Assembly (NCBI RefSeq): GCF_000709345.1
Contig: NZ_KL448323.1
Location: 1,016,242-1,080,241 of the forward strand
From: Polaromonas glacialis
Lineage (GTDB): Bacteria > Pseudomonadota > Gammaproteobacteria > Burkholderiales > Burkholderiaceae_C
Length of the DNA stretch: 64,000 nucleotides
Direction of reading: 5' to 3'
Below the pieces are notes generated by a model. The model saw only the letters and a list, made by a program, of their open reading frames with translations, did not search any database and was not told where the DNA came from. The first letter of the stretch is position 1, and every line of letters starts with the position of its first letter. Below are positions 1 through 64,000 of the stretch, piece by piece. Both the position numbers and the translations under genes were made by a program.

Positions 1-1
1 G

Positions 2-846
<845 letters not shown>

Positions 847-874
847 TTTTCACCCTATTGAAGCAAAGCATTGC

Positions 875-1741
875 ATGACCCCTATCACTGTCAAAATCTC
901 AAGCGCCGAGGGCAAAAAAGATGTCCAAAAACTGCAGCGCGCCATCATTGACGGGCTCGAAGATGTCAAGGCGCAAGACATCCAGGTGTTTGATACCGAG
1001 CACATCACGTCGCTGTTCGAGCGCGTGATCGTTGCGTCGGGAACGTCCAACCGCCAGACCAAGGCGCTTGCCGCCAGCGTGCGCGACGCCGTGCGGGATG
1101 CCGGTTTTGCCAAGCCACGCATTGAGGGCGAGGACAACGGCGAGTGGATCATCGTTGACTGCGGCGCGGCGGTCGCGCACATCATGCAGCCGACGATTCG
1201 CCAGTACTACAACCTGGAAGAACTCTGGGGCGACAAGCCCATCAAGCTCAAGCTTGGAGCCCCGGCGCCGCTGCCAAAAGCCGCCAAGGCCGAAGCGAAG
1301 GCAGAAGTCAAGCCTGCCCGGTCACGTGCTGCGGCTGGCGGCAAATCGAAAACTACTCCCAAGCCGTCCAAGGCAGCTAAAAGTCCTAGCGACGAGAACC
1401 TGCCAGACGCCATAACGTTCGCACGAACCGATGACGGCACTTATGTGGGCCGCGTTGGCAAGACGCATGATTGGACGGCCAAGCGCAATGCAACGGCACC
1501 GGCTGCAGAACCTGAAGCCAAGCCGGTCAAGGCACGCAAGCCAGCCGCCAGGGTGGCTTCGGCCGAGTCAAAGCCGGTGGCGACAAAGGCAGCCGTAAAA
1601 AAGGTGGTCGTCAAGACACCGGTTGTGAAAACCCCTGTGGCTAAAAAAGTCGCCGCCCAGCAGGCTGTGGTCAAGACAGCTGCCAAAAAGCCTGCACCCA
1701 GAAAGCCTGCTGCGAAGAAAACCACACCCCGGAGCGAATGA
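875..1741 (+). CDS. rsfS: Ribosomal silencing factor RsfS with a long Ala/Lys-rich tail
   Basis: Residues 1 to about 125 are a complete RsfS/YbeB domain: [31 protein letters not shown] and [19 protein letters not shown] are family signatures. RsfS binds ribosomal protein uL14 and blocks subunit joining in starvation. The family is usually 105-130 aa, but this protein is 288 aa: the extra 160 residues are low-complexity and rich in Ala, Lys, Pro and Val, with repeated AKPA/KTPV-type blocks like histone H1-like tails. ATG 875 was chosen because the domain starts there; an upstream in-frame extension from 803 would overlap nadD. The stop overlaps the rlmH start (ATGA). Confidence 0.9.
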
Positions 1742-2205
1742 GGCTGACCATCGTAGCCGTCGGCCAGAAGGTGCCCGATTGGGCCCAGACAGCTTACGAC
1801 GACTATGCCAAACGCTTTCCTCCAGAATTGAAGGTTGAGCTAAAGGCCGTCAAGACCGAACCGAGGGGGTCCAAAACGCTGGAAAACCTGCTTGCGGCGG
1901 AGCGCAGCCGCATTGAGGGCGCCATTGCCAGAGGCTGCCGGATCGTGGCACTGGATGAGCGCGGAACGGCCGTGACCACCATGGCGCTGGCGGAGAATCT
2001 CAAAAACTGGCAGCTTTCCGGCGACGATGTGGCCATCGTGATCGGCGGGCCCGATGGTCTGGATGCCGGCTTCAAGCAGTCCGCCCATCAGCGAATTCGC
2101 CTTTCCGACCTGACCCTGCCGCATGCCATGGTGCGCGTATTGCTGATCGAGCAGCTTTACCGCGCCTGGAGCATCACCATCAATCATCCGTATCATCGCG
2201 AGTAG
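1738..2205 (+). CDS. rlmH: 23S rRNA (pseudouridine1915-N3)-methyltransferase
   Basis: A SPOUT-fold enzyme that uses S-adenosylmethionine to methylate pseudouridine 1915 in helix 69 of 23S rRNA on the assembled 70S ribosome. The protein starts [17 protein letters not shown], has VALDERG, and carries [11 protein letters not shown], the knot region that binds SAM. The C-terminal [18 protein letters not shown] and HPYHRE are typical. At 155 aa it is full length. The ATG overlaps the rsfS stop, so translation of two ribosome-acting proteins is coupled. Confidence 0.97.
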
Positions 2206-2225
2206 TTTTTTCAGGCGTGCCCAGC

Positions 2226-2828
2226 ATGGTGGAGTTTGTTTATCTGGCCTCCCAAAGCCCCAGGCGGCGCCAGTTGCTGGAACAACTGGGCGTTCGGTAT
2301 GAACTGCTGCTGCCCGACGCAGATGAAGATGCTGAAGCGCTGGAAGCCGCCTTTGAAAACGAGGCGCCAGCACGCTACGTGAAGCGGGTGACAGGCCTCA
2401 AGCTCGATGCCGCTTCAGCGCGCCTGGCCCGGCGCCAACTGCAGCCAGCGCCCATCCTGTGCTCTGACACCACCGTGGCCCTTGGGCGAACCATTTACGG
2501 CAAACCTGACGACGCCCGTCATGCCGAGCGAATGTTGTCTGCGCTTTCTGGCACAACGCACCGGGTTCTGACGGCGGTAAATATCCAGCACGGCCAGCAG
2601 CGTTTTGGTGCGCTCAGTAGTTCGAGGGTGAGCTTCGAGCCCATGACTGCCGACCAGATCAGCCGCTATGTAGCCACCGGTGAACCTCTGGGCAAGGCGG
2701 GCGCCTATGCCATACAGGGCAGGGTGTCCATGCATATCACACGGATCAACGGCAGCTACAGTGGCATCATGGGGTTGCCATTATGGGAAACAGCCTCGCT
2801 GCTTCGGGCTGCCGGACTTGATATTTAG
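2226..2828 (+). CDS. maf: Maf-family nucleoside triphosphate pyrophosphatase
   Basis: Hydrolyses non-canonical or pyrimidine nucleoside triphosphates to monophosphates, a house-cleaning role. It opens VYLASQSPRRRQLLEQLG, the Maf SxSPRRxxLL motif, and has ILCSDTTVAL and GKAGAYAIQG further on. SDTTVAL and GxAGAYAIQG fit the YhdE-type dTTP/UTP pyrophosphatase better than the YceF type, but this is not certain. I start at ATG 2226; a GTG at 2217 in the same frame is possible. It lies 20 bp after rlmH in the same operon. Confidence 0.93.
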   Translation: MVEFVYLASQSPRRRQLLEQLGVRYELLLPDADEDAEALEAAFENEAPARYVKRVTGLKLDAASARLARRQLQPAPILCSDTTVALGRTIYGKPDDARHAERMLSALSGTTHRVLTAVNIQHGQQRFGALSSSRVSFEPMTADQISRYVATGEPLGKAGAYAIQGRVSMHITRINGSYSGIMGLPLWETASLLRAAGLDI

Positions 2829-2846
2829 CCTTACTTTCTGAGAACA

Positions 2847-4346
2847 ATGCAACAAGAAATCCTGATTAACTGGTCGCCACAAGAGACACGCGTTGCCGTC
2901 GTGGAGCATGCTGCTGTGCAGGAACTGCAGGTGGAGCGGACGCTTGAGCGTGGCCTGGTCGGCAACGTCTATCTTGGCAAGGTGGTCCGTGTGCTGCCGG
3001 GAATGCAGTCTGCGTTTATCGACATCGGCCTGGACCGCGCTGCATTTTTGCATGTTGCCGACTTGATGAGCAGCATCAACAGCCGCCATGCCGAGCCCGA
3101 ATCGCTTTCCGGTGGCACCGCCGTGGTGCAGGCAAGCCCATCGTTACAGCCAATCGAGAAGCAACTGTTTGAAGGACAGGCACTGATGGTGCAGGTTCTA
3201 AAAGACCCGATGGGCACCAAAGGCGCAAGGTTGACGGCGCAGATCAGCATTGCGGGCCGCTTGTTGGTCTTTTTACCCCAGGACAACCACATTGGTGTTT
3301 CGCAAAAAATTCCGCCTCGCCAGCGCGAAGAGTTGCGTCAACGGGTCCAGTCTTTGGTCTCCGACATGGGGGGAGGATTTATTCTTCGCACCAATGGCGA
3401 GGATGCAACTGACATTGAACTGGCTGAAGACATTGCCTATTTGCGCAAAACCTGGCTTCGCATCAAGCAGGCTTCCTTGCGTTTGCCGGCGGCGTCTGTT
3501 TTGCATCAGGATTTGAGCCTGTTGCAGCGTGTATTGCGCGACATGGCGCTGGAAAACACACAGACTATTCGCATCGATTCGCGTGAACAGTTTGAAAAAC
3601 TCAAAGCGTTTGCCCTGGAGTTCATGCCCTCAACTGTCCCCAAGCTGCAGCTTTACAGTGGTGAGAGGCCTATTTTTGACTTGTTCAACATCGACGAGGA
3701 AATTGCAAAAGCGCTGGGCCGCCGGGTGGACCTCAAGTCCGGTGGCTATCTGGTCGTTGACCAGACGGAAGCGTTGACGACGGTTGACGTGAACACCGGG
3801 GGATTTGTTGGCGTCCGCAACTTCGACGAAACCATCTACAAAACCAATTTGGAGGCAGCCCAGGCCATTGCGCGACAGCTTCGTCTGCGCAATCTCGGAG
3901 GTATCGTGATTGTCGATTTCATCGACATGAGCAAAGAAAGCCACCGCGATGCCGTATTGGCTGAATTCAAAAGACAACTGGAGCGCGATCGCATCAAAAC
4001 CGCTGTGAATGGATTTTCAGCATTGGGATTGCTTGAAATGACACGCAAGCGAACCCGGGAGTCATTGGCGCGTCAGTTGTGCGAACCTTGCAACGCCTGT
4101 AGTGGAAAAGGCATTGTCAAAACGGCTCGCAGCGTAACCTACGACATCCTGCGTGAAATCTTGCGTGAAGCACGCCAGTTCAATCCACGGGAATTCAGAA
4201 TTGTGGCTTCGCCCAAAGTGATCGAGTTGTTTTTGGACGAGGAAAGCCAGCATCTTGCAAGTCTGAGCGACTTTATTAGTAAACCGATTTCTCTGCAGGC
4301 CGAAGCGGTGATGGCCCAAGAGCAATACGACATCGTATTGCTTTGA
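2847..4346 (+). CDS. rng: Ribonuclease G
   Basis: A 499-residue RNase E/G family endoribonuclease without the long C-terminal scaffold of RNase E, so RNase G. The S1-like domain lies at about residues 35-120 (GNVYLGKVVRVLPGMQSAFIDIG), and the catalytic DNase I-like region carries TVDVNTGGFVGVRN and IVIVDFIDM, whose aspartates bind Mg2+. CEPCNACSGKG near residue 412 supplies the zinc-link cysteines. It matures the 5' end of 16S rRNA and cuts mRNAs. Last gene of the hemF-nadD-rsfS-rlmH-maf-rng group. Confidence 0.96.
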   Translation: MQQEILINWSPQETRVAVVEHAAVQELQVERTLERGLVGNVYLGKVVRVLPGMQSAFIDIGLDRAAFLHVADLMSSINSRHAEPESLSGGTAVVQASPSLQPIEKQLFEGQALMVQVLKDPMGTKGARLTAQISIAGRLLVFLPQDNHIGVSQKIPPRQREELRQRVQSLVSDMGGGFILRTNGEDATDIELAEDIAYLRKTWLRIKQASLRLPAASVLHQDLSLLQRVLRDMALENTQTIRIDSREQFEKLKAFALEFMPSTVPKLQLYSGERPIFDLFNIDEEIAKALGRRVDLKSGGYLVVDQTEALTTVDVNTGGFVGVRNFDETIYKTNLEAAQAIARQLRLRNLGGIVIVDFIDMSKESHRDAVLAEFKRQLERDRIKTAVNGFSALGLLEMTRKRTRESLARQLCEPCNACSGKGIVKTARSVTYDILREILREARQFNPREFRIVASPKVIELFLDEESQHLASLSDFISKPISLQAEAVMAQEQYDIVLL

Positions 4347-4462
4347 TCCCCGGCGATTCACCGCAAAAACGCAGTCGGACCTTGTCCATCTGAGGCCTGC
4401 GCTTTAAACGCCAACCCTGCGGGTGCATGGCGCAGTTCTCGCCTCCAACTCGTGGCTGCCGG

Positions 4463-6352
4463 TCATCGCGCCGTGTATTGCGGCAGCAACGCATCGGCCT
4501 GGCGTTGCTCCAGCGGCAGCGGTTCGCCGTGCAACCGGGCTGCCAGTAGTTCGCCACACAAGGCCGCGAAGGTCAGGCCGCGCGAACCCATGCCGCTGCA
4601 CACCCACGCATCGGGGAGACCGTCGAGCAGGCCGAGCGAAGGCAGGCGGCTGGGCGTGGCGCAGCGAATGCCGGCCCAGCCCTGCACCTGTCCGTTTTCA
4701 AATTGAGGCGTCAGCGCCTGCGCGGCGGCGGGCAGCAGCGTCTTCAACTTGCTGAAATTGTGCTGTTCGTCCTCGGGCCGGAGTTCGGTGCTGGTGTTGT
4801 CGCGCTCGAAACTGGAGCCGGCAACCCAGGCCAGTCCTTGTGCCAGCGCAACGGCCGGCACCAGGCTGCCGTGGCCATTGACCGGGAAAACCGGCATAAC
4901 TTTTTCGGTGTCCGGCGCATGCATGCCCCACGAGGCCTGGCCGCGAATGGCTTGCAAGGCCAGCGGATTGCCCAAGCCCGCCGACTCGGCCAGGAGGCGG
5001 CTGGCGTATCCCGCCGCCACCACCACCAGCTCGGCGCTGGCCAGTTCCCGGCCAACGTCATCGCACACCTGCCAGCCATTGGCTTGTCGCACCAACTGGC
5101 TGACGGCCACGTTGCCGCGCCATGCCACGCCCGGTGTTGCCAGCCAGGCCCGGACCAGGCGGGCAGGCTTGATCCAGCCTGCCCGCGCATGCCACAGTGC
5201 CGGAGTGTCGGGCGGCAGGCCGCAGTGTTCTAGCTGTTCGGGCGTTGCCAAGCCGGTCCAGTCGCCGGCCGCATCGGCCAGCGCCTCTCCGGGACGCCAC
5301 GCGGCAGGCAACTGGCGCGAATGTTCGACGCAATGCTCCAGCACACCGGTCGGCCGCCAGTCGAGACCGCTTTCAAGCAGGCTGCCGGCCTGCTGCAGCA
5401 TCGCCCGGATGCCGCTGCGCGACAGGCGCGACAGCAAACTGTCGTCGGGTGACACATGCGGCGCCAGCACACCGGCCAGCAAGCCCGACGCGCCGGCTGC
5501 AGGCGTGCTGGCGGCGTCCAGCACCGTGACCTGCCAGCCGCGCCGCGCCAGGCTGGCCGCCACGGCGGCGCCGGCCAGGCCCGAGCCAATCACAATGCAG
5601 CGTGCCGCTTGTGTTCGGGCTGCTGCGGGCCGGGATTTTTTGGGTTCCCACGCGGGCTGGTATTGCCCCTTCAGGTTGTCGCGTTTGGGCGGTACGCCGG
5701 GGACTTTTTTTACGATAAAGCCGCATTGCACCAGCGCGTCGCGCACGCTGCGCGCACTCGTCCAGGTGGCGATGCGCGTGCCCCGGCGGCAGCAGCGCGC
5801 CACCGCTTTAAAGGTAGGCACATCCCAGATGTCAGGGTTGCGCTGCGGGCTGAAGCCGTCGAGGTAGACCGAATCGGCTTCAAATTTGGTTTCGCGCAGC
5901 ATCGCCTTGGCGTCGCCGATGCACAGCGTGAGCAGCACCTGCCCGCCCTCGAACACCAGCCGGTGAACGCCGGGCAGCAGGCCCCAGAACTGGTCTTTCA
6001 AGGCCTGCGCGAGCGGAACCAATTCGGGGTGGGTCAGGGCGCTGCGAAACACATCGTCGGCGCTGGCCGGATACGCCTCGGTCGAGACGAAATGCAGCAG
6101 GCGAGGGCGCTGCGGGTCGGCTTTCCATGCCGCCCAGGTGACCAAAAAATTCAGCCCCAGGCCAAAGCCGGTTTCCAGCACGCACCATTGCGGCTGGCCG
6201 GCCCAGGCTTGCGGCAGGCCGCAGCCCTTGAGGAACACTTCACGCGCCTGCTCCAGTCCGCCCCCTTCGCTGCGGTAGCGGTCGCCAAAGCGCGGGTTGT
6301 AGGGGCTGCCGCCTGCCGTGCCATCTTCCAGCCATTCAATGCGCTCGGGCAT
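4463..6352 (-). CDS. mnmC: Bifunctional tRNA 5-(methyl)aminomethyl-2-thiouridine biosynthesis protein
   Basis: Completes the mnm5s2U34 modification of tRNAs: the C-terminal oxidase uses FAD to remove the carboxymethyl group from cmnm5s2U, and the N-terminal methyltransferase methylates the resulting amine. The methyltransferase domain spans about residues 1-240 (VLETGFGLGLNFLVTW binds SAM; YLDGFSPQRNPDIW is characteristic). The oxidase domain follows from about 250, with the Rossmann dinucleotide motif IVIGSGLAGAAVAASLARRG and a C-terminal GMGSRGLTFAALCGELLA. At 629 aa both domains are full length. It lies 9 bp after yggX and is convergent with rng. Confidence 0.96.
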   Translation of the reverse strand: MPERIEWLEDGTAGGSPYNPRFGDRYRSEGGGLEQAREVFLKGCGLPQAWAGQPQWCVLETGFGLGLNFLVTWAAWKADPQRPRLLHFVSTEAYPASADDVFRSALTHPELVPLAQALKDQFWGLLPGVHRLVFEGGQVLLTLCIGDAKAMLRETKFEADSVYLDGFSPQRNPDIWDVPTFKAVARCCRRGTRIATWTSARSVRDALVQCGFIVKKVPGVPPKRDNLKGQYQPAWEPKKSRPAAARTQAARCIVIGSGLAGAAVAASLARRGWQVTVLDAASTPAAGASGLLAGVLAPHVSPDDSLLSRLSRSGIRAMLQQAGSLLESGLDWRPTGVLEHCVEHSRQLPAAWRPGEALADAAGDWTGLATPEQLEHCGLPPDTPALWHARAGWIKPARLVRAWLATPGVAWRGNVAVSQLVRQANGWQVCDDVGRELASAELVVVAAGYASRLLAESAGLGNPLALQAIRGQASWGMHAPDTEKVMPVFPVNGHGSLVPAVALAQGLAWVAGSSFERDNTSTELRPEDEQHNFSKLKTLLPAAAQALTPQFENGQVQGWAGIRCATPSRLPSLGLLDGLPDAWVCSGMGSRGLTFAALCGELLAARLHGEPLPLEQRQADALLPQYTAR

Positions 6353-6361
6353 CCGCAGCGC

Positions 6362-6643
6362 TCAGGCGCCGGGAGGCGTTGGTGGAACGTAGCCCTGCAC
6401 CGCATCGGCGCCGTCGCCGAAGAAGTGCTTTTCCATTTGCCGCGCCAGGTACTGGCGGGCTCTGGCGTCGGCCAGGTTGAGCCGGTTTTCATTGACCAGC
6501 ATGGTTTGCTGCTTCATCCAGTCGGCCCAGGCCTGCTTGCTGACTTCTTCATAAATTCGCTTGCCCAGCGGGCCGGGGTACGGTGGAAAATCGAGACCTT
6601 CGGCTTCCTTGCCGAGCTTGATGCAATTGACGAGACGTGCCAT
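6362..6643 (-). CDS. yggX: Probable Fe(2+)-trafficking protein / oxidative damage protection protein YggX
   Basis: A 93-residue protein starting [19 protein letters not shown], the conserved YggX opening with its single cysteine (Cys7), followed by [19 protein letters not shown] and [21 protein letters not shown]. YggX protects iron-sulfur clusters and is linked to labile iron handling. I chose the ATG at 6643 because the family starts there; the longer open frame to 6781 has no family match. It is probably in one transcript with mnmC. Confidence 0.95.
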
Positions 6644-7072
6644 GTGAGAAGTTCTTTCTAGCTTTTGAAGATGGAGGGGGTTTTTTTGAATAAAAGGATT
6701 TTTTATTCTTCTTGAACAGGAGTGCTTGTATCCGGTACCCATTTTGTCCGCATTCGGCGGCATTTCTGAAACACGGCGCAAACCATGAGGTGCGGCGCCA
6801 CTTTATCAAGCTTTCCGGGCAGGCCGCCACGCCTTGCTGTACGGCGCAAAGGCAGCCTGAAAGACCGCGTTGCAAATCAGGATAGTGACGTCATCTGGAT
6901 TTAACGGTAAAATACGGCTCCAACCCACGACAGGCAAGCGTGAAAAGCTATTAAAAATATAGCGATAACGTTTGTCGGGCCGGGCTTTCAGTGGCCTGGC
7001 AGCCGATCCAACCCTGGTGACGCCGACTGGCAAAGTGCTTGAATTTGGGGAAGGAACCCCCAGATTTGTTAC
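6644..7072. other. Intergenic region between divergent genes yggX and a hypothetical gene
   Basis: 429 bp without a convincing gene. It includes an A/T-rich tract just upstream of yggX and one copy of the dispersed repeat at 6947-6963. Promoters for both directions should be here, but I could not assign -35/-10 boxes with confidence. Confidence 0.6.
6947..6963. repeat. Dispersed short palindromic repeat
   Basis: Core GCTATTAAAAATATAGC with inverted GCTAT/ATAGC arms. One of nine related copies in the window; intergenic. Confidence 0.6.
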
Positions 7073-7450
7073 ATGAACGCCACCAAACCATACGCCCGTA
7101 AAACCGATCTGACTGTGACCCATGTGCTCGCCCAATTGCTTGAGCGCCTGGAGCGCAGTGCGGTGCCTGTCGGCGCCGAGCAGTACCGATCGGTCGTGCA
7201 GCATCTGGTCAGCGAGCTGGGTGAAGTCGAGCCGGGAACGGCGCTCGGCGCCTTGCTCGACAGCCATCCAGCCGCCGCCGAACTGTACGAGAACGTCAAT
7301 TACCAGCATGCCGGGCTTTGCCGCTCGGCGCTGGACGCTTCGCTTGCTGCGGAGCAACAAGCCAAAGAGGTTCTGGACCGCGCAATGTGCCGGGCCATGA
7401 ACCGCTCCAACCCATCACACAAGGAAGACCCCACCCATGGCAAGAGCTGA
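7073..7450 (+). CDS. Hypothetical protein
   Basis: 125 aa, no recognised domain. The sequence reads as a predicted mostly helical protein (VTHVLAQLLERLERSAVPVGAEQYR, then ALGALLDSHPAAAELYENVNYQHAGLC), with no signal peptide and no membrane segment. Its 3' end overlaps the next gene by 14 bp, which suggests a two-gene operon. It looks like a real gene from its coherent codon use and the overlap, but I cannot give a function. Confidence 0.65.
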   Translation: MNATKPYARKTDLTVTHVLAQLLERLERSAVPVGAEQYRSVVQHLVSELGEVEPGTALGALLDSHPAAAELYENVNYQHAGLCRSALDASLAAEQQAKEVLDRAMCRAMNRSNPSHKEDPTHGKS

Positions 7451-7712
7451 CGCAAAAACCGCCGTACTCGCAGACGGCCTGCGCTACAAATCCAAAGTTT
7501 CGGGTTCGCCCTTTGCGGCCACCACGTCGTTTGGCGCGGCCACCATGTCGTGCTTCATGTGCGGCAAGCACCGCGCCCGCTCCTTGATGGGCACCCGCAA
7601 GGTGCTGGGCAAGTCCCAGGCCGTATGCTCGCCATCCTGCAAGGGGCTCGATGAAGCGCTTGAGGCCGCTGCCGCTGCCTCGGCTGCCGCAGCCGCCGCG
7701 TCTGCCGCCTGA
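7437..7712 (+). CDS. Hypothetical protein with a possible cysteine cluster and an alanine-rich end
   Basis: 91 aa. The middle carries CFMCGKHRARS and then VCSPSC, a CxxC...CxxxC arrangement that could hold a metal ion. The end is a run of alanines with a few serines. The gene overlaps the previous one by 14 bp. I do not recognise the family; a small zinc-binding cytoplasmic protein is the only inference the sequence allows. Confidence 0.6.
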   Translation: MARADAKTAVLADGLRYKSKVSGSPFAATTSFGAATMSCFMCGKHRARSLMGTRKVLGKSQAVCSPSCKGLDEALEAAAAASAAAAAASAA

Positions 7713-7861
7713 GGCCTTACGCGTTCGTCGGAATGGCCCGCGAGGGTTCGCTGGCTTGACCCAGCCTTGATTTTCGGGTGCCGGGAAGCGCATAGTGTGC
7801 TGCCGGGCATACCGAAATTCCTGGCAACCATTGGCAAGAGACATCGAAAGGGAAACCCGTC

Positions 7862-8413
7862 ATGAATCCCCATTCCAGAACAGTCTCCGTGTTGCAGCCT
7901 GACGAGGCCACCGACCACATTCGCGGTCCCGCGTCCGCGCCGGTCACGCTGATTGAATATGGCGACTTCGAGTGTCCGGCCTGTTGCCAGGCCTACGGCG
8001 CGGTGAACATCCTGCGGGCGCATTTTGGCGACCAGTTGCGCTTCGTGTTTCGCCATTTTCCCCTGCGTGAAGTGCATCCGCATGCCGAACTGGCTGCGGA
8101 AGCGTCGGAGGCGACCGGCGCGCAAGGCAAGTTCTGGCCGATGTACGACCTGCTGTTCAGCCATGCGCAGCACCTGAAGGAAAAGCACCTGCTCGACCAT
8201 GCCGCCCAGATTGGCCTGGACATGGCACGCTGGCGCAATGAAATGGCCGACCATGTCTATCTCCAGCGGGTGCAGGAGCATGTGCTGGGCGGCCGGCACC
8301 TGGGCGTGCGCTCGACGCCGGCGTTTTACGTCAACGGCGTGTTCACCGATGTGTCTTTCGGCCTGCAGCACCTGCATGACGCGGTTGACAAGGCATTGCT
8401 GCAGCGCGGCTGA
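7862..8413 (+). CDS. DsbA-family thioredoxin-fold oxidoreductase, cytoplasmic
   Basis: 183 aa. PVTLIEYGDFECPACCQAYG places a CPAC redox pair (with a third adjacent Cys) at the start of the first helix of a thioredoxin fold, and VRSTPAFYVNG is the cis-proline loop (TP) near the C-terminus, as in the Thioredoxin_4 / DsbA-like group. No signal peptide is present, so it should act in the cytoplasm, unlike DsbA. The helical insert between the motifs (FWPMYDLLFSHAQHL) is typical of this group. The substrate is not evident. It stands alone between hypothetical genes. Confidence 0.85.
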   Translation: MNPHSRTVSVLQPDEATDHIRGPASAPVTLIEYGDFECPACCQAYGAVNILRAHFGDQLRFVFRHFPLREVHPHAELAAEASEATGAQGKFWPMYDLLFSHAQHLKEKHLLDHAAQIGLDMARWRNEMADHVYLQRVQEHVLGGRHLGVRSTPAFYVNGVFTDVSFGLQHLHDAVDKALLQRG

Positions 8414-8516
8414 ACCCGGCCGCCGTGAAGGCGCCACCGGTGGACGGATAATGGTCCGCTTCTGAGTCACGTCCGCAAGGGGTGAATCGCATCAAACCCC
8501 CCATTAGGACCATTCC

Positions 8517-8852
8517 GTGAGAAAAACATTCCTCCTCAACCTCGAAGGCAAGAACCGTGACCGCTTGGTCGAGGCCAGCAAGCACGACATCCGCAAGTAC
8601 GTCAAGCGCGAACGCAGCCGGGCCTTGCCTGCAGGCGTGGATTTCTGGGATTTCGACTGCAAGTTCGGCAGCGATGAAGCGACTGCGGCCGTGGTGCATT
8701 TCGCCACGCTCATGAACCTGATCGACACCGCCGTGCACGAAGGCGCCGAGCAGTTTTACGTCGAGGTCGTCACCAAACATGGCCACCGCAGCGCCCGGCC
8801 TCAGGCTGAGGGCGCCGAAGCCGCTTCCGGCGACGACGAAGACTTCGAATAA
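8517..8852 (+). CDS. Conserved hypothetical protein (DUF6172-like)
   Basis: 111 aa, beginning MRKTFLLNLEGKNRDRLVEASKHDIRKYVKRERSRALP and containing DFWDFDCKFGSDEATA, which I recall as the DUF6172 family of small proteobacterial proteins. The tail is acidic (DDEDFE). No function is known to me. It is followed by convergent rhlE after 24 bp. The call to the family is from memory of the sequence pattern, not a search. Confidence 0.75.
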   Translation: MRKTFLLNLEGKNRDRLVEASKHDIRKYVKRERSRALPAGVDFWDFDCKFGSDEATAAVVHFATLMNLIDTAVHEGAEQFYVEVVTKHGHRSARPQAEGAEAASGDDEDFE

Positions 8853-8876
8853 GCCCGAGCCTGGCGCCGCCAGGCT

Positions 8877-10148
8877 TTATGTGCCCTGCGCCGGTTTCAG
8901 CTGGCCGGCCGCTTCGCGCAGCTTGTCCTTCTTGCTCGGGCGCTTGCCCTTGATGCCGCCCACCGACAGCGGATCGGCGGCGTTGGGCTGGAGGACTTCA
9001 ACCGGCTCAAAGCCCGCGACCTGCTCGCGCGGCACGCTCAGTCGCTGGCGTTTTTCAATCAGCCTGAAATGCGCTTGGGTAGCGGCGCTGACAAAGCTGA
9101 TCGCCATGCCGCTTTCACCGGCCCGGCCGGTGCGGCCAATGCGGTGCGTGTAGTCGCTTGACGAGCGCGGCAAATCGTAGTTCACCACTACCGGCAGCTG
9201 AACAATATCCAGCCCTCGCGCGGCCACGTCGGTGGCGACCACCACCTGGACCCGCTTTTCCTTGAAGTCGAGCAACACCTGGCTGCGCTTGCCCTGGCTC
9301 AATTCGCCGTGGAAGGGCTCGGCCTCGATGTCGGCCTTGCGCAGCTTGTCGGCCACGATCTCGGCGGCATGTTTGGTGGCGACGAACACCAGCACCCGGC
9401 TCCATTTCTCGGTCTGCACCAGGTGGCGCAGCAACTGCGTGCGCCGGCTCGGATCAACTTCGATGGCGCGCTGCGCGATGTCGGGATCGGCCTGGGGCGC
9501 GGCCTGCGCCTCGATGCGCAAGGGGTCCTGCAGCATGCTGGCGGACAGCGCCTCGATGGCGGGGGGAAAGGTCGCCGAGAAAAAAAGGTTCTGGCGTTGC
9601 GCCGGCAGCAATTGCAGGATGCGGCCCAGTTCCTCGCCAAACCCGAGGTCGAGCAGCCGGTCGGCTTCATCGAGCACCAGGGTTTCGACGGCGTCCAGGG
9701 TCAGCGCATTGTGGTCGATCAGGTCGATCAGCCGGCCCGGCGTGGCGACGACGATGTCAGCGCCACCGCGCAGGTTCATCATCTGCGGATTGATAGACAC
9801 GCCGCCAAACACCACCGCGACCTTCATGCGTTGGGGCAAATACTTGGCCAGGCTGACGATGGCTTCGCCCACCTGGGCGGCGAGTTCACGCGTTGGCACC
9901 AGCACCAGGCCGCGAATGCGGCGCTTGGCGCCAATGGGCGATTCGGCCAGCCGGTGCAGCAAGGGCAGGGCGAACGCCGCTGTCTTGCCCGAGCCGGTCT
10001 GGGCCGAGGCCACGATGTCGCGGCCTTGCAAAATGGCCGGAATCGCCGCCGCCTGGACCGCCGTGGGCGCAAGGTAGGCCATTTCGGCAACCGCGCGCGA
10101 CAGGACGGGCAGCAGGGCCGGCGAAAAGCCGAGGGATGAAAATGGCAT
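8877..10148 (-). CDS. rhlE: DEAD-box ATP-dependent RNA helicase RhlE
   Basis: 423 aa with all DEAD-box motifs in order: the Q motif (PTAVQAAAIP), I AQTGSGKT, Ia PTRELAAQ, Ib TPGRL, II DEAD, III SAT, V ATDVAARGLD and VI HRIGRTGRAG. It unwinds short RNA duplexes using ATP, in ribosome assembly and RNA turnover. The N-terminus MPFSSLGFSPALLPVL and the short basic tail (KGKRPSKKDKLREA) fit RhlE rather than DbpA, SrmB or the longer DeaD. Monocistronic, convergent with the DUF6172-like gene. Confidence 0.93.
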   Translation of the reverse strand: MPFSSLGFSPALLPVLSRAVAEMAYLAPTAVQAAAIPAILQGRDIVASAQTGSGKTAAFALPLLHRLAESPIGAKRRIRGLVLVPTRELAAQVGEAIVSLAKYLPQRMKVAVVFGGVSINPQMMNLRGGADIVVATPGRLIDLIDHNALTLDAVETLVLDEADRLLDLGFGEELGRILQLLPAQRQNLFFSATFPPAIEALSASMLQDPLRIEAQAAPQADPDIAQRAIEVDPSRRTQLLRHLVQTEKWSRVLVFVATKHAAEIVADKLRKADIEAEPFHGELSQGKRSQVLLDFKEKRVQVVVATDVAARGLDIVQLPVVVNYDLPRSSSDYTHRIGRTGRAGESGMAISFVSAATQAHFRLIEKRQRLSVPREQVAGFEPVEVLQPNAADPLSVGGIKGKRPSKKDKLREAAGQLKPAQGT

Positions 10149-10583
10149 GGAAAAGGTGCTCGGAAAGAAGGCAGGAAGCGAAGACGCCGAAAGCCGGTTG
10201 GGGACTACGACCGGTTGTCGCCAGAACCCGCAAGTTTAAGCCCGGCCCTTTCGGCGCTCGCCTGCGATGCCGGAATGTCCGTCAGGCCGGCATCGGGCAT
10301 TTTATCAGGGTGCTATTGAATACATAGCTGCTTGCGCATATGGGACAAGCGAAAAACCCTGTTTTTACTTGAATTTATCGTTGCTCCTCGTTATGGCCAG
10401 CCTGCGTGCCGACCGAACGCAGCGGCTGTTGATACCGCCTGGCATGCGCTGCTTTGCGGGTCCCGCATCGTCAGACGCTTCTTACTGCTTCTTACTATCA
10501 CTGCGTTGACCCGCCTACGATGGCAGCCTGCAGCTTTCGTTACCGTGGCGGTTTCAACCGGCCTTCTCAGCCAAGGAACAAGC
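10149..10583. other. Intergenic region with one dispersed repeat
   Basis: 435 bp between divergent rhlE and the alcohol dehydrogenase. Contains the repeat copy at 10312-10328. Apparent open frames here are extensions of the dehydrogenase frame with no coding character. Confidence 0.6.
10312..10328. repeat. Dispersed short palindromic repeat
   Basis: Core GCTATTGAATACATAGC followed by TGCTTGCGCATATGGGACAA, the same flank type as the copy near 19620 (TGCTTGCGCATGCCAG). Confidence 0.6.
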
Positions 10584-11745
10584 ATGCTCGCAATGAACTA
10601 CCGTGGCCCTTGCCGGGTGCGCGCAGCGCAAAAATCCGCGCCTTACATCGAGCATCCGGACGATGCCATCGTCCGCGTCAACCGCGCGTGTATTTGCGGA
10701 TCCGACCTGCACCTGTACCACGGCCTGGTGCCCGACACCCGCGTCGGCACCACCTTCGGCCACGAGTTCACCGGCATGGTGGAAGAAGTAGGCTCGGCAG
10801 TACATAAGCTCAAGGTCGGCGACCAGGTGCTGGTGCCGTTCAACGTGTTTTGCGGCGCCTGCTATTTCTGCCAGCGCGAGCTGTACAGCAACTGCCACAA
10901 CGTCAACCCCGAGGCCAGCGCAGTGGGCGGCATCTACGGCTATTCGCGCACGACAGGTGGCTATGACGGCGGCCAGGCCGAATACGTCCGTGTGCCCATG
11001 GCCGATGTCGGCCCGACGGTGATTCCCGCCGACCTGGACCTGGACGATGCGGTGCTGCTGACCGACGCCTACCCCACCGGCTACCAGGCCGCTGAAATGG
11101 GCGGCATCCGCGAAGGCGAGACGGTGGTGGTGTTCGGCGCCGGGCCGGTCGGTATTTTTGCCGCCAAGTCGGCCTGGCTGCTGGGCGCCGGGCGCGTGAT
11201 CGTGGTGGACCATGTCGATTACCGGCTGGAGTTCGTGAAGAACTTCGCCCAGTGTGAAACCGTCAACTTCAAGGAAGTGGACGACATGGCGCTGCACCTC
11301 AAGAAAATGACCGACTCGATGGGTGCCGAAGTCTGCATCGACGCCGTCGGCTGCGAGGCGGCGGGCCAACTTTGCCCAGTCGCTGACCGGCATCAAGCTC
11401 AAGCTGCAGGGCGGCTCGGCCACGGTGCTGCACTGGTGCATCAACTCGGTGCGCAAGGGCGGCAAGGTGTCCATCGTCGGCGTCTATGGCTCGACCTTCA
11501 ATGCGATTCCGATTGGCAACGCGGTCAACAAGGGGCTGACGCTGTGCATGAACCAGGTCAGCGTCAAGCGCCACCTGCCCCGGCTGGTCGAGCACATCCA
11601 GGCCGGCCGCATCAAGCCGGGCGAGGTCATCACGCACCGCATGCCGCTGGAGGAGGTCGCCGATGCGTACTACATGTTCTCCAGCAAGCTCGACAACTGC
11701 ATCAAGACGGTGCTGGTACCGCCGCGTGCCATGGCTTCAACCTGA
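10584..11745 (+). pseudogene. Zinc-dependent alcohol dehydrogenase, frameshifted
   Basis: A medium-chain zinc dehydrogenase related to glutathione-independent formaldehyde dehydrogenases. The first part has CGSDLHLYHG and GHEFTG (catalytic zinc), CGACYFCQRELYSNC (structural zinc cysteines) and VVVFGAGPVGIFAAK (NAD binding). The frame breaks after DAVGCEAAG; the rest, NFAQSLTGIKLKLQGG to VLVPPRAMAST, continues in the next frame to 11745. Removing one C at 11366/11367 restores a continuous protein of about 386 aa. The original frame otherwise reads on without stop into the next gene, which is an artefact. Start ATG 10584 has AAGGAA six bases before it. This is a single-base insertion: a recent mutation or a sequencing error. 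Confidence 0.85.
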
Positions 11746-11759
11746 AGGAGGCGTTTGCC

Positions 11760-12314
11760 ATGGACACCCTCTCCAACACCCCCGATAAGACACGTGAGGT
11801 TCCCCCCCGCTTTGCCCATATCAAGGGCTGGGGCGCTGACCTGGACCATGCGAATCGCCCGGCCTATCCCATGGAGCGAATGCCGGCGCGCCTGGGGGGC
11901 GACCATTCCCACCCGCCGGCGCAGCAGGCGCAGACCGTCGAGATTCTCCAGTCCATCGAGCGGCCGTCGATCACGCCGATCTTTGGAACGCCGCTGCCGC
12001 CCTCGGGCATGAGCGGCATGCTGCGGCGCGCCGCGTTCAAGTACAGCGAAAGCGATCTGCGCCACTGGCTGATGCTGCTGTTTGCCGACCGGGTCAACAT
12101 GGTCGAGGGGTTGGGCGCCGACCTGATGCGCGGCCATGTGCCCAACCTGTTTTCCGAAATGGGCGGCAAGGCCGAGTTCAAGTACAACCGGCAGGCGGCC
12201 ATACAGAAAGCCGTGGTGGTGTCGGCGGTGGTCGGGCTGGGGCTGCTGCTCTGGAGCCAGTCCGGCAGGCGCAGGGACCGGCTGGGTCAGCGCATGAAGG
12301 GCGGCTACTACTGA
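11760..12314 (+). CDS. Hypothetical protein with one C-terminal membrane segment
   Basis: 184 aa. Starts MDTLSNTPDKTREVPPRFAH with a good AAGGAG site about 10 bp upstream. The middle (LRHWLMLLFADRVNMVEGLGADLMRGHVPN) looks helical, and AVVVSAVVGLGLLLW near residues 154-168 is a likely single membrane helix before a basic tail. I do not recognise a domain. It lies 14 bp after the dehydrogenase and is probably in the same transcript, so it may be a partner of that enzyme, but this is inference from position only. Confidence 0.7.
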   Translation: MDTLSNTPDKTREVPPRFAHIKGWGADLDHANRPAYPMERMPARLGGDHSHPPAQQAQTVEILQSIERPSITPIFGTPLPPSGMSGMLRRAAFKYSESDLRHWLMLLFADRVNMVEGLGADLMRGHVPNLFSEMGGKAEFKYNRQAAIQKAVVVSAVVGLGLLLWSQSGRRRDRLGQRMKGGYY

Positions 12315-12452
12315 AAGTGATTTGTGCACCGGGGACGATGACGGCCTGTTCTCCCTGGGGCGAGCGGATCCTTTAGCCCAAGGCAGCGATGCAAGGCATG
12401 AATTCCGGATGGATTGTCTTGCTTGCCATTTTGGCCGATTCCGTTGCTGAGC

Positions 12453-12466
12453 TTGACCAGGATCAA
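12453..12466. promoter_or_regulatory. FNR/ANR-type box upstream of ubiU
   Basis: TTGACCAGGATCAA matches the FNR consensus TTGAT-N4-ATCAA in nine of ten arm positions. It lies 77 bp before the ubiU ATG, a usual place for activation. FNR control of ubiUV is known in Escherichia coli, which fits an anaerobic role for this block. Confidence 0.7.
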
Positions 12467-12543
12467 GGCGGCTGAACGTGCCAGCACATATTCTTGGCGG
12501 CTGCGACAAATCCGTCGCGACTTGTCGTAAAACATGGATAAGC

Positions 12544-13611
12544 ATGGCATCTTTTATTCGTAAACCCGGTTCCGACTTGCCGGCAAACGCTGCGGCGCCC
12601 GATACCAATCCTTTTGAACTGGTCTGCCCGGCCGGCAGCCTGCCGGCGCTCAAGGCGGCGGTTGACAACGGCGCCAGCTGCGTTTACCTGGGTCTTCGCG
12701 ATGCCACCAATGCACGCAACTTTGCCGGACTGAACTTCGACGAGGCGGCCATTGCCACCGGCATCCAGTACGCCCATGCGCGTGGCTGCAAGGTGTTCAT
12801 GGCGCTCAATACCTATCCGCAGGCATCCAATCCCGGACTGTGGCGCGCCGCGCTGGACAAGGCGGCGGACCTGGGCATGGACGCGGTCATCCTGGCCGAT
12901 CCGGGGCTGATGCAGTACGCTGCCGCGCATTACCCCGGCCTGCGGCTGCACCTGTCGGTGCAGGGCTCGGCGACCAATTTTGACGCGATCAACTTCTACC
13001 GCGAGCAGTTCGGCGTGGTGCGCGCCGTGCTGCCGCGCGTGCTGTCGCTGACGCAGGTGCAGCAGGTGATCGAAAAGACGCCGGTCGAGATCGAGGTGTT
13101 CGGCTTTGGCAGCCTGTGCGTGATGGTCGAGGGCCGCTGCGCGCTGTCGTCGTACGTGACGGGCGAGTCGCCCAACACCCACGGCGTGTGCTCGCCGGCC
13201 AGGGCGGTGCGCTGGCAGCAAACGCCCAAGGGCCTGGAGTCGCGACTGAACGGCGTGCTGATCGACCGCTACGCCGATGGCGAGAACGCCGGCTATCCCA
13301 CGCTGTGCAAGGGGCGCTTCGATGTCGGCGAAGATGAAAACTACTACGCCATTGAAGAGCCCACCAGCCTGAATACGCTCGAACTGCTGCCGCAGCTGAT
13401 GAAGATGGGCGTGCGTGCCCTCAAGATAGAAGGCCGGCAGCGCAGCCCTGCCTATGTTGCGCAAGTCACGAAGACCTGGCGCGAGGCCATCGACCATTGC
13501 AGCGCCAACCTGCAACGCTATGCCCCCAAGCCGGCCTGGATGTCCAGCCTGGACAAGCTGGCCGAAGGCCAGCAGCACACGCTGGGCGCTTACCACAGGC
13601 CCTGGAAATGA
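12544..13611 (+). CDS. ubiU: Oxygen-independent ubiquinone hydroxylation protein UbiU (peptidase U32 family)
   Basis: U32-family protein. FELVCPAGSLPALKAAVDNGASCVYLGLRDATNARNF is the family opening, and VFGFGSLCVMVEGRCALSSYVTGESPN plus NTHGVCSPARAVRW carry cysteines that, with GYPTLCKG further on, match the four that bind the 4Fe-4S cluster in UbiU. With UbiV it hydroxylates the ubiquinone ring without oxygen. I start at ATG 12544 (MASFIRKPGSD); the frame is open to 12478 but shows no family sequence there. The stop overlaps an ATG of the ubiV frame. Confidence 0.92.
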   Translation: MASFIRKPGSDLPANAAAPDTNPFELVCPAGSLPALKAAVDNGASCVYLGLRDATNARNFAGLNFDEAAIATGIQYAHARGCKVFMALNTYPQASNPGLWRAALDKAADLGMDAVILADPGLMQYAAAHYPGLRLHLSVQGSATNFDAINFYREQFGVVRAVLPRVLSLTQVQQVIEKTPVEIEVFGFGSLCVMVEGRCALSSYVTGESPNTHGVCSPARAVRWQQTPKGLESRLNGVLIDRYADGENAGYPTLCKGRFDVGEDENYYAIEEPTSLNTLELLPQLMKMGVRALKIEGRQRSPAYVAQVTKTWREAIDHCSANLQRYAPKPAWMSSLDKLAEGQQHTLGAYHRPWK

Positions 13612-13622
13612 TAGCGAACCCC

Positions 13623-14519
13623 ATGATGAAAATTGCCCTTGGTCCGATTCAGTACTACTGGCCGCGCGATACCGTCTTCAGCTTTTACGAGGCCATGGCC
13701 AGCATGCCGGTCGATGTGGTGTATCTCGGCGAAACCGTCTGCTCGCGCCGCCATGAGTTGCGCCTGGCCGACTGGCTGGACATTGCCGCCCGGCTGCAAA
13801 ACGCTGGCAAGGAAGTCGTGCTGTCCACGCAGGTGCTGCTTGAATCGGGCAGCGAAGTCGCCACCATGCACAAGATTGCGGCCAACGGCCGTTTCCTGGT
13901 CGAAGCCAACGACATGGGCGCGGTGCAGCGGCTGGCGGGCACGCTCCCGTTCGTGGCCGGGCCGCAACTCAACCTTTACAACCTGCCTTCGCTGCAGTGG
14001 ATGGCTTCGCTGGGCGCTGTCCGCTGGGTCATGCCGCTGGAGATGAAGCGTGACGACCTGGCCATCCTGCAGCAGGGCCGGCCGGGCGGGCTGCAGACCG
14101 AGGTGTTCGCCTATGGCCGCATGCCGCTGGCCTTCTCGGCGCGCTGCTTCACCGCGCGGCACCGCAACCTGCCCAAGGACGATTGCCGCTTCAGCTGCCT
14201 GGACCATCCGGACGGCCTGCTGCTCAAGACGCGCGAAAGCGAAGAATTCCTGGTCATCAATGGCACCCAGACCCAGTCTTCACGGGTCTACAACCTGATC
14301 GATTCCCTGGACGAAATGAAAGCGCTGGGTGTCGATGTGCTGCGCCTGAGTCCGCAGGCACGGCACATGCCTGACATCATTGCCTTGTTCGATCAGGCCC
14401 GAAGGCAGGTGCTGGCGCCGCATGAAGCGCTGGCGCGCACCGGGCCGCTCATGCCCGGGCAGGGCTGCAACGGGTACTGGCGCGGCCGCCCAGGGCTTGA
14501 ACAACACCATGTGGCCTGA
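13623..14519 (+). CDS. ubiV: Oxygen-independent ubiquinone hydroxylation protein UbiV (peptidase U32 family)
   Basis: The second U32 protein of the pair, about 298 aa: MKIALGPIQYYWPRDTVFSFYE, VVYLGETVCSRRHELR, then ARCFTARHRNLPKDDCRFSCLDHPDG, which supplies three of the cluster-binding cysteines, with the first in ETVCSRR. UbiU and UbiV form a heterodimer with two 4Fe-4S clusters. ATG 13623 gives MMKIALGP; an in-frame ATG at 13608 overlapping the ubiU stop (ATGA) would add five residues and cannot be excluded. Three bases separate its stop from ubiT. Confidence 0.92.
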   Translation: MMKIALGPIQYYWPRDTVFSFYEAMASMPVDVVYLGETVCSRRHELRLADWLDIAARLQNAGKEVVLSTQVLLESGSEVATMHKIAANGRFLVEANDMGAVQRLAGTLPFVAGPQLNLYNLPSLQWMASLGAVRWVMPLEMKRDDLAILQQGRPGGLQTEVFAYGRMPLAFSARCFTARHRNLPKDDCRFSCLDHPDGLLLKTRESEEFLVINGTQTQSSRVYNLIDSLDEMKALGVDVLRLSPQARHMPDIIALFDQARRQVLAPHEALARTGPLMPGQGCNGYWRGRPGLEQHHVA

Positions 14520-14522
14520 CGA

Positions 14523-15050
14523 ATGACCACTGCCTGGACCGAAATGACGACACTCCCTGCTTTTGAATTGCCCCAGTCCATGGGCGCCATCCTGTCCAGT
14601 CTGCCCGCCTACCCGGGCTCGCTGCTGCTCGTGGGCGCGCTCAATCTGGTCCTGGCCAGACAACTTCCTGACGATGTGCGCCAGCGGGTGCTGGGCAGAA
14701 AATTGCGCATCCATGTGCGTGACGCACGCCTGACCTTTGACTTTTCCTGGAACGGCCGGTGCTTTGCGGCCTGCCCGAAACAGCAGGCTACCGACCTGAC
14801 GCTCAGCGCGACAGTCCATGACTTCGTGCGTCTGGCGCAGCGCCTCGAAGACCCGGACACCCTGTTTTTCAGCCGCCGCCTGTCCATCGAGGGCGATACC
14901 GAACTGGGCCTGGTGATCAAGAACGCGCTCGATGCACTGGAGCTGCCGGTGTTCGACCCGCGCCAGTGGACGCCGCCCCAGGTGCTGGCACGGCTGGGCA
15001 TGTGGGGCAGATCCATGGCCGCAGCGCGCCACCCGGACAACAGGCCATGA
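14523..15050 (+). CDS. ubiT: Ubiquinone accessory factor UbiT (SCP2 sterol-carrier domain)
   Basis: 175 aa with an SCP2-like lipid-binding domain: ARQLPDDVRQRVLGRKLRIHV, ADLTL-like TDLTLSATVHDFVRLAQ and DPDTLFFSRRLSIEGDTELGL, the last being the most conserved SCP2 stretch. UbiT is needed, with UbiU and UbiV, for ubiquinone synthesis without oxygen and probably presents the polyprenyl intermediate to the enzymes. The stop overlaps the next ATG (ATGA), so the block ubiUVT-DGC-ubiX appears translationally coupled. Confidence 0.92.
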   Translation: MTTAWTEMTTLPAFELPQSMGAILSSLPAYPGSLLLVGALNLVLARQLPDDVRQRVLGRKLRIHVRDARLTFDFSWNGRCFAACPKQQATDLTLSATVHDFVRLAQRLEDPDTLFFSRRLSIEGDTELGLVIKNALDALELPVFDPRQWTPPQVLARLGMWGRSMAAARHPDNRP

Positions 15051-15505
15051 ACGCAGCCGTCAAAAAGCCGCTGGTCTATTCCTGCTCGGGCTGCTCCAGC
15101 GCCGCGCAAATGGCCAACCATGTCGCGGTGCGGCTTGACCGCAGCGCAGTAGCCGAGATGTCATGCATTGCCGGCATTGGCGGCGATGTGCCCAGCCTGC
15201 TGAAGACGGCGCGTTCGGGTCGGCCGATTGTCGCGCTCGACGGCTGCGCGCTGGTCTGCGTGAAAAGCAGCCTGGCGCGCCACGGCATCACCCCCCAGCG
15301 GCATTACCAGTTGCAGGAATACGGCGTCAAAAAGCGCCAGCATGAAGACTTCGACCCGCAACAGGCTGCCCTGGTGCTGGAACGCGTCAGTGCCGATCTG
15401 CTGGCCCAGCCCTTCGGCCCGCCTGCATGCCTTGACACGCCAGCGGGGGCCAGCAGCATCGATCTGCAGCCTGACCGCCACGCACCGAACGTCGCTGCCG
15501 CATGA
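15047..15505 (+). CDS. DGC-domain putative zinc-binding protein
   Basis: 152 aa. LVYSCSGCSSAAQMANHVA (CxxC), then MSCIAGIGG and PIVALDGCALVCVKSSLARHG, the Asp-Gly-Cys motif that names the DGC family (putative zinc-binding). HYQLQEYGVKKRQHEDFD completes the domain; the last 40 residues look disordered. No function is established for the family that I know of. It is sandwiched between ubiT (ATGA overlap) and ubiX (4-bp overlap), which suggests a role in the same anaerobic quinone pathway, perhaps in metal or cluster supply. That role is inference. Confidence 0.85.
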   Translation: MNAAVKKPLVYSCSGCSSAAQMANHVAVRLDRSAVAEMSCIAGIGGDVPSLLKTARSGRPIVALDGCALVCVKSSLARHGITPQRHYQLQEYGVKKRQHEDFDPQQAALVLERVSADLLAQPFGPPACLDTPAGASSIDLQPDRHAPNVAAA

Positions 15506-16119
15506 ACCGCGCCAGCGAAGCTGTATCTTCACCGCGCCGCTTCATCGTTGCCATCTCGGGCGCCAGTGGCGCCGTGTACGGCGTGCGGTTGCTGCAAGCG
15601 CTGCGGAACCGCCCCGGCATTGAATCGCATCTGGTGGTGTCCAGCGCCGGCTGGCGCAACATCGAGCTGGAACTGGGACTGGACATGGACCGCGCCACCA
15701 TCGAGGGCATGGCCGGCCAGGTGCATGACGTGCGCGATGTGGGCGCCTCGATCGCCAGTGGCTCGTTTGACTGCCACGGCATGGTGATCGCGCCCTGCTC
15801 GATGCGCACGCTCGCCGCCGTGGCGAACGGGCTGGGCGACAACCTGCTGACGCGTGCGGCCGATGTGATGCTCAAGGAGCGACGCCGCCTGGTGCTGCTG
15901 GTGCGCGAGTCGCCGCTGCACCTGGCGCATCTGCGCAACATGGTCAGCGTCACCGAAATGGGCGGCATTGTGTGTCCGCCGATGCCCGCGTTCTACCTGC
16001 AGCCGAAAACCCTTGGCGACATCGTCAACCACAGCGTGGCCCGCGCGCTCGATCTGCTGGGGATCTCACACACGCTGTCGCCGAGCTGGGAGGGCGCCGG
16101 ACTTGCGCAGTCCGCCTGA
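15502..16119 (+). CDS. ubiX: Flavin prenyltransferase UbiX
   Basis: 205 aa. FIVAISGASGAVYGVRLLQAL is the FMN phosphate-binding opening of the UbiX/Pad1 family, DCHGMVIAPCSMRTLAAVANGLGDNLLTRAADVMLKERR is the most conserved core, and MPAFYLQPKTLGDIVNH is the C-terminal motif. It joins dimethylallyl phosphate to FMN to make prenylated FMN, the cofactor of UbiD. It overlaps the DGC gene by 4 bp and precedes ubiD by 93 bp. Confidence 0.96.
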   Translation: MNRASEAVSSPRRFIVAISGASGAVYGVRLLQALRNRPGIESHLVVSSAGWRNIELELGLDMDRATIEGMAGQVHDVRDVGASIASGSFDCHGMVIAPCSMRTLAAVANGLGDNLLTRAADVMLKERRRLVLLVRESPLHLAHLRNMVSVTEMGGIVCPPMPAFYLQPKTLGDIVNHSVARALDLLGISHTLSPSWEGAGLAQSA

Positions 16120-16147
16120 GTCTTTCAGCGCTGAAGATTGCGAAATT

Positions 16148-16164
16148 GCTACTATAAAAATAGC
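16148..16164. repeat. Dispersed short palindromic repeat
   Basis: Core GCTACTATAAAAATAGC between ubiX and ubiD, followed by AAGCAATACTGTCGGGCG, which resembles the GCAATACTGACGGGCG flank of the copy at 26634. Confidence 0.6.
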
Positions 16165-16212
16165 TAAATAAGCAATACTGTCGGGCGGATAAGCCACTTT
16201 TAATACATAAAC

Positions 16213-17697
16213 ATGCCCTACCACGACCTGCGCGACTTCATCACCCAGCTTGAGCAGGCCGGCGAGTTGCGCCGCGTCAGCCAACCGGTTTCGCCGCACC
16301 TGGAAATGACCGCCCTGTGCGACCGCGTCCTGCGCGCTGGCGGTCCGGCCTTGCTGTTCGAGCGGCCCACCGGCCACGCAATGCCCGTGCTTGCCAACCT
16401 GTTCGGCACGCCGGCCAGGGTGGCGCGCGCCATGGGCGTGGCCGACCTGCGCGGCTTGCGCACGTTTGGCGAACTTCTCGCCGCGCTCAAGGAGCCCGAG
16501 CCACCCAGGGGGCTGCGTGACATGCTCGGCATGGGCGGCATGCTGAAGACGTTGTGGAACATGACGCCCCGGGAATGCAGCTCGGCGCCGTGCCAGCAGG
16601 TCGTCTGGGAGGGAAGCGACGTGGCCCTGGCGCGCCTGCCAGTGCAGCACTGCTGGCCGGGCGACGTCGCCCCGCTCATCACCTGGGGCCTGGTCATCAC
16701 CCAGGGTCCGCACAAGGCGCGGCAGAACCTGGGTATCTACCGCCAGCAGGTGCTCTCGCGCAACCAGCTCGTCATGCGCTGGCTTGCGCACCGGGGCGGC
16801 GCGCAGGATTTTCGCGACCATGGCCTCGCGCATCCCGGCCAGCCTTATCCGGTCGCGGTGGCCTTGGGCGCCGACCCCGCAACCATTCTGGGCGCCGTCA
16901 CGCCGGTGCCCGACAGCCTGTCCGAATACCAGTTTGCCGGCCTGCTGCGCGGCGCCCGCACCGAGGTCGTGAAGGCCCTTGGCGTGCCGCTGCGCGTCCC
17001 GGCCTCGGCCGAGATCGTGCTCGAAGGCCACATCCAGCCCGATGCCGGCCACAAGAGCGGCTACCAGCATGCCCTGGAAGGCCCCTTCGGCGACCACACC
17101 GGCTACTACAACGAACAGGCCGAGTTTCCGGTGTTCACCGTGGACCGCATCACGCTGCGGCGCGATGCGATCTACCACTCGACCTACACCGGCAAGCCGC
17201 CCGATGAGCCGGCCGTGCTCGGCATGGCGCTGAACGAATTGTTCATTCCGCTACTGCAGCGCCAGTTTCCCGAAATCCTTGATTTTTACCTGCCGCCCGA
17301 GGCCTGCAGCTATCGCATGGCGGTGGTGCGGATCAAGAAGGCCTATCCCGGCCATGCCCGGCGCGTGATGATGGGCGTGTGGAGCCATTTGCGCCAGTTC
17401 ATGTACACCAAGTTCATCGTCGTGGTCGATGACGATGTCGATGCGCGCGACTGGCGCGAAGTGATCTGGGCCATCACCACGCGCATGGACCCGGTGCGCG
17501 ACACCATGCTGGTCGAGAACACGCCGATCGACTACCTCGACTTCGCCTCGCCGGTCAGCGGGCTGGGAAGCAAGATGGGGCTGGACGCGACCAACAAGTG
17601 GCCGGGCGAAACCCAGCGCGAATGGGGCCGGACCATCGCCATGGATGCCGGGGTGAAGGCACGCATGGACATCCTCTTTGAGTCGCTGGGGCTCTGA
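16213..17697 (+). CDS. ubiD: 4-hydroxy-3-polyprenylbenzoate decarboxylase UbiD
   Basis: 494 aa, the length of E. coli Ubi[23 protein letters not shown] opens the protein, [16 protein letters not shown] and [13 protein letters not shown] lie in the prenyl-FMN and Mn2+ site, and [10 protein letters not shown] plus [18 protein letters not shown] hold the conserved catalytic glutamates. It removes the ring carboxylate from polyprenyl-4-hydroxybenzoate using the cofactor made by UbiX, and needs no oxygen. It completes the ubiUVT-DGC-ubiXD block. The repeat at 16148 separates it from ubiX, so it could also have its own promoter. Confidence 0.96.
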
Positions 17698-17795
17698 GGC
17701 GAAGTGGGCTCGCTTCGTGCGAACAGACCCGTGGAATCAACGGTCATTGCGAGACGGTCGATGCTGCCGAAAAAGGGCCAAAGGCCGCAAGGCGT

Positions 17796-18575
17796 CTAGC
17801 GGCACATGCCGTAGCCGCCAGTTTCCAGGTGGAAGTGGTCGCGGTGCACCGCGTTGTAGTCGGGGCCGAGCACGCCGTTGAAAAACCGGCAGGCACCGCT
17901 GTGCGCATCGGTGAGCATCCGCGCTTGCGGACTTGGGGCTGAACCGGCAGCAGCGTCCGGCCAGTTTTTCAGCACCGTGATCTTCTGGCCGTTTTCCAGC
18001 GTGAAGCCGGCAATGTCCAGCGCATTGGCCGTGGCATGCCGGCTCCGCGAGCCGCCCGGCGCATCGGGCGGCGCGCCTTCGCCACGGTTGACGTTGCGGC
18101 AGGCGTAACTGCCCAGGTGGTCAATGGCTGCCACGCGCTGGCCGAAATGCTGCTGCGCGCTGGCCTGCAGCGCATGCTTTTCCCACATGAAAAACGACAG
18201 CGCCATCGGACAGCTGAGCGACAGCGGCGCGCCGATGCGAATGCCTGCGCTTCTCAATCGCACGGCATTTTCAAAGCCGCAGCCCGGTGCCGTGACGCGG
18301 TCGGGCAGCACGTCGTACTGCATTCCGGTCTGCGCCAGCGCAGCCAGGCATTGGCCAGGGTCGCTGCGCGCGCGCGAGAGTTTGTAGGGCGTCAGCGGGT
18401 TCGGCGTCGCCATGACATCAAGCGGCGCCCAGGGGTTGAACCGGTCGGGAATCACCAGGCGCCCGCTGTAAGACCCATAAGCTGCCGCAGCGACAAGACT
18501 CCATAGAACGACCGCGATCCAGTGCGACTTGCGCGGCCGGTCATGCAGATCAGAAGGAGAAGGGCGAAGAGGCAT
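17796..18575 (-). CDS. Extensin-like C-terminal domain protein, membrane-anchored
   Basis: 259 aa. A membrane helix lies near residues 18-35 (SHWIAVVLWSLVAAAAYG). The C-terminal domain has the SRHATANALDIAGF and HRDHFHLE histidine/aspartate motifs of the extensin-like/LAS metallopeptidase fold, and conserved cysteines (GQCLAAL, APGCGFENA, LSCPMAL, ACRNVNRG, GACRFF, GMCR). Proteins of this type are thought to act on peptidoglycan in the periplasm; the exact bond cut is unknown here. Convergent with ubiD, monocistronic. Confidence 0.85.
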   Translation of the reverse strand: MPLRPSPSDLHDRPRKSHWIAVVLWSLVAAAAYGSYSGRLVIPDRFNPWAPLDVMATPNPLTPYKLSRARSDPGQCLAALAQTGMQYDVLPDRVTAPGCGFENAVRLRSAGIRIGAPLSLSCPMALSFFMWEKHALQASAQQHFGQRVAAIDHLGSYACRNVNRGEGAPPDAPGGSRSRHATANALDIAGFTLENGQKITVLKNWPDAAAGSAPSPQARMLTDAHSGACRFFNGVLGPDYNAVHRDHFHLETGGYGMCR

Positions 18576-18908
18576 TGTTTTTTTCTTGACGTCCGTAGAG
18601 CGGCACGGATATTTGTATCACGGCGAAAGTTGTGTGGCCCGGCATGTCTTTATGGAATGTGAAAAATTTTCGATGCACCGCTGTTTGCATCAGCGTGGTC
18701 AGCCGCCCATCCTTGCATTTCACTGTGCCGGCGGGAAGCTGTTTTCCCTGTATCAGCCGCCATGCTGTGATGATCTGCAGCTCGTGAAAAGGTTCAGGCC
18801 AGATGGCTCGTTCAAGCGCCGGCAAGCTGTCGGCGAATGGCCTGATGCATGGGTCGGCAGACGGGCCAAAGTTTTGTAGACTGATATCTTTAAGGGAAAT
18901 GCACCTTT
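18576..18908. other. Intergenic region, nothing recognised
   Basis: 333 bp between divergent genes. Open frames in it have no family sequence and no ribosome binding site. I see no repeat or hairpin worth calling. Confidence 0.5.
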
Positions 18909-19439
18909 ATGGCCGTTTATAAAAAAACAGAAAAGGGCATGAATGAACTGCTGGCCCCCACGCCCGGCATTGATGCAAGGCTGGTCAGTGTGCTGATCCT
19001 GGTGGACGGCGTCCGGGACTCGGCGGAAGTCAACCGGCTGGCCCAAGAATTCAACCTGCCGGTCGATGCGCTGGAGATTTTGTTTCACGGCGGCTTCATC
19101 GACCGCAAATTCAAGGGCAGCGCCGCCGCACCCGCCGAAGTCAAAACACCCACCCCTGCCGAGCCGGTGGCGCCCGAAAAAGCGACGGCCACCAGCAAGC
19201 TTGAAAAATTCAACGCGCTGTATTCCTATCTGGTCGAGGAAACCAGGGCCTTGCTGGGGCTTCGCGGCTTCATCCACCAGCTTCGCATTGAACGGGCCTC
19301 AACGCTGATGGAACTGAAGGCCTTGATCGAGCCGATTGGCAAGACGATTGAAAAAAAGCACGGCTTTGAAATGGCGAGGAATTTCATGCGTGAAAGCGAG
19401 CGGCTGGCCGTTGCGGCGATTGCCGAGCGTGACATCTAG
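18909..19439 (+). CDS. Hypothetical protein with helical C-terminal half
   Basis: 176 aa, no recognised domain. The N-terminal part (MNELLAPTPGIDARLVSVLILVDGVRDSAEVNRLAQEFNLPVD) looks like a small winged-helix or helical domain. A Pro/Ala linker lies around residues 72-95, and the C-terminal half (KFNALYSYLVEETRALLGLRGF onwards) is predicted helical. No signal peptide or membrane segment. It resembles proteins with a response-control linker, but I do not assign a function. Confidence 0.6.
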   Translation: MAVYKKTEKGMNELLAPTPGIDARLVSVLILVDGVRDSAEVNRLAQEFNLPVDALEILFHGGFIDRKFKGSAAAPAEVKTPTPAEPVAPEKATATSKLEKFNALYSYLVEETRALLGLRGFIHQLRIERASTLMELKALIEPIGKTIEKKHGFEMARNFMRESERLAVAAIAERDI

Positions 19440-19600
19440 CGCTTTGTGCCCCATCATTGGCGCCCACGGCCCGGCTCCACGGATCGCAATGGACACCGAC
19501 CGTTCAAAACAAACTCAACAACCTGGCGCTGCGACCTGCCAGTCACCGATTTGCGCGGAACCGGCGCCCCAGTTCGCAGTGCGTACAAGGAAGCTGAACA

Positions 19601-19640
19601 GCTTTTTACTACTGAATTGATAGCTGCTTGCGCATGCCAG
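19601..19640. repeat. Dispersed short palindromic repeat, degenerate
   Basis: GCTTTTTACTACTGAATTGA then TAGCTGCTTGCGCATGCCAG. The TAGCTGCTTGCGCAT part is shared with the copy at 10312-10340. It lies between two genes that converge. Confidence 0.5.
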
Positions 19641-19698
19641 TCGTGCGCAAACGACCTATTTTATGATAAAAAAATTGCTTGAGGCCAGCGCACGTGCT

Positions 19699-20076
19699 TT
19701 ATCGCAGCACGTAACCCGCCAGCACGCTTTGCACTTCATAAATGCTCAGTTTCTTGTTGAAGCGTTTTTGCACCGGCAGGGCGGTGCCTGAAATCCAGAT
19801 TTTCAACTCGGCGTCCAGGTCGAAATGGCCGCCGGTCTCGATGCTGAAATGCGTGATGCTTTTGTAGGGGAAGGAGTGGTATTCGACCTTGCTGCCGGTC
19901 ATGCCCTGCTTGTCCACCAGCACCAGGCGCTTGTTGGTGAAGACAAAATAGTCGCGTATCAGCTGGTAGGCATGCTCGACCTGCTCGCCGGCGGCCAGGA
20001 TCTGGCTGAACTCCTGCTGAATCTTGTCGGCATCGATTTTCGATGCGTTGCCCATCATTCCGTCCAGCAAACCCAT
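19699..20076 (-). CDS. Bacterial PH-domain protein
   Basis: 125 aa from ATG 20076 (MGLLDGMMGNASKID), which has AAGGA about eight bases before it; a frame extension to 20091 is less likely. The body (EQVEHAYQLIRDYFVFTNKRLVLVDKQGMTGSKVEYHSFPYKSITHFSIETGGHFDLDAELKIW) is the bPH_1-type pleckstrin-homology-like fold: TNKRLVLVDKQG and PYKSITHFS are the family motifs. Soluble, no membrane segment. Function unknown; homologues occur as small stand-alone genes in many bacteria. Confidence 0.85.
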   Translation of the reverse strand: MGLLDGMMGNASKIDADKIQQEFSQILAAGEQVEHAYQLIRDYFVFTNKRLVLVDKQGMTGSKVEYHSFPYKSITHFSIETGGHFDLDAELKIWISGTALPVQKRFNKKLSIYEVQSVLAGYVLR

Positions 20077-20194
20077 GGTGAAATCCTTCAAAAAAATAGT
20101 TGGTCCGGCGATGTTATGCGCTCAAAGGCGCTTGGCTACTGCAATGGAGGGCGGTGGCTTTCGCCGCGCCCGGATTTTTCAGTCAGGAACCCCG

Positions 20195-21337
20195 CTAGCC
20201 CGCGCGCCCCCGGCCTTTGCGCTTGAGCAGCACGCGCAGCGCCAGGTAGGCAGCGGCGCTGCCCGCGTACACGATGGCGCGCTGTTTCAGGCTAGGATGG
20301 CCTGGCGTTTCGCTGGCGACCTCTCGGCTGACCGGGGTTGGGAGTGACGAGAACGGTCGAATGATGACCAGGTCGCTCTGGCGTGGCGGCTCGGGCAGCT
20401 TGACGGCTGGCTGGCCCGGCTTGTCTTGCCCGCTGGCGATGCCCGGCGATTCAGCCGGCACGGCGGCAGCGCCTGGCTTGCGCTTGCCGGCCAGCGAACC
20501 ATGTTCATTGGCATACACCCAGGTGAATTCGGCGCCCAGCAAAAAGATTTGCGCCGAGTAATATACCCAGACCAGCAGCACCACCAGCGATCCGGCGGCC
20601 GCGAAGGACGAGGTGACGCTGCTTTTGCCGATGTACAGGCTGATCAGCCACTTGCCCACCTCAAACAGCACGGCCGTGACGAACGCGCCTGTCCACACGT
20701 CGCGCCAGCCGACCTTGACCTGCGGCATGACCTTGAAAATCATCGCGAACAAGACCGTGGCAATGCCGATGGAAAACACGATGTTGATGACGTAGAGCAG
20801 CGTTTCCCATCCCGGCAGCAGACCGCTGGCCCAACTGCCCACGGCCGCCAGCCCGGCGCTGCTCACCAGCGAGACCAGCAGCAAAAAGCCCAGCCCCAGG
20901 ATGAAGCCCAGCGACAGCAGTCGGCTTCGCACCAAAGCCCAGAGGCCTGAAGCCTGCGGTGGTGCCTTGGGCGCCCGCCAGATGCGGTCCAGCGAACTTT
21001 GCAGCTCGGCAAACACCGTGGTCGCGCCAATCACCAGCACCACGATGCTGATGGCCGTGGCCACCAGGCCCTTGGTCGGCTGGTTGGCGCTTTCGATCAG
21101 CGCCTGTATGCCCTGCGCGCCTTCCTGGCCGATCAGGCCCGACAACTGGCCGACGATCTCGCCCTGCACCGCCTCGCGTCCCCAGACAAAGCCGGCCACC
21201 GCAATCACGATGATCATCAAGGGCGCAATCGAAAACACCGTGTAGTAGGAAATGGCCGCGCCCATGCTGGGCGCGTAGTCGTCGATCCAGGCCATGACCG
21301 ATTTTTTGGCAAGCTGATAGAAATGTTGAAGGTTCAT
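20195..21337 (-). CDS. YihY/UPF0761-family inner-membrane protein
   Basis: About 380 aa from ATG 21337 (MNLQHFYQLAKKSVMAWIDD). DYAPSMGAAISYYTVFSIAPLMIIVIAVAGFVWG is the hallmark of the YihY (formerly RNase BN) family, followed by five more hydrophobic segments, including LVVLLVWVYYSAQIFLLGAEFTWVYA near residue 265. The cytoplasmic tail of about 100 residues is Pro/Ala/Lys-rich. The family was once named as ribonuclease BN, but that activity belongs to another gene; its role is not known. A longer start at 21364 is possible. Confidence 0.9.
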   Translation of the reverse strand: MNLQHFYQLAKKSVMAWIDDYAPSMGAAISYYTVFSIAPLMIIVIAVAGFVWGREAVQGEIVGQLSGLIGQEGAQGIQALIESANQPTKGLVATAISIVVLVIGATTVFAELQSSLDRIWRAPKAPPQASGLWALVRSRLLSLGFILGLGFLLLVSLVSSAGLAAVGSWASGLLPGWETLLYVINIVFSIGIATVLFAMIFKVMPQVKVGWRDVWTGAFVTAVLFEVGKWLISLYIGKSSVTSSFAAAGSLVVLLVWVYYSAQIFLLGAEFTWVYANEHGSLAGKRKPGAAAVPAESPGIASGQDKPGQPAVKLPEPPRQSDLVIIRPFSSLPTPVSREVASETPGHPSLKQRAIVYAGSAAAYLALRVLLKRKGRGRAG

Positions 21338-21463
21338 GGTTTGTCCGGCACCTTGGAGAGTCAAGGGTTGCCTGGAACCAGTGTGTCAAGCGCCGGCTGG
21401 CGCCATCGTCGGCCTGAACTCACGGATGCTGTAGGCGGCGGGCGACTCTGCGCCGCCCAGCGC

Positions 21464-22432
21464 TCAAGGCGCGATGACGGGCGCGCAGGGATGTTCCGGC
21501 GCATGGTCCAGGTCGGGCCGCCGCCATGGGTCCACATGCGTCATCAGGTTCAGCACCCGGTGGCGCCTGAGCACGCGCTGGCGCGCTTCGACGGCAATGT
21601 CGTGGCCGGCTTCCACCGTGATGGAGGCATCGACCTCGATGTGCGCATCGACCACGATCATGTCGCCCATCTTGCGCGTGCGCACGTCATGCACGTCGCT
21701 GACGCCGGGCGTCTCTAACAGGGTTTGCCGAATCGCTTCGACTTCCTGCTCGTCCACGGCGCGGTCCATCAGGTCGTGCATCGCGTCCCAGCCGAATTTC
21801 CAGCCCATTCTGGCGACCATGAAGCCGACGATCAGCGCGGCAATCGGGTCCAGGATCGGGTAGCCCGCCAGGTTGCCGATGATGCCGATGCCCACGACCA
21901 GCGACGACGCCGCATCCGACCGGGCATGCCAGGCATTGGCCACCAGCATGCTCGACTTGACGCGCTTGGCCACCGCCAGCATGTAGCGAAACAGGGTTTC
22001 CTTGGCAACCAGGGCGATGCCGACCACCCACAGCGCGCTGGCATGGACCTGCGCGATGGACTCGGGCGACTGCAGCTTGGCCACCGCCGCCCACAGCATG
22101 CCGCCGCCCACCGCCAGAAGGATCAGGCCCAGCGCCAGCGAGGCGGCGGTCTCGAACCGCTGGTGGCCGTAGGGATGGTCAACGTCTGCGTCCTTCTTGC
22201 TGTGGTGGCCTGCCAACAGCACGACGAAATCGGACACCAGGTCCGACAGCGAATGAATGCCGTCGGCAATCAAGGCCTGCGATTTCGACAGGATGCCGGT
22301 CCCGATCTGCGCGGTCGACAGGATGATGTTGACCGCCACGCTGACCCAGGTGCTGCGCGATGCGGCGGCCGAGCGCTCGGCCGGGCTGTGCTGGGTGTCT
22401 TCGGTGTCTTCGGCGAGGTCGTTGAATTTCAT
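21464..22432 (-). CDS. Cation diffusion facilitator family metal exporter
   Basis: 322 aa. Six membrane segments are expected in the first 210 residues; ADGIHSLSDLVSDFVVLL in the second and AWHARSDAASSLVV in the fifth each give the HxxxD pair that binds the transported metal (Zn2+, Fe2+ or similar) in this family. The cytoplasmic ferredoxin-like domain follows (LLETPGVSDVHDVRTRKMGDMIVVDAHIEVD). It exchanges metal for protons at the inner membrane. The substrate cannot be fixed from sequence. The order with the neighbours is not a known operon. Confidence 0.9.
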   Translation of the reverse strand: MKFNDLAEDTEDTQHSPAERSAAASRSTWVSVAVNIILSTAQIGTGILSKSQALIADGIHSLSDLVSDFVVLLAGHHSKKDADVDHPYGHQRFETAASLALGLILLAVGGGMLWAAVAKLQSPESIAQVHASALWVVGIALVAKETLFRYMLAVAKRVKSSMLVANAWHARSDAASSLVVGIGIIGNLAGYPILDPIAALIVGFMVARMGWKFGWDAMHDLMDRAVDEQEVEAIRQTLLETPGVSDVHDVRTRKMGDMIVVDAHIEVDASITVEAGHDIAVEARQRVLRRHRVLNLMTHVDPWRRPDLDHAPEHPCAPVIAP

Positions 22433-22530
22433 GGGATACGGCTGGGTAAAAAGGGCGGGTGCGGGGATTAAGCCGCAGAGCTTACCCTGCGGCCTTGACG
22501 AAATTCAGGCTTCAGGGCCAGCGCCCCGCT

Positions 22531-22695
22531 TCAGGTCATGTGCCGGTAGCCCATGGCATCCGTACGGTGTGGCTCGCCCGGATGGCTGCCCAGGCTGAGC
22601 GGAATCGACAGGAAGGCCGTGATGACGACTGGCACCAGTGCTGCGCACAGCACCCAGAGGTATTGGCGGATGAAAAGGCGAAGGGCGGGATGCAT
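22531..22695 (-). CDS. Small membrane protein
   Basis: 54 aa: MHPALRLFIRQYLWVLCAAL followed by VPVVITAFLSIPLSLG, one long hydrophobic segment, then a polar tail. It has a clear AAGGAA site seven bases before the ATG at 22695. It is divergent from the cytochrome operon that starts at 22838, sharing the 142-bp region between them, so a linked role is possible. The family is not recognised. Confidence 0.55.
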   Translation of the reverse strand: MHPALRLFIRQYLWVLCAALVPVVITAFLSIPLSLGSHPGEPHRTDAMGYRHMT

Positions 22696-22837
22696 GGTCT
22701 GTTTCCTTGTGAAGTGGGTGAATGCATCCATCCTCAAGGCTGCGGCTTAAGGCTGTCTGAGCGTGTGCAGGCATGGCTTAAGAAAGCATTCAGAACGCCG
22801 CCGCATCATGAAAGCCAGCCTAAAACAAGGAGTATTC

Positions 22838-23260
22838 ATGAATCCGCCATTCCCGCATCCATCGCCGTTTAAAGCGGTGCTGGCGGCCGCCGTCCTGGCC
22901 TGCGCCGCCATCGCTCCCATGGCCCGTGCCACGACGCCAGCCGAACAGCTGGCCGGCTACACGGCCCAGGCCGGAGCGCCTGCGGTGCCTGCGCGCGGCC
23001 AGCAGTTTTTCAACACCCGCCACGGCCGCGAATGGACCTGCGCCTCCTGCCACGGTGCCTTGCCGACGCAGGCGGGCAAGCATGCGTCCACCGGCAAGAC
23101 CATCGGCGCGCTGGCGCCGGCCTTCAATCCCGAGCGCTTCCTTGACGCGGCCAAGACCGAAAAATGGTTTCGCCGCAACTGCAACGACGTGGCAAGCCGC
23201 GAATGCACGGCGGCGGAAAAGGCCGATGTGCTGGCCTGGCTGATGGCGCTCAAGCGGTGA
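22838..23260 (+). CDS. DUF1924-type periplasmic cytochrome c
   Basis: 140 aa from ATG 22838, which has CAAGGAG just upstream. A signal peptide covers about residues 1-31 (ending APMARA). TCASCHGALPTQAG at 68-72 is one covalent haem site (CxxCH). GALAPAFNPERFLDAAKTEKWFRRNC, with a second cysteine pair (NDVASREC), is the DUF1924 signature. It should be exported and matured in the periplasm and pass electrons in the set of three genes that follow. Confidence 0.88.
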   Translation: MNPPFPHPSPFKAVLAAAVLACAAIAPMARATTPAEQLAGYTAQAGAPAVPARGQQFFNTRHGREWTCASCHGALPTQAGKHASTGKTIGALAPAFNPERFLDAAKTEKWFRRNCNDVASRECTAAEKADVLAWLMALKR

Positions 23261-23297
23261 CGGCCGGCACTTCATCTACTGCACAAGAAAGCACACC

Positions 23298-23780
23298 ATG
23301 TCATTGCGATTTTCTTCGCTGGCCACCCAGGGCGCGTTCGGCCTGCTCGCCGCCCTCGGAATCCTGCAGGATGCCTTGGCCGACGGCGACCGGAGCAGGG
23401 TGCCGCTGCTGCCCAAATACCAGCAGGAATGCGCCGCCTGCCACCTGGCGTATCCGCCCGGCATGCTGCCGGCGACTTCCTGGAAGCGGGTGATGGCCAA
23501 CCTGCCCAGGCATTACGGCACCGACGCATCGCTGGACCCGGCGACCGTCAAGCAACTCTCGACCTGGCTGGGCGCCAACGCCGGTACTTACAAGCGCGTC
23601 AGCGAGGAGCCGCCGCAGGACCGCATCACCACGTCAAGCTGGTTCGAGGGCAAGCACCGCGAGGTCGCGCCGCAGGTCTGGAAACGCGCCGCCATCGGCA
23701 GCCGGGCCAACTGCGCGGCCTGCCACACCGGCGCCGACAAGGGCGACTTTGATGACGACAACATCCGCATACCAAAATGA
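23298..23780 (+). CDS. Dihaem cytochrome c (DHC family)
   Basis: 160 aa. A signal peptide ends near residue 29 (LQDALADGD). Two haem-binding motifs are present: ECAACH at 44-49 and NCAACH near residue 138. The spacing and the LPATSWKRVMANLPRHYGTDASLD block fit the DHC family of soluble dihaem cytochromes, which often sit beside a cytochrome b561-type gene. It is 37 bp after the DUF1924 gene and 21 bp before the b-type gene. Confidence 0.88.
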   Translation: MSLRFSSLATQGAFGLLAALGILQDALADGDRSRVPLLPKYQQECAACHLAYPPGMLPATSWKRVMANLPRHYGTDASLDPATVKQLSTWLGANAGTYKRVSEEPPQDRITTSSWFEGKHREVAPQVWKRAAIGSRANCAACHTGADKGDFDDDNIRIPK

Positions 23781-23801
23781 GAAATAAGAAATGAGAAAGC
23801 C

Positions 23802-24572
23802 ATGACTGCCAACACCTTTCCCGCTTCACCGGCTTCAACGCCACCCAGCCCACCGGCCGGCGCGCAAACGCAGCTGCCCCGTCCGCAAAGCCGCCGCGTG
23901 GTCGATGCCACCACGCGCATGCTGCACTGGCTGATGGCGCTGAGCTTCACCGGCGCCTACTTGACTGCCGACGGCGAGCGCTGGCGGCTGGTGCATGTGT
24001 CGCTGGGCTACACCCTGGCCGGGCTGCTGGTGGCGCGCGTCTTGTGGGGCCAGTTCGGGCCGCGCCAGGCGCGCCTGTCCATGCTGTGGCGCAAGTTGCA
24101 AGGCCTGCCGGCCTGGCTCAAGTCCCTGCCCACGGTGACATCACCCGCCGCGTTGCAGCCCGCCTGGCGCCAGGGACAGAACCTCATGATGGCGCTGGTC
24201 GTGGTGCTGATCCTGGGCGCGGTCGTTCCGCTGACGCTCAGCGGCTATGCGGTCTGGGACGAGTGGGGCGGCGAATGGCTCGAAGACGTGCATGAGTTTT
24301 TCGGCAATGCCCTGCTCATGATGGTGCTGGCGCACATCGGGCTGATTGCCATGATGAGCCTGCTGCGGCGCAAGAACCAGGCGCTGCCGATGCTGACCGG
24401 CCGCTTGCCTGGCGCCGGCCCGGACCTGGCCAAGCGCAACCACGGCTTGCTGGCCGCGCTGGTGCTGGCCAGCGTGCTGGGCTTCTGGGGCTGGCAGTGG
24501 AGCGATGCGCCGCAAAACACCGGCGCTGACGCGGTGCAGCTTGATAATCGCAGCAACCATGACAACGACTGA
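23802..24572 (+). CDS. Cytochrome b561-type membrane protein
   Basis: 256 aa. VVDATTRMLHWLMALSFTGAYLTA and RLVHVSLGYTLAGLLVARVLWG supply the first haem-ligand histidines, and EDVHEFFGNALLMMVLAHIGLIAMMSLL the others; four membrane helices in total, plus one more near the C-terminus (LLAALVLASVLGFWGWQW). The N-terminal 30 residues are Pro/Ala-rich. It should receive or pass electrons between the quinone pool and the periplasmic cytochromes encoded just before it. Eleven bp separate it from the response regulator gene, so the whole set is probably one transcript. Confidence 0.88.
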   Translation: MTANTFPASPASTPPSPPAGAQTQLPRPQSRRVVDATTRMLHWLMALSFTGAYLTADGERWRLVHVSLGYTLAGLLVARVLWGQFGPRQARLSMLWRKLQGLPAWLKSLPTVTSPAALQPAWRQGQNLMMALVVVLILGAVVPLTLSGYAVWDEWGGEWLEDVHEFFGNALLMMVLAHIGLIAMMSLLRRKNQALPMLTGRLPGAGPDLAKRNHGLLAALVLASVLGFWGWQWSDAPQNTGADAVQLDNRSNHDND

Positions 24573-24583
24573 AAGAGCCCCCC

Positions 24584-25252
24584 ATGCGCATCCTGCTGGC
24601 TGAAGACGATGGATTGCTGGGTGACGGCCTGCGGGCCGGGCTGCGCCAGCTCGGCTTTCAGGTCGACTGGGTACGCGATGGCGAAGCCGCCGAGCGCGAA
24701 CTGCGCGCCCAGCCTTATGAAGCGGCCGTGCTCGACCTGGGCCTGCCGCGCAAGGATGGCCTGGACGTGCTGGCGGCCATCCGCCGCGCTGGCATCAAGA
24801 CGCCGGTGCTGGTGCTGACGGCCCGCGACGCCGTTCCCGACCGCATACGCGGCCTGGATCTGGGCGCCGACGACTATGTGGTCAAGCCGGTCGATCTGCA
24901 CGAGCTGGCCGCGCGGCTGCGCGCGCTGGTGCGCCGTGCGCACGGCCAGCCGCAGGAATGCTTGAGCGCGCAGGATGTCGAGCTGGACCCGGCCTCGCGC
25001 ACCGTGCGCAAGGCGGGCGAGCCGGTAGCGCTTTCGACGCGGGAATTCGACCTGCTGCAGGCCTTCATGCTGGGCGCCGACCGGGTGCTGTCGCGCGAGC
25101 AGCTGGAGCAGCAGCTCTACAGCTGGGGCCAGGAGGTGGAAAGCAACGCCATCGAGGTCCACATCCACAACCTGCGGCGCAAGCTCGGCCCGGCGCTGAT
25201 CCACACGGTGCGCGGCGTGGGCTACATGCTGCAGCAGCGCCTGCCCGGATGA
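24584..25252 (+). CDS. OmpR/PhoB-family response regulator, QseB-like
   Basis: 222 aa. The receiver domain (residues 1-115) has the acidic pair EDD at 7-9, the phosphate-accepting Asp51 (AVLDLGLPRKDG) and the conserved Lys in DDYVVKPVD. The C-terminal winged helix (about 125-220) ends VHIHNLRRKLG...IHTVRGVGYML, typical of OmpR-type DNA binding. The stop overlaps the kinase gene (ATGA). The target could be the cytochrome operon itself, since it is encoded in it; the signal is not known. Confidence 0.93.
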   Translation: MRILLAEDDGLLGDGLRAGLRQLGFQVDWVRDGEAAERELRAQPYEAAVLDLGLPRKDGLDVLAAIRRAGIKTPVLVLTARDAVPDRIRGLDLGADDYVVKPVDLHELAARLRALVRRAHGQPQECLSAQDVELDPASRTVRKAGEPVALSTREFDLLQAFMLGADRVLSREQLEQQLYSWGQEVESNAIEVHIHNLRRKLGPALIHTVRGVGYMLQQRLPG

Positions 25253-26601
25253 TGATCCGACCGCCGCGTTCGCTGCAAAACCGGCTGCTGCTGCTGGTGC
25301 TGTCGGGTGTGGCGCTGGTCTGGCTGGTCACTTCGGTGCTGACCTGGATTGATGTGCGCCACGAGCTGGACGAACTGCTCGACGGCCACCTGGCCCAGGC
25401 CGCAGCGCTGCTGGTGGTGCAGCAGGCGCAGGAGATTGAACAGGACGACGACCGGGGGCTGGACGCGCCCACGCTGCACCACTATGCGCCCAAGGTGGCG
25501 TTCCAGGTTTTTCATGAGGGCCGGCTGGGGCTGCGTTCGGCCAATGCGCCGGTGGCGCCGATGGTCGAGGCGGACCCCGATTTCAAGTCCGGGTTCAAGA
25601 CCGTCGCGATTGAGGGCCAGGCGTGGCGCGTGTTTGCTGCCCACGGCGCCGAGCGCGATGTGCAGGTCTATGTCGGCGAGCAGATGGGTTCGCGCAACGA
25701 CATTTTGTGGGCGGTGCTGCGCAGCACCTTGTGGCCCATGCTGATCGCGCTGCCGCTCTTGGTACTGGCGCTGTGGTGGGCGGTGCGCCTGGGCGTGCAG
25801 CCGATTCGCCGGCTGGGCCGCGTCCTGGCCGGGCGCCAGCCGCAGGCGCTGAGTCCGGTCACGCTGGCGCAGGCGCCCTCCGAGATGGCGCCGATGATCG
25901 ACGCCTTGAACGGCTTGTTCGAGCGTATTGGGCAGTTGCTTGAATCCGAGCGCCGTTTCACTGCCGACGCCGCGCACGAGCTGCGCACGCCGATTGCCGC
26001 CATCCGCATGCAGGCGCAGGTGGCGATGCTTGAGGCCGACGATGGCTTGCGGCAACACGCGCTTCAGGGCACGCTCGAAGGCTGCGACCGCGCCACGCGG
26101 CTGGTCGGGCAGTTGCTCAGCCTGTCCCGGCTGGAGGCCGCCGAGCTACCTGCCATGGCCGATGTTGATTTGCGTGTACTGGCCCAGCGCGTCGTGGCCG
26201 AGCTGGCGCCCAAAGCGATTGGCAAGCAGCAGTCGCTCGAATTCGAAGGCAGCGAGCCCTGCGTCATGCCCGGCAACGAGACGCTGCTGGCCGTGCTGGT
26301 GCGCAACCTGGTGGACAACGCCGTGCGCTACAGCCCGCCGGCAGCGCGCATCCAGGTGAGCGTACGGCGCCAGAGCGCACAGGTCGTGCTGGGTGTTGAA
26401 GACAGCGGGCCGGGGCTGGACGCCGCCGACCGCCAGCGGCTGGGCGAGCGCTTCTTCCGGGTGACCGGCAGCGTGGAGAGCGGCAGCGGCCTGGGCTGGT
26501 CCATCGTGCGACGCATCGCGGCGGTCCACCGGCTGAAGATCGACGTGGGCGATTCGACGGCGCTGGGCGGGCTGGCCGTGCGCGTTATATATGATGAATA
26601 A
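25249..26601 (+). CDS. Sensor histidine kinase, QseC-like
   Basis: 450 aa from ATG 25249. Membrane helices lie near residues 15-35 (LLLLVLSGVALVWLVTSVLTW) and about 164-183 (LWPMLIALPLLVLALWWAV), with a periplasmic loop of about 125 residues between them. The H-box FTADAAHELRTPIAAIRMQ, N-box NLVDNAVRYSPP, and G-boxes VEDSGPGLD and GSGLGWSIV are intact. It should phosphorylate the regulator encoded just upstream. No cytoplasmic PAS domain is visible. A longer frame reaches back to 24958 but overlaps the regulator and is not coding. Confidence 0.92.
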   Translation: MMIRPPRSLQNRLLLLVLSGVALVWLVTSVLTWIDVRHELDELLDGHLAQAAALLVVQQAQEIEQDDDRGLDAPTLHHYAPKVAFQVFHEGRLGLRSANAPVAPMVEADPDFKSGFKTVAIEGQAWRVFAAHGAERDVQVYVGEQMGSRNDILWAVLRSTLWPMLIALPLLVLALWWAVRLGVQPIRRLGRVLAGRQPQALSPVTLAQAPSEMAPMIDALNGLFERIGQLLESERRFTADAAHELRTPIAAIRMQAQVAMLEADDGLRQHALQGTLEGCDRATRLVGQLLSLSRLEAAELPAMADVDLRVLAQRVVAELAPKAIGKQQSLEFEGSEPCVMPGNETLLAVLVRNLVDNAVRYSPPAARIQVSVRRQSAQVVLGVEDSGPGLDAADRQRLGERFFRVTGSVESGSGLGWSIVRRIAAVHRLKIDVGDSTALGGLAVRVIYDE

Positions 26602-26633
26602 TGCAGTTTGCGCAATACTGACGGGCGTAAGCA

Positions 26634-26650
26634 GCTATTAAAAAAGTAGC
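26634..26650. repeat. Dispersed short palindromic repeat
   Basis: Core GCTATTAAAAAAGTAGC. Its left flank GCGCAATACTGACGGGCGTA at 26610-26629 (then AGCA to the core) matches the copy in hscB (ACTGACGGTCGTGAGCA) over some 17 bases, so the shared unit is at least 35-40 bp. Confidence 0.65.
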
Positions 26651-26770
26651 TAATAGTCTGATTTTAACGATCAGCGCCTGATGCCTTGCGCGCCTGTGCT
26701 TCAATCAAAAGTCTCCCGTGGAAGGTCGCCTTTTTGCGGCCTTGCCCGCAACACAAAAACCGTTCCTGCC

Positions 26771-27472
26771 ATGAAACCACTCAATCGCCACCTCGAACGC
26801 CACCGCACCGACCGCATCGGCTGGCTGCGCGCTGCCGTGCTGGGCGCCAATGACGGCATTGTGTCCACCGCCAGCCTGGTCTTGGGCGTGGTGGCCGCCG
26901 GCGCCACGCCGCAGGCCGTTCTGGTCGCCGGCGTGGCCGGGCTGATGGCCGGCGCGATGTCGATGGCGGCGGGGGAATATGTCTCGGTGCATTCGCAGGC
27001 GGACACTGAAAAAGCCGAACTCGAACGCGAGCGCCGGGAAATCGAACTGCATCCCGAGGCGGAACATGCCGAACTGGCGGGCATTTACAGAGCGCGTGGC
27101 CTAGGCCCCGAACTGGCCGAGCAGGTGGCCGCGCAACTGATGCAGCACGACGCCCTGGGCGCCCATGTGCGCGACGAGCTGGGCATTTCCGAAACTCTGA
27201 GCGCCAACCCGGTCCAGGCAGCGCTGGCTTCGGCCGCCAGTTTTGCCGTGGGGGCGGCGCTGCCGCTGGCCGTCATCGCCCTGGCGCCGGCGCAAGGGCT
27301 GGTGGTTTGGGTGGCCGTCACCTCGCTGCTGTTCCTGGCGCTGCTGGGCGTCCTGGCGGCCCGTGCGGGCGGCGCGGGAATGCTTGCGGGCGCTTGGCGC
27401 GTCACTTTCTGGGGCGCGCTGGCCATGGCGATCACCGCCGGGGTCGGCGCCTTGTTTGGCGCTGTCGTTTAA
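26771..27472 (+). CDS. VIT1/CCC1-family iron/manganese transporter
   Basis: 233 aa. RIGWLRAAVLGANDGIVSTASLVLGVVAAG is the family opening, with the metal-binding Asp; GLMAGAMSMAAGEYVSVHSQADTEKAELERERRE joins the second helix to a cytoplasmic helical domain rich in Glu, expected to bind metal; three more membrane helices follow (ASFAVGAALPLAVIAL, VVWVAVTSLLFLALLGV, FWGALAMAITAGVGAL). It probably moves Fe2+ or Mn2+ out of the cytoplasm. Start ATG 26771 opens the family sequence. Its last four bases overlap the convergent GTPase gene. Confidence 0.9.
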   Translation: MKPLNRHLERHRTDRIGWLRAAVLGANDGIVSTASLVLGVVAAGATPQAVLVAGVAGLMAGAMSMAAGEYVSVHSQADTEKAELERERREIELHPEAEHAELAGIYRARGLGPELAEQVAAQLMQHDALGAHVRDELGISETLSANPVQAALASAASFAVGAALPLAVIALAPAQGLVVWVAVTSLLFLALLGVLAARAGGAGMLAGAWRVTFWGALAMAITAGVGALFGAVV

Positions 27473-28947
27473 ACGCGGTGTGCTTCGCTGGCCGCCGGAT
27501 AGAGCTGGCGCAACACGGATGAGGTGATGCGCAACAGCACCGCCTGCGCGGCGCCGGCTGATTTTTCAGCAGCATCTGAGGGCCGCCGCAGCAGCGGCCA
27601 CAGCTGGCTCACGGCAGCTTCTTCTGCGGCCACCGCGCGCTCGACTTCAGTCTGCCAGAAAGCCGGCGCCTCGCTTTGCGAAAAATGGCCGCGCCCGCGC
27701 CCGAAATGCGCCACCGTCAGGTAGCGCAGCACGCCGGCCACCAGCAGCGTGCGCAAAAATTCATCGGTGAACCGCACCGTGGTCTGTTCCCGGTCGGTGC
27801 TTGAATTGAAGCCCCAGGCCGCACCCGCAAAACCCAGTGCGCCGACCACGCTGCCCAGCAGCGCGCCGGCGCCAAGCGTCAAGCCGCCCGCCATCAGGTC
27901 GGCCGAAAGTCCGGTCGCCGCGCCCGACAGCACCGCGCCGAGCAGGCCCGCCTGCGCCTTGTCGATGGGCGCGCGAACCGCAAAATTCTCGCGCACCCGC
28001 TGGTTGATCCGGGCCGCTTCGCCGGGGTCGAGCCGGTGCAGCGCCAGCAGCTGGCGCGTGGTTGCGGCAATGCCGTCGTTGAGCCGCTCGACCAGAATGC
28101 CCATGGCCTGGTCCTGGCGTTGCAGATTGCCGGCCTTGCGCAAACCGGTGGCCTGCAGCGCTGAATTGAGCAGCGACCGGCTCTCGGGTAGGGCCGCCTG
28201 GCTGTCCCGCGCCGCCGCCGCCAGCTGCTGCGCCGCCAGCCGCATCGACGCCTGAAAGCGTGCTTCATGGTTTGCTTCCCAAGAGGCCAGCAGGCGTGCG
28301 TAGCCTGCGGCCTTGTCGGGCGATATCCACTGGCCAACGGCTTCATAAAAGACCCGCTCATGCACCCAGCACCGGGCAAAGGCGTCGAGCGCCAGCACCT
28401 TGCGCACGATGGGAAAGGCTTCCAGGTGGCGGCTCCAGCGCAGGAGTTCGGCCTGCTCCTGGTGCGCCGGGCGCGGCGGGCCCATCTGGTTGAGCAGCAC
28501 CACCACCGGCTTGCCCAGCCACTGCAGAATGTTCATCTCGGCCGACAGGTAGCCGGCATCGCCCGGATTTTCTGCCGAATTCACCAGGTAGAGCACCACG
28601 TCGGCCGCGTCCCGGGCGGTGCGCAGTGCCTGCTGGCTGAGCCAGAAAGGCCGGTCGCGGTAGCGGTCCAGCACTTCGCGCAAAAACCAGCCAATCGGGT
28701 TGTCGGCCATGCCGAGCCGCTTGAGCAGGCGCACCGAATCGCCGAAGCCCGGCGTGTCCCACAGCAGCAGCGCGTCGCCGGCGCTGGTCGTCAGCAGCGG
28801 ATGCGCGTCGGATGACAGGGTGACATGGGGGGCATCGCGCACTTCGCCGACATCCATGCCCAGCAGCGTCCGGGCCAGCGTGGTCTTGCCGTTGTTGGTG
28901 TGCGAGACCAGCGCCAGCTGGACCTGGACCGGGGCAGCGTTGTTCAT
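27469..28947 (-). CDS. GTPase with DUF3482 domain
   Basis: 492 aa from ATG 28947. LALVSHTNNGKTTLARTLLG is the P-loop (HTNNGKTT, a GxxxxGK[ST] variant with H and T in place of G), LLLWDTPGFGDSVRLLKRLG is the switch-II DTPG motif, and VVVLLNQMG replaces the usual NKxD. The C-terminal half is DUF3482 and holds a hydrophobic Gly/Ala-rich stretch (GLLGAVLSGAATGLSADLMAGGLTLGAGALLG), so it may sit in or on the membrane. It overlaps the DUF2868 gene by four bases. The two families occur together; the role is unknown. Confidence 0.85.
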   Translation of the reverse strand: MNNAAPVQVQLALVSHTNNGKTTLARTLLGMDVGEVRDAPHVTLSSDAHPLLTTSAGDALLLWDTPGFGDSVRLLKRLGMADNPIGWFLREVLDRYRDRPFWLSQQALRTARDAADVVLYLVNSAENPGDAGYLSAEMNILQWLGKPVVVLLNQMGPPRPAHQEQAELLRWSRHLEAFPIVRKVLALDAFARCWVHERVFYEAVGQWISPDKAAGYARLLASWEANHEARFQASMRLAAQQLAAAARDSQAALPESRSLLNSALQATGLRKAGNLQRQDQAMGILVERLNDGIAATTRQLLALHRLDPGEAARINQRVRENFAVRAPIDKAQAGLLGAVLSGAATGLSADLMAGGLTLGAGALLGSVVGALGFAGAAWGFNSSTDREQTTVRFTDEFLRTLLVAGVLRYLTVAHFGRGRGHFSQSEAPAFWQTEVERAVAAEEAAVSQLWPLLRRPSDAAEKSAGAAQAVLLRITSSVLRQLYPAASEAHRV

Positions 28948-30422
28948 GCCGCCGCCGACAGGGTCAGCCCGGCGCCGCCGTCCAGCGGATGGGCCTCGGG
29001 ATGGAGCAGGTTGACGAAGGTGGCGGGCGCCTGGTGAAAGCTGCAGAACTGCCGCCACAGGGCGATGCGCTCGGCCATTCTTTGCGGGCCGCCGGCTTGC
29101 GCGCCAACCCGTTCCAGGTAGCCCGATTCATCGACCAGCACCGCAATGCCGCGCGCCGATTCGCGCACCAGGTGGTCGAGCAATGCGCCATGGTTTTCGG
29201 TTTCGGGCGTGGCCGCCAGGCTGAACAGCACCGCCGTGACCGTGGCGTCGCTGTCGTTCAGCTTGACCTCGCGCAGCGCTTCGCGCGGATCGTCGCCATA
29301 GGCGATTGACGGGCGCAGCATCAGCCGCGCCTGCTCTCCGAGCAGCCGGGCCGCCAGTTGACTCAAGCCCTTGTCGCGCGCTTCATCCACCGCAAAACTG
29401 TAGGGCAGCACCCGCAGCGTGCCGGGTGCACCGCCGAGGGCCTTGAGCAGCCTGCGGAAATAGGGCTGCTCCAGGTCCAGCGGAAAATTCCGGGTCCAGC
29501 GTCTGACGCGCCACTGGGCAGCACCGGCCAGCAGCAGGCGCGGCAGCACGACCAGCAGCAGCAATGTGGCGGCATACAAATGCACCCAGCGGGCGCCGCC
29601 CAGAGGCAACGCGGGCGCCTGCCCGAACCGAAGCGCTTCAATGTCGGCCAGCGAAAACCCCTGGAGCGGAAATATCGCCATGGCCGGCATGAACAGCGCC
29701 GACAGCAGCGCATGGACCTGCGCGGTATCAAGGAACGTGCTTTCCCAGCCCGCCGAATACTGCGCGACATAGCCGCGCGCATACAGCGAAAGCACCGCGC
29801 CCAAGGCAAACAGGGCCGAACCCAGATGCAGGGCGCGGCCCAGCCGGGCCAGTGTCAGCAGCCGGCCGAGCTGCGTCCATTCGGCCATGAACGCCAGCAA
29901 GGCACTGGCAAGCACGGGCGGCAGCTTGCGCGGCAGGCGTGTGCGGCCCAGGCTGAGCAGGCGCAGCAGGCCGGATCCGGAGGGTTTCGGCTTGCCAAAC
30001 GGCAGCCATGGCCAGACCAGCAGGCCCGCATAGACCGCCAGGTTCCAGACGATGATTAACAGCAGCGGCGCCGACAGCAGGTCAACGCGGTGCGGGTCGG
30101 TGATCCGGTCCAGGAAAACGCCGGCCAGCAGGGCCAGGGCCGGTAGTCCGGTCCAGAGCAGGTTCAGCGCCCCGGGCAGCCGAAGAATGGGGCCAAACGC
30201 CGCGTGCCGCTCCGACATGCGCTTGAGAATCTGCCCGGCGCGCTGGTGCAGGAAAGTGCCCGCCGTGACCGGTGAGCCGGCGTGGGACGCCTGCCACTGG
30301 GCCAGTTCCATGGCGCTGCGGCTCGCATAACGGCGGTCGTCCTCGCTGAGGATTTCATGCGCGTGGTCCGCCGCTTCAATGGCGCGGACCATGACCACTT
30401 CCCGTGCCGCCTGTTCATTCAT
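28944..30422 (-). CDS. DUF2868 membrane protein
   Basis: 492 aa. Membrane segments are visible at about residues 88-110 (LLWTGLPALALLAGVFLDRI), 118-145 (LLSAPLLLIIVWNLAVYAGL), 205-222 (GSALFALGAVLSLYARGY) and 285-302 (ATLLLLVVLPRLLLAG). The C-terminal 170 residues look soluble. The gene overlaps the DUF3482 GTPase gene (ATGA), so they are likely made together and act as a complex. The function is not known to me. Confidence 0.85.
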   Translation of the reverse strand: MNEQAAREVVMVRAIEAADHAHEILSEDDRRYASRSAMELAQWQASHAGSPVTAGTFLHQRAGQILKRMSERHAAFGPILRLPGALNLLWTGLPALALLAGVFLDRITDPHRVDLLSAPLLLIIVWNLAVYAGLLVWPWLPFGKPKPSGSGLLRLLSLGRTRLPRKLPPVLASALLAFMAEWTQLGRLLTLARLGRALHLGSALFALGAVLSLYARGYVAQYSAGWESTFLDTAQVHALLSALFMPAMAIFPLQGFSLADIEALRFGQAPALPLGGARWVHLYAATLLLLVVLPRLLLAGAAQWRVRRWTRNFPLDLEQPYFRRLLKALGGAPGTLRVLPYSFAVDEARDKGLSQLAARLLGEQARLMLRPSIAYGDDPREALREVKLNDSDATVTAVLFSLAATPETENHGALLDHLVRESARGIAVLVDESGYLERVGAQAGGPQRMAERIALWRQFCSFHQAPATFVNLLHPEAHPLDGGAGLTLSAAA

Positions 30423-30474
30423 GCATTTCTTCCGTGGTGCGGCATGGCTGAAGTGAGCGGCGACATGCGGGCGC

Positions 30475-31719
30475 TTACTCGGGCAGCATCACCTGGTGGT
30501 CCACGCTGAACTGGTAGTCGCGGAAGATGTGCTCGGCGCTCAGGCCCAGATAGGTGCCGTCGGGCTGAAGGCGTGTCGTGTCCTTGAGGCGATAGGTGCT
30601 GCTGCCGCAGGTCCAGACGTTGTAGTTGCGCATGTGGGTGCACAGGCAGGTCTTGTCCATGACCACGATGTTCTTGCCGTCCGGGTGGATGGCGATTTGC
30701 TGGTTGTAGGCGGTGATGTAGGCGCAGTTGCCGTTGCCGTCCAACAAGTAGCCGTAGGACTCGCAATTGGGCCGGATGCCCGAGCCAATGGCCGGGGAAT
30801 TCTTCAGCATGCGCATCGGATAGCCGGTCGGTGAGATGGTGTTGACCTCGATGTCGGCTTCGCTGGCGCGGAAGTATTCCTGCTTGTCCTTGGCCGGCAG
30901 GCCGCATTCGTCGGACACAGTGAAGCGCGTGGCCACCTGCACCGCCGCCGCGCCGTTTTCCAGGAAACCGACCGCGTCGCTGCCGGTGAAGATGCCGCCG
31001 GCGGCGACCAGTGGAATGTCAAGCTGCTCGGCCTTCAGAAAGGCCGCAATCTCGGCCACGATGGTGGCCAGGTCGTATTTTTCCCAGTCCATGCCGAAGC
31101 CCAGGTGGCCGCCGGCCAGCGGGCCTTCGACGATCACATAGTCGGGCAGCCGCTGCAGGCGGGCTGTCTTGCGCAGGAAAAGCTGCAGGGCGCGCACCGA
31201 AGACACGATGATTCCCATCTTGGCATCGCGAAAGCGCGCGTGTTCGGCCATCAGGCCGAACGAGCCCAAGTGCAGGCCGGCGCTCAGGGTGATGCCGTCG
31301 ATGCCCGCGTCCAGCGCCGAGTTGAGCCGCACTTCCAGCGTGTCGCGCGGCGAATTCATTGTCAGCTTTTCCATGACGTTGACGAACACCATGCCGTCGC
31401 CACGCTTGGCTTCCATGGTCTTGCCGACATGCAGCCGGGTGGCCTCGGCCAGCTGGCCGAGGTCAAACTGCACGCTGCTCTTGTCCGAGTTGGTAATGTT
31501 GCTTTTGTAGAACTTCGTCTTGCCCTTGACGAATTCGGTGTCGAAGCGCCGGTCGGACACGTCATGGATCAGGGCGTCGGAAATATGGCCGATGCCGCCC
31601 AGTCGCGCCGCTTCCAGCGCCAGCTCGGCGGTGGAAATGTCAACGCCCATTCCGCCAATGATGATTGGCACCAGTTCCTTTTGGCCCAATTTCAGGCGGA
31701 AATCATCAACTCTTTTCAT
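30475..31719 (-). CDS. Nitronate monooxygenase-like FMN enzyme
   Basis: 414 aa from ATG 31719. A TIM-barrel of the NMO/2-nitropropane dioxygenase family: VPIIIGGMGVDISTAELALEAARLGGIGHISD near the start, AGIDGITLSAGLHLG, VIVEGPLAGGHLGFG (phosphate-binding region) and DIPLVAAGGIFTGSDAVGFLENGAAAVQVATRF. The C-terminal 90 residues after the barrel carry several cysteines (TCLCTHMRNYNVWTCGSS), unlike typical nitronate monooxygenases. The substrate is uncertain: homologues are also annotated as enoyl-reductase-like FMN proteins. The frame runs further upstream to 31854 but without family sequence. Confidence 0.82.
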   Translation of the reverse strand: MKRVDDFRLKLGQKELVPIIIGGMGVDISTAELALEAARLGGIGHISDALIHDVSDRRFDTEFVKGKTKFYKSNITNSDKSSVQFDLGQLAEATRLHVGKTMEAKRGDGMVFVNVMEKLTMNSPRDTLEVRLNSALDAGIDGITLSAGLHLGSFGLMAEHARFRDAKMGIIVSSVRALQLFLRKTARLQRLPDYVIVEGPLAGGHLGFGMDWEKYDLATIVAEIAAFLKAEQLDIPLVAAGGIFTGSDAVGFLENGAAAVQVATRFTVSDECGLPAKDKQEYFRASEADIEVNTISPTGYPMRMLKNSPAIGSGIRPNCESYGYLLDGNGNCAYITAYNQQIAIHPDGKNIVVMDKTCLCTHMRNYNVWTCGSSTYRLKDTTRLQPDGTYLGLSAEHIFRDYQFSVDHQVMLPE

Positions 31720-32025
31720 CGGGATCCTTGTGGCTAGGGGTTGAAGGCGCTTTCGTGCGCTTCTGCATTTCCTGACGATTTGCGTGTCTGGAGGAATGCA
31801 CTTGTCAATACCCATAATGGTAATGCCTTGAACGGCCTGAGTCGGGACCGGCATGGAGTAAACGTCCGGGAAACAGGATTTGGATCAATGACTGTGCATT
31901 GCGTGGCCGTGCTGCAAGGCTTCGGCCAGCGCAATTGATTGGCGCTTTGCATAATGGGCCGCTCACGCCGCTTTCTCTCATCAATCGCCTGACTGGCTTG
32001 CCGGTCGGTTTTCTGGAGGTATTTC
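31720..32025. other. Intergenic region between divergent flavoprotein genes
   Basis: 306 bp with no gene I can support. TTGTCA at 31803 followed by CATAAT at 31814 is too close to be a promoter pair. No repeat seen. Confidence 0.5.
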
Positions 32026-32574
32026 ATGGCTCAGTACCAAATCGCTGTCGTGGTCGGCAGTCTTCGCAAGGACTCGTTCAACAAAAAGCTCGCCGGGGCG
32101 CTGCAAAAGTTGTTTCCGGCCGATTTCAGCTTCACCCAGGTCCGGATTGACGACTTGCCGCTGTACAACCAGGACGACGACGGCCAGCCCTGCGCCCAGG
32201 TCACGCGCCTCAAGGACGAGATTGCAGCCGCGCAGGGCGTGCTGTTTGTCACGCCCGAATACAACCGGTCGATTCCCGGCGTACTGAAAAACGCGATTGA
32301 CCACGCCTCGCGTCCCTACGGGAAAAGCGCCTGGAACGGCAAGCCGGCCGGGGTAATTGGCACCTCGGTCGGCCCGATCGGCACGGCCATGGCGCAGCAG
32401 CACCTGCGCAACATCCTGGCGTACCTGAACATGCCCACGCTTGGCCAGCCCGAAGCCTTTATCCACAACAAGGAAGGGCTGTATGACGAGGCGGGCTACA
32501 TTGGCGAGGTCAGCAAGAAGTTTTTGCAGGGCTGGGTCGATGCCTATGTGGCGTGGGTCAAAAAGCACGCCTGA
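32026..32574 (+). CDS. NAD(P)H-dependent FMN reductase (ChrR/YieF type)
   Basis: 182 aa, a flavodoxin-fold reductase. IAVVVGSLRKDSFNKKLAGAL is the FMN phosphate-binding loop of the family (GSLRxxSxN), LFVTPEYNRSIPGVLKNAIDHASRP holds the LxxTPEYNxSxPGxLKNAIDWxS signature, and WNGKPAGVIGTSVGPIGTAMAQQHLR the flavin isoalloxazine region. Such enzymes reduce quinones, and sometimes chromate or azo dyes. It ends at a strong hairpin shared with azoR. Confidence 0.92.
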   Translation: MAQYQIAVVVGSLRKDSFNKKLAGALQKLFPADFSFTQVRIDDLPLYNQDDDGQPCAQVTRLKDEIAAAQGVLFVTPEYNRSIPGVLKNAIDHASRPYGKSAWNGKPAGVIGTSVGPIGTAMAQQHLRNILAYLNMPTLGQPEAFIHNKEGLYDEAGYIGEVSKKFLQGWVDAYVAWVKKHA

Positions 32575-32591
32575 AGCGCTGCAGCACCCAA

Positions 32592-32625
32592 CAACAAAAA
32601 ACCAGCAATTGCGGGTTTTTTGTTG
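32592..32625. terminator. Bidirectional rho-independent terminator
   Basis: Perfect 12-bp arms CAACAAAAAACC (32592-32603) and GGTTTTTTGTTG (32614-32625) with a 10-nt loop. It lies between convergent genes and has a run of T on each strand, so it can end transcription from both sides. Confidence 0.8.
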
Positions 32626-32662
32626 AAGAAGGCTGAAAAGCCTTCCGTTCTCGGGTCAAAGC

Positions 32663-33316
32663 TTAGGCCGCCAGGGCTGCCACTGGCTGGTTGGCAGCAA
32701 CCTGTGTTTCCGCCAGGATTTCAACCTGGGCTGCGGCCAGCGCGGCGGTCTTGGCGGCTTCGCCCATCGCCAGGCCTTCTGCCCGGACAAAGCGCACGTC
32801 GGTCACGCCAAAAAAGCCGAAGACGGTTTTCAGGTAGCTTTCCTGATGCTCCATGGCATTGCCCGCATCGCTGGTTGAATACACGCCTCCACGGGCCGAG
32901 GCCACGATGATGGTCTTGCCGCCTGCCAGGCCGACCGGGCCTTTTTCGGTGTACTTGAAGGTACGGCCGACCTGCGCTACCCGGTCAATCCAGGCCTTGA
33001 GCTGCGTGGGAATGGAAAAGTTGTACAGCGGCGCGCCAATCACCACCACATCGGCCGCAAGGAACTGCGACACCAGCGCTTCGGACACGGCGTTTTCACG
33101 CAGTTGGGCATCGCTCAGGTCGGCCGCGCCTGCCGGAAGGCGAAAGCCCAGCGATTCGGCTGACAAATGGCTGGGGGTGCTAACTGCCAGGTCGAGGTAG
33201 CTGACGTCGGTGGACGGATGGGCAGCGCGCCATGATGCGACGATTTGCGCGGTCAGCTGGCGCGATACGGAGTTGGTTCCGAGGATGCTGGAGTCGATGT
33301 GAAGAAGCTTGGCCAT
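32663..33316 (-). CDS. azoR: FMN-dependent NADH-azoreductase
   Basis: 217 aa. [22 protein letters not shown] is the AzoR opening with the SSxxxxxSxSR phosphate loop, [23 protein letters not shown] and [28 protein letters not shown] are the flavin and NADH regions, and [25 protein letters not shown] is the C-terminal signature. It reduces azo dyes and quinones by two electrons. It is divergent from a LysR gene, which is the usual arrangement for a regulator of its neighbour. Confidence 0.95.
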
Positions 33317-33423
33317 GATGAAAAGTCCTTGGTTTGAAGGGATTGTGAGAGTGATGAGTTGGTTTTAACCAATGGATAGATTGTCCCGGCAAGCCAATGC
33401 TTTGATAAGGCGGCAAAAACGCG

Positions 33424-33449
33424 ATAGATTGTTCTATATTCAGGACAAT
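33424..33449. promoter_or_regulatory. Possible LysR operator between azoR and the regulator gene
   Basis: ATTGTTC at 33428-33434 and GGACAAT at 33443-33449 form an inverted repeat with an 8-nt gap (one mismatch). The half-site GATAGATTGTYC occurs again at 33375-33386, 49 bp upstream. Two such boxes in a divergent gap of this kind suggest a binding site. Confidence 0.5.
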
Positions 33450-33469
33450 AAAAGCCTTGGAGTACGTAA

Positions 33470-34399
33470 ATGGAAGACCTCAACGACATGCTTTACTTTG
33501 CGGAAGTCGCCGAGCGAGGCGGTTTTGCCGCTGCCGGGCGGGCGCTGGGCATTCCCAAATCGCGGCTGTCGCGCCGGGTGGCCGAACTGGAGGCGCGACT
33601 CGGCGTTCGCCTGTTGCAGCGCACCACCCGCAAGCTCTCGCTGACCGAGGTGGGCGACATCTACCTGCGCCACTGCAGCGCCATGCGCGACGAAGCGCTG
33701 GCCGCCGCCGATGCCGTGGCGCACCTGCAGGTCGAGCCGCGTGGCCTGCTGCGCGTGACCTGCCCGGTGACGCTGGCCCAGAGCACGCTGGGCTATCTGA
33801 TTCCCCGCTACCTGGCGATGTTTCCGCGCGTCAAGCTCGACCTGCGGGTGACCAACCGGGTGGTCGATCTGGTGGACGAGGGCATCGACGTGGCGCTGCG
33901 CGTGCGGCCCACGCTCGACGACAGCGGCAGCCTGGTCGTCAAGCAACTTGGCGCCACCTGCGGCCATTTGCTGGCCAGCCCGGATCAGTTGCGCAGACAG
34001 GGCGTGCCGCTCACCACGGACGAGTTGTCACGGCTGGACACGGTGGCCATGTCATCGGCCGACGGGCGCAGCGCCTGGACGCTGGTCGGGCCGCAAGGCG
34101 AGGAATTCGTCTTCCAGCACCAGCCGCGCTACGTGGCCGATGACCTGCAGACGCTTAAGCTGGCGGTGCTGGCCGGCACCGGCATCAGTTTTCTGCCCGA
34201 CAGCCTGAGCCAGGCCGAACTGCAGGCGCAACTCCTGGTCTTGGTGCTGCCGGGCTGGGCGCCCAAGCCCGGCGTGGCGCATGCCGTGTTCCCTTCGAGG
34301 CGCGGCCAGATACCTGCCGTGCGCAGCTTTCTGGACTTTCTGGGCCAGCACATGCGCGGCGATGAATTGGCCGGCAATGCATCTCCGCCTTTTCCATGA
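33470..34399 (+). CDS. LysR-family transcriptional regulator
   Basis: 309 aa. The winged helix-turn-helix (about residues 5-63: MLYFAEVAERGGFAAAGRALGIPKSRLSRRVAELEARLGVRLLQRTTRKLSLTEVG) and a periplasmic-binding-protein-like sensor domain (about 90-295) are both complete. It is transcribed away from azoR, with 153 bp between. It probably controls azoR and itself in answer to a quinone or azo-like inducer; this is inference from position. Confidence 0.93.
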   Translation: MEDLNDMLYFAEVAERGGFAAAGRALGIPKSRLSRRVAELEARLGVRLLQRTTRKLSLTEVGDIYLRHCSAMRDEALAAADAVAHLQVEPRGLLRVTCPVTLAQSTLGYLIPRYLAMFPRVKLDLRVTNRVVDLVDEGIDVALRVRPTLDDSGSLVVKQLGATCGHLLASPDQLRRQGVPLTTDELSRLDTVAMSSADGRSAWTLVGPQGEEFVFQHQPRYVADDLQTLKLAVLAGTGISFLPDSLSQAELQAQLLVLVLPGWAPKPGVAHAVFPSRRGQIPAVRSFLDFLGQHMRGDELAGNASPPFP

Positions 34400-34692
34400 G
34401 CCTTTTTTTTATGCCAAATCGATGCCTTGCGCAATCACAGTGGGCGTGAGTAGCTATTTAAAAGATAGTAAAGAATGGGCTTGGCGGTGCCTTTTTTATG
34501 AAATTAAATCAAATTTCATTATTCGATTTAACTAATAAATTAAGAGAAATATATTCTTTTGAGTTTTAAAGATTTCGTCCCAGAATATATGACTCCCAAC
34601 CCTTCCAAGAGCGAACCTACTCCCCAGCGCAGCAAGCAAGCGGCGCATCAGCTATCCTTTCCGACTTTTACTTCAGCCTTTCTGGAACCCGC
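34400..34692. other. Intergenic region with a repeat and an AT-rich tract, upstream of the sulfate operon
   Basis: Contains a dispersed repeat at 34452-34469, then about 90 bp of unusually AT-rich DNA (34497-34590). ATATATTCT at 34549-34557 and AGAATATAT at 34582-34590 form a 9-bp inverted repeat. A CysB-type activator site could lie here, but I cannot identify it. Confidence 0.45.
34452..34469. repeat. Dispersed short palindromic repeat
   Basis: AGCTATTTAAAAGATAGT, preceded by GCGCAATCACAGTGGGCGTG (34430-34449), a variant of the GCGCAATACTGACGGGCG flank. Confidence 0.55.
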
Positions 34693-35685
34693 ATGACCTC
34701 TAAATTCAAGATCGCCCTGGCAACGCTGGCCCTGGCCGCCAGCGGCATGGCCTCAAGCCAAACCCTGCTGAACGGCTCGTATGACGTGGCCAGAGAGTTT
34801 TACAAGGACTACAACGCGGCCTTCATCGCGCACTACAAGAAAACCACCGGCAAGGACGTGAAGATTGACCAGTCGCATGCCGGCTCCAGCGCTGTGGCGC
34901 GTTCCGTGGCCGACGGCCTGGACGCCGATGTGGTGACCATGAACACCTCGACCGACGTGGAGTTCCTGGCCAATGCCGGCGTGGTCGCCAAGGACTGGGC
35001 CAAGCGCTTTCCGGGAAATGCCTCGCCCACCACCTCGACCATGCTGTTCCTGGTGCGCAACGGCAATCCCAAGGGCATCAAGGATTGGGACGACCTGACC
35101 AAGCCCGGCATCCAGGTCATCGTGGTCAATCCCAAGACCGGCGGCAATGGCCGCTACACCTACCTGGCCGCCTGGGGCTACGCCAAGAAAAAGGGCGCCA
35201 CCGACGCGCAGGCCGCAGAGTTCGTCGGCAAGCTCTACAAGAACGTGCCGGTGCTGGGCAAGGGCGGGCGCGACGCGACCACGGCCTTCTTGCAGCGCAA
35301 CATCGGCGACGTGCTGGTGACCTTCGAGTCGGAAGTGGTGTCGGTGAACAAGGAATTCGGCGAGGGCAAGGTTGACGCGGTCTATCCGTCCATCAGCATC
35401 CTGGCCGAGAACCCGGTGGCGGTGGTCGAGCGCACCGTGGCCAAGAAGGGAACGGCCGAGCTGGCCAAGGCTTACCTGAACTACCTCTATTCAGACGAAG
35501 GCCAGGAAATTGCCGCCAAGCATGCGATGCGCCCGTATTCGCAGGCAATCCTGAAGAAGAATGCCGCCGTCTTCAAGCCGATCCAGCTGTTCACGGTGCA
35601 GGAAATGTTCGGCTCGCTGAGCGACGCGCAAAAAGTCCACTTCAATGACGGTGGCCAGTTCGACAAGCTCTACACCGTCCGGTAA
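34693..35685 (+). CDS. sbp: Sulfate/thiosulfate ABC transporter, periplasmic binding protein
   Basis: 330 aa. A signal peptide covers about residues 1-23 (ALAASGMASSQ). NGSYDVAREFYKDYNAAFIAHYKK, QSHAGSSAVARSVADGLDADVVTMN and VVNPKTGGNGRYTYLAAWGYA are the Sbp/CysP signatures that coordinate sulfate. It delivers sulfate (or thiosulfate) to the CysTWA transporter encoded just downstream (2-bp gap). Whether it prefers sulfate or thiosulfate cannot be read from the sequence, so cysP is an equally fair name. Confidence 0.94.
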   Translation: MTSKFKIALATLALAASGMASSQTLLNGSYDVAREFYKDYNAAFIAHYKKTTGKDVKIDQSHAGSSAVARSVADGLDADVVTMNTSTDVEFLANAGVVAKDWAKRFPGNASPTTSTMLFLVRNGNPKGIKDWDDLTKPGIQVIVVNPKTGGNGRYTYLAAWGYAKKKGATDAQAAEFVGKLYKNVPVLGKGGRDATTAFLQRNIGDVLVTFESEVVSVNKEFGEGKVDAVYPSISILAENPVAVVERTVAKKGTAELAKAYLNYLYSDEGQEIAAKHAMRPYSQAILKKNAAVFKPIQLFTVQEMFGSLSDAQKVHFNDGGQFDKLYTVR

Positions 35686-35687
35686 GC

Positions 35688-36581
35688 ATGACTTCCTTGA
35701 CTTCCGGGGCGCCATCCGCCGGGGTGGCGCCCCCTTTTCGTGCCAGCCCCAAAAGGACGCCGCAGCGCGTATTGCCGGGTTTCCGGCTGACGCTGGGCTA
35801 CACGGTCCTCTACCTCAGCCTGATCGTTCTGGTCCCGATCACCGCGCTGTTTTTCAAGACCTTCACGCTGACCTGGGAGCAGTTCGTCTTTGCCGTCACG
35901 TCGCCGCGCGTCATGGCGTCGTACCGGCTGACCTTTGGCGCTTCGCTGATTGCCGCGCTGGTCAACCTGGTGTTTGGCCTGCTGCTGGCCTGGGTGCTGG
36001 TGCGCTACAAGTTTCCGGGCAAGAAGATTGTCGATGCGCTGGTCGATTTGCCGTTTGCGCTGCCAACGGCCGTGGCCGGCATCTCGCTGACGGCGCTGCT
36101 GGCCGGCAACGGCTGGCTGGGCCAGTACCTCGAACCCATGGGCATCAAGCTGGCCTTCACGCCGGCCGGCGTGGTGATTGCGCTGATTTTCGTCGGCATG
36201 CCGTTTGTCGTGCGCACGGTGCAGCCGGTGCTTGAAGACGCCGAAAAGGAGTTGGAGGAAGCCGCCACGGCGCTGGGCGCCAACCGCTTCCAGATTTTCA
36301 CCAAGGTGATCTTTCCGCACATCGCCCCGGCCCTGCTGACCGGCTTTGCCATGGCGTTTGCCCGCGCCATCGGCGAATACGGCTCGGTGATCTTCATTGC
36401 GGGCAACATGCCGATGATTTCCGAGATCACGCCACTGATCATCATCGGCAAGCTGGAGCAGTACGACTACGCCGGCGCCACGGCGGTTGCGGTGGTGATG
36501 CTGGTCATTTCCTTCCTCCTGCTGCTGGTCATCAATGCGCTGCAGACCTGGCAGCGTAAAAATACCGGAGCTTCCTCATGA
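35688..36581 (+). CDS. cysT: Sulfate ABC transporter permease CysT
   Basis: 297 aa, with six membrane helices after a variable N-terminal stretch; [28 protein letters not shown] is the first. [18 protein letters not shown] and the EAA-type loop [30 protein letters not shown] mark the permease. It forms the channel with CysW. Two bases after sbp; its stop overlaps cysW (ATGA). Confidence 0.95.
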
Positions 36582-37486
36582 GCGGGCCGTCCAATCAACC
36601 CATTCGCCGCGCCAAGGCGGGAACGACCGAAGCGCCGTGGGTCCGCTACCTGCTCATCACGGTGGCGCTGCTGTTCGTGCTGCTGTTCCTGATCCTGCCG
36701 CTGGCGGCCGTGTTCACCGAAGCCTTGCGCAAGGGTTTCGGCGCTTACCTGGAAGCGCTGAAGGAGCCCGACGCCTGGTCGGCCATCCAGCTCACCCTGA
36801 TTGCCGCCGCGATTGCCGTGCCGCTGAACCTGGTGTTCGGCGTGGCGGCGGCCTGGGCGATTGCCAAGTACGAGTTTCGCGGCAAGTCGTTTTTGACGAC
36901 GCTGGTGGACTTGCCGTTCTCGGTTTCGCCGGTCGTGGCCGGCCTGATGTATGTGCTGCTGTTCGGCGCGCAGGGCTGGTTCGGGCCGTGGCTGCAGGCG
37001 CATGACATCAAGGTCATCTTTGCCGTTCCCGGCATCGTGCTGGCGACCGTGTTCGTGACCTTTCCCTTCATCGCGCGTGAACTGATTCCGCTGATGCAGG
37101 CCCAGGGCAACGACGAGGAGCAGGCCGCCATCGTGCTGGGCGCGACCGGCTGGCAGACTTTCAGGCGCGTCACCTTGCCCAACATCAAGTGGGGGCTGAT
37201 CTATGGCGTGATTTTGTGCAATGCGCGCGCCATGGGGGAATTTGGCGCGGTGTCGGTGGTGTCAGGGCATATTCGCGGCCAGACCAACACCTTGCCGCTG
37301 CATGTCGAAATCCTCTACAACGAATACCAGTCGGTCGCCGCCTTCGCCGTGGCGTCGCTGCTGGCCATCCTGGCGCTGGTCACGCTGGCCATCAAGTCGG
37401 TCGCCGAATGGCGCCACGAGGCTGAAATGAAAGCGGCGGCCGAGTTGCCGCCCGAGCGGCCGCAAGCGCTGGCCGCAGCTCGCTGA
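36578..37486 (+). CDS. cysW: Sulfate ABC transporter permease CysW
   Basis: 302 aa, the second half of the membrane channel. [25 protein letters not shown] and the coupling loop [31 protein letters not shown] are CysW signatures, as is [27 protein letters not shown]. It overlaps cysT by four bases and lies 21 bp before cysA. Confidence 0.95.
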
Positions 37487-37507
37487 AAACACGCAGGGGA
37501 AAAAATC

Positions 37508-38595
<1,088 letters not shown>

Positions 38596-38596
<1 letters not shown>

Positions 38597-39099
38597 TGCT
38601 GTTGAATTTGTTGAATGCACCCCGCCGCCTGCTGGCGCTGGTGGCTTTGGGTTGCGCGCTGCTGCTGGCCTTTGGCCTGTATCTGCAGCATGTGGTGGGG
38701 CTGGAGCCTTGCCCGATGTGCATCGTGCAGCGTTATGCCCTGGTGCTGGTTGCCATCGTTGCAGGCGTGAGCGCCCTGAGTGCCCGGCGCAATTTACTGA
38801 TCACCGGGGCAGCTGTGCTGGTATTGCTGTCCGGTTTTGGTGCCTTCGTGGCGGCGCGGCAGAGTTTTCTGCAGTGGTATCCGCCTGAAATCGTCTCCTG
38901 CGGCCGCGATTTCTACGGAATGATCGAAACCTTTCCGCTCAAGCGCGTCATTCCGATGATTTTCAAGGGCAGCGGCGACTGCACAGCGATTGACTGGACC
39001 TTTCTGGGCGGCTCGATTGCCAACTGGTCTTTTGTCTCTTTTGTGTTGATCGGCGCGGTGGCGCTGGCGCTGATCGCCCGGCAGCTGCGCCGGCGCTGA
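38596..39099 (+). CDS. dsbB: Disulfide bond formation protein B
   Basis: 167 aa, four membrane helices. EPCPMCIVQRY gives Cys39 and Cys42, and Cys102 (VSCGRDF) and Cys129 (SGDCTAIDW) are the second periplasmic pair. It re-oxidises DsbA and passes the electrons to ubiquinone. It starts on the last base of the cysA stop, so it is likely made from the sulfate operon message, which would link disulfide formation to sulfur uptake. Confidence 0.95.
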
Positions 39100-39130
39100 A
39101 ACTGCCTACGCACTGACTTTATCACGATAT

Positions 39131-39147
39131 GCTATTTAATTGATAGC
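39131..39147. repeat. Dispersed short palindromic repeat
   Basis: Core GCTATTTAATTGATAGC, perfect GCTAT...ATAGC arms, between the ends of dsbB and the aminotransferase gene. Confidence 0.6.
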
Positions 39148-39194
39148 ACAAAATCCTTACAGGACGTGCGGAAAAGGCCTTTTTGATATAAAAA

Positions 39195-39225
39195 AATGCC
39201 AGTCAGCGCGCGGCTGACTGGCATT
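39195..39225 (-). terminator. Rho-independent terminator of the aminotransferase gene
   Basis: Perfect 13-bp arms AATGCCAGTCAGC (39195-39207) and GCTGACTGGCATT (39213-39225). On the minus strand the hairpin is followed by a T run (the A tract at 39190-39196 on the plus strand). It lies 40 bp after the aminotransferase stop. Confidence 0.85.
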
Positions 39226-39265
39226 GGCTTGAGCAAGCGTCTTTTCAGGACGCCCGCAACTGTTT

Positions 39266-40462
39266 TTAGATCACCTTGGCAATCGATGCGCAGACGTAGT
39301 CGATGTTCTTGCTGTTGAGTGCGGCCACGCACATGCGGCCGGTGTCGGTGCCGTACACGCCGAATTCATTGCGCAGGCGCACCATCTGGTCCTTGTTCAA
39401 ACCTGAATAGCTGAACATGCCGATCTGCTTCGTGATGAAGCCCATGTCTTCCTTCACGCCGGCAGCCTTCAGGCCATCGACCAGCTTCTGGCGCATGGCC
39501 TTGATGCGCACGCGCATCTCGCCCAGTTCCTTTTCCCACAGCGTGCGCAGCTCGGGCGTGTTCAGCACCATGGCGACCACCGTGCCGCCATGGATCGGCG
39601 GATTGCTGTAGTTGGTACGGATGACGATCTTGAGCTGGCTCAGGACGCGGCCGGCTTCTTCCTTGTCGCTGCACACCACGCTCAGGGCGCCGACGCGCTC
39701 GCCATACAGGCTGAAGCTCTTGGAGAACGAGGTCGAGACAAAAAAGCTCAAGCCCGCGGCGACAAACTTGCCGACCACCGCACCATCTTCAGCCAGGCCG
39801 TAGCCGAAACCCTGGTAGGCCATGTCCAGGAAGGGCGTCAGGTTTTTGGCCTTGACGGCGGCAATCACCTCGTCCCACTGTTCGGCGGTGATGTCGTAGC
39901 CGGTCGGGTTGTGGCAGCAGGCGTGCAGCACGACGATGGTGCCGGCAGGCGCTGCGTTCAGCGCGGCCAGCATGCCGTCGAAGTTGATGCCGCGCGTGGC
40001 TGTGTCGTAGTAGGGGTAGCTTTCGACCGTGAAGCCGGCGTTGGTGAACAGCGCGCGGTGGTTTTCCCAGCTTGGGTCGCTGATCAGGACTTTCGCATCC
40101 GGGTTCAGGTGCTTGAGGAAGTCAGCGCCGACCTTCAAGCCGCCGGTGCCGCCGATGCACTGCACCGTGGCGACACGGCCGGACGTGACGGGTTCGCTGT
40201 CGGCGCCGAAGACCAGGCTCTTGACGGCCGAGTCGTAGGCGGCAATGCCGTCGATGGGCAGGTAGCCCCGTGCCTTGGGCACTTCCATCATCTGTTTTTC
40301 AGCAATCTGGACGCATTCGAGCAGCGGGAGCTTGCCGTTGTCGTCGTAGTAGACGCCCACGCCCAGGTTGACCTTGGCTGGGTTGGTGTCGGCGCCAAAT
40401 TGTTCGTTCAGGCCCAGGATCGGGTCGCGCGGTGCCATTTCGACGGCGGTAAACAAAGACAT
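39266..40462 (-). CDS. tyrB: Aromatic-amino-acid / aspartate aminotransferase
   Basis: 398 aa, class I PLP aminotransferase of the Iα type. MSLFTAVEMAPRDPILGLNEQF opens it, HACCHNPTGYDIT carries the Asn that contacts PLP, and STSFSKSFSLYGERVGAL holds the PLP-binding lysine. SLYGERVGALS fits both TyrB and AspC; the gene is called tyrB by similarity of the whole sequence, but specificity could be broad. Monocistronic with a strong terminator. Confidence 0.88.
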   Translation of the reverse strand: MSLFTAVEMAPRDPILGLNEQFGADTNPAKVNLGVGVYYDDNGKLPLLECVQIAEKQMMEVPKARGYLPIDGIAAYDSAVKSLVFGADSEPVTSGRVATVQCIGGTGGLKVGADFLKHLNPDAKVLISDPSWENHRALFTNAGFTVESYPYYDTATRGINFDGMLAALNAAPAGTIVVLHACCHNPTGYDITAEQWDEVIAAVKAKNLTPFLDMAYQGFGYGLAEDGAVVGKFVAAGLSFFVSTSFSKSFSLYGERVGALSVVCSDKEEAGRVLSQLKIVIRTNYSNPPIHGGTVVAMVLNTPELRTLWEKELGEMRVRIKAMRQKLVDGLKAAGVKEDMGFITKQIGMFSYSGLNKDQMVRLRNEFGVYGTDTGRMCVAALNSKNIDYVCASIAKVI

Positions 40463-40642
40463 GGAATATCCTTAAGTGTGAAAAATGGGCCTTGAACAAG
40501 TTGATCAAGGCGAATAGCACCGGTGGTCGTCCCGGCAGCGGTCTGATCGTCGAACGGCGGGGATTGCAATTCCCGCCTTTGCCCGAATGTCATAGTGTGT
40601 TTAATTGCCCCGGATTTTAACGGGGCTTGAAGAGGGATTTTT

Positions 40643-42751
<2,109 letters not shown>

Positions 42752-42850
42752 GGGTTGCATTGCGCGATCGAGTCTTTTAGGTGTTGATTTGATTGGTGTT
42801 ATTACCCTGGGCCACGGTGCTACGGACTGCGAAAAATGACCCTGCGTGGT

Positions 42851-42875
42851 ATACTTGACGAAATTAGTCAGGAAC
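42851..42875. promoter_or_regulatory. Type-1 IscR-binding site upstream of iscR
   Basis: ATACTTGACGAAATTAGTCA then GGAAC. It matches the known type-1 consensus ATASYYGACTRWWWYAGTCR at all but one of 20 positions. It lies about 130 bp before iscR, so [2Fe-2S]-IscR should repress the operon, as in E. coli. Confidence 0.75.
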
Positions 42876-43000
42876 CTGACATCAATAAAAAACTCCCGCT
42901 GGCGCACTTGATTGCTGGCCGGGATGTTGAGGGATAGTTCCCTGATAGTCACAAGCTTTCGGGGTTAAACGACAGTCAAGCACACTTTAAGGAGCTTGTT

Positions 43001-43537
43001 ATGCGTCTCACGACCAAAGGCCGTTTTGCGGTCACCGCGATGATCGATCTGGGGCTGCGCCAGAACAACGGTCCGGTCACGCTGGCAGCGATCAGCCAGC
43101 GCCAGCAGATCTCGTTGTCCTACCTGGAGCAGTTGTTCGGCAAGCTGCGCCGCCACGAACTGGTCGAGTCCACGCGTGGACCCGGCGGCGGCTACACGCT
43201 CGGCCGCAAGGCTTCCGAAATCACCGTTGCCGACATCATTGTGTCGGTGGACGAACCCATTGACGCCACCCAGTGCGGCGGCAAGGAAAATTGCCAGGAC
43301 GATGGCACCCGGTGCATGACGCACGACCTCTGGTCTTCGCTGAACACCCGCATGGTCGAGTTTCTTGATTCGGTCAGCTTGCAAAAGCTGGTCGATGACC
43401 AACTGGCCAAGGGCGTGATGGTTGAAAGCACGCCGCAGGTCAAAAAGGCCGTCTTTGCATCGCCCATCGTCAAGCCGGTGCGCGTGAATGCGCCCAATTC
43501 CGTGTTCGCACTCGGCAATGCTTTTTCCAAATCCTGA
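43001..43537 (+). CDS. iscR: Fe-S cluster regulator IscR
   Basis: 178 aa, Rrf2 family. The winged helix is in the first 75 residues (MRLTTKGRFAVTAMIDLGLR, ISLSYLEQLFGKLRRHELVESTRGPGGGYTLGR). Cys92, Cys98 and Cys105 with His108 (TQCGGKENCQDDGTRCMTH) match the E. coli [2Fe-2S] ligands (spacing one residue longer). It represses the isc operon when its cluster is loaded. It begins the complete isc operon; the box at 42851 is its operator. Confidence 0.96.
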   Translation: MRLTTKGRFAVTAMIDLGLRQNNGPVTLAAISQRQQISLSYLEQLFGKLRRHELVESTRGPGGGYTLGRKASEITVADIIVSVDEPIDATQCGGKENCQDDGTRCMTHDLWSSLNTRMVEFLDSVSLQKLVDDQLAKGVMVESTPQVKKAVFASPIVKPVRVNAPNSVFALGNAFSKS

Positions 43538-43612
43538 GAGATTCGGAACGCATCACCGCAAAGCCATCGTTTCATCAAGTCGCCAGCCATTAAAAACAAG
43601 AGAGCCAGCCCT

Positions 43613-44830
43613 ATGGATACCCCGCATTTTCCGATCTACATGGACTACAGCGCTACCAACCCTTGCGATCCTCGGGTCGTGGACGCGATGATTCCATGGT
43701 TGCGCGAGCATTTTGGCAATCCCGCGTCCCGTAGCCATGCCTGGGGCTGGGAGGCTGAGGCCGTGGTTGAAAAATCCCGCGAACAGGTTTCCGCATTGAT
43801 TGGCGCCGACCCGCGCGAAATTGTCTGGACCAGCGGCGCTACCGAGTCGAACAATCTGGCGCTCAAGGGTGCGGCTCATTTCTACAAGTCCAAGGGCAAG
43901 CACCTCATCACTGTCAAGACCGAGCACAAGGCAGTGCTCGACACCTGCCGCGAACTGGAACGCCAGGGCTTCGAGGTCACTTACCTTGATGTGCAGGCCG
44001 ACGGTCTGCTGGACCTGGACGTGCTCAAAGCGGCGATCCGCCCGGACACCATCCTGGTGAGCGTCATGTTCGTCAACAACGAAATCGGCGTGATCCAGGA
44101 TATGGCCGCCATTGGTGCGATCTGCCGCGAAAAAGGCATCATTTTCCACTCGGACGCCGCGCAGGCCACGGGCCGCGTCGACATCGACCTGGCCAGTCTG
44201 CCGATTGACCTGATGAGCCTGACCTCGCACAAGACCTATGGTCCCAAGGGCATTGGCGCGCTGTATGTACGCCGCAAGCCGCGTGTGCGCCTTGAAGCGC
44301 AGATGCACGGCGGCGGTCACGAGCGCGGCATGCGTTCGGGCACCTTGCCGACGCACCAGATTGCCGGCATGGGCGAGGCCTACCGCATTGCCAAGGCCGA
44401 GATGCATGAGGAAAACAAGCGCATCCAGGTGTTGCATGAGCGCATGCTCAATGGCTTGAAGGATGTCGAGGAAGTGTTTCTTAACGGCCACGCCGAAAAG
44501 CGCGTGCCGCACAATCTGAACATGAGCTTCAACTTCGTCGAAGGCGAGTCGCTGATCATGGGCATCAAGGGCCTGGCGGTGTCGAGTGGGTCTGCCTGCA
44601 CCTCGGCCAGCCTGGAGCCCAGCTATGTGCTGCGCGCCCTGGGCCGCAGCGACGAACTGGCGCACAGCAGCCTGCGCATGACGATTGGCCGCTGGACGAC
44701 GGAAGAAGAAATCGATTACGCCGTTGCCACGATCAAGGAAAACGTGGCCAAGCTGCGCGACCTGTCGCCGCTGTGGGAAATGTTCAAGGATGGCGTTGAC
44801 CTGTCCACCATCCAGTGGGCCGCCCATTAA
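43613..44830 (+). CDS. iscS: Cysteine desulfurase IscS
   Basis: 405 aa. [21 protein letters not shown], then [15 protein letters not shown], and [23 protein letters not shown] with the PLP-binding lysine (SHK). [19 protein letters not shown] supplies the active-site cysteine on its flexible loop. It takes sulfur from cysteine for Fe-S cluster assembly and tRNA thiolation. 75 bp after iscR. Confidence 0.97.
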
Positions 44831-44899
44831 TCAAACAGGCATTCGGATGGCGCTGAACCCGTCATCTGACCGATAACCAGAATTCAAGGAGTTAATTCA

Positions 44900-45304
44900 A
44901 TGGCTTACAGTGAAAAAGTGGTGGACCACTATGAAAATCCCCGCAATGTCGGTTCTTTTGAAAAGGGCGACGAAACGGTAGGCACCGGCATGGTCGGCGC
45001 ACCGGCCTGCGGCGACGTGATGAAGCTGCAGATCAAGGTGAATCCGGTCACCGGCGTGATTGAGGATGCGCGCTTCAAAACCTACGGCTGCGGCTCGGCC
45101 ATTGCCTCCAGTTCACTCGTGACCGAATGGGTCAAGGGCAAGACGCTGGACCAAGCGGCGAGTATCAAGAACAGTGCCATTGCCGAGGAACTGGCGTTGC
45201 CGCCTGTGAAAATTCACTGCTCCATCCTCGCGGAAGACGCCATCAAGGCGGCGGTGAACGATTACAAGCAAAAGCACCTGCCTGCGGCTGCAGCCGCGCA
45301 CTGA
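44900..45304 (+). CDS. iscU: Fe-S cluster scaffold IscU
   Basis: 134 aa. Cys37 (GAPACGDV), Cys64 (TYGCGSAIASSS) and Cys107 (VKIHCSIL) are the three cluster ligands, and LPPVK at 100-104 is the motif that HscA binds. Builds [2Fe-2S] clusters with sulfur from IscS. Fits the gene order. Not truncated. Confidence 0.97.
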   Translation: MAYSEKVVDHYENPRNVGSFEKGDETVGTGMVGAPACGDVMKLQIKVNPVTGVIEDARFKTYGCGSAIASSSLVTEWVKGKTLDQAASIKNSAIAEELALPPVKIHCSILAEDAIKAAVNDYKQKHLPAAAAAH

Positions 45305-45331
45305 TCAACCTGTTTATTTCGAGCGATTTAC

Positions 45332-45655
45332 ATGTCCGTTACCCTTACCGACGCAGCCGCCCGCCACGTGACCCGCTACATCAGCAAGCGTGGCAGGGGC
45401 GTGGGTGTGCGCTTGGGCGTCAAGACCACTGGCTGTTCCGGCCTGGCTTACAAGCTGGAATATGCCGATGAAATCGCGCCCGAAGATGTCGTGTTCGAAG
45501 ACAACGGCGTGAAGGTGCTGGTTGATCCCAAAAGCATGGCCTATATCGACGGCACCCAGCTTGACTTTGTTCGCGAAGGCCTGAATGAAGGCTTCAAGTT
45601 CATCAATCCCAACGAGCGTGACCGCTGCGGCTGCGGCGAGAGTTTTCGCGTCTGA
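45332..45655 (+). CDS. iscA: Fe-S carrier protein IscA
   Basis: 107 aa. [23 protein letters not shown] and the C-terminal [11 protein letters not shown] give the three conserved cysteines of A-type carriers. It accepts clusters from the scaffold and hands them to [4Fe-4S] enzymes. Located between iscU and hscB as in other isc operons. Confidence 0.96.
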
Positions 45656-45749
45656 GCGGCAAACAGGCGATATTTTGCACGGCGCAGCATTGCGCATCGA
45701 TTTTTTCCAATGCCGCCTTCACTGACCGTGCTGGCGGCTTTTCCATTCC

Positions 45750-46268
45750 ATGAACCTTCAATCCAACGACTTCGAGCTTTTTGGCGTTCCGATGCAGTTT
45801 GCCCAGGACCGGGCGCAACTCGATGCGCGCTGGAAAGAGTTGCAGCGCGAAGCCCATCCTGACAAGTTTGCAGCGCAGGGCCCGGCGGCGCAGCGTTTGG
45901 CGATGCAGTGGTCTGTCCGAATCAACGAGGCGTATCAGCGGCTCAAGGACCCGCTCAAGCGCGCCAGTTATTTGTGCGAACTGCATGGCGCGCCGATCAA
46001 CGCCGAGAACAACACCGCCATGCCTGCCGTCTTCCTGATGCAGCAAATGGAATGGCGCGAAGCGCTGGAAGATGCCGAGAGCATCGAAGATCTGGATAAA
46101 ATCGCCCTGGAGTCCAGGACTGACGGTCGTGAGCAGCTATTAAAAATAGAGCAATCTCTGGATCAGAAGAAAGATTTTTCCGAAGCCGCCCAACAGGTCA
46201 GAAGCCTCATGTTCATTGAACGCTTTGCCCGTGAAGTCGATGCGCGCATCGAACTGCTGGAACAATAA
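45750..46268 (+). CDS. hscB: Co-chaperone HscB (J-domain)
   Basis: 172 aa. The J-domain has the HPD motif in [13 protein letters not shown], and the C-terminal helical domain (about 95-172) recognises IscU. It hands IscU to HscA. Residues about 124-137 ([14 protein letters not shown]) are encoded by a copy of the dispersed repeat (46120-46155) that sits in the reading frame without stopping it, so the loop or helix there may be of repeat origin. Compare with HscB of other bacteria to see if extra residues are present. Confidence 0.94.
46118..46155. repeat. Dispersed short palindromic repeat inside hscB
   Basis: Core GCTATTAAAAATAGAGC at 46136-46152 with the flank ACTGACGGTCGTGAGCA at 46119-46135, nearly the same as at 26616-26650. 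It lies within the coding sequence in a frame without stops. Confidence 0.65.
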
Positions 46269-46300
46269 GACATTCAAGAAACTCAGTAAAGAACAGCGCC

Positions 46301-48163
46301 ATGGCACTTTTGCAATTATCCGAACCCGGCCAGACGCCAGACCCGCACCAGAGGCGCATCGCCATTGGCATTGACCTTGGCACCACCCATTCGCTGGTGG
46401 CCAGCGTGCGCAATGGACAGTCAGAATGCCTGCCCGACGAGCAGGGGCGGGTGTTGCTGCCAAGTGTTGTTCGTTACCTTGAGGGCGGGCGGACGCAAAT
46501 TGGCTTTGATGCCCTCACGGCCCAGGTTGACGACCCGTGCAACACGATTTCTTCGGTCAAGCGGCTGATGGGGCGGGGTATCGACGACATTGGCAACCGC
46601 GAGCAGATGCCTTACCGCTTCATCGACAAGCCAGGAATGGTCACGCTGCAAACCGTGTCTGGTGAAAAAAGTCCGGTTGAAGTCAGTGCCGAAATTCTGG
46701 CGTCGCTCAGGCAGCGCGCCGAAGACACCTTTGACGACGACATCTATGGCGTCGTGATCACCGTGCCCGCTTATTTTGACGATGCCCAGCGCCAGGCGAC
46801 CAAGGATGCGGCGCAACTGGCCCGATTGAATGTGCTGCGCCTGATCAACGAACCGACGGCCGCCGCCATTGCCTATGGTTTGGACAATGCCAGCGAAGGG
46901 GTCTACGCGGTCTATGACCTTGGGGGCGGAACGTTTGATATTTCCATCCTGCGTTTGTCCCAAGGGGTGTTCGAAGTGGTCTCGACCGGCGGGGATTCCG
47001 CGCTGGGCGGCGACGATTACGATCGTGCATTTATCGACTGGACCCTGGCCAAGGGCGGGGTGAGCGCGGATACGCTGAGCGCGTCGGACAAGGCCGTCCT
47101 GCAGAAAACAGCGCGTGCCTGCAAAGAGGCATTGTCCACTGCGACATCGGTGCCATTTTCTGTTCGCTTGTCCAAGGCATCCATCACTTTTGAAATGAAG
47201 GCCGCTGATTTCGAAGCGGCCTCGGCGCATCTGACCCAGCGCACCCTGGCTGCCGTGCGCAAGGCCTTGCGCGACGCCGACCTGAACCGTGAGGAAATCG
47301 ATGGCGTGGTCATGGTTGGCGGGTCCACCCGCATGCCGCAGGTGCGCAAGGCCGTCGCAACTTTTTTCGGACGCGAGCCGCTGATCAATCTCAACCCCGA
47401 CGAAGTGGTGGCACTGGGGGCGGCCATTTCTGCCAACCAACTGGCGGGGAACAACGCTGGCGACGACCTCTTGCTGCTCGATGTGATTCCACTGTCGCTG
47501 GGCGTCGAAACCATGGGCGGTCTGGTCGAACGCATCGTGCCGCGCAATCAGACCATCCCCACCGCCATGGCGCAGGACTTCACGACTTACCAGGATGGTC
47601 AGACCGCGCTGGCGCTGCATGTGGTGCAGGGCGAGCGCGACCTGGTGGCAGACTGCCGCAGCCTGGCGCGTTTTGAACTGCGCGGCATTCCGCCCATGGT
47701 CGCTGGCGCCGCGCGCATCCGTGTGACGTTCACCGTGGATGCCGATGGCCTGCTCAGCGTCAACGCCCGGGAACAGGTTAGCGGCGTTGAAGCGCAAATC
47801 GACGTGAAGCCTTCCTATGGCCTGTCGGACGATGAAATCGCCCGCATGCTGCAGGATAGTTTTGCTACCGCCCAGCAAGACATGCGCTCGCGCGGGCTGG
47901 TTGAGGCGCAGGTGGATGCGGACCGCATGATCCTGGCGATTCGAAGCGCTCTGGAAGCTGACGCCGATCTGCTCGGTCCAGGCGAACGTGGGCTGACCGA
48001 CAGCTTGATTGCTGCGCTCGCCGATGCCCGTATCAACGGCGATGCCGCCTTCATCGAGGCCGCAACGCAGGCGCTTGCCAAAGGCACCGAAGCTTTTGCA
48101 GCTCTGCGCATGAACCGGGGCATCCAGAAAGCCCTGGCCGGAAAAAACATCGAGTCGGTCTGA
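46301..48163 (+). CDS. hscA: Hsp70-type chaperone HscA
   Basis: 620 aa. [20 protein letters not shown] (phosphate 1), [14 protein letters not shown] (phosphate 2) and [16 protein letters not shown] (adenosine) define the Hsp70 ATPase; [29 protein letters not shown] starts the peptide-binding domain, as expected for HscA. It pulls clusters from IscU using ATP, helped by HscB. Starts 32 bp after hscB. Confidence 0.97.
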
Positions 48164-48201
48164 ACACCTTACCGCACTCTTATCACCCACAGATCGACAC
48201 C

Positions 48202-48540
48202 ATGCCCATCATCAAGATTCTTCCCCATCCTGAATACTGCCCGAAAGGCGCCGAAATCTCGGCGCCCGCAGGCACTTCCATCTGTGAAGCGCTTCTCGAC
48301 AACAAGATCAACATCGAGCATGCCTGTGACCTGAGCTGCGCCTGCACGACCTGCCATGTCATCGTTCGCGAAGGATTTGGGTCGCTCAATGAGATTGACG
48401 AGAGCGAGGAAGACCTGCTTGACCGGGCCTGGGGTTTGGAGCCCAATTCACGCCTGAGCTGCCAAGCCTTTCTGGCGCAGGCGGATGTCACCGTTGAAAT
48501 CCCCAAGTATTCCATCAACCACGCCAAGGAAAATCATTAA
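48202..48540 (+). CDS. fdx: [2Fe-2S] ferredoxin, ISC type
   Basis: 112 aa. HACDLSCACTTCHVIVREGF and LSCQAFLAQ give the four cysteines (CX5CX2C...C) of the adrenodoxin-like Fdx. It supplies electrons for cluster assembly. It ends the isc operon here; iscX, which follows fdx in E. coli, is absent, and dnaQ lies 26 bp on. Confidence 0.95.
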   Translation: MPIIKILPHPEYCPKGAEISAPAGTSICEALLDNKINIEHACDLSCACTTCHVIVREGFGSLNEIDESEEDLLDRAWGLEPNSRLSCQAFLAQADVTVEIPKYSINHAKENH

Positions 48541-48566
48541 ATGCATTCAAGGCGAGAATCCCGACC

Positions 48567-49289
48567 ATGCGCCAAATTGTTCTAGATACTGAAACCACGG
48601 GTCTTTCTGCCGAAAACGGCGACCGCATCATTGAAATCGGCTGCGTGGAGCTTGTCGCGCGCAAGTTAACCGGCAGCAACAAACACTTCTACCTCAATCC
48701 CGGGCGCGACAGCCACGAAGATGCGCTGAAGGTTCACGGCATCAGCAACGAATTCCTGAAAGACAAGCCCAAGTTTTCAGCCGTGGCGGACGAATTGCTC
48801 GACTACCTGCAAGGCGCTGAGGTGATCATTCACAACGCACCTTTCGATGTGAGTTTCCTGAACAAGGAACTTGAACTGATCGGCCGGGAACCCATCATGC
48901 ATTGGGTGGCGAAGGTCACGGACAGCCTGATGATGGCCAAGGAGATGTTCCCGGGTAAGCGAAATTCACTCAACGCCCTGTGTGATCGCCTTGAAGTCGA
49001 CAATTCGGGCCGTACCCTGCACGGAGCCTTGCTGGACGCTGAATTGCTGGCAGATGTCTACATCAACCTGACACGCGGCCAGAACAGCCTGATGATGGAC
49101 ATCGGCGGCCCGGTACAGACGGGCGATGACGAACCCATGATTGACCTGCGCATTTTTGACCTGCCGGTTCTGGTGGCGAGTGATAGGGAAATGGAAGCAC
49201 ATGAAAAAGTCTTGGTCATACTCGACAAGGCTAGCCGTGGAAAAACTATCTGGCGTGTAGAAACCTCAGGGATCATAAATAATGCCTGA
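48567..49289 (+). CDS. dnaQ: DNA polymerase III epsilon subunit (proofreading exonuclease)
   Basis: 240 aa. DEDDh motifs: VLDTETTG (Exo I), HNAPFDVSFLN (Exo II) and LHGALLDAELLADVY (Exo III), where His and Asp coordinate the metals. The C-terminal part after about 180 should bind the polymerase subunit. It removes mismatched 3' ends during replication. It follows fdx closely and may share the isc message. Confidence 0.94.
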   Translation: MRQIVLDTETTGLSAENGDRIIEIGCVELVARKLTGSNKHFYLNPGRDSHEDALKVHGISNEFLKDKPKFSAVADELLDYLQGAEVIIHNAPFDVSFLNKELELIGREPIMHWVAKVTDSLMMAKEMFPGKRNSLNALCDRLEVDNSGRTLHGALLDAELLADVYINLTRGQNSLMMDIGGPVQTGDDEPMIDLRIFDLPVLVASDREMEAHEKVLVILDKASRGKTIWRVETSGIINNA

Positions 49290-49298
49290 AAACCGGCA

Positions 49299-49304
49299 TA
49301 TAAT
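49299..49304 (+). promoter_or_regulatory. -10 box of the tRNA-Val promoter
   Basis: Perfect TATAAT 17 bp before the tRNA. A matching -35 is not clear. Confidence 0.5.
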
Positions 49305-49320
49305 TGTGAGCTAACCAGTA

Positions 49321-49395
49321 GGGCGGTTAGCTCAGGGGTAGAGCACTGCATTCACACTGCAGGGGTCGCAAGTTCGAAACTTGCACCGCCCACCA
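49321..49395 (+). tRNA. tRNA-Val (anticodon CAC)
   Basis: Full cloverleaf: acceptor GGGCGGT pairs with ACCGCCC, D-arm GCTC/GAGC, anticodon stem CTGCA/TGCAG with loop TTCACAC (anticodon CAC), T-arm GCAAG/CTTGC with TTCGAAA, then A and an encoded CCA. 75 nt. It is followed by a terminator and an integrase gene, so its 3' end may be the attachment site of an integrated element. Confidence 0.96.
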
Positions 49396-49403
49396 AAATT
49401 TGA

Positions 49404-49441
49404 AACCTCGTAAGTCCTTGATTTACGGGGTTTTTTCTTTT
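49404..49441 (+). terminator. Rho-independent terminator after tRNA-Val
   Basis: CCTCGTAA pairs with TTACGGGG (one G-T), followed by a T run. Just after the tRNA and before the integrase gene. Confidence 0.75.
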
Positions 49442-49565
49442 GCCCGGCCGTTCCCGCTTGCGCCTGTCCTTGGCCCGTCGGCACGGTGAAATTGCGACAC
49501 TGCGCCAATTTTGCGCCAATGAACACTCCAATCCCGCCGCAAGGCTTTCACACTGGAGTGTATTC

Positions 49566-50996
49566 ATGGCAAGTTACAGCAAGCGCATTTACAAGTCCTG
49601 GCGCGTGAGCGTCGCGCTTCAAGGCGATCTCGGCCAAGCGTTTGACGCGTTGGACCAGGCCCAGGCCTATGCGCAGCAACTCAACGCCGCGGGCCACCCA
49701 CTCGCGCAGATCAGGCCCTACCAGTCCACGGGCTGGCAAGCGCGAATCCGCAGCAAACTGGCCCCTCAGCTGACCCGGACCTTTCCCACAAAAGCGTTGG
49801 CCGAAGAATGGGCCAAGGCCCGTGAGGGCGAAATCGTCAAGAGGCAATTCATCGATTACCGTGAAGCCGATCGGTTCACCTTGGGCGATCTTTTGCGTCG
49901 TTATGACTCTGAGCGGCTCAGCCATCTGGACGTGCACGATCCCGACCGCGCCCGCATCGCCAAAATGGGCCGCCATCCGATCACGCTGATCCGGATGTCT
50001 GCGATCCAGGCCAGCGACTTTGCCCATTACCGCGACCAGCGCCTCAAAGGCGGATTCGTCGAGCCCAAGCAGGGCGGCAAAGACTCGAACATCTGGGCGC
50101 CCGTCAAGGGCACGAGTGTCAAGCGCGAGCTTGCAATCATGAGCAACGTGATTTCGATCGCGCGCAGGGAGTGGAACGTGCACATGGCCATCAACCCCGC
50201 CTCGGGCGTGCACACCGCGCGTCCGGCTGCCGAGCCCGGTGACGAACGGGATCGCCGGCTCGCCAACGACTTTCACGCGGGCGATGAACACAGGGTCCAG
50301 AGCCTGGGGGCAGCGCCCTCGCGCGACCGGCGCCAGTCGCCCGATGCGGCGTTCGAGCTCGATCCTGAAACCGCCGCGCTGTTGAGCATGCCACAGACCG
50401 AGCAGCAGGCGCTGCTGCGGGCATGCCGCTACCCCGAGTGGTTCCGGCCCCGAAAAAAGGACGTCACGCCCAGCACGCTGCTGGCGCGTGCCAAAAAGTC
50501 CGCCAGACCCGTTGTCAAAGCACGGCTGCGTCAGGGAGGAGGAATGTGGGCCCTCTTCAGTCTTGCCATCGAGACCGCCTTGCGCCGTGGCGAGATGGTC
50601 AAGCTGGAGTGGGCGCATCTTCACCTGAATCATGGCAACGGCTACCTGATGTTGCCAGGAAGCATCACCAAGAACAAAAAACCGCGCATGGTGCCGCTGA
50701 CGCTCCGGGCGCGGCGCATCATCATGAGCCGGCCGAAGGTTTCCTCCTTCATTTTTGCGACCAATGAAAACACCATCAAGATGGCATTTTCCCGGGCCAA
50801 AAAACGCGTTCATATCACCGACTTGCGGGTGCATGATTTGCGCCATGAAGGGACCAGCCGGCTCTTCGAGCAAACGACTCTGCGGGCCGAGGAGATTGGC
50901 AGCATCACGGGCCACACCGACCCGCGCATGCTGCGGCGTTACTACAACATGCGTCCTGAAGAGTTTGTTGATCGTTTTGCCAAGTCTCGTAAATAA
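49566..50996 (+). CDS. Tyrosine-type site-specific integrase
   Basis: 476 aa from ATG 49566 (MASYSKRIYKSWRV). Residues 1-130 look like an arm-binding domain. The catalytic set is complete: Arg340 (ETALRRGEMVKLEW), a Lys in TKNKKPRMVPL, His423 and Arg426 (HDLRHEGTSR), His450 (GHTDPRM) and the nucleophile Tyr459 (LRRYY). It lies 170 bp from tRNA-Val and points away from it, which is the arrangement of an integrase that inserted into that tRNA. A longer frame to 49440 exists without family sequence. Confidence 0.9.
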   Translation: MASYSKRIYKSWRVSVALQGDLGQAFDALDQAQAYAQQLNAAGHPLAQIRPYQSTGWQARIRSKLAPQLTRTFPTKALAEEWAKAREGEIVKRQFIDYREADRFTLGDLLRRYDSERLSHLDVHDPDRARIAKMGRHPITLIRMSAIQASDFAHYRDQRLKGGFVEPKQGGKDSNIWAPVKGTSVKRELAIMSNVISIARREWNVHMAINPASGVHTARPAAEPGDERDRRLANDFHAGDEHRVQSLGAAPSRDRRQSPDAAFELDPETAALLSMPQTEQQALLRACRYPEWFRPRKKDVTPSTLLARAKKSARPVVKARLRQGGGMWALFSLAIETALRRGEMVKLEWAHLHLNHGNGYLMLPGSITKNKKPRMVPLTLRARRIIMSRPKVSSFIFATNENTIKMAFSRAKKRVHITDLRVHDLRHEGTSRLFEQTTLRAEEIGSITGHTDPRMLRRYYNMRPEEFVDRFAKSRK

Positions 50997-51261
50997 TGAG
51001 CGGGGCAGGGGAGAACTGAAAGTTCTCCCTCGGCGTCTGGACGTTTCGCTGGCACCGCACAGTAACTGACACATGAAACCGTGTTTAAAAAATATAGATC
51101 AACTTTCAGTGCTTCTGTCAACAGATTGGCGATAAGAACGGTATTTGGAAAACGCCCCATTCCTGTTTGTGCAAACGTGTGGACTGGGCCCTCAAAGAAT
51201 CGATAAATTCCGAAAATTGGCGCCATGGATGTCCCATTGCTTGTCAAGCCGGAGTTTAGTC

Positions 51262-51612
51262 ATGTTTCAGCACGTCGTTTCGCAACTCATCACTGTAAAT
51301 GCAGCCACAGCCACAGGGATCACTGCCTTGCCAGCCCCTTTAGTGGGCCAGGCACTGTTTGACAGTATTTACAGTCGACTCGAAAGCGAATTACCGCAGG
51401 GCCCTTATTTGAGCGACAAGGCATTCGCCAAGATTCTGGGGGTGTCGAGCAAGACGCTTTGCAATTTGCGCTCGGTCAAGCCGTTGCGCTACCCACGGCC
51501 AATCAGGATCGGTGACTGCCGAGAGCGAAAGCACGTTCGTGCAGAAATTCTCAACTGGCTCGCCCACGAAGAGACTGAAGCACGGACACAGATCGTCCAT
51601 CGGTGTCGGTAA
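51262..51612 (+). CDS. Small helix-turn-helix protein, possible excisionase or regulator
   Basis: 116 aa from ATG 51262, with GGAG eight bases upstream. LSDKAFAKILGVSSKTLCNLRSVKPLRYPRPIRIGDCRERKHVRAEILNWLA looks like a short winged-helix/MerR-type DNA-binding fold, as in AlpA or excisionase-like proteins of islands. The N-terminal 45 residues are not recognised. It sits between two integrases, which supports a role in control of excision; not proven. Confidence 0.6.
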   Translation: MFQHVVSQLITVNAATATGITALPAPLVGQALFDSIYSRLESELPQGPYLSDKAFAKILGVSSKTLCNLRSVKPLRYPRPIRIGDCRERKHVRAEILNWLAHEETEARTQIVHRCR

Positions 51613-51682
51613 TGGCATGCGATGTCGACGTATTGCGTGAAGACAATGAGCAACACCGTTGTCCGCCTGCCCGACAAACGAA

Positions 51683-51727
51683 TTGAAAATCCTTGTGTCG
51701 GTGGTTCGATTCCGCCCCAGGCCACCA
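51683..51727 (+). repeat. 3' half of a tRNA-Phe(GAA) gene, attachment-site core
   Basis: Begins in the anticodon loop TTGAAAA, then TCCTTGTGTCGGTGG, the T-loop TTCGATT, CCGCC, the acceptor strand CCAGGCC, A and CCA. The 5' half is missing: no GGCCTGG or D-arm lies upstream, and the stem that should precede the loop does not pair. It is 216 bp before the P4-type integrase, so it is most simply the att core of that element. Confidence 0.85.
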
Positions 51728-51758
51728 TATAAAGTTTCGCGGAAGTCCGACGAAGTCC

Positions 51759-51792
51759 AAAAGCCCTTAGGTATCAACACCTTAGGGCTTTT
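51759..51792 (+). terminator. Rho-independent terminator after the tRNA-Phe fragment
   Basis: Perfect 14-bp arms AAAAGCCCTTAGGT (51759-51772) and ACCTTAGGGCTTTT (51779-51792), 6-nt loop, T run after it. This kind of hairpin is usually found just after a tRNA gene that serves as att site. Confidence 0.8.
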
Positions 51793-51943
51793 TTGTTGTC
51801 CGGGGACGTCCGAAAAATTCCGGCCCAATCCAGCCACTTTTGCAGTAACTCCTGCAGTAACTCGAAAGAATCGAGGTAGCTGCAGAAAAGTTACTGCATC
51901 ACTCATCAACGAGGGACGCGCTTACGCGAAAGGGGAGCGAAAT

Positions 51944-53287
51944 ATGGCTTTGGAAATGATCAAGAGCGACCGGACCATCAAGGCGCTGAAGTTTGGCGCC
52001 GGCAGGCTGAGTGATGGTGGTGGGTTGTATCTTTTGCCCTTCGTCAACGGCGGCTCGCATGGTTGGCGATTCGACTACACGTATCAGGGTAAGCGCAAGA
52101 CGTTGAGCCTTGGTGTCTACCCGCAGGTTGGGCTGGCGCAAGCCCGCCAGAAGGCTACTGTTGCACGGTCGATGCTGGCGGCAGGGCAGGATCCCAGCGA
52201 CGACCGACGGCAGCAGCGTGCGGTGATCGTCGAGCGACATGAAGCCGGGCGTCGTCAGGAAGCCGGAGAAGCCCCGCTGGGAAGCTTTGAAGAGGTCGCC
52301 CGGCGCTGGTTCCATGTGCGCCAGGACCAATGGATGCAGAGCTACAGCTCCAAGGTCATTGCCCGCCTCCAGAACGATGTATTTCCATTCATCGGCTCTC
52401 AGCTGCTGAGCGACATCACGCCAAAGATGCTGCTTGACATGCTCAGGCGCGTTGAGGCGCGCGGCGTTCGCGAAACCACCCACCGTGTGCTTGAAACGTG
52501 CTCCAACGTGTTTCGCTTTGCGATTGCAGAAGGTCACGATCTGACGGATCCGGGACGGGACCTCAAGGGTGCATTGAAAAAGCCCCAATGCAATCATTTT
52601 GCAGCCATCACCAAGCCTCAGGAGTTGGCCCGGCTCTTGGGCGCCATTGAGGCGTATCAAGGCACCTATGTCGTTCGTGCAGCCCTGAAGCTCTCTCCGA
52701 TGCTGCTGGTGCGCCCGGGAGAACTTCGCAAGGCGCAATGGTGCGAATTCGACCTGGACAACGGCTTGTGGTACGTCCCGTCTGCCCGGCTAAAGCGAAC
52801 GAAGCTCGAAAAAGAGGTGGGGGAGCCTCACTTCGTTCCACTTCCGAGGCAGGCGGTGCAGGTTTTGGAGGAATTGTTCCTGCTGACCGGCCACTTGGCG
52901 CTTGTGTTTCCGGGCGAGCGCCATCGCGACCGGCCGATGTCCGAAAACACCGTCAACGCGGCGCTGCGGGCAATGGGTTACGCCAAGGACGAGATGACTG
53001 CGCATGGATTCAGGGCAACCGCCCGCACCCTGATCGTCGAAGCCCTGGGTTTCGATGAGGCGGTGGCTGAAATGCAACTGGCGCACGCCGTCAAGGATGC
53101 CAACGGAACGGCTTATAACCGGGCCGAGTTCCTTGCAAAGCGCCAGGAGATGATGCAGGCCTGGTCTGATTATCTTGAAGACCTGCGCCTGGGCCGAAGC
53201 AAGATCAAACACTCAGTGCTGCCTGAATTCAAACCGGTGACCTTGCGCCTTAGAAACACTCATGCTGCCAGAGCGCTTCCGCTTTGA
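51944..53287 (+). CDS. P4-type tyrosine integrase
   Basis: 447 aa from ATG 51944 with AGGGGAG upstream. The N-terminal DUF4102 arm-binding domain (ALKFGAGRLSDGGGLYLLPFVNGGSHGWRFDYTYQGKRKTLSLGVYP) is characteristic. Catalytic residues: Arg257 (VRPGELRKAQW), His354 and Arg357 (HGFRATAR), a His in QLAHAVKDANGTAYNR ten residues before the Tyr nucleophile, the P4 spacing. It follows the tRNA-Phe fragment and points away from it. A frame through the tRNA fragment to 51659 is not a real start. Confidence 0.93.
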   Translation: MALEMIKSDRTIKALKFGAGRLSDGGGLYLLPFVNGGSHGWRFDYTYQGKRKTLSLGVYPQVGLAQARQKATVARSMLAAGQDPSDDRRQQRAVIVERHEAGRRQEAGEAPLGSFEEVARRWFHVRQDQWMQSYSSKVIARLQNDVFPFIGSQLLSDITPKMLLDMLRRVEARGVRETTHRVLETCSNVFRFAIAEGHDLTDPGRDLKGALKKPQCNHFAAITKPQELARLLGAIEAYQGTYVVRAALKLSPMLLVRPGELRKAQWCEFDLDNGLWYVPSARLKRTKLEKEVGEPHFVPLPRQAVQVLEELFLLTGHLALVFPGERHRDRPMSENTVNAALRAMGYAKDEMTAHGFRATARTLIVEALGFDEAVAEMQLAHAVKDANGTAYNRAEFLAKRQEMMQAWSDYLEDLRLGRSKIKHSVLPEFKPVTLRLRNTHAARALPL

Positions 53288-53480
53288 GATGAGACTAAGC
53301 AGGGCCGCCAAGGCCTCGATCAATCAGGCGTGATGTGCGGCGAGTGCGGGCCCGAGTGCTTGGCAGGAGAGCGTTTTCTCATGGGTTCTTGTTTTGTTCG
53401 ATGGCGCACAAAGCGCTGGCGCAGGCCGGCGCTTTCGAAGGTATGGGGGTCAGACGACTAATGCAGCCGTATCCACATCA

Positions 53481-53499
53481 CTGGACAGTGCCAAGTTTT
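53481..53499. repeat. Left terminal inverted repeat of the insertion sequence
   Basis: CTGGACAGTGCCAAGTTTT; differs from the right end at positions 11-12 only. Confidence 0.8.
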
Positions 53500-53508
53500 C
53501 ACCCCTGT

Positions 53509-54918
53509 TCACGCAGCTATCCGTTGCCCTTCAGAGGGCGGGTCATGGCGGTGGTATTTGGCCATGATTTTCGTCAGGTCAGGAGCCAAAGCGGGAACCG
53601 CGATAAATACCGGGAGGGCAGATCGCAGCGCATTGGCGACAATCAGCTCGGAAGGCGGCAGGGCCGCATTCATGGTGCGCAGCCAGCTGCGAAAGCAGCG
53701 CCAGACCTCTGCGGTGTGATTGATGGCCAGGTGCTGTAACAGACCTTGCGCGATGCAGCCGAGTTGGACATGCACGTGGCAGGCACGCAGTTTTCGCCGC
53801 ACGCCGGCCCGGTACTCGTCTGAGGTTCGATGCAAATACTGATCGCCCGCGCCACGGCGCAGCGGCTTCATGCCCTGCATCCAGAAGTGATACGCATAAG
53901 TGCCAATCACATGGACGGCTTGGCGAAAGCCCAGCTCGATCTTGAAGCGGTAGCCGTAAAGCTGAAGAATCTCCAAGGGCGCCAGTGACGTATCGGTGGA
54001 CAACAGAAAGATCGTCCCGCGCAGCGGGTGGTGAACAATGCAAAAGCGCACCATGCGCCCGACCGGTTTCCACAGCAAATCCAACACACGAAAGCGGACC
54101 ACGACATCGCGCTCGCCATAGACCGGGCTGGGAGCGCTGGTAAACGCGCCATCGTCCTGGGCCATCTGCTTGAGGCGAACCTTCTGGCCGTAGATGCGAG
54201 GCCTGCCTTTGCCGGGGTGTTCTACCTTGGGCACGGGCAGGTATGCCACCGCATTGGTTTTGGCGCGCGTCACCAGATGGTGCCCGTTGTCCAAAAGCGG
54301 CTTGATGACCTTGCCGCTGGCGTAATAGGCATCGGCCACCAGCACCACGGACCTGTTCCAGATGCGCGTGATCGAAAACAGGAGCGCCACCAGCTTGTCG
54401 AGCAACGTTTTTGAATCCCGGTTGGAGAACACCAGACCTTCGTGAATGCGCGAAGTCAGAGGAATTGCGCCAGCTAGTCCCTCAGCAGAGTGAACCAGAA
54501 GCGAAATCGCCTGAAACGAGTGCCCCATGATGTACTCAGGCTTTGTGTTGCTGGCCGAGTGCTGGTGCAAAAGCTTGACACCGGGCATGCGCTTGCCCTC
54601 CTTGGGCGCCTTGATCCCGTCGGCCAGGCAGACCAGGCGCTGTCCGACCTCAAAGGGGCGAAACAGCACCAGGCACAGGCGCACCCAGCACGACGTCAGA
54701 ACATCGAGATCCAGCGCCTTGCTGTGAAAGAAATGCAGCAGTCGGTGGTAGGCCGCCCCGCGCAGGTTCAAGACCCGCACAAAGCTGGTGACGCCAGAGT
54801 TGTCAGCGCGACAGCACAGCCCCATCAAGACAAGAGTCATCCACACAAAGGTGAGTGAGCGCTGACAGGCCGGCCGCAGGGTGCGTACCGCCTGGAGCCA
54901 CTGGGTCCATAGCTTCAT
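53509..54918 (-). CDS. Transposase of the IS4-like element
   Basis: 469 aa with the DDE catalytic fold: Asp100 (RLVCLADGIKAP), Asp196 (VVLVADAYYAS) and Glu328 in YGYRFKIE, where Tyr321-x2-Arg324-x3-Glu328 is the Y-2-R-3-E signature of IS4-type transposases. The frame is intact from ATG to stop, so it may be active. It cuts and joins the ends of the element. The exact family name is not certain. Confidence 0.88.
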   Translation of the reverse strand: MKLWTQWLQAVRTLRPACQRSLTFVWMTLVLMGLCCRADNSGVTSFVRVLNLRGAAYHRLLHFFHSKALDLDVLTSCWVRLCLVLFRPFEVGQRLVCLADGIKAPKEGKRMPGVKLLHQHSASNTKPEYIMGHSFQAISLLVHSAEGLAGAIPLTSRIHEGLVFSNRDSKTLLDKLVALLFSITRIWNRSVVLVADAYYASGKVIKPLLDNGHHLVTRAKTNAVAYLPVPKVEHPGKGRPRIYGQKVRLKQMAQDDGAFTSAPSPVYGERDVVVRFRVLDLLWKPVGRMVRFCIVHHPLRGTIFLLSTDTSLAPLEILQLYGYRFKIELGFRQAVHVIGTYAYHFWMQGMKPLRRGAGDQYLHRTSDEYRAGVRRKLRACHVHVQLGCIAQGLLQHLAINHTAEVWRCFRSWLRTMNAALPPSELIVANALRSALPVFIAVPALAPDLTKIMAKYHRHDPPSEGQRIAA

Positions 54919-55068
54919 GAGGGCGTTTCCTGGAAATCGCTCGCATCGACCAGTGTGTAAGCAACTCAGGAACTACGAGTGCATAAAACTGTTGATGCAG
55001 AAATAAATCGACGTGATCATGGAATTGGCAATTCTGCAACTTGCCCAAAAACCGACTCAATGACAAGA

Positions 55069-55087
55069 AAAACTTATCACTGTCCAG
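55069..55087. repeat. Right terminal inverted repeat of the insertion sequence
   Basis: AAAACTTATCACTGTCCAG, the reverse complement of the left end except for two bases. Confidence 0.8.
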
Positions 55088-55149
55088 GAATTAAGAGTGA
55101 CCATTAATTGCCACGCTGGCCAGCAGACAGAGCGGCCCATCCATCACCA

Positions 55150-55169
55150 ATCTTTAGGCGCCTAAAGAT
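55150..55169. promoter_or_regulatory. Palindrome 1, candidate binding site
   Basis: ATCTTTAGGCGCCTAAAGAT, perfect 20-bp palindrome. Confidence 0.7.
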
Positions 55170-55191
55170 ACGCTGTACCTGAGGCTCATAA

Positions 55192-55205
55192 TTTAGGCGC
55201 CTAAA
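55192..55205. promoter_or_regulatory. Palindrome 2, candidate binding site
   Basis: TTTAGGCGCCTAAA, perfect 14-bp palindrome with the same core as palindrome 1, centres 39 bp apart. Confidence 0.65.
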
Positions 55206-55259
55206 CTTCAGTGCGCTAGCGCTGGCTGGCCAAGCAGCCAAGGCGGCCCGTCCGTCACG

Positions 55260-55281
55260 AATCTTTAGCCGGCTAAAGATT
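55260..55281. promoter_or_regulatory. Palindrome 3, candidate binding site
   Basis: Perfect 22-bp palindrome with the core TTTAGCCGGCTAAA, centre 72 bp from palindrome 2. TTTAGC...GCTAAA resembles the KorB operator of IncP plasmids (TTTAGCSGCTAAA), with one base more in the centre. Confidence 0.7.
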
Positions 55282-55808
55282 TGCTATTTCCTCAAGGCCA
55301 AGCATGTTTCGGGTGGATCTGCAACGGCGGGGTCAGCCCGTGTAAAGCCTCGCTGTTGCATCGATGCCGGCCGCTCGTGGCTTGGCCGCTCTGCATTGAA
55401 TGCAGGTCGATCTAGCGCACACCGGCGCCTTGCGCGTAACGTTTGACAGCACTGGGCCAGCCTCAGCCAGTCGGCGCCGCCTGCAGTGTGCTGCCAGTGG
55501 ATGAGTCTCAAGTCTTGCCTCAAGCCAATGTCGCTTTACCGCTTTGCTCGCCTGAATGCGGTGTTTGCCTGTGTCTGACCCGCTGAAGGGGCAAATCTAC
55601 CGGCCTTAACCGGGCTGCCCAGTCCCTGCGTGCCCGTTAATTTGCTAAATTGATTTCAAGCACTGCGCAACAAAAAGCTTCTGCCTTCGGGCGGCGTGAA
55701 TCAGGATCGCGACCCTGACGGTCAATCAGTGCAACTACGGCAACGGCCACCGTAACCTCAAGCCCGCATCTTCGGAAGCGGGGAACTGTTCGCTTCAAAA
55801 AGACCGAC
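55282..55808. other. Gene-free stretch before the ParB-like gene
   Basis: 527 bp between palindrome 3 and the ParB-like start. No open frame with family sequence. The promoter of the ParB-like gene must be here or within the palindrome region. Confidence 0.55.
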
Positions 55809-56870
55809 ATGAAAACATCCGCTGACACCCACTCGCTAGTTTCACCACAGGACGACACCCTCGGCAACAGCCTACCCAGCCCGACCCTGCCGCCTGCCTC
55901 GACTTCCCTCGGCGAACTGCGCCGAATCGATCCTCACCGCATCCGCGCAATTCAGATGCCCAATCGCGACCCCGCATCATTTGAAAGTGACGAGTTTGAG
56001 AGCCTGCATCAAAGCATCGTGGCGGCGGGTGGAAACTCGGTGCCGATCTCCGTCGTGCAGTTGGACGGCCCGACAGCCGCGCATGACTACGAACTGATCA
56101 CCGGCGAGCGTCGCCTACGCGCTTGCATCCAGGCCAGGCTGCCCGTGCTCGCGATTGTTAAGCAAGCCCAGCAGGTGCCTGAGCAGCAACGCTTGCTCGA
56201 AACGCTGCAGGAAAATATCGCACGACAAGACCTTTCGCCTTTCGAGTTCGGCCGGCAACTAAAGCATGCGATCGATACGGGCCTGTCGTCCAGCGCCCGG
56301 GCGCTGGCCCGCCACATCGGCCGGCATCACAGCGATGTCAGCGCGGCGATCAAATTGGCCAGCCTGCCCGATGAGGTCATTGAAGCATTCACATCAACTG
56401 CGGACCTGCAATACCGGTTCGAAAATCTGCTCAGCCAAGCGCTCACCAAAAACAAGTCAGCAGTGCTCAGCGCAGCACGAGCCATCAAAGCACTACCGGA
56501 TCGGCCTGCCGCCAAAGAGGTGGTCACGCTGCTCGTCGCGGCCGCAGCAGCGCCTGCTGTAGGAGTGCAAAAAGGGGGTGTCGGACGGTCCGACACCCCC
56601 TTCAATGGCGCACTTTCTTGTGCCGGCCAAGAGGTCGGCAGCGTGCAGATCGACAAGCGCGGGCACGCAAAAATTACGCTTGGCATTGCGCTCACCGACA
56701 AGCAGCAGGCAGCGCTGCACAAGCACATCGATGCGTTCCTGCAGCGTCACATCGCCGGCACAAACGCGAGCCCGAACGCGTACGGCATCGACAGCGAAAC
56801 GGCATCGAAGGCGAGGAAAACAGACGCTTCAAGCGGATCTGACAGCACGCCAGCGGTGGCTGCGCGATGA
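55809..56870 (+). CDS. ParB/KorB-like DNA-binding protein
   Basis: 353 aa. The N-terminal ParB domain (about 37-117) has ITGERRLRACIQARLPVLAIV, in which GERR at 99-102 is the CTP-binding motif; LQENIARQDLSPFEFG at 133-148 is ParB box II; LSSSARALARHIGRHHSDVSAAIKLASLPDEV at 159-190 is the helix-turn-helix. After residue 240 it is low-complexity and includes a stretch (255-265) encoded by a 31-bp palindrome. No parA lies next to it. The ATG at 55809 is set by ParB length; no strong ribosome site is seen. It overlaps the next gene by four bases. Confidence 0.85.
   Translation: MKTSADTHSLVSPQDDTLGNSLPSPTLPPASTSLGELRRIDPHRIRAIQMPNRDPASFESDEFESLHQSIVAAGGNSVPISVVQLDGPTAAHDYELITGERRLRACIQARLPVLAIVKQAQQVPEQQRLLETLQENIARQDLSPFEFGRQLKHAIDTGLSSSARALARHIGRHHSDVSAAIKLASLPDEVIEAFTSTADLQYRFENLLSQALTKNKSAVLSAARAIKALPDRPAAKEVVTLLVAAAAAPAVGVQKGGVGRSDTPFNGALSCAGQEVGSVQIDKRGHAKITLGIALTDKQQAALHKHIDAFLQRHIAGTNASPNAYGIDSETASKARKTDASSGSDSTPAVAAR
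56572..56602. repeat. 31-bp palindrome inside the ParB-like gene
   Basis: Arms AAGGGGGTGTCGGAC (56572-56586) and GTCCGACACCCCCTT (56588-56602) with one G between, perfect. It encodes QKGGVGRSDTPF-like residues in frame, in a region of low complexity. It could be a mobile palindromic element that inserted in frame, a hairpin in the message, or a binding site. Confidence 0.7.
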
Positions 56871-58435
56871 GCCATTCGGCTGCGAGCAGCAGCGCAAACG
56901 TCACTGCAACGGTCACGATAAATGGATACGCAAACGAAGGAAAAATCACATTGCCGCAACCTCACAGTAACACCCCACCAGGGGTGGCACGGGAGGGTTC
57001 GGTAATGTGGGCCGTACCTGATCCGCGAGGAGAAGGTTTGCGTAGCAAAGGCGGGGCATACGGACCGGTGGAGGCAGGGGGTGTGACAAGCAACAAGGCA
57101 GCTTTGCTGGCGCCGTTGGTTGGCGCAGCGCTTGCAGCCACCGGACACCCGATGCAGGCCGAGCCTGCATCGGAACGAGCATCGAAAACGCAGGACAACG
57201 CGGTCGAAAAAGCGATCGTGACCGAAGCCTCAACGCCAGCGAACATGAGGGTCGAGCCCGAAAGTACGCCGCCGAAAAGTGCAGACGCTGGGCCGGGCGG
57301 GCAAGGCTTGTCCAAACTCCCCCAACTGCTGGGCCGCGACGAAGCGTTCGCCATCGTCAAAAAAGCCAGGCTGCTCATCTCCAGCGAAAAGGAAGCGAGA
57401 AAGGCCAGAAAGGACACGAAGGCCTCGGACTCAACGCTCGAAGATTACGCTAAAAAGTGTGCCCGGTTAGACGCCGAAATGGCTCTTCTGCAGTACCCGT
57501 GGGGCCATCCGATCGAGGTCGTCATGAGCCGGCACGCGCCCAAAAAGCAGACGTTCTCCGCGATGCGCAGTGCACTTAAACGCCGGGTGCTTGCTCAAAT
57601 TGCGCAGGCCCTCAAGGCACAGGATGAACTGCAGCGCAACGGAAATCTGTCGCAACCGTGGCAGCAAATGGTGCGCGAGTTGCAGCATTGTCTGCACGAC
57701 GCAGCAGTCATCGATGGCCTGGACCGGATCCAGTTGCTTGAGATGACCGGGAAGCAGGCCGTCCGCTCAGTGTCGAAACGCCAGCAACTGCGCGGCCTGC
57801 GCGACGGGTGGCAGGATGAGTTTCTGGCGCTCAACGAGCGTTCCCTGACTTATCGGGCAGCCGGCGTGCTGCTGCGCCATTGCGGATTGCGACCGGCCGA
57901 GCTTGAAAAGGGGGTGGCCGTCACGGCCGACGCCGGCGTGGTCAATGTGCGCATCCTGGGTGCGAAAGTTCGAGACGGCGTGGCCGGCCAGCTTTGGCGG
58001 CAGTTTGCTCTGGCCAGGGAAAGCCTGCCGGCGTGGTTTGTCCAGACACTTGATGCGGGAGGGCCGATGTCCGTCGTCGCCGAGGCCGACGGACTGCGCG
58101 CGCACCTGGCCAGGCTCTCTGTCAAATTGTTTCCGCGCAAAGGCACTGGCAAAAAAGATGTCATCCTGTCGGCCTATTTATTCCGTCATGCTCTGGTCAC
58201 GGAGATGCGCGAAGAGGGCTGGGACACGTCCGACATCGCAGGCGTGATCGGCGAGTCGACAGCCGATACGGTGGCTTGGTATGGGATGCGCAGGCGCAGC
58301 GGCGGCTCCGTCAAGCCCAAAAAAGTGGTGATCGTGCTGGGCAGCATCCAGACCGCAGTTCCGGTCAGGCCGCTGGACCTGTCCAGCTTGGCGCAACAGA
58401 TCCGCGCAAGCCGCAGCAAAGGGGCACGAAAGTAG
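56867..58435 (+). CDS. Tyrosine-recombinase-like protein, divergent
   Basis: 522 aa. Residues 1 to about 160 are low-complexity. The C-terminal part has a recombinase catalytic core: Arg342 in CGLRPAELEKG (motif I), Arg440 in YLFRHALVTEM (HxxR motif, with Tyr437 in place of His), Glu463 in GESTADT where His or Trp is usual, and Tyr472 nine residues later in AWYGMRR, the usual nucleophile spacing. Two of the usual residues are changed, so activity is doubtful or altered. The ATG overlaps the ParB-like stop (ATGA), so they are made together. Confidence 0.8.
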   Translation: MSHSAASSSANVTATVTINGYANEGKITLPQPHSNTPPGVAREGSVMWAVPDPRGEGLRSKGGAYGPVEAGGVTSNKAALLAPLVGAALAATGHPMQAEPASERASKTQDNAVEKAIVTEASTPANMRVEPESTPPKSADAGPGGQGLSKLPQLLGRDEAFAIVKKARLLISSEKEARKARKDTKASDSTLEDYAKKCARLDAEMALLQYPWGHPIEVVMSRHAPKKQTFSAMRSALKRRVLAQIAQALKAQDELQRNGNLSQPWQQMVRELQHCLHDAAVIDGLDRIQLLEMTGKQAVRSVSKRQQLRGLRDGWQDEFLALNERSLTYRAAGVLLRHCGLRPAELEKGVAVTADAGVVNVRILGAKVRDGVAGQLWRQFALARESLPAWFVQTLDAGGPMSVVAEADGLRAHLARLSVKLFPRKGTGKKDVILSAYLFRHALVTEMREEGWDTSDIAGVIGESTADTVAWYGMRRRSGGSVKPKKVVIVLGSIQTAVPVRPLDLSSLAQQIRASRSKGARK

Positions 58436-58780
58436 ACCGCTGCAAAGGCTACGCCTGGCCGCTGGCCCGCCCGGCGCTCGATGCCCAGGCGCGACTGGAT
58501 GGCTGCACCTGAACAAGCGGGACTGCATGACGACAGGGAATGAGCAGCCTCGAAGCACGAATTTCCGGAAGGTTCATGGTGTCCCAAGAGGGTAGGGAAA
58601 GGGGATTGTGAACCCTGGCGCTGGCTGGGCGGCCCCCACGCATTTTGGAGGTTTCGCATCTTGTACACGAGGACAGAAATGATGGGACCGACAGAAAATG
58701 GACACCCAATCGCCTGGATTTGTCCCGTGTTTTTGACCTAATGACACCCCACAGCGATCGTCATGGTCGAGGAATTCGTT
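58436..58780. other. Gene-free stretch
   Basis: 345 bp after the recombinase-like gene with no coding frame I can support. No repeat or hairpin stands out. Confidence 0.45.
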
Positions 58781-59059
58781 TCACCGGCCCGGCCCGAGCG
58801 ATCCATGGCGCATGCGCTGTATCAATGCAATTTTCTGGCCGGTTAAGGGAGCGTGGTCGCCTTCCCGCCAATCCGGCATCCGGACCGCTTGCGCGGTCAG
58901 TCCCGCAGCGACAAGCATGTCGGCAAGCGCAACAGGATCCGGGTTTTTGAGGACCTCGCCTGTCGACAGGTGCGCGGTGAAACCGCTGGGCGTCAGCATG
59001 ACCGTGGCAGTCACGCCATCCAGAAAACCAAGGTCATCCTGCGCATTGGATTTTGGCAT
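58781..59059 (-). CDS. Hypothetical protein
   Basis: 92 aa, MPKSNAQDDLGFLDGVTATV then MLTPSGFTAHLSTGEVLKNP. AGAGGG-type site (AGAGGG) four bases before the ATG. No recognised domain, signal peptide or membrane segment. An overlapping plus-strand frame is less convincing. Accessory gene of the island. Confidence 0.55.
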   Translation of the reverse strand: MPKSNAQDDLGFLDGVTATVMLTPSGFTAHLSTGEVLKNPDPVALADMLVAAGLTAQAVRMPDWREGDHAPLTGQKIALIQRMRHGSLGPGR

Positions 59060-59450
59060 CGGGCCCTCTTAGGAACGCTGAATGTGCATGCTTGCAGGTC
59101 ATTTGATCACCTGTCAGGGTCAAAAATCTCAACCAGGCAAGGAATTTTTTACGGTTAAACAACGCGAACAAGTGAGCTGACTACACCCTAAACGATCTGG
59201 CCCAAAAAACTTCCGACAGTGCTTTACAGCGGGCCCCGCGCAGGTCGATCATGGTGGTTGGCAGCACGAATAAACCCAGCACCATGACCATCCATCGCGC
59301 CTTGGCCTTGCGTTACCGGCCTCACTGTTCAGCAGACATGGCCGGCCATCACCAGTTCGCCGGAAGATTTTGCGGTAGACCGCACGCCGCCCTGCGGCAC
59401 GTCCCGGGCCTGCCCGGTGATCGCGGACTCCACTTGGCGGGCGGCTGGGA
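59060..59450. other. Gene-free stretch, possible remnant
   Basis: 391 bp between divergent genes. On the minus strand at about 59170-59300 a short frame reads MVMVLGLFVLPTTMIDLRGA, which loosely resembles the start of the IS4-like transposase (LVLMGL...LNLRGA). Too short and weak to call. Confidence 0.35.
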
Positions 59451-60113
59451 ATGATCGTTTTCCTGGATTTCGACGGCGTGCTGCACTCGGAGCCCTGCGC
59501 ACGAGACGAGTTGTTTTGCCACCTGCCTCTGTTTGAAGAAGTGCTCAGGGAGTATCCGGCGGTGCAGGTGGTCATCTCGTCGGCCTGGCGACTTGCCTAC
59601 CGGCACCGCCCGATTTCGCGGTTGCGCGAGCATTTTTCGCCCGATATTTCCGGGCGAATCATCGGCGTGACCCCGGACTATCGCCGAGCCAATGAGACCA
59701 TGGCGCCCAACGGGCTGGGCTTGTTTACCAGGCACTGGGAGTGCGTCGACTGGCTCCGAGCCCACCGGTCGGATGGCGCGCCCTGGCTGGCGATCGATGA
59801 CCGGGAATATCTGTTTGCGCCCTGCTGTGGCAACCTCATCCTGTGCGATTCAGCAGTTGGTTTTACCGCAGCGCATGCATGCGAATTGCGGGCGCGACTT
59901 GGCCAGGCGAGCTTGCTCGATCAGGTCCGCCAAATGGTCCAGGAGTCCGGCTGCCCAGCCGGTTTTGACGCGGATGCCTGGCTCAAAAGCTGGCTGGCGG
60001 AGCCATTGCCTGCGCTGGATGGCACCCTGCCGGGCGCGTGGCTGGAACAACCAGAGGGTCAGGCGATGGTGTTCAGCATCCTGAGGCGCATGCAAAGCGG
60101 CGCCTACTCTTAA
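59451..60113 (+). CDS. HAD-superfamily phosphatase-like protein
   Basis: 220 aa. IVFLDFDGVLHSEP (Asp6 and Asp8, the nucleophile and acid-base pair), VVISSAWRLAY (motif II Ser/Thr) and WLAIDDREYLF (motif IV DD) define a HAD fold; the DGVLH form is common in the HAD domain of Swiss-Army-Knife RNA repair proteins. Its substrate is unknown. It ends 17 bp before a metallophosphoesterase gene, and the two are probably one transcript. Confidence 0.8.
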   Translation: MIVFLDFDGVLHSEPCARDELFCHLPLFEEVLREYPAVQVVISSAWRLAYRHRPISRLREHFSPDISGRIIGVTPDYRRANETMAPNGLGLFTRHWECVDWLRAHRSDGAPWLAIDDREYLFAPCCGNLILCDSAVGFTAAHACELRARLGQASLLDQVRQMVQESGCPAGFDADAWLKSWLAEPLPALDGTLPGAWLEQPEGQAMVFSILRRMQSGAYS

Positions 60114-60130
60114 CCGACCCGGGCCTCCAC

Positions 60131-60991
60131 ATGAAACTTTATGTCCTAACCGACCTGCATCTCGAGTTCGCCGGGTTCACGGCCGATCATGAGGCGGTCG
60201 ATGCCGCCGATGTCATCGTGTTGGCGGGCGATATTCATCTTGGCGTGCAGGGCATCGCCTGGGCGCAGTGGACGTTTCCCGATAAGCCAGTGATCTACGT
60301 GGCCGGCAACCACGAGTTCTATGGCGGTCACTGGGACGTCCTGTTGCCCGAACTGAAGGAGCAAGCCGCTAGAAGCAATGTTCATTTTCTGGAAAACGGG
60401 GCGGTTACGATCGGCGGTATCCGCTTTCTGGGCACGACGCTCTGGACCGATTTTGAGTTTTTCGGGATCGAATCCAGAGCAAATAACATGGCAGTGTCGG
60501 AATGCCGGCTCAACGATTTTCGGCTTATCGCGGCCGGCCTCGCGCCCGAGCCGCAGAGCCGGTGCTACGAGCCAGCGCCCGGCTTCGGCGTCACGATGAG
60601 CCCAGGCCAGGCGTACGAGGGTCGGCTGACGGCGGCGCACACGCTGGAGCGGCACCAACATAGCCGGGCTTGGTTGCGCGCTGAATTATCAAAGGGCGAT
60701 CCGGCTAAAACGGTGGTGATCACCCACCATTTCCCTCACCAAAACTCGTGCGCGCCGCAGTGGCTGGACGATCCCCTGACCAGCATTTTTGGATCAATCT
60801 TGCCAGACGAGATGCTGCTGGGCGCCAAGCTGTGGATTCACGGGCATACCCACGACGCCTGCGACTATCGCCTTGCCGATGCCAATCGCTCGGTGCGCGT
60901 TGTCTGCAACCCGCGCGGCTATCCGCTGGGGCGCCGGGCGCGCAGCTTCGAAAACGCGCGCTTTGACCCGGCGCTCCTGGTCGAGATTTAA
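60131..60991 (+). CDS. Metallophosphoesterase
   Basis: 286 aa, calcineurin-like. DLHLEF (metal Asp and His), VLAGDIHLG (Asp), VAGNHEFYGG (Asn-His), VVITHHFPH (His) and IHGHTHDACDYRL (His pair) are all in order, so the di-metal site is complete. It hydrolyses a phosphoester, possibly of a nucleic acid or nucleotide. ATG 60131 was chosen because the family starts MKLYVLTDLH; a frame further upstream overlaps the HAD gene. It meets the next gene by four bases, on opposite strands. Confidence 0.85.
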   Translation: MKLYVLTDLHLEFAGFTADHEAVDAADVIVLAGDIHLGVQGIAWAQWTFPDKPVIYVAGNHEFYGGHWDVLLPELKEQAARSNVHFLENGAVTIGGIRFLGTTLWTDFEFFGIESRANNMAVSECRLNDFRLIAAGLAPEPQSRCYEPAPGFGVTMSPGQAYEGRLTAAHTLERHQHSRAWLRAELSKGDPAKTVVITHHFPHQNSCAPQWLDDPLTSIFGSILPDEMLLGAKLWIHGHTHDACDYRLADANRSVRVVCNPRGYPLGRRARSFENARFDPALLVEI

Positions 60992-61371
60992 GGGGTTTTC
61001 CGCCATCGGCTGCTATTTTGCAGACCAGGGGGTAGACGGTATTGATCCGCCGCGGTCGCGGCATTGCCAGGGGACTGGGCACGCAGAGGTGGTCGCCCCG
61101 ATAACGTCGGCAATCCCGCAAAGAGTTCGGCCATCGTGCGCTGGTCTTCGGGCGGGATCAAATTGCGCACTTGCGCCATGCTGAGCAAAACAAACTGCTC
61201 ACCATGGCGGCTGAGCACCTGCAACTGGCCTGCGGTTGCACGATCCAGGACGAGGCCATAATTTCGTGTAAATCTTGAGATTGGCGTCGCCACCTGATTC
61301 ACGCTGGCAGCTTTGACCCGGGCCGCCAGGCGCTGCAGGAGCATGTCGTCGGTCAACGGATCTGCAGCCAT
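60988..61371 (-). CDS. Hypothetical protein, possibly Phd/YefM-like antitoxin
   Basis: 127 aa. VATPISRFTRNYGLVLDRATAGQLQVLSRHGEQFVLLSMAQVRNLIPP resembles the start of Phd-type antitoxins (small β-strand pair then helix) that neutralise a toxin and bind their own promoter. No toxin gene lies beside it in a usual order: the neighbours are a convergent metallophosphoesterase and a gap of about 260 bp. The assignment is tentative. Confidence 0.45.
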   Translation of the reverse strand: MAADPLTDDMLLQRLAARVKAASVNQVATPISRFTRNYGLVLDRATAGQLQVLSRHGEQFVLLSMAQVRNLIPPEDQRTMAELFAGLPTLSGRPPLRAQSPGNAATAADQYRLPPGLQNSSRWRKTP

Positions 61372-61628
61372 TTTGCTGGAAGGCTTTCAATAAAGTTGGT
61401 GGTTTGCCTAGCACCGTCCAGGAAGCACGAAAACCATAATCTGATCGTTCCTGAGCCACAAATCAATACCCACTTTTGCAGCGATCGAAGGACCTCCAGA
61501 TGATCAAGGTGCCCAAGGCAGCCCGGCCTGGCGGTCCAGTATTCGGTAGGGCAGGGCTGGCGTGATCAATATTGCCACCTTCTACGGCTGACCAGCCAAG
61601 TCGCCCGTATCAGTTGCGGTCACGCCGG

Positions 61629-62045
61629 TTACGTAGGCAATGACCAGAGCAGTTTTTTGTTATCCAAGGGCTCCAGGCCAGCGCCCTTGCCGAAAATCTG
61701 GCCTGTGTCGCTCTCAAATAAAAGCCGCATCTTCTGATTTGTAGCGCTGTACCACTCCCAAATTTTGACAACGTTATGCATTGCCCGCAGTCCGGTGGAT
61801 TCGTCGTTGTCCTCAAAAATTAAAAGCGACTTCAAATGAGGCCTTTCATACGATTTGAGAATGTTTTCGCGCAAAACGCTGTCTTGCGCTATGAGCACAG
61901 TGAGCTGTGAATCCCCACCCAAGGTTGCAACGTAAAAGCCATATTTCGGCTGAAGAAAAAACATTGGCGTCAATGTCAACCCGACTTTGATGTCCTCCTC
62001 GAACGTTCTATTGACAAGTTGAAGTGGTTCATACGATGCAAACAT
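61629..62045 (-). CDS. Hypothetical protein
   Basis: 138 aa, MFASYEPLQLVNRTFEEDIKVGLTLTPMFFLQPKYGFYVATLGGDSQL, no recognised domain. Codon use and a good length suggest a gene. It is divergent from the XRE gene and may be controlled from the operator between them. Confidence 0.6.
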   Translation of the reverse strand: MFASYEPLQLVNRTFEEDIKVGLTLTPMFFLQPKYGFYVATLGGDSQLTVLIAQDSVLRENILKSYERPHLKSLLIFEDNDESTGLRAMHNVVKIWEWYSATNQKMRLLFESDTGQIFGKGAGLEPLDNKKLLWSLPT

Positions 62046-62235
62046 TTAGCACTCCTCCGTCAAGCGTGAACCGGACAAAGCATCCGAGGCTTTGGCGCAC
62101 AACGGGCCGCTGTGCTGCATGAAACATACGGACCGGTATCGGGCTGCTCGGCCACCACGCGCGCTCAAAAACTCTGCTTTGCGCGCAGGCAGTTGTCTTG
62201 CACCGTCATCAAGATCAAAAAACATATGTAAAACC

Positions 62236-62249
62236 CACAATATATTGTG
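62236..62249. promoter_or_regulatory. Palindromic operator candidate for the XRE protein
   Basis: CACAATATATTGTG, perfect 14-bp palindrome, 61 bp before the XRE gene and about 190 bp before the divergent gene. Confidence 0.6.
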
Positions 62250-62310
62250 TGGATTGTAGCTGTGTATTCCGCAAGACTTCCCGGTTGGCCAATACGGCCG
62301 TGGATGTTTG

Positions 62311-62565
62311 ATGAATCGTATCGCTGCATTTGGCCAAGCCGTTCGAAACTGTAGGAAGGCGCAAGGACTGTCCCAGGAAGCGCTGGCTGAAAAAGCGGAC
62401 CTGCATACCAACTATGTATCTCTGGTCGAGCGGGGACTGAGCGCGCCGGCGCTGGACACGATCTGTGCATTGGCGGATGCCCTGGGCCTGAGCGTCTCGG
62501 ACCTGGCCCTGCAGATGGAAGCCCATGCAAAGCGCAGCCCGGACCTCGGCTATGACCAGGCGTGA
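62311..62565 (+). CDS. XRE-family helix-turn-helix regulator
   Basis: 84 aa from ATG 62311, after a TTG also in frame. FGQAVRNCRKAQGLSQEALAEKADLHTNYVSLVERGLSAPALDTICALADALGLSVSDL is one HTH_3 domain over most of the protein, like small phage and island repressors. It likely binds the palindrome at 62236. Confidence 0.85.
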   Translation: MNRIAAFGQAVRNCRKAQGLSQEALAEKADLHTNYVSLVERGLSAPALDTICALADALGLSVSDLALQMEAHAKRSPDLGYDQA

Positions 62566-62654
62566 ACGGCACGGCGACGGAACCTTATGGCCCGGCGTGA
62601 CGGCCGGCAAATCAGGCCTTGCATGACGCCAAGACCTTGGCAACAGTCTTTGGC

Positions 62655-63080
62655 TCAATCGCCTGGCGTCATTCGCTGCCAATTGTTTTCATACCCGAGC
62701 GTGCGCCCACCTACTGTGATTTTTCGGCTGATGCGCCGCTCGCCGGTGTTGACGACAAACGCGCCAGGCAACTGGTGCGTATCGCCTGCGTTGTAGGCAG
62801 CAGCAGCGCGGCCCAAGTTGAATGGCACCCCCATTTTTTTGAGGGTCTCGGTCGCCAGCGTTTCCAAGCTGCCGGCCGGAACAGTGGCTCCGGTGACTGA
62901 GCTCTTGCGCGTCCTGGCGTAGATGCCGAGGCTGATCCGCACAATGACTCCCTTATCGATCAGGGTAGTCAATGCGGCGGTGATCTGCGCAGGGCTGCCC
63001 AGTCCGGCGATTTCGGCCCGGAAGATCACATTGCCTGGCTGGCGTTCGATCAGACGCAAAAGACGATCGGACAGCTTCAT
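62655..63080 (-). CDS. DUF6088-like protein
   Basis: 141 aa. MKLSDRLLRLIERQPGNVIFRAEIAGLGSPAQITAALTTLIDKGVIVRISLGIYARTRKS looks like a winged-helix start of the DUF6088 or AbiEi-antitoxin type. The family is recalled from memory. A TTG at 63119 in the same frame would overlap the stop of the KfrA-like gene (TTGA) and add 13 residues; which start is used is not clear. It may be co-transcribed with the KfrA-like gene. Confidence 0.6.
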   Translation of the reverse strand: MKLSDRLLRLIERQPGNVIFRAEIAGLGSPAQITAALTTLIDKGVIVRISLGIYARTRKSSVTGATVPAGSLETLATETLKKMGVPFNLGRAAAAYNAGDTHQLPGAFVVNTGERRISRKITVGGRTLGYENNWQRMTPGD

Positions 63081-63115
63081 GGCGTCGCGACCCAAATGAG
63101 AAACTCCAACGGCTG

Positions 63116-63799
63116 TCAAATTTGAAAAGCCGCTGTCAGTGGTCCGCTGTTGAGGGCGGTCAGGCTCGACACCGCCTGGATATCGACCTTCGTCTTTACG
63201 CGCCGAGGCTTTCGCGGCGGAGAAATCAACGCCAGCAGGTGCTGCATCTGGATGTCGACGGCTTGCCTTGCGCCCTCGAGTTTGGCGATCTGCTCTCGGA
63301 GTTGCTGGTTGTCTGCAAGCCGTTCGTCAGCGAGGCACTGAACTTTTTGTAACTCGTCAAGATGCGGTCGAGTCTGTTGGATTTGCAACTGCAGCAAGGC
63401 GATCTGGGCGTTTTTTGCGTCGATCTTGCCTGTCAACTCGTCATTCTGGGCTTGCAGGGTCTCGTTGCTCGCGATCGATGAGGCCAGAGCGATGCTGGTG
63501 TGCTCCAACTCGCCAGCGGCTCGCTCCTGCGCAGCGGCGAGCTGCAGCTGCAGCTCGCGCATGGACTCGGCCCACACCGCGTTGCCCAAGGCGTTGCAGA
63601 GTCGCTCGATCGACGCGGGCGCCGGGTGGGTGGGATGCACTTTTTGGGTCGCGAACCAGGCGTTGAGATGAGGCCCGACTGTCGAGTGACTGCCGCCTGT
63701 TTGGGCCGTGACTTTCTCGACCGTCACTTCAAGTCCTTGGGCCTGCAGTGCGTCGGCTGCGGCGAAAACGGCTTCTTTTGTAGCAAGTTTGCGTGTCAT
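63116..63799 (-). CDS. KfrA-like DNA-binding coiled-coil protein
   Basis: 227 aa. The N-terminal domain (MTRKLATKEAVFAAADALQAQGLEVTVEKVTAQTGGSHSTVGPHLNAWFA) is the KfrA_N helix-turn-helix. Residues about 78-195 form a long coiled coil (LQLQLAAAQERAAGELEHTS through QIALLQLQIQQTRPHLDELQKVQ). KfrA proteins bind their own operator and help plasmid partition. The region upstream of its ATG holds the palindrome and repeats at 63819-63889, which fits self-control. Confidence 0.88.
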   Translation of the reverse strand: MTRKLATKEAVFAAADALQAQGLEVTVEKVTAQTGGSHSTVGPHLNAWFATQKVHPTHPAPASIERLCNALGNAVWAESMRELQLQLAAAQERAAGELEHTSIALASSIASNETLQAQNDELTGKIDAKNAQIALLQLQIQQTRPHLDELQKVQCLADERLADNQQLREQIAKLEGARQAVDIQMQHLLALISPPRKPRRVKTKVDIQAVSSLTALNSGPLTAAFQI

Positions 63800-63818
63800 G
63801 CGATGTTCTCCTGGGGGT

Positions 63819-63860
63819 TAATCACCGTAATTACTGTAATTACAGTGATTACGGTGATTA
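63819..63860. promoter_or_regulatory. 42-bp palindrome upstream of the KfrA-like gene
   Basis: TAATCACCGTAATTACTGTA at 63819-63838 matches the reverse complement of 63841-63860, with one mismatch in 21 pairs. It begins 20 bp before the KfrA-like ATG and is probably its operator. Confidence 0.8.
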
Positions 63861-63889
63861 CGGTGATTACGGTGATTACGGTGATTGCG
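63845..63889. repeat. Five tandem 9-bp repeats
   Basis: GTGATTACG occurs four times in a row, then GTGATTGCG: 63845-63889. The array grows out of the right arm of the palindrome and looks like iterons or extended operator sites for KfrA. Confidence 0.8.
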
Positions 63890-64000
63890 GTTGCTGGGAC
63901 CTCCTGGCTTATGGTCAAGAGAGATTTCTAGATTGTTTCAAGTTATGGTTTGGTCAGGGGGCCGCGGCGCGGCGTAAGCAGTTCTTATTTCACTCCTATA

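Follow-up and report, generated by a model that had tools for sequence, protein, structure and literature searches.

A tandem 9-bp array beside a KfrA-type gene of Polaromonas glacialis as the probable operator of that gene

What is the function of the repetitive DNA that ends 18 nt from the ATG start codon of a KfrA-type gene in Polaromonas glacialis? The original prediction, made on the 64,000-nt stretch analysed here (the window), described a 42-bp palindrome merging into five 9-bp repeats and proposed cooperative binding by KfrA at its own operator, with an origin-like iteron or a partition site as further options. From the sequence evidence, we put at roughly 85% the probability that the array is an autoregulatory operator of the adjoining kfrA gene, extended in tandem and cooperatively bound. 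The elements concerned are these:

62655-63098, minus strand: DUF6088/AbiEi-antitoxin-like gene, 147 aa (PF19570, E 9.7e-8)
63116-63799, minus strand: KfrA-type gene, 227 aa (KfrA_N, Pfam PF11740, E 7.6e-15)
63808-63812, minus strand: Shine-Dalgarno-like AGGAG, 8 nt before the kfrA start codon, read from the sequence
63818-63888, minus strand: array of eight 9-bp units, GTRATYAC plus one base, defined by the register and mismatches of each unit, a repeat search and shuffles
63819-63860: near-perfect dyad, 42 bp long with 20 of 21 pairs matched; its centre is the self-complementary unit 63836-63843
63845-63880: four letter-identical copies of GTGATTACG, on the gene-upstream side of the array

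Both the repeats and the palindrome of the original prediction are present. The four GTGATTACG copies are followed directly by GTGATTGCG at 63881-63889, and the inverted-repeat arms (63819-63839 and 63840-63860, 21 nt each, 95% complementary, with no spacer) bear out the palindrome and its merging into the repeats. All five of the units originally counted are there, but the left arm of the palindrome shares their 9-bp register, so the array has eight. Read on the plus strand, the units start at 63818 (TTAATCAC, one mismatch to GTRATYAC), 63827 and 63836 (both GTAATTAC), 63845, 63854, 63863 and 63872 (all GTGATTAC) and 63881 (GTGATTGC, again one mismatch); six of the eight are exact, and the flanking register positions, 63809 and 63890, do not match. 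An RA3-type operator is expected to have at least four contiguous 9-bp units, and eight lie in register here. Because GTRATYAC, as a degenerate word, is its own reverse complement, the palindrome and the tandem repeats are the same array under two names. The dyad, made up of the five gene-proximal units, exceeds the near-palindromy of the unit itself, since the two spacer bases on either side of its centre are complementary too.

The identity of the four GTGATTACG copies makes a recent tandem duplication likely, and these upstream copies may be a later extension of the gene-proximal five-unit dyad. Duplication could also be the whole explanation, the array being a neutral product without function, and letter-identical copies are what slippage would be expected to leave. 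The dyad, the position next to the start codon and the recurrence before other KfrA genes described below would all be unexpected on that account, which we regard as very unlikely.

Pattern searches found no second copy of the array in the window or in the genome. A two-unit, 18-bp probe with up to three mismatches matched the 64-kb window seven times, always inside the array, and had zero matches in 100 dinucleotide shuffles. At zero mismatches the two- and three-unit patterns are confined to a single locus of the source genome, as expected of an RA3-type operator; the exact three-unit pattern GTNATTACN is found there in one place, the array, and of 87 genus genomes only the source genome itself has it, the remaining 86 giving no match. 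Mechanical plus-strand ORFs at 63500-63931 and from 63793 onward cross the array, and nothing points to their being genes.

The protein encoded beside the array matches KfrA_N with 56 bits against a cut-off of 26.1. Its single-sequence AlphaFold model (mean pLDDT 72.9, pTM 0.33) has a helix at residues 60-192 with ten-residue mean pLDDT values of 70-98 and a poorly resolved, low-confidence DNA-binding (helix-turn-helix) head; behind the KfrA_N domain a long alpha-helical tail is predicted, as in KfrA proteins. The end of the recognition helix carries a tryptophan (GGSHSTVGPHLNAW), as it does in many, not all, of 110 KfrA representatives, and PMC7783346 calls the tryptophan at this place totally conserved within its own KfrA set. 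The short gap and common strand suggest that the DUF6088 gene is probably the second gene of a kfrA operon; the AbiEi_4 match of its product falls below the cut-off. A genome-contig search for close relatives returned no related loci, and tblastn with the window KfrA found nothing in plasmids at 1e-5 or in phages at 0.1. At E 1, plasmid tblastn matched 48 records; in the 40 that were listed, coverage of the protein is 25-47%. A search of solved structures gave a single match, at E 0.37, which was not useful.

No sigma-70-like promoter reached the threshold around the window array, the best candidates scoring 8-8.5 out of 12 with a half-point TG bonus included. At two of the other loci discussed below, L201 and L016, there is a promoter-like match of the form TTGACA-17/18-NATAAT, with its second hexamer within the array. 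About 141 bp beyond the window array, on its upstream side, lies an insertion sequence with a DDE_Tnp_1_3 transposase and perfect 19-bp terminal inverted repeats:

L005, 1272-1290 and 2269-2287 (about window position 64030 onward): terminal repeats of the insertion sequence

At a guess, it may have altered the promoter region.

We surveyed the DNA upstream of other KfrA genes. KfrA_N genes were found in 36 of 299 phylum, 47 of 369 class and 24 of 87 genus genomes, and a protein search of the family sample matched 16 of 299 genomes, with 38% identity for the best match besides the protein itself; all of these counts include the source genome, and the samples overlap. With a local profile, a KfrA_N ORF was found in 150 loci, duplicates included, which clustering at 70% identity and a 120-bp upstream minimum reduced to 110 representatives; of the places listed for the phylum, class and genus samples, all but the fragments G779:C222 and G965:C133 were included. 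Twelve plasmid regions, found by similarity to KfrA queries, were picked in addition, 10 from the 60 listed of 77 matched and 2 from the 40 listed of 48 matched. The control segments (1104) come from the same loci as the KfrA genes, intergenic and other DNA alike.

A pair of TRATYA cores exactly 9 bp apart occurs in 8 of the 122 KfrA upstream regions and in none of the 1104 control segments, nor in any of the 369 control segments with a GC content of 50% or less. Among core spacings from 7 to 22, the commonest are 9 and its double, 18 (6/122), followed by 8 (3/122; control 2/1104) and then 17 (2/122). The pair is present in five of the 110 representatives, namely the window (L007), L041, which came from the pattern search, L016, which came from the protein search of the family sample by similarity to the window KfrA, and L066 and L112, which came from family searches. 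It is also present in 3 of the 12 plasmid regions (L192, L193 and L201), a set enriched in relatives because it was hand-picked from similarity matches; L016 and the plasmid set, both found by KfrA similarity, are not random draws. When the window and L041, found by pattern, are set aside, 6 of 120 KfrA upstream regions have the pair (p 8e-7), and when the plasmid set is set aside as well, 3 of 108 have it (p 7e-4). Similar runs thus precede some related KfrA genes, which makes the array most likely KfrA's own switch, and the original proposal of cooperative binding by KfrA draws support from this recurrence of core and spacing together with the RA3 precedent discussed at the end.

The recurrence also bears on the suggestion that the units are iterons of an origin, to which a replication initiator would bind. 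Short tandem repeats with a constant period are in keeping with iterons. Against this, similar arrays recur upstream of other KfrA genes and the window array abuts the kfrA ribosome-binding site. Moreover, a Pfam scan of 17 distinct ORFs brought up no initiator family, so this part of the original prediction is unsupported, and we judge an iteron origin to be exceedingly improbable.

Other arrays, TGTAGTATGTAG-like or TGTATTGTA-like among them, lie upstream of several KfrA genes whose recognition helices differ. In the source genome, the KfrA gene on contig 7 (L089) is preceded, at a distance of 17 bp from its start, by a palindrome of the GTAATA type. Palindromes of 32-44 bp, A+T-rich, lie upstream of the KfrA genes of L156, L109, L178, L154, L157 and L089; several of them are built of short direct units, and their letters differ from those of the window array. 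Palindromes with a score of at least 10 occur in 22 of 110 KfrA upstream regions versus 17 of the 1104 segments; versus the upstream regions of other ORFs (4 of 44, a comparison that covered palindromes and lag scores) the difference is not significant (p 0.15).

Of the eight KfrA genes that have the 9-bp core pair, seven (all but L112) encode a recognition helix of the form GS-x-S/T-T-I/V-x-x-H/Y-L, and such a helix is found with no core pair at L115, L174, L197, L198 and in the HRYL group. A helix class defined by eye as a regular expression, which was to predict the unit, was dropped, as the HRYL helices and L115 break it. Tentatively, and with the odds somewhat against it, one might picture a beta-/gammaproteobacterial KfrA subclass with this helix that follows a single code, one TRATYA per 9 bp, while array length evolves; the eight units of the window would then be slippage-expanded and would nucleate a longer filament on the integrated island.

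The unit is also found away from KfrA genes. The three-unit pattern occurs in the collections in 19 stretches of genomes and 4 of viral contigs, and a KfrA_N ORF is present in only one of these 23 (L041), the other 22 being without it. The original prediction had held that it would be refuted if such repeats also preceded unrelated genes, and in part that is what these stretches provide. Ten of the 23 are a GTGATCAC variant, and 13, L041 included, overlap a mechanical ORF. The viral contigs L045 (9403 onward) and L046 (10271 and before) carry long GTAATTACA- or GTAATCACT-like 9-bp runs, which overlap mechanical ORFs that would encode simple repetitive peptides. In Marinobacter vinifirmus FB1, arrays of the GTAATTAC or GTGATTAC type, two or three units long, occur in three places:

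L034, 1410-1435: Marinobacter vinifirmus array
L043, 3479-3504: Marinobacter vinifirmus array
L189: Marinobacter vinifirmus array

The L034 array comes after a Mutator-family transposase gene and the L043 array after a TrwC relaxase gene; none of the three is beside the one KfrA gene of this genome, which has a TGTATGTA palindrome upstream. Since the three-unit stretches and the Marinobacter arrays are mostly without KfrA, the unit alone is no proof of a KfrA site. The Marinobacter GTAATTAC arrays would also suit a different reading, in which the window array is the operator of another regulator encoded nearby, for instance ParB or the XRE protein of 62308-62565, both of them DNA-binding proteins. 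The recurrence of core and spacing among KfrA genes, which are what the survey covered, argues against such a regulator, and we consider one improbable.

The ParB gene (55809-56870) raises the question of whether the array serves plasmid-like maintenance. KfrA is found on many plasmids, and its specific role is called enigmatic in PMC7783346. According to that paper, the KfrA of RA3 interacts with KorB and, weakly, with IncC, and a kfrA mutant defective in DNA binding loses a test plasmid as readily as a deletion does; PMC7821693 describes polymerisation of R751 and RA3 KfrA when operator DNA is present. The window array could likewise be chiefly a maintenance or partition site, at which KfrA filaments join a ParB complex and autoregulation is secondary. 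The element lies, however, within a 4.1-Mb contig, ParB is encoded ~6 kb from the array, and neither a ParA nor an initiator family appears among the 17 Pfam-scanned ORFs, nor was either seen by eye among the ORFs of 54850-55850. We find it doubtful that maintenance is the chief role. An accessory role in partition, the remaining option of the original prediction, is possible only by analogy with RA3, given the ParB gene ~6 kb away.

The surrounding DNA has several features of its own. A tRNA-Val gene and then two tyrosine recombinase genes (49440-50996 and 51659-53287) occupy 49321-53287, the likely entry of the island; no copy of the tRNA-Val region of at least 14 bp was found in the window or in the 18.8 kb to its right. 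The ParB gene overlaps a 522-aa ORF by 4 bp (55809-58435 for the two), and this ORF has only a weak, Xer/phage-integrase-like C-terminal match. The gene at 59451-60113 encodes a protein with a HAD_SAK_2 domain; this protein also matches the C-terminal domain of the Xre_MbcA_ParS antitoxin, but below threshold.

As an operator of kfrA, the array would most likely work as follows. Because GTRATYAC is a near-palindrome, it offers a two-fold-symmetric site at each 9-bp step in either reading, and KfrA dimers would bind through their N-terminal helix-turn-helix with a site every 9 bp. The helical tails would let neighbouring dimers associate, and occupancy is proposed to be cooperative for this reason. 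The resulting complex would cover the DNA as far as the ribosome-binding site, thereby blocking transcription of kfrA, and the DUF6088 gene behind it would probably be shut off together with kfrA. Natural operators that share one core and one spacing and range from about two to eight units would form a dose series in which unit number can be related to cooperativity, repression and filaments, and the same set would make it possible to probe how the sequence of the unit goes with the recognition helix.

Some of the closest comparisons are among the surveyed loci themselves. In Acidovorax carolinensis pACP4.2 (L201), as in the window, TRATYA cores recur every 9 bp and a dyad stands directly before kfrA; its KfrA is short (209 aa) and parB lies behind kfrA, the window likewise having a parB neighbour. 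Unlike the window, L201 has only about three units, and a strong promoter-like match runs through its array. The Photobacterium loci L041 and L192 and the Methylobacter locus L193 share with the window GTAATTAC/TAATTA cores, 9-bp pairs and palindromic arrays, but their arrays have fewer units and lie ~37-75 nt upstream of the start codon. R751 (IncP-1beta) also has a repeat upstream of kfrA, and its KfrA binds the operator DNA with which it polymerises; its operator, set beside the window array by description, is an extended inverted repeat spanning the -10 region (PMC7821693).

The direct precedent for the reading as a KfrA operator is RA3 (IncU), whose KfrA, as described in PMC7783346, binds five 9-nt repeats of TGTATTGTA at its own promoter, three in one orientation and two in the other, the third and the fourth flanking the -10 box. 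In vitro, five and four repeats were bound about equally, three at least 3-fold more weakly than the wild type, and two were not bound under the conditions used. In vivo, some three- and four-repeat variants were wild-type-like, and the Discussion of that paper states that four are needed for full repression; in the model put forward by its authors, dimers occupy a single major groove at the junctions of repeats. The window differs in its near-palindromic GTRATYAC unit, its eight contiguous units and its lack of a clear promoter match. It agrees with RA3 in having 9-nt units before kfrA, in both orientations, and a KfrA_N protein with a predicted helical tail. As an operator, the window array belongs to this published kind; it is longer and very regular, and its unit is different.
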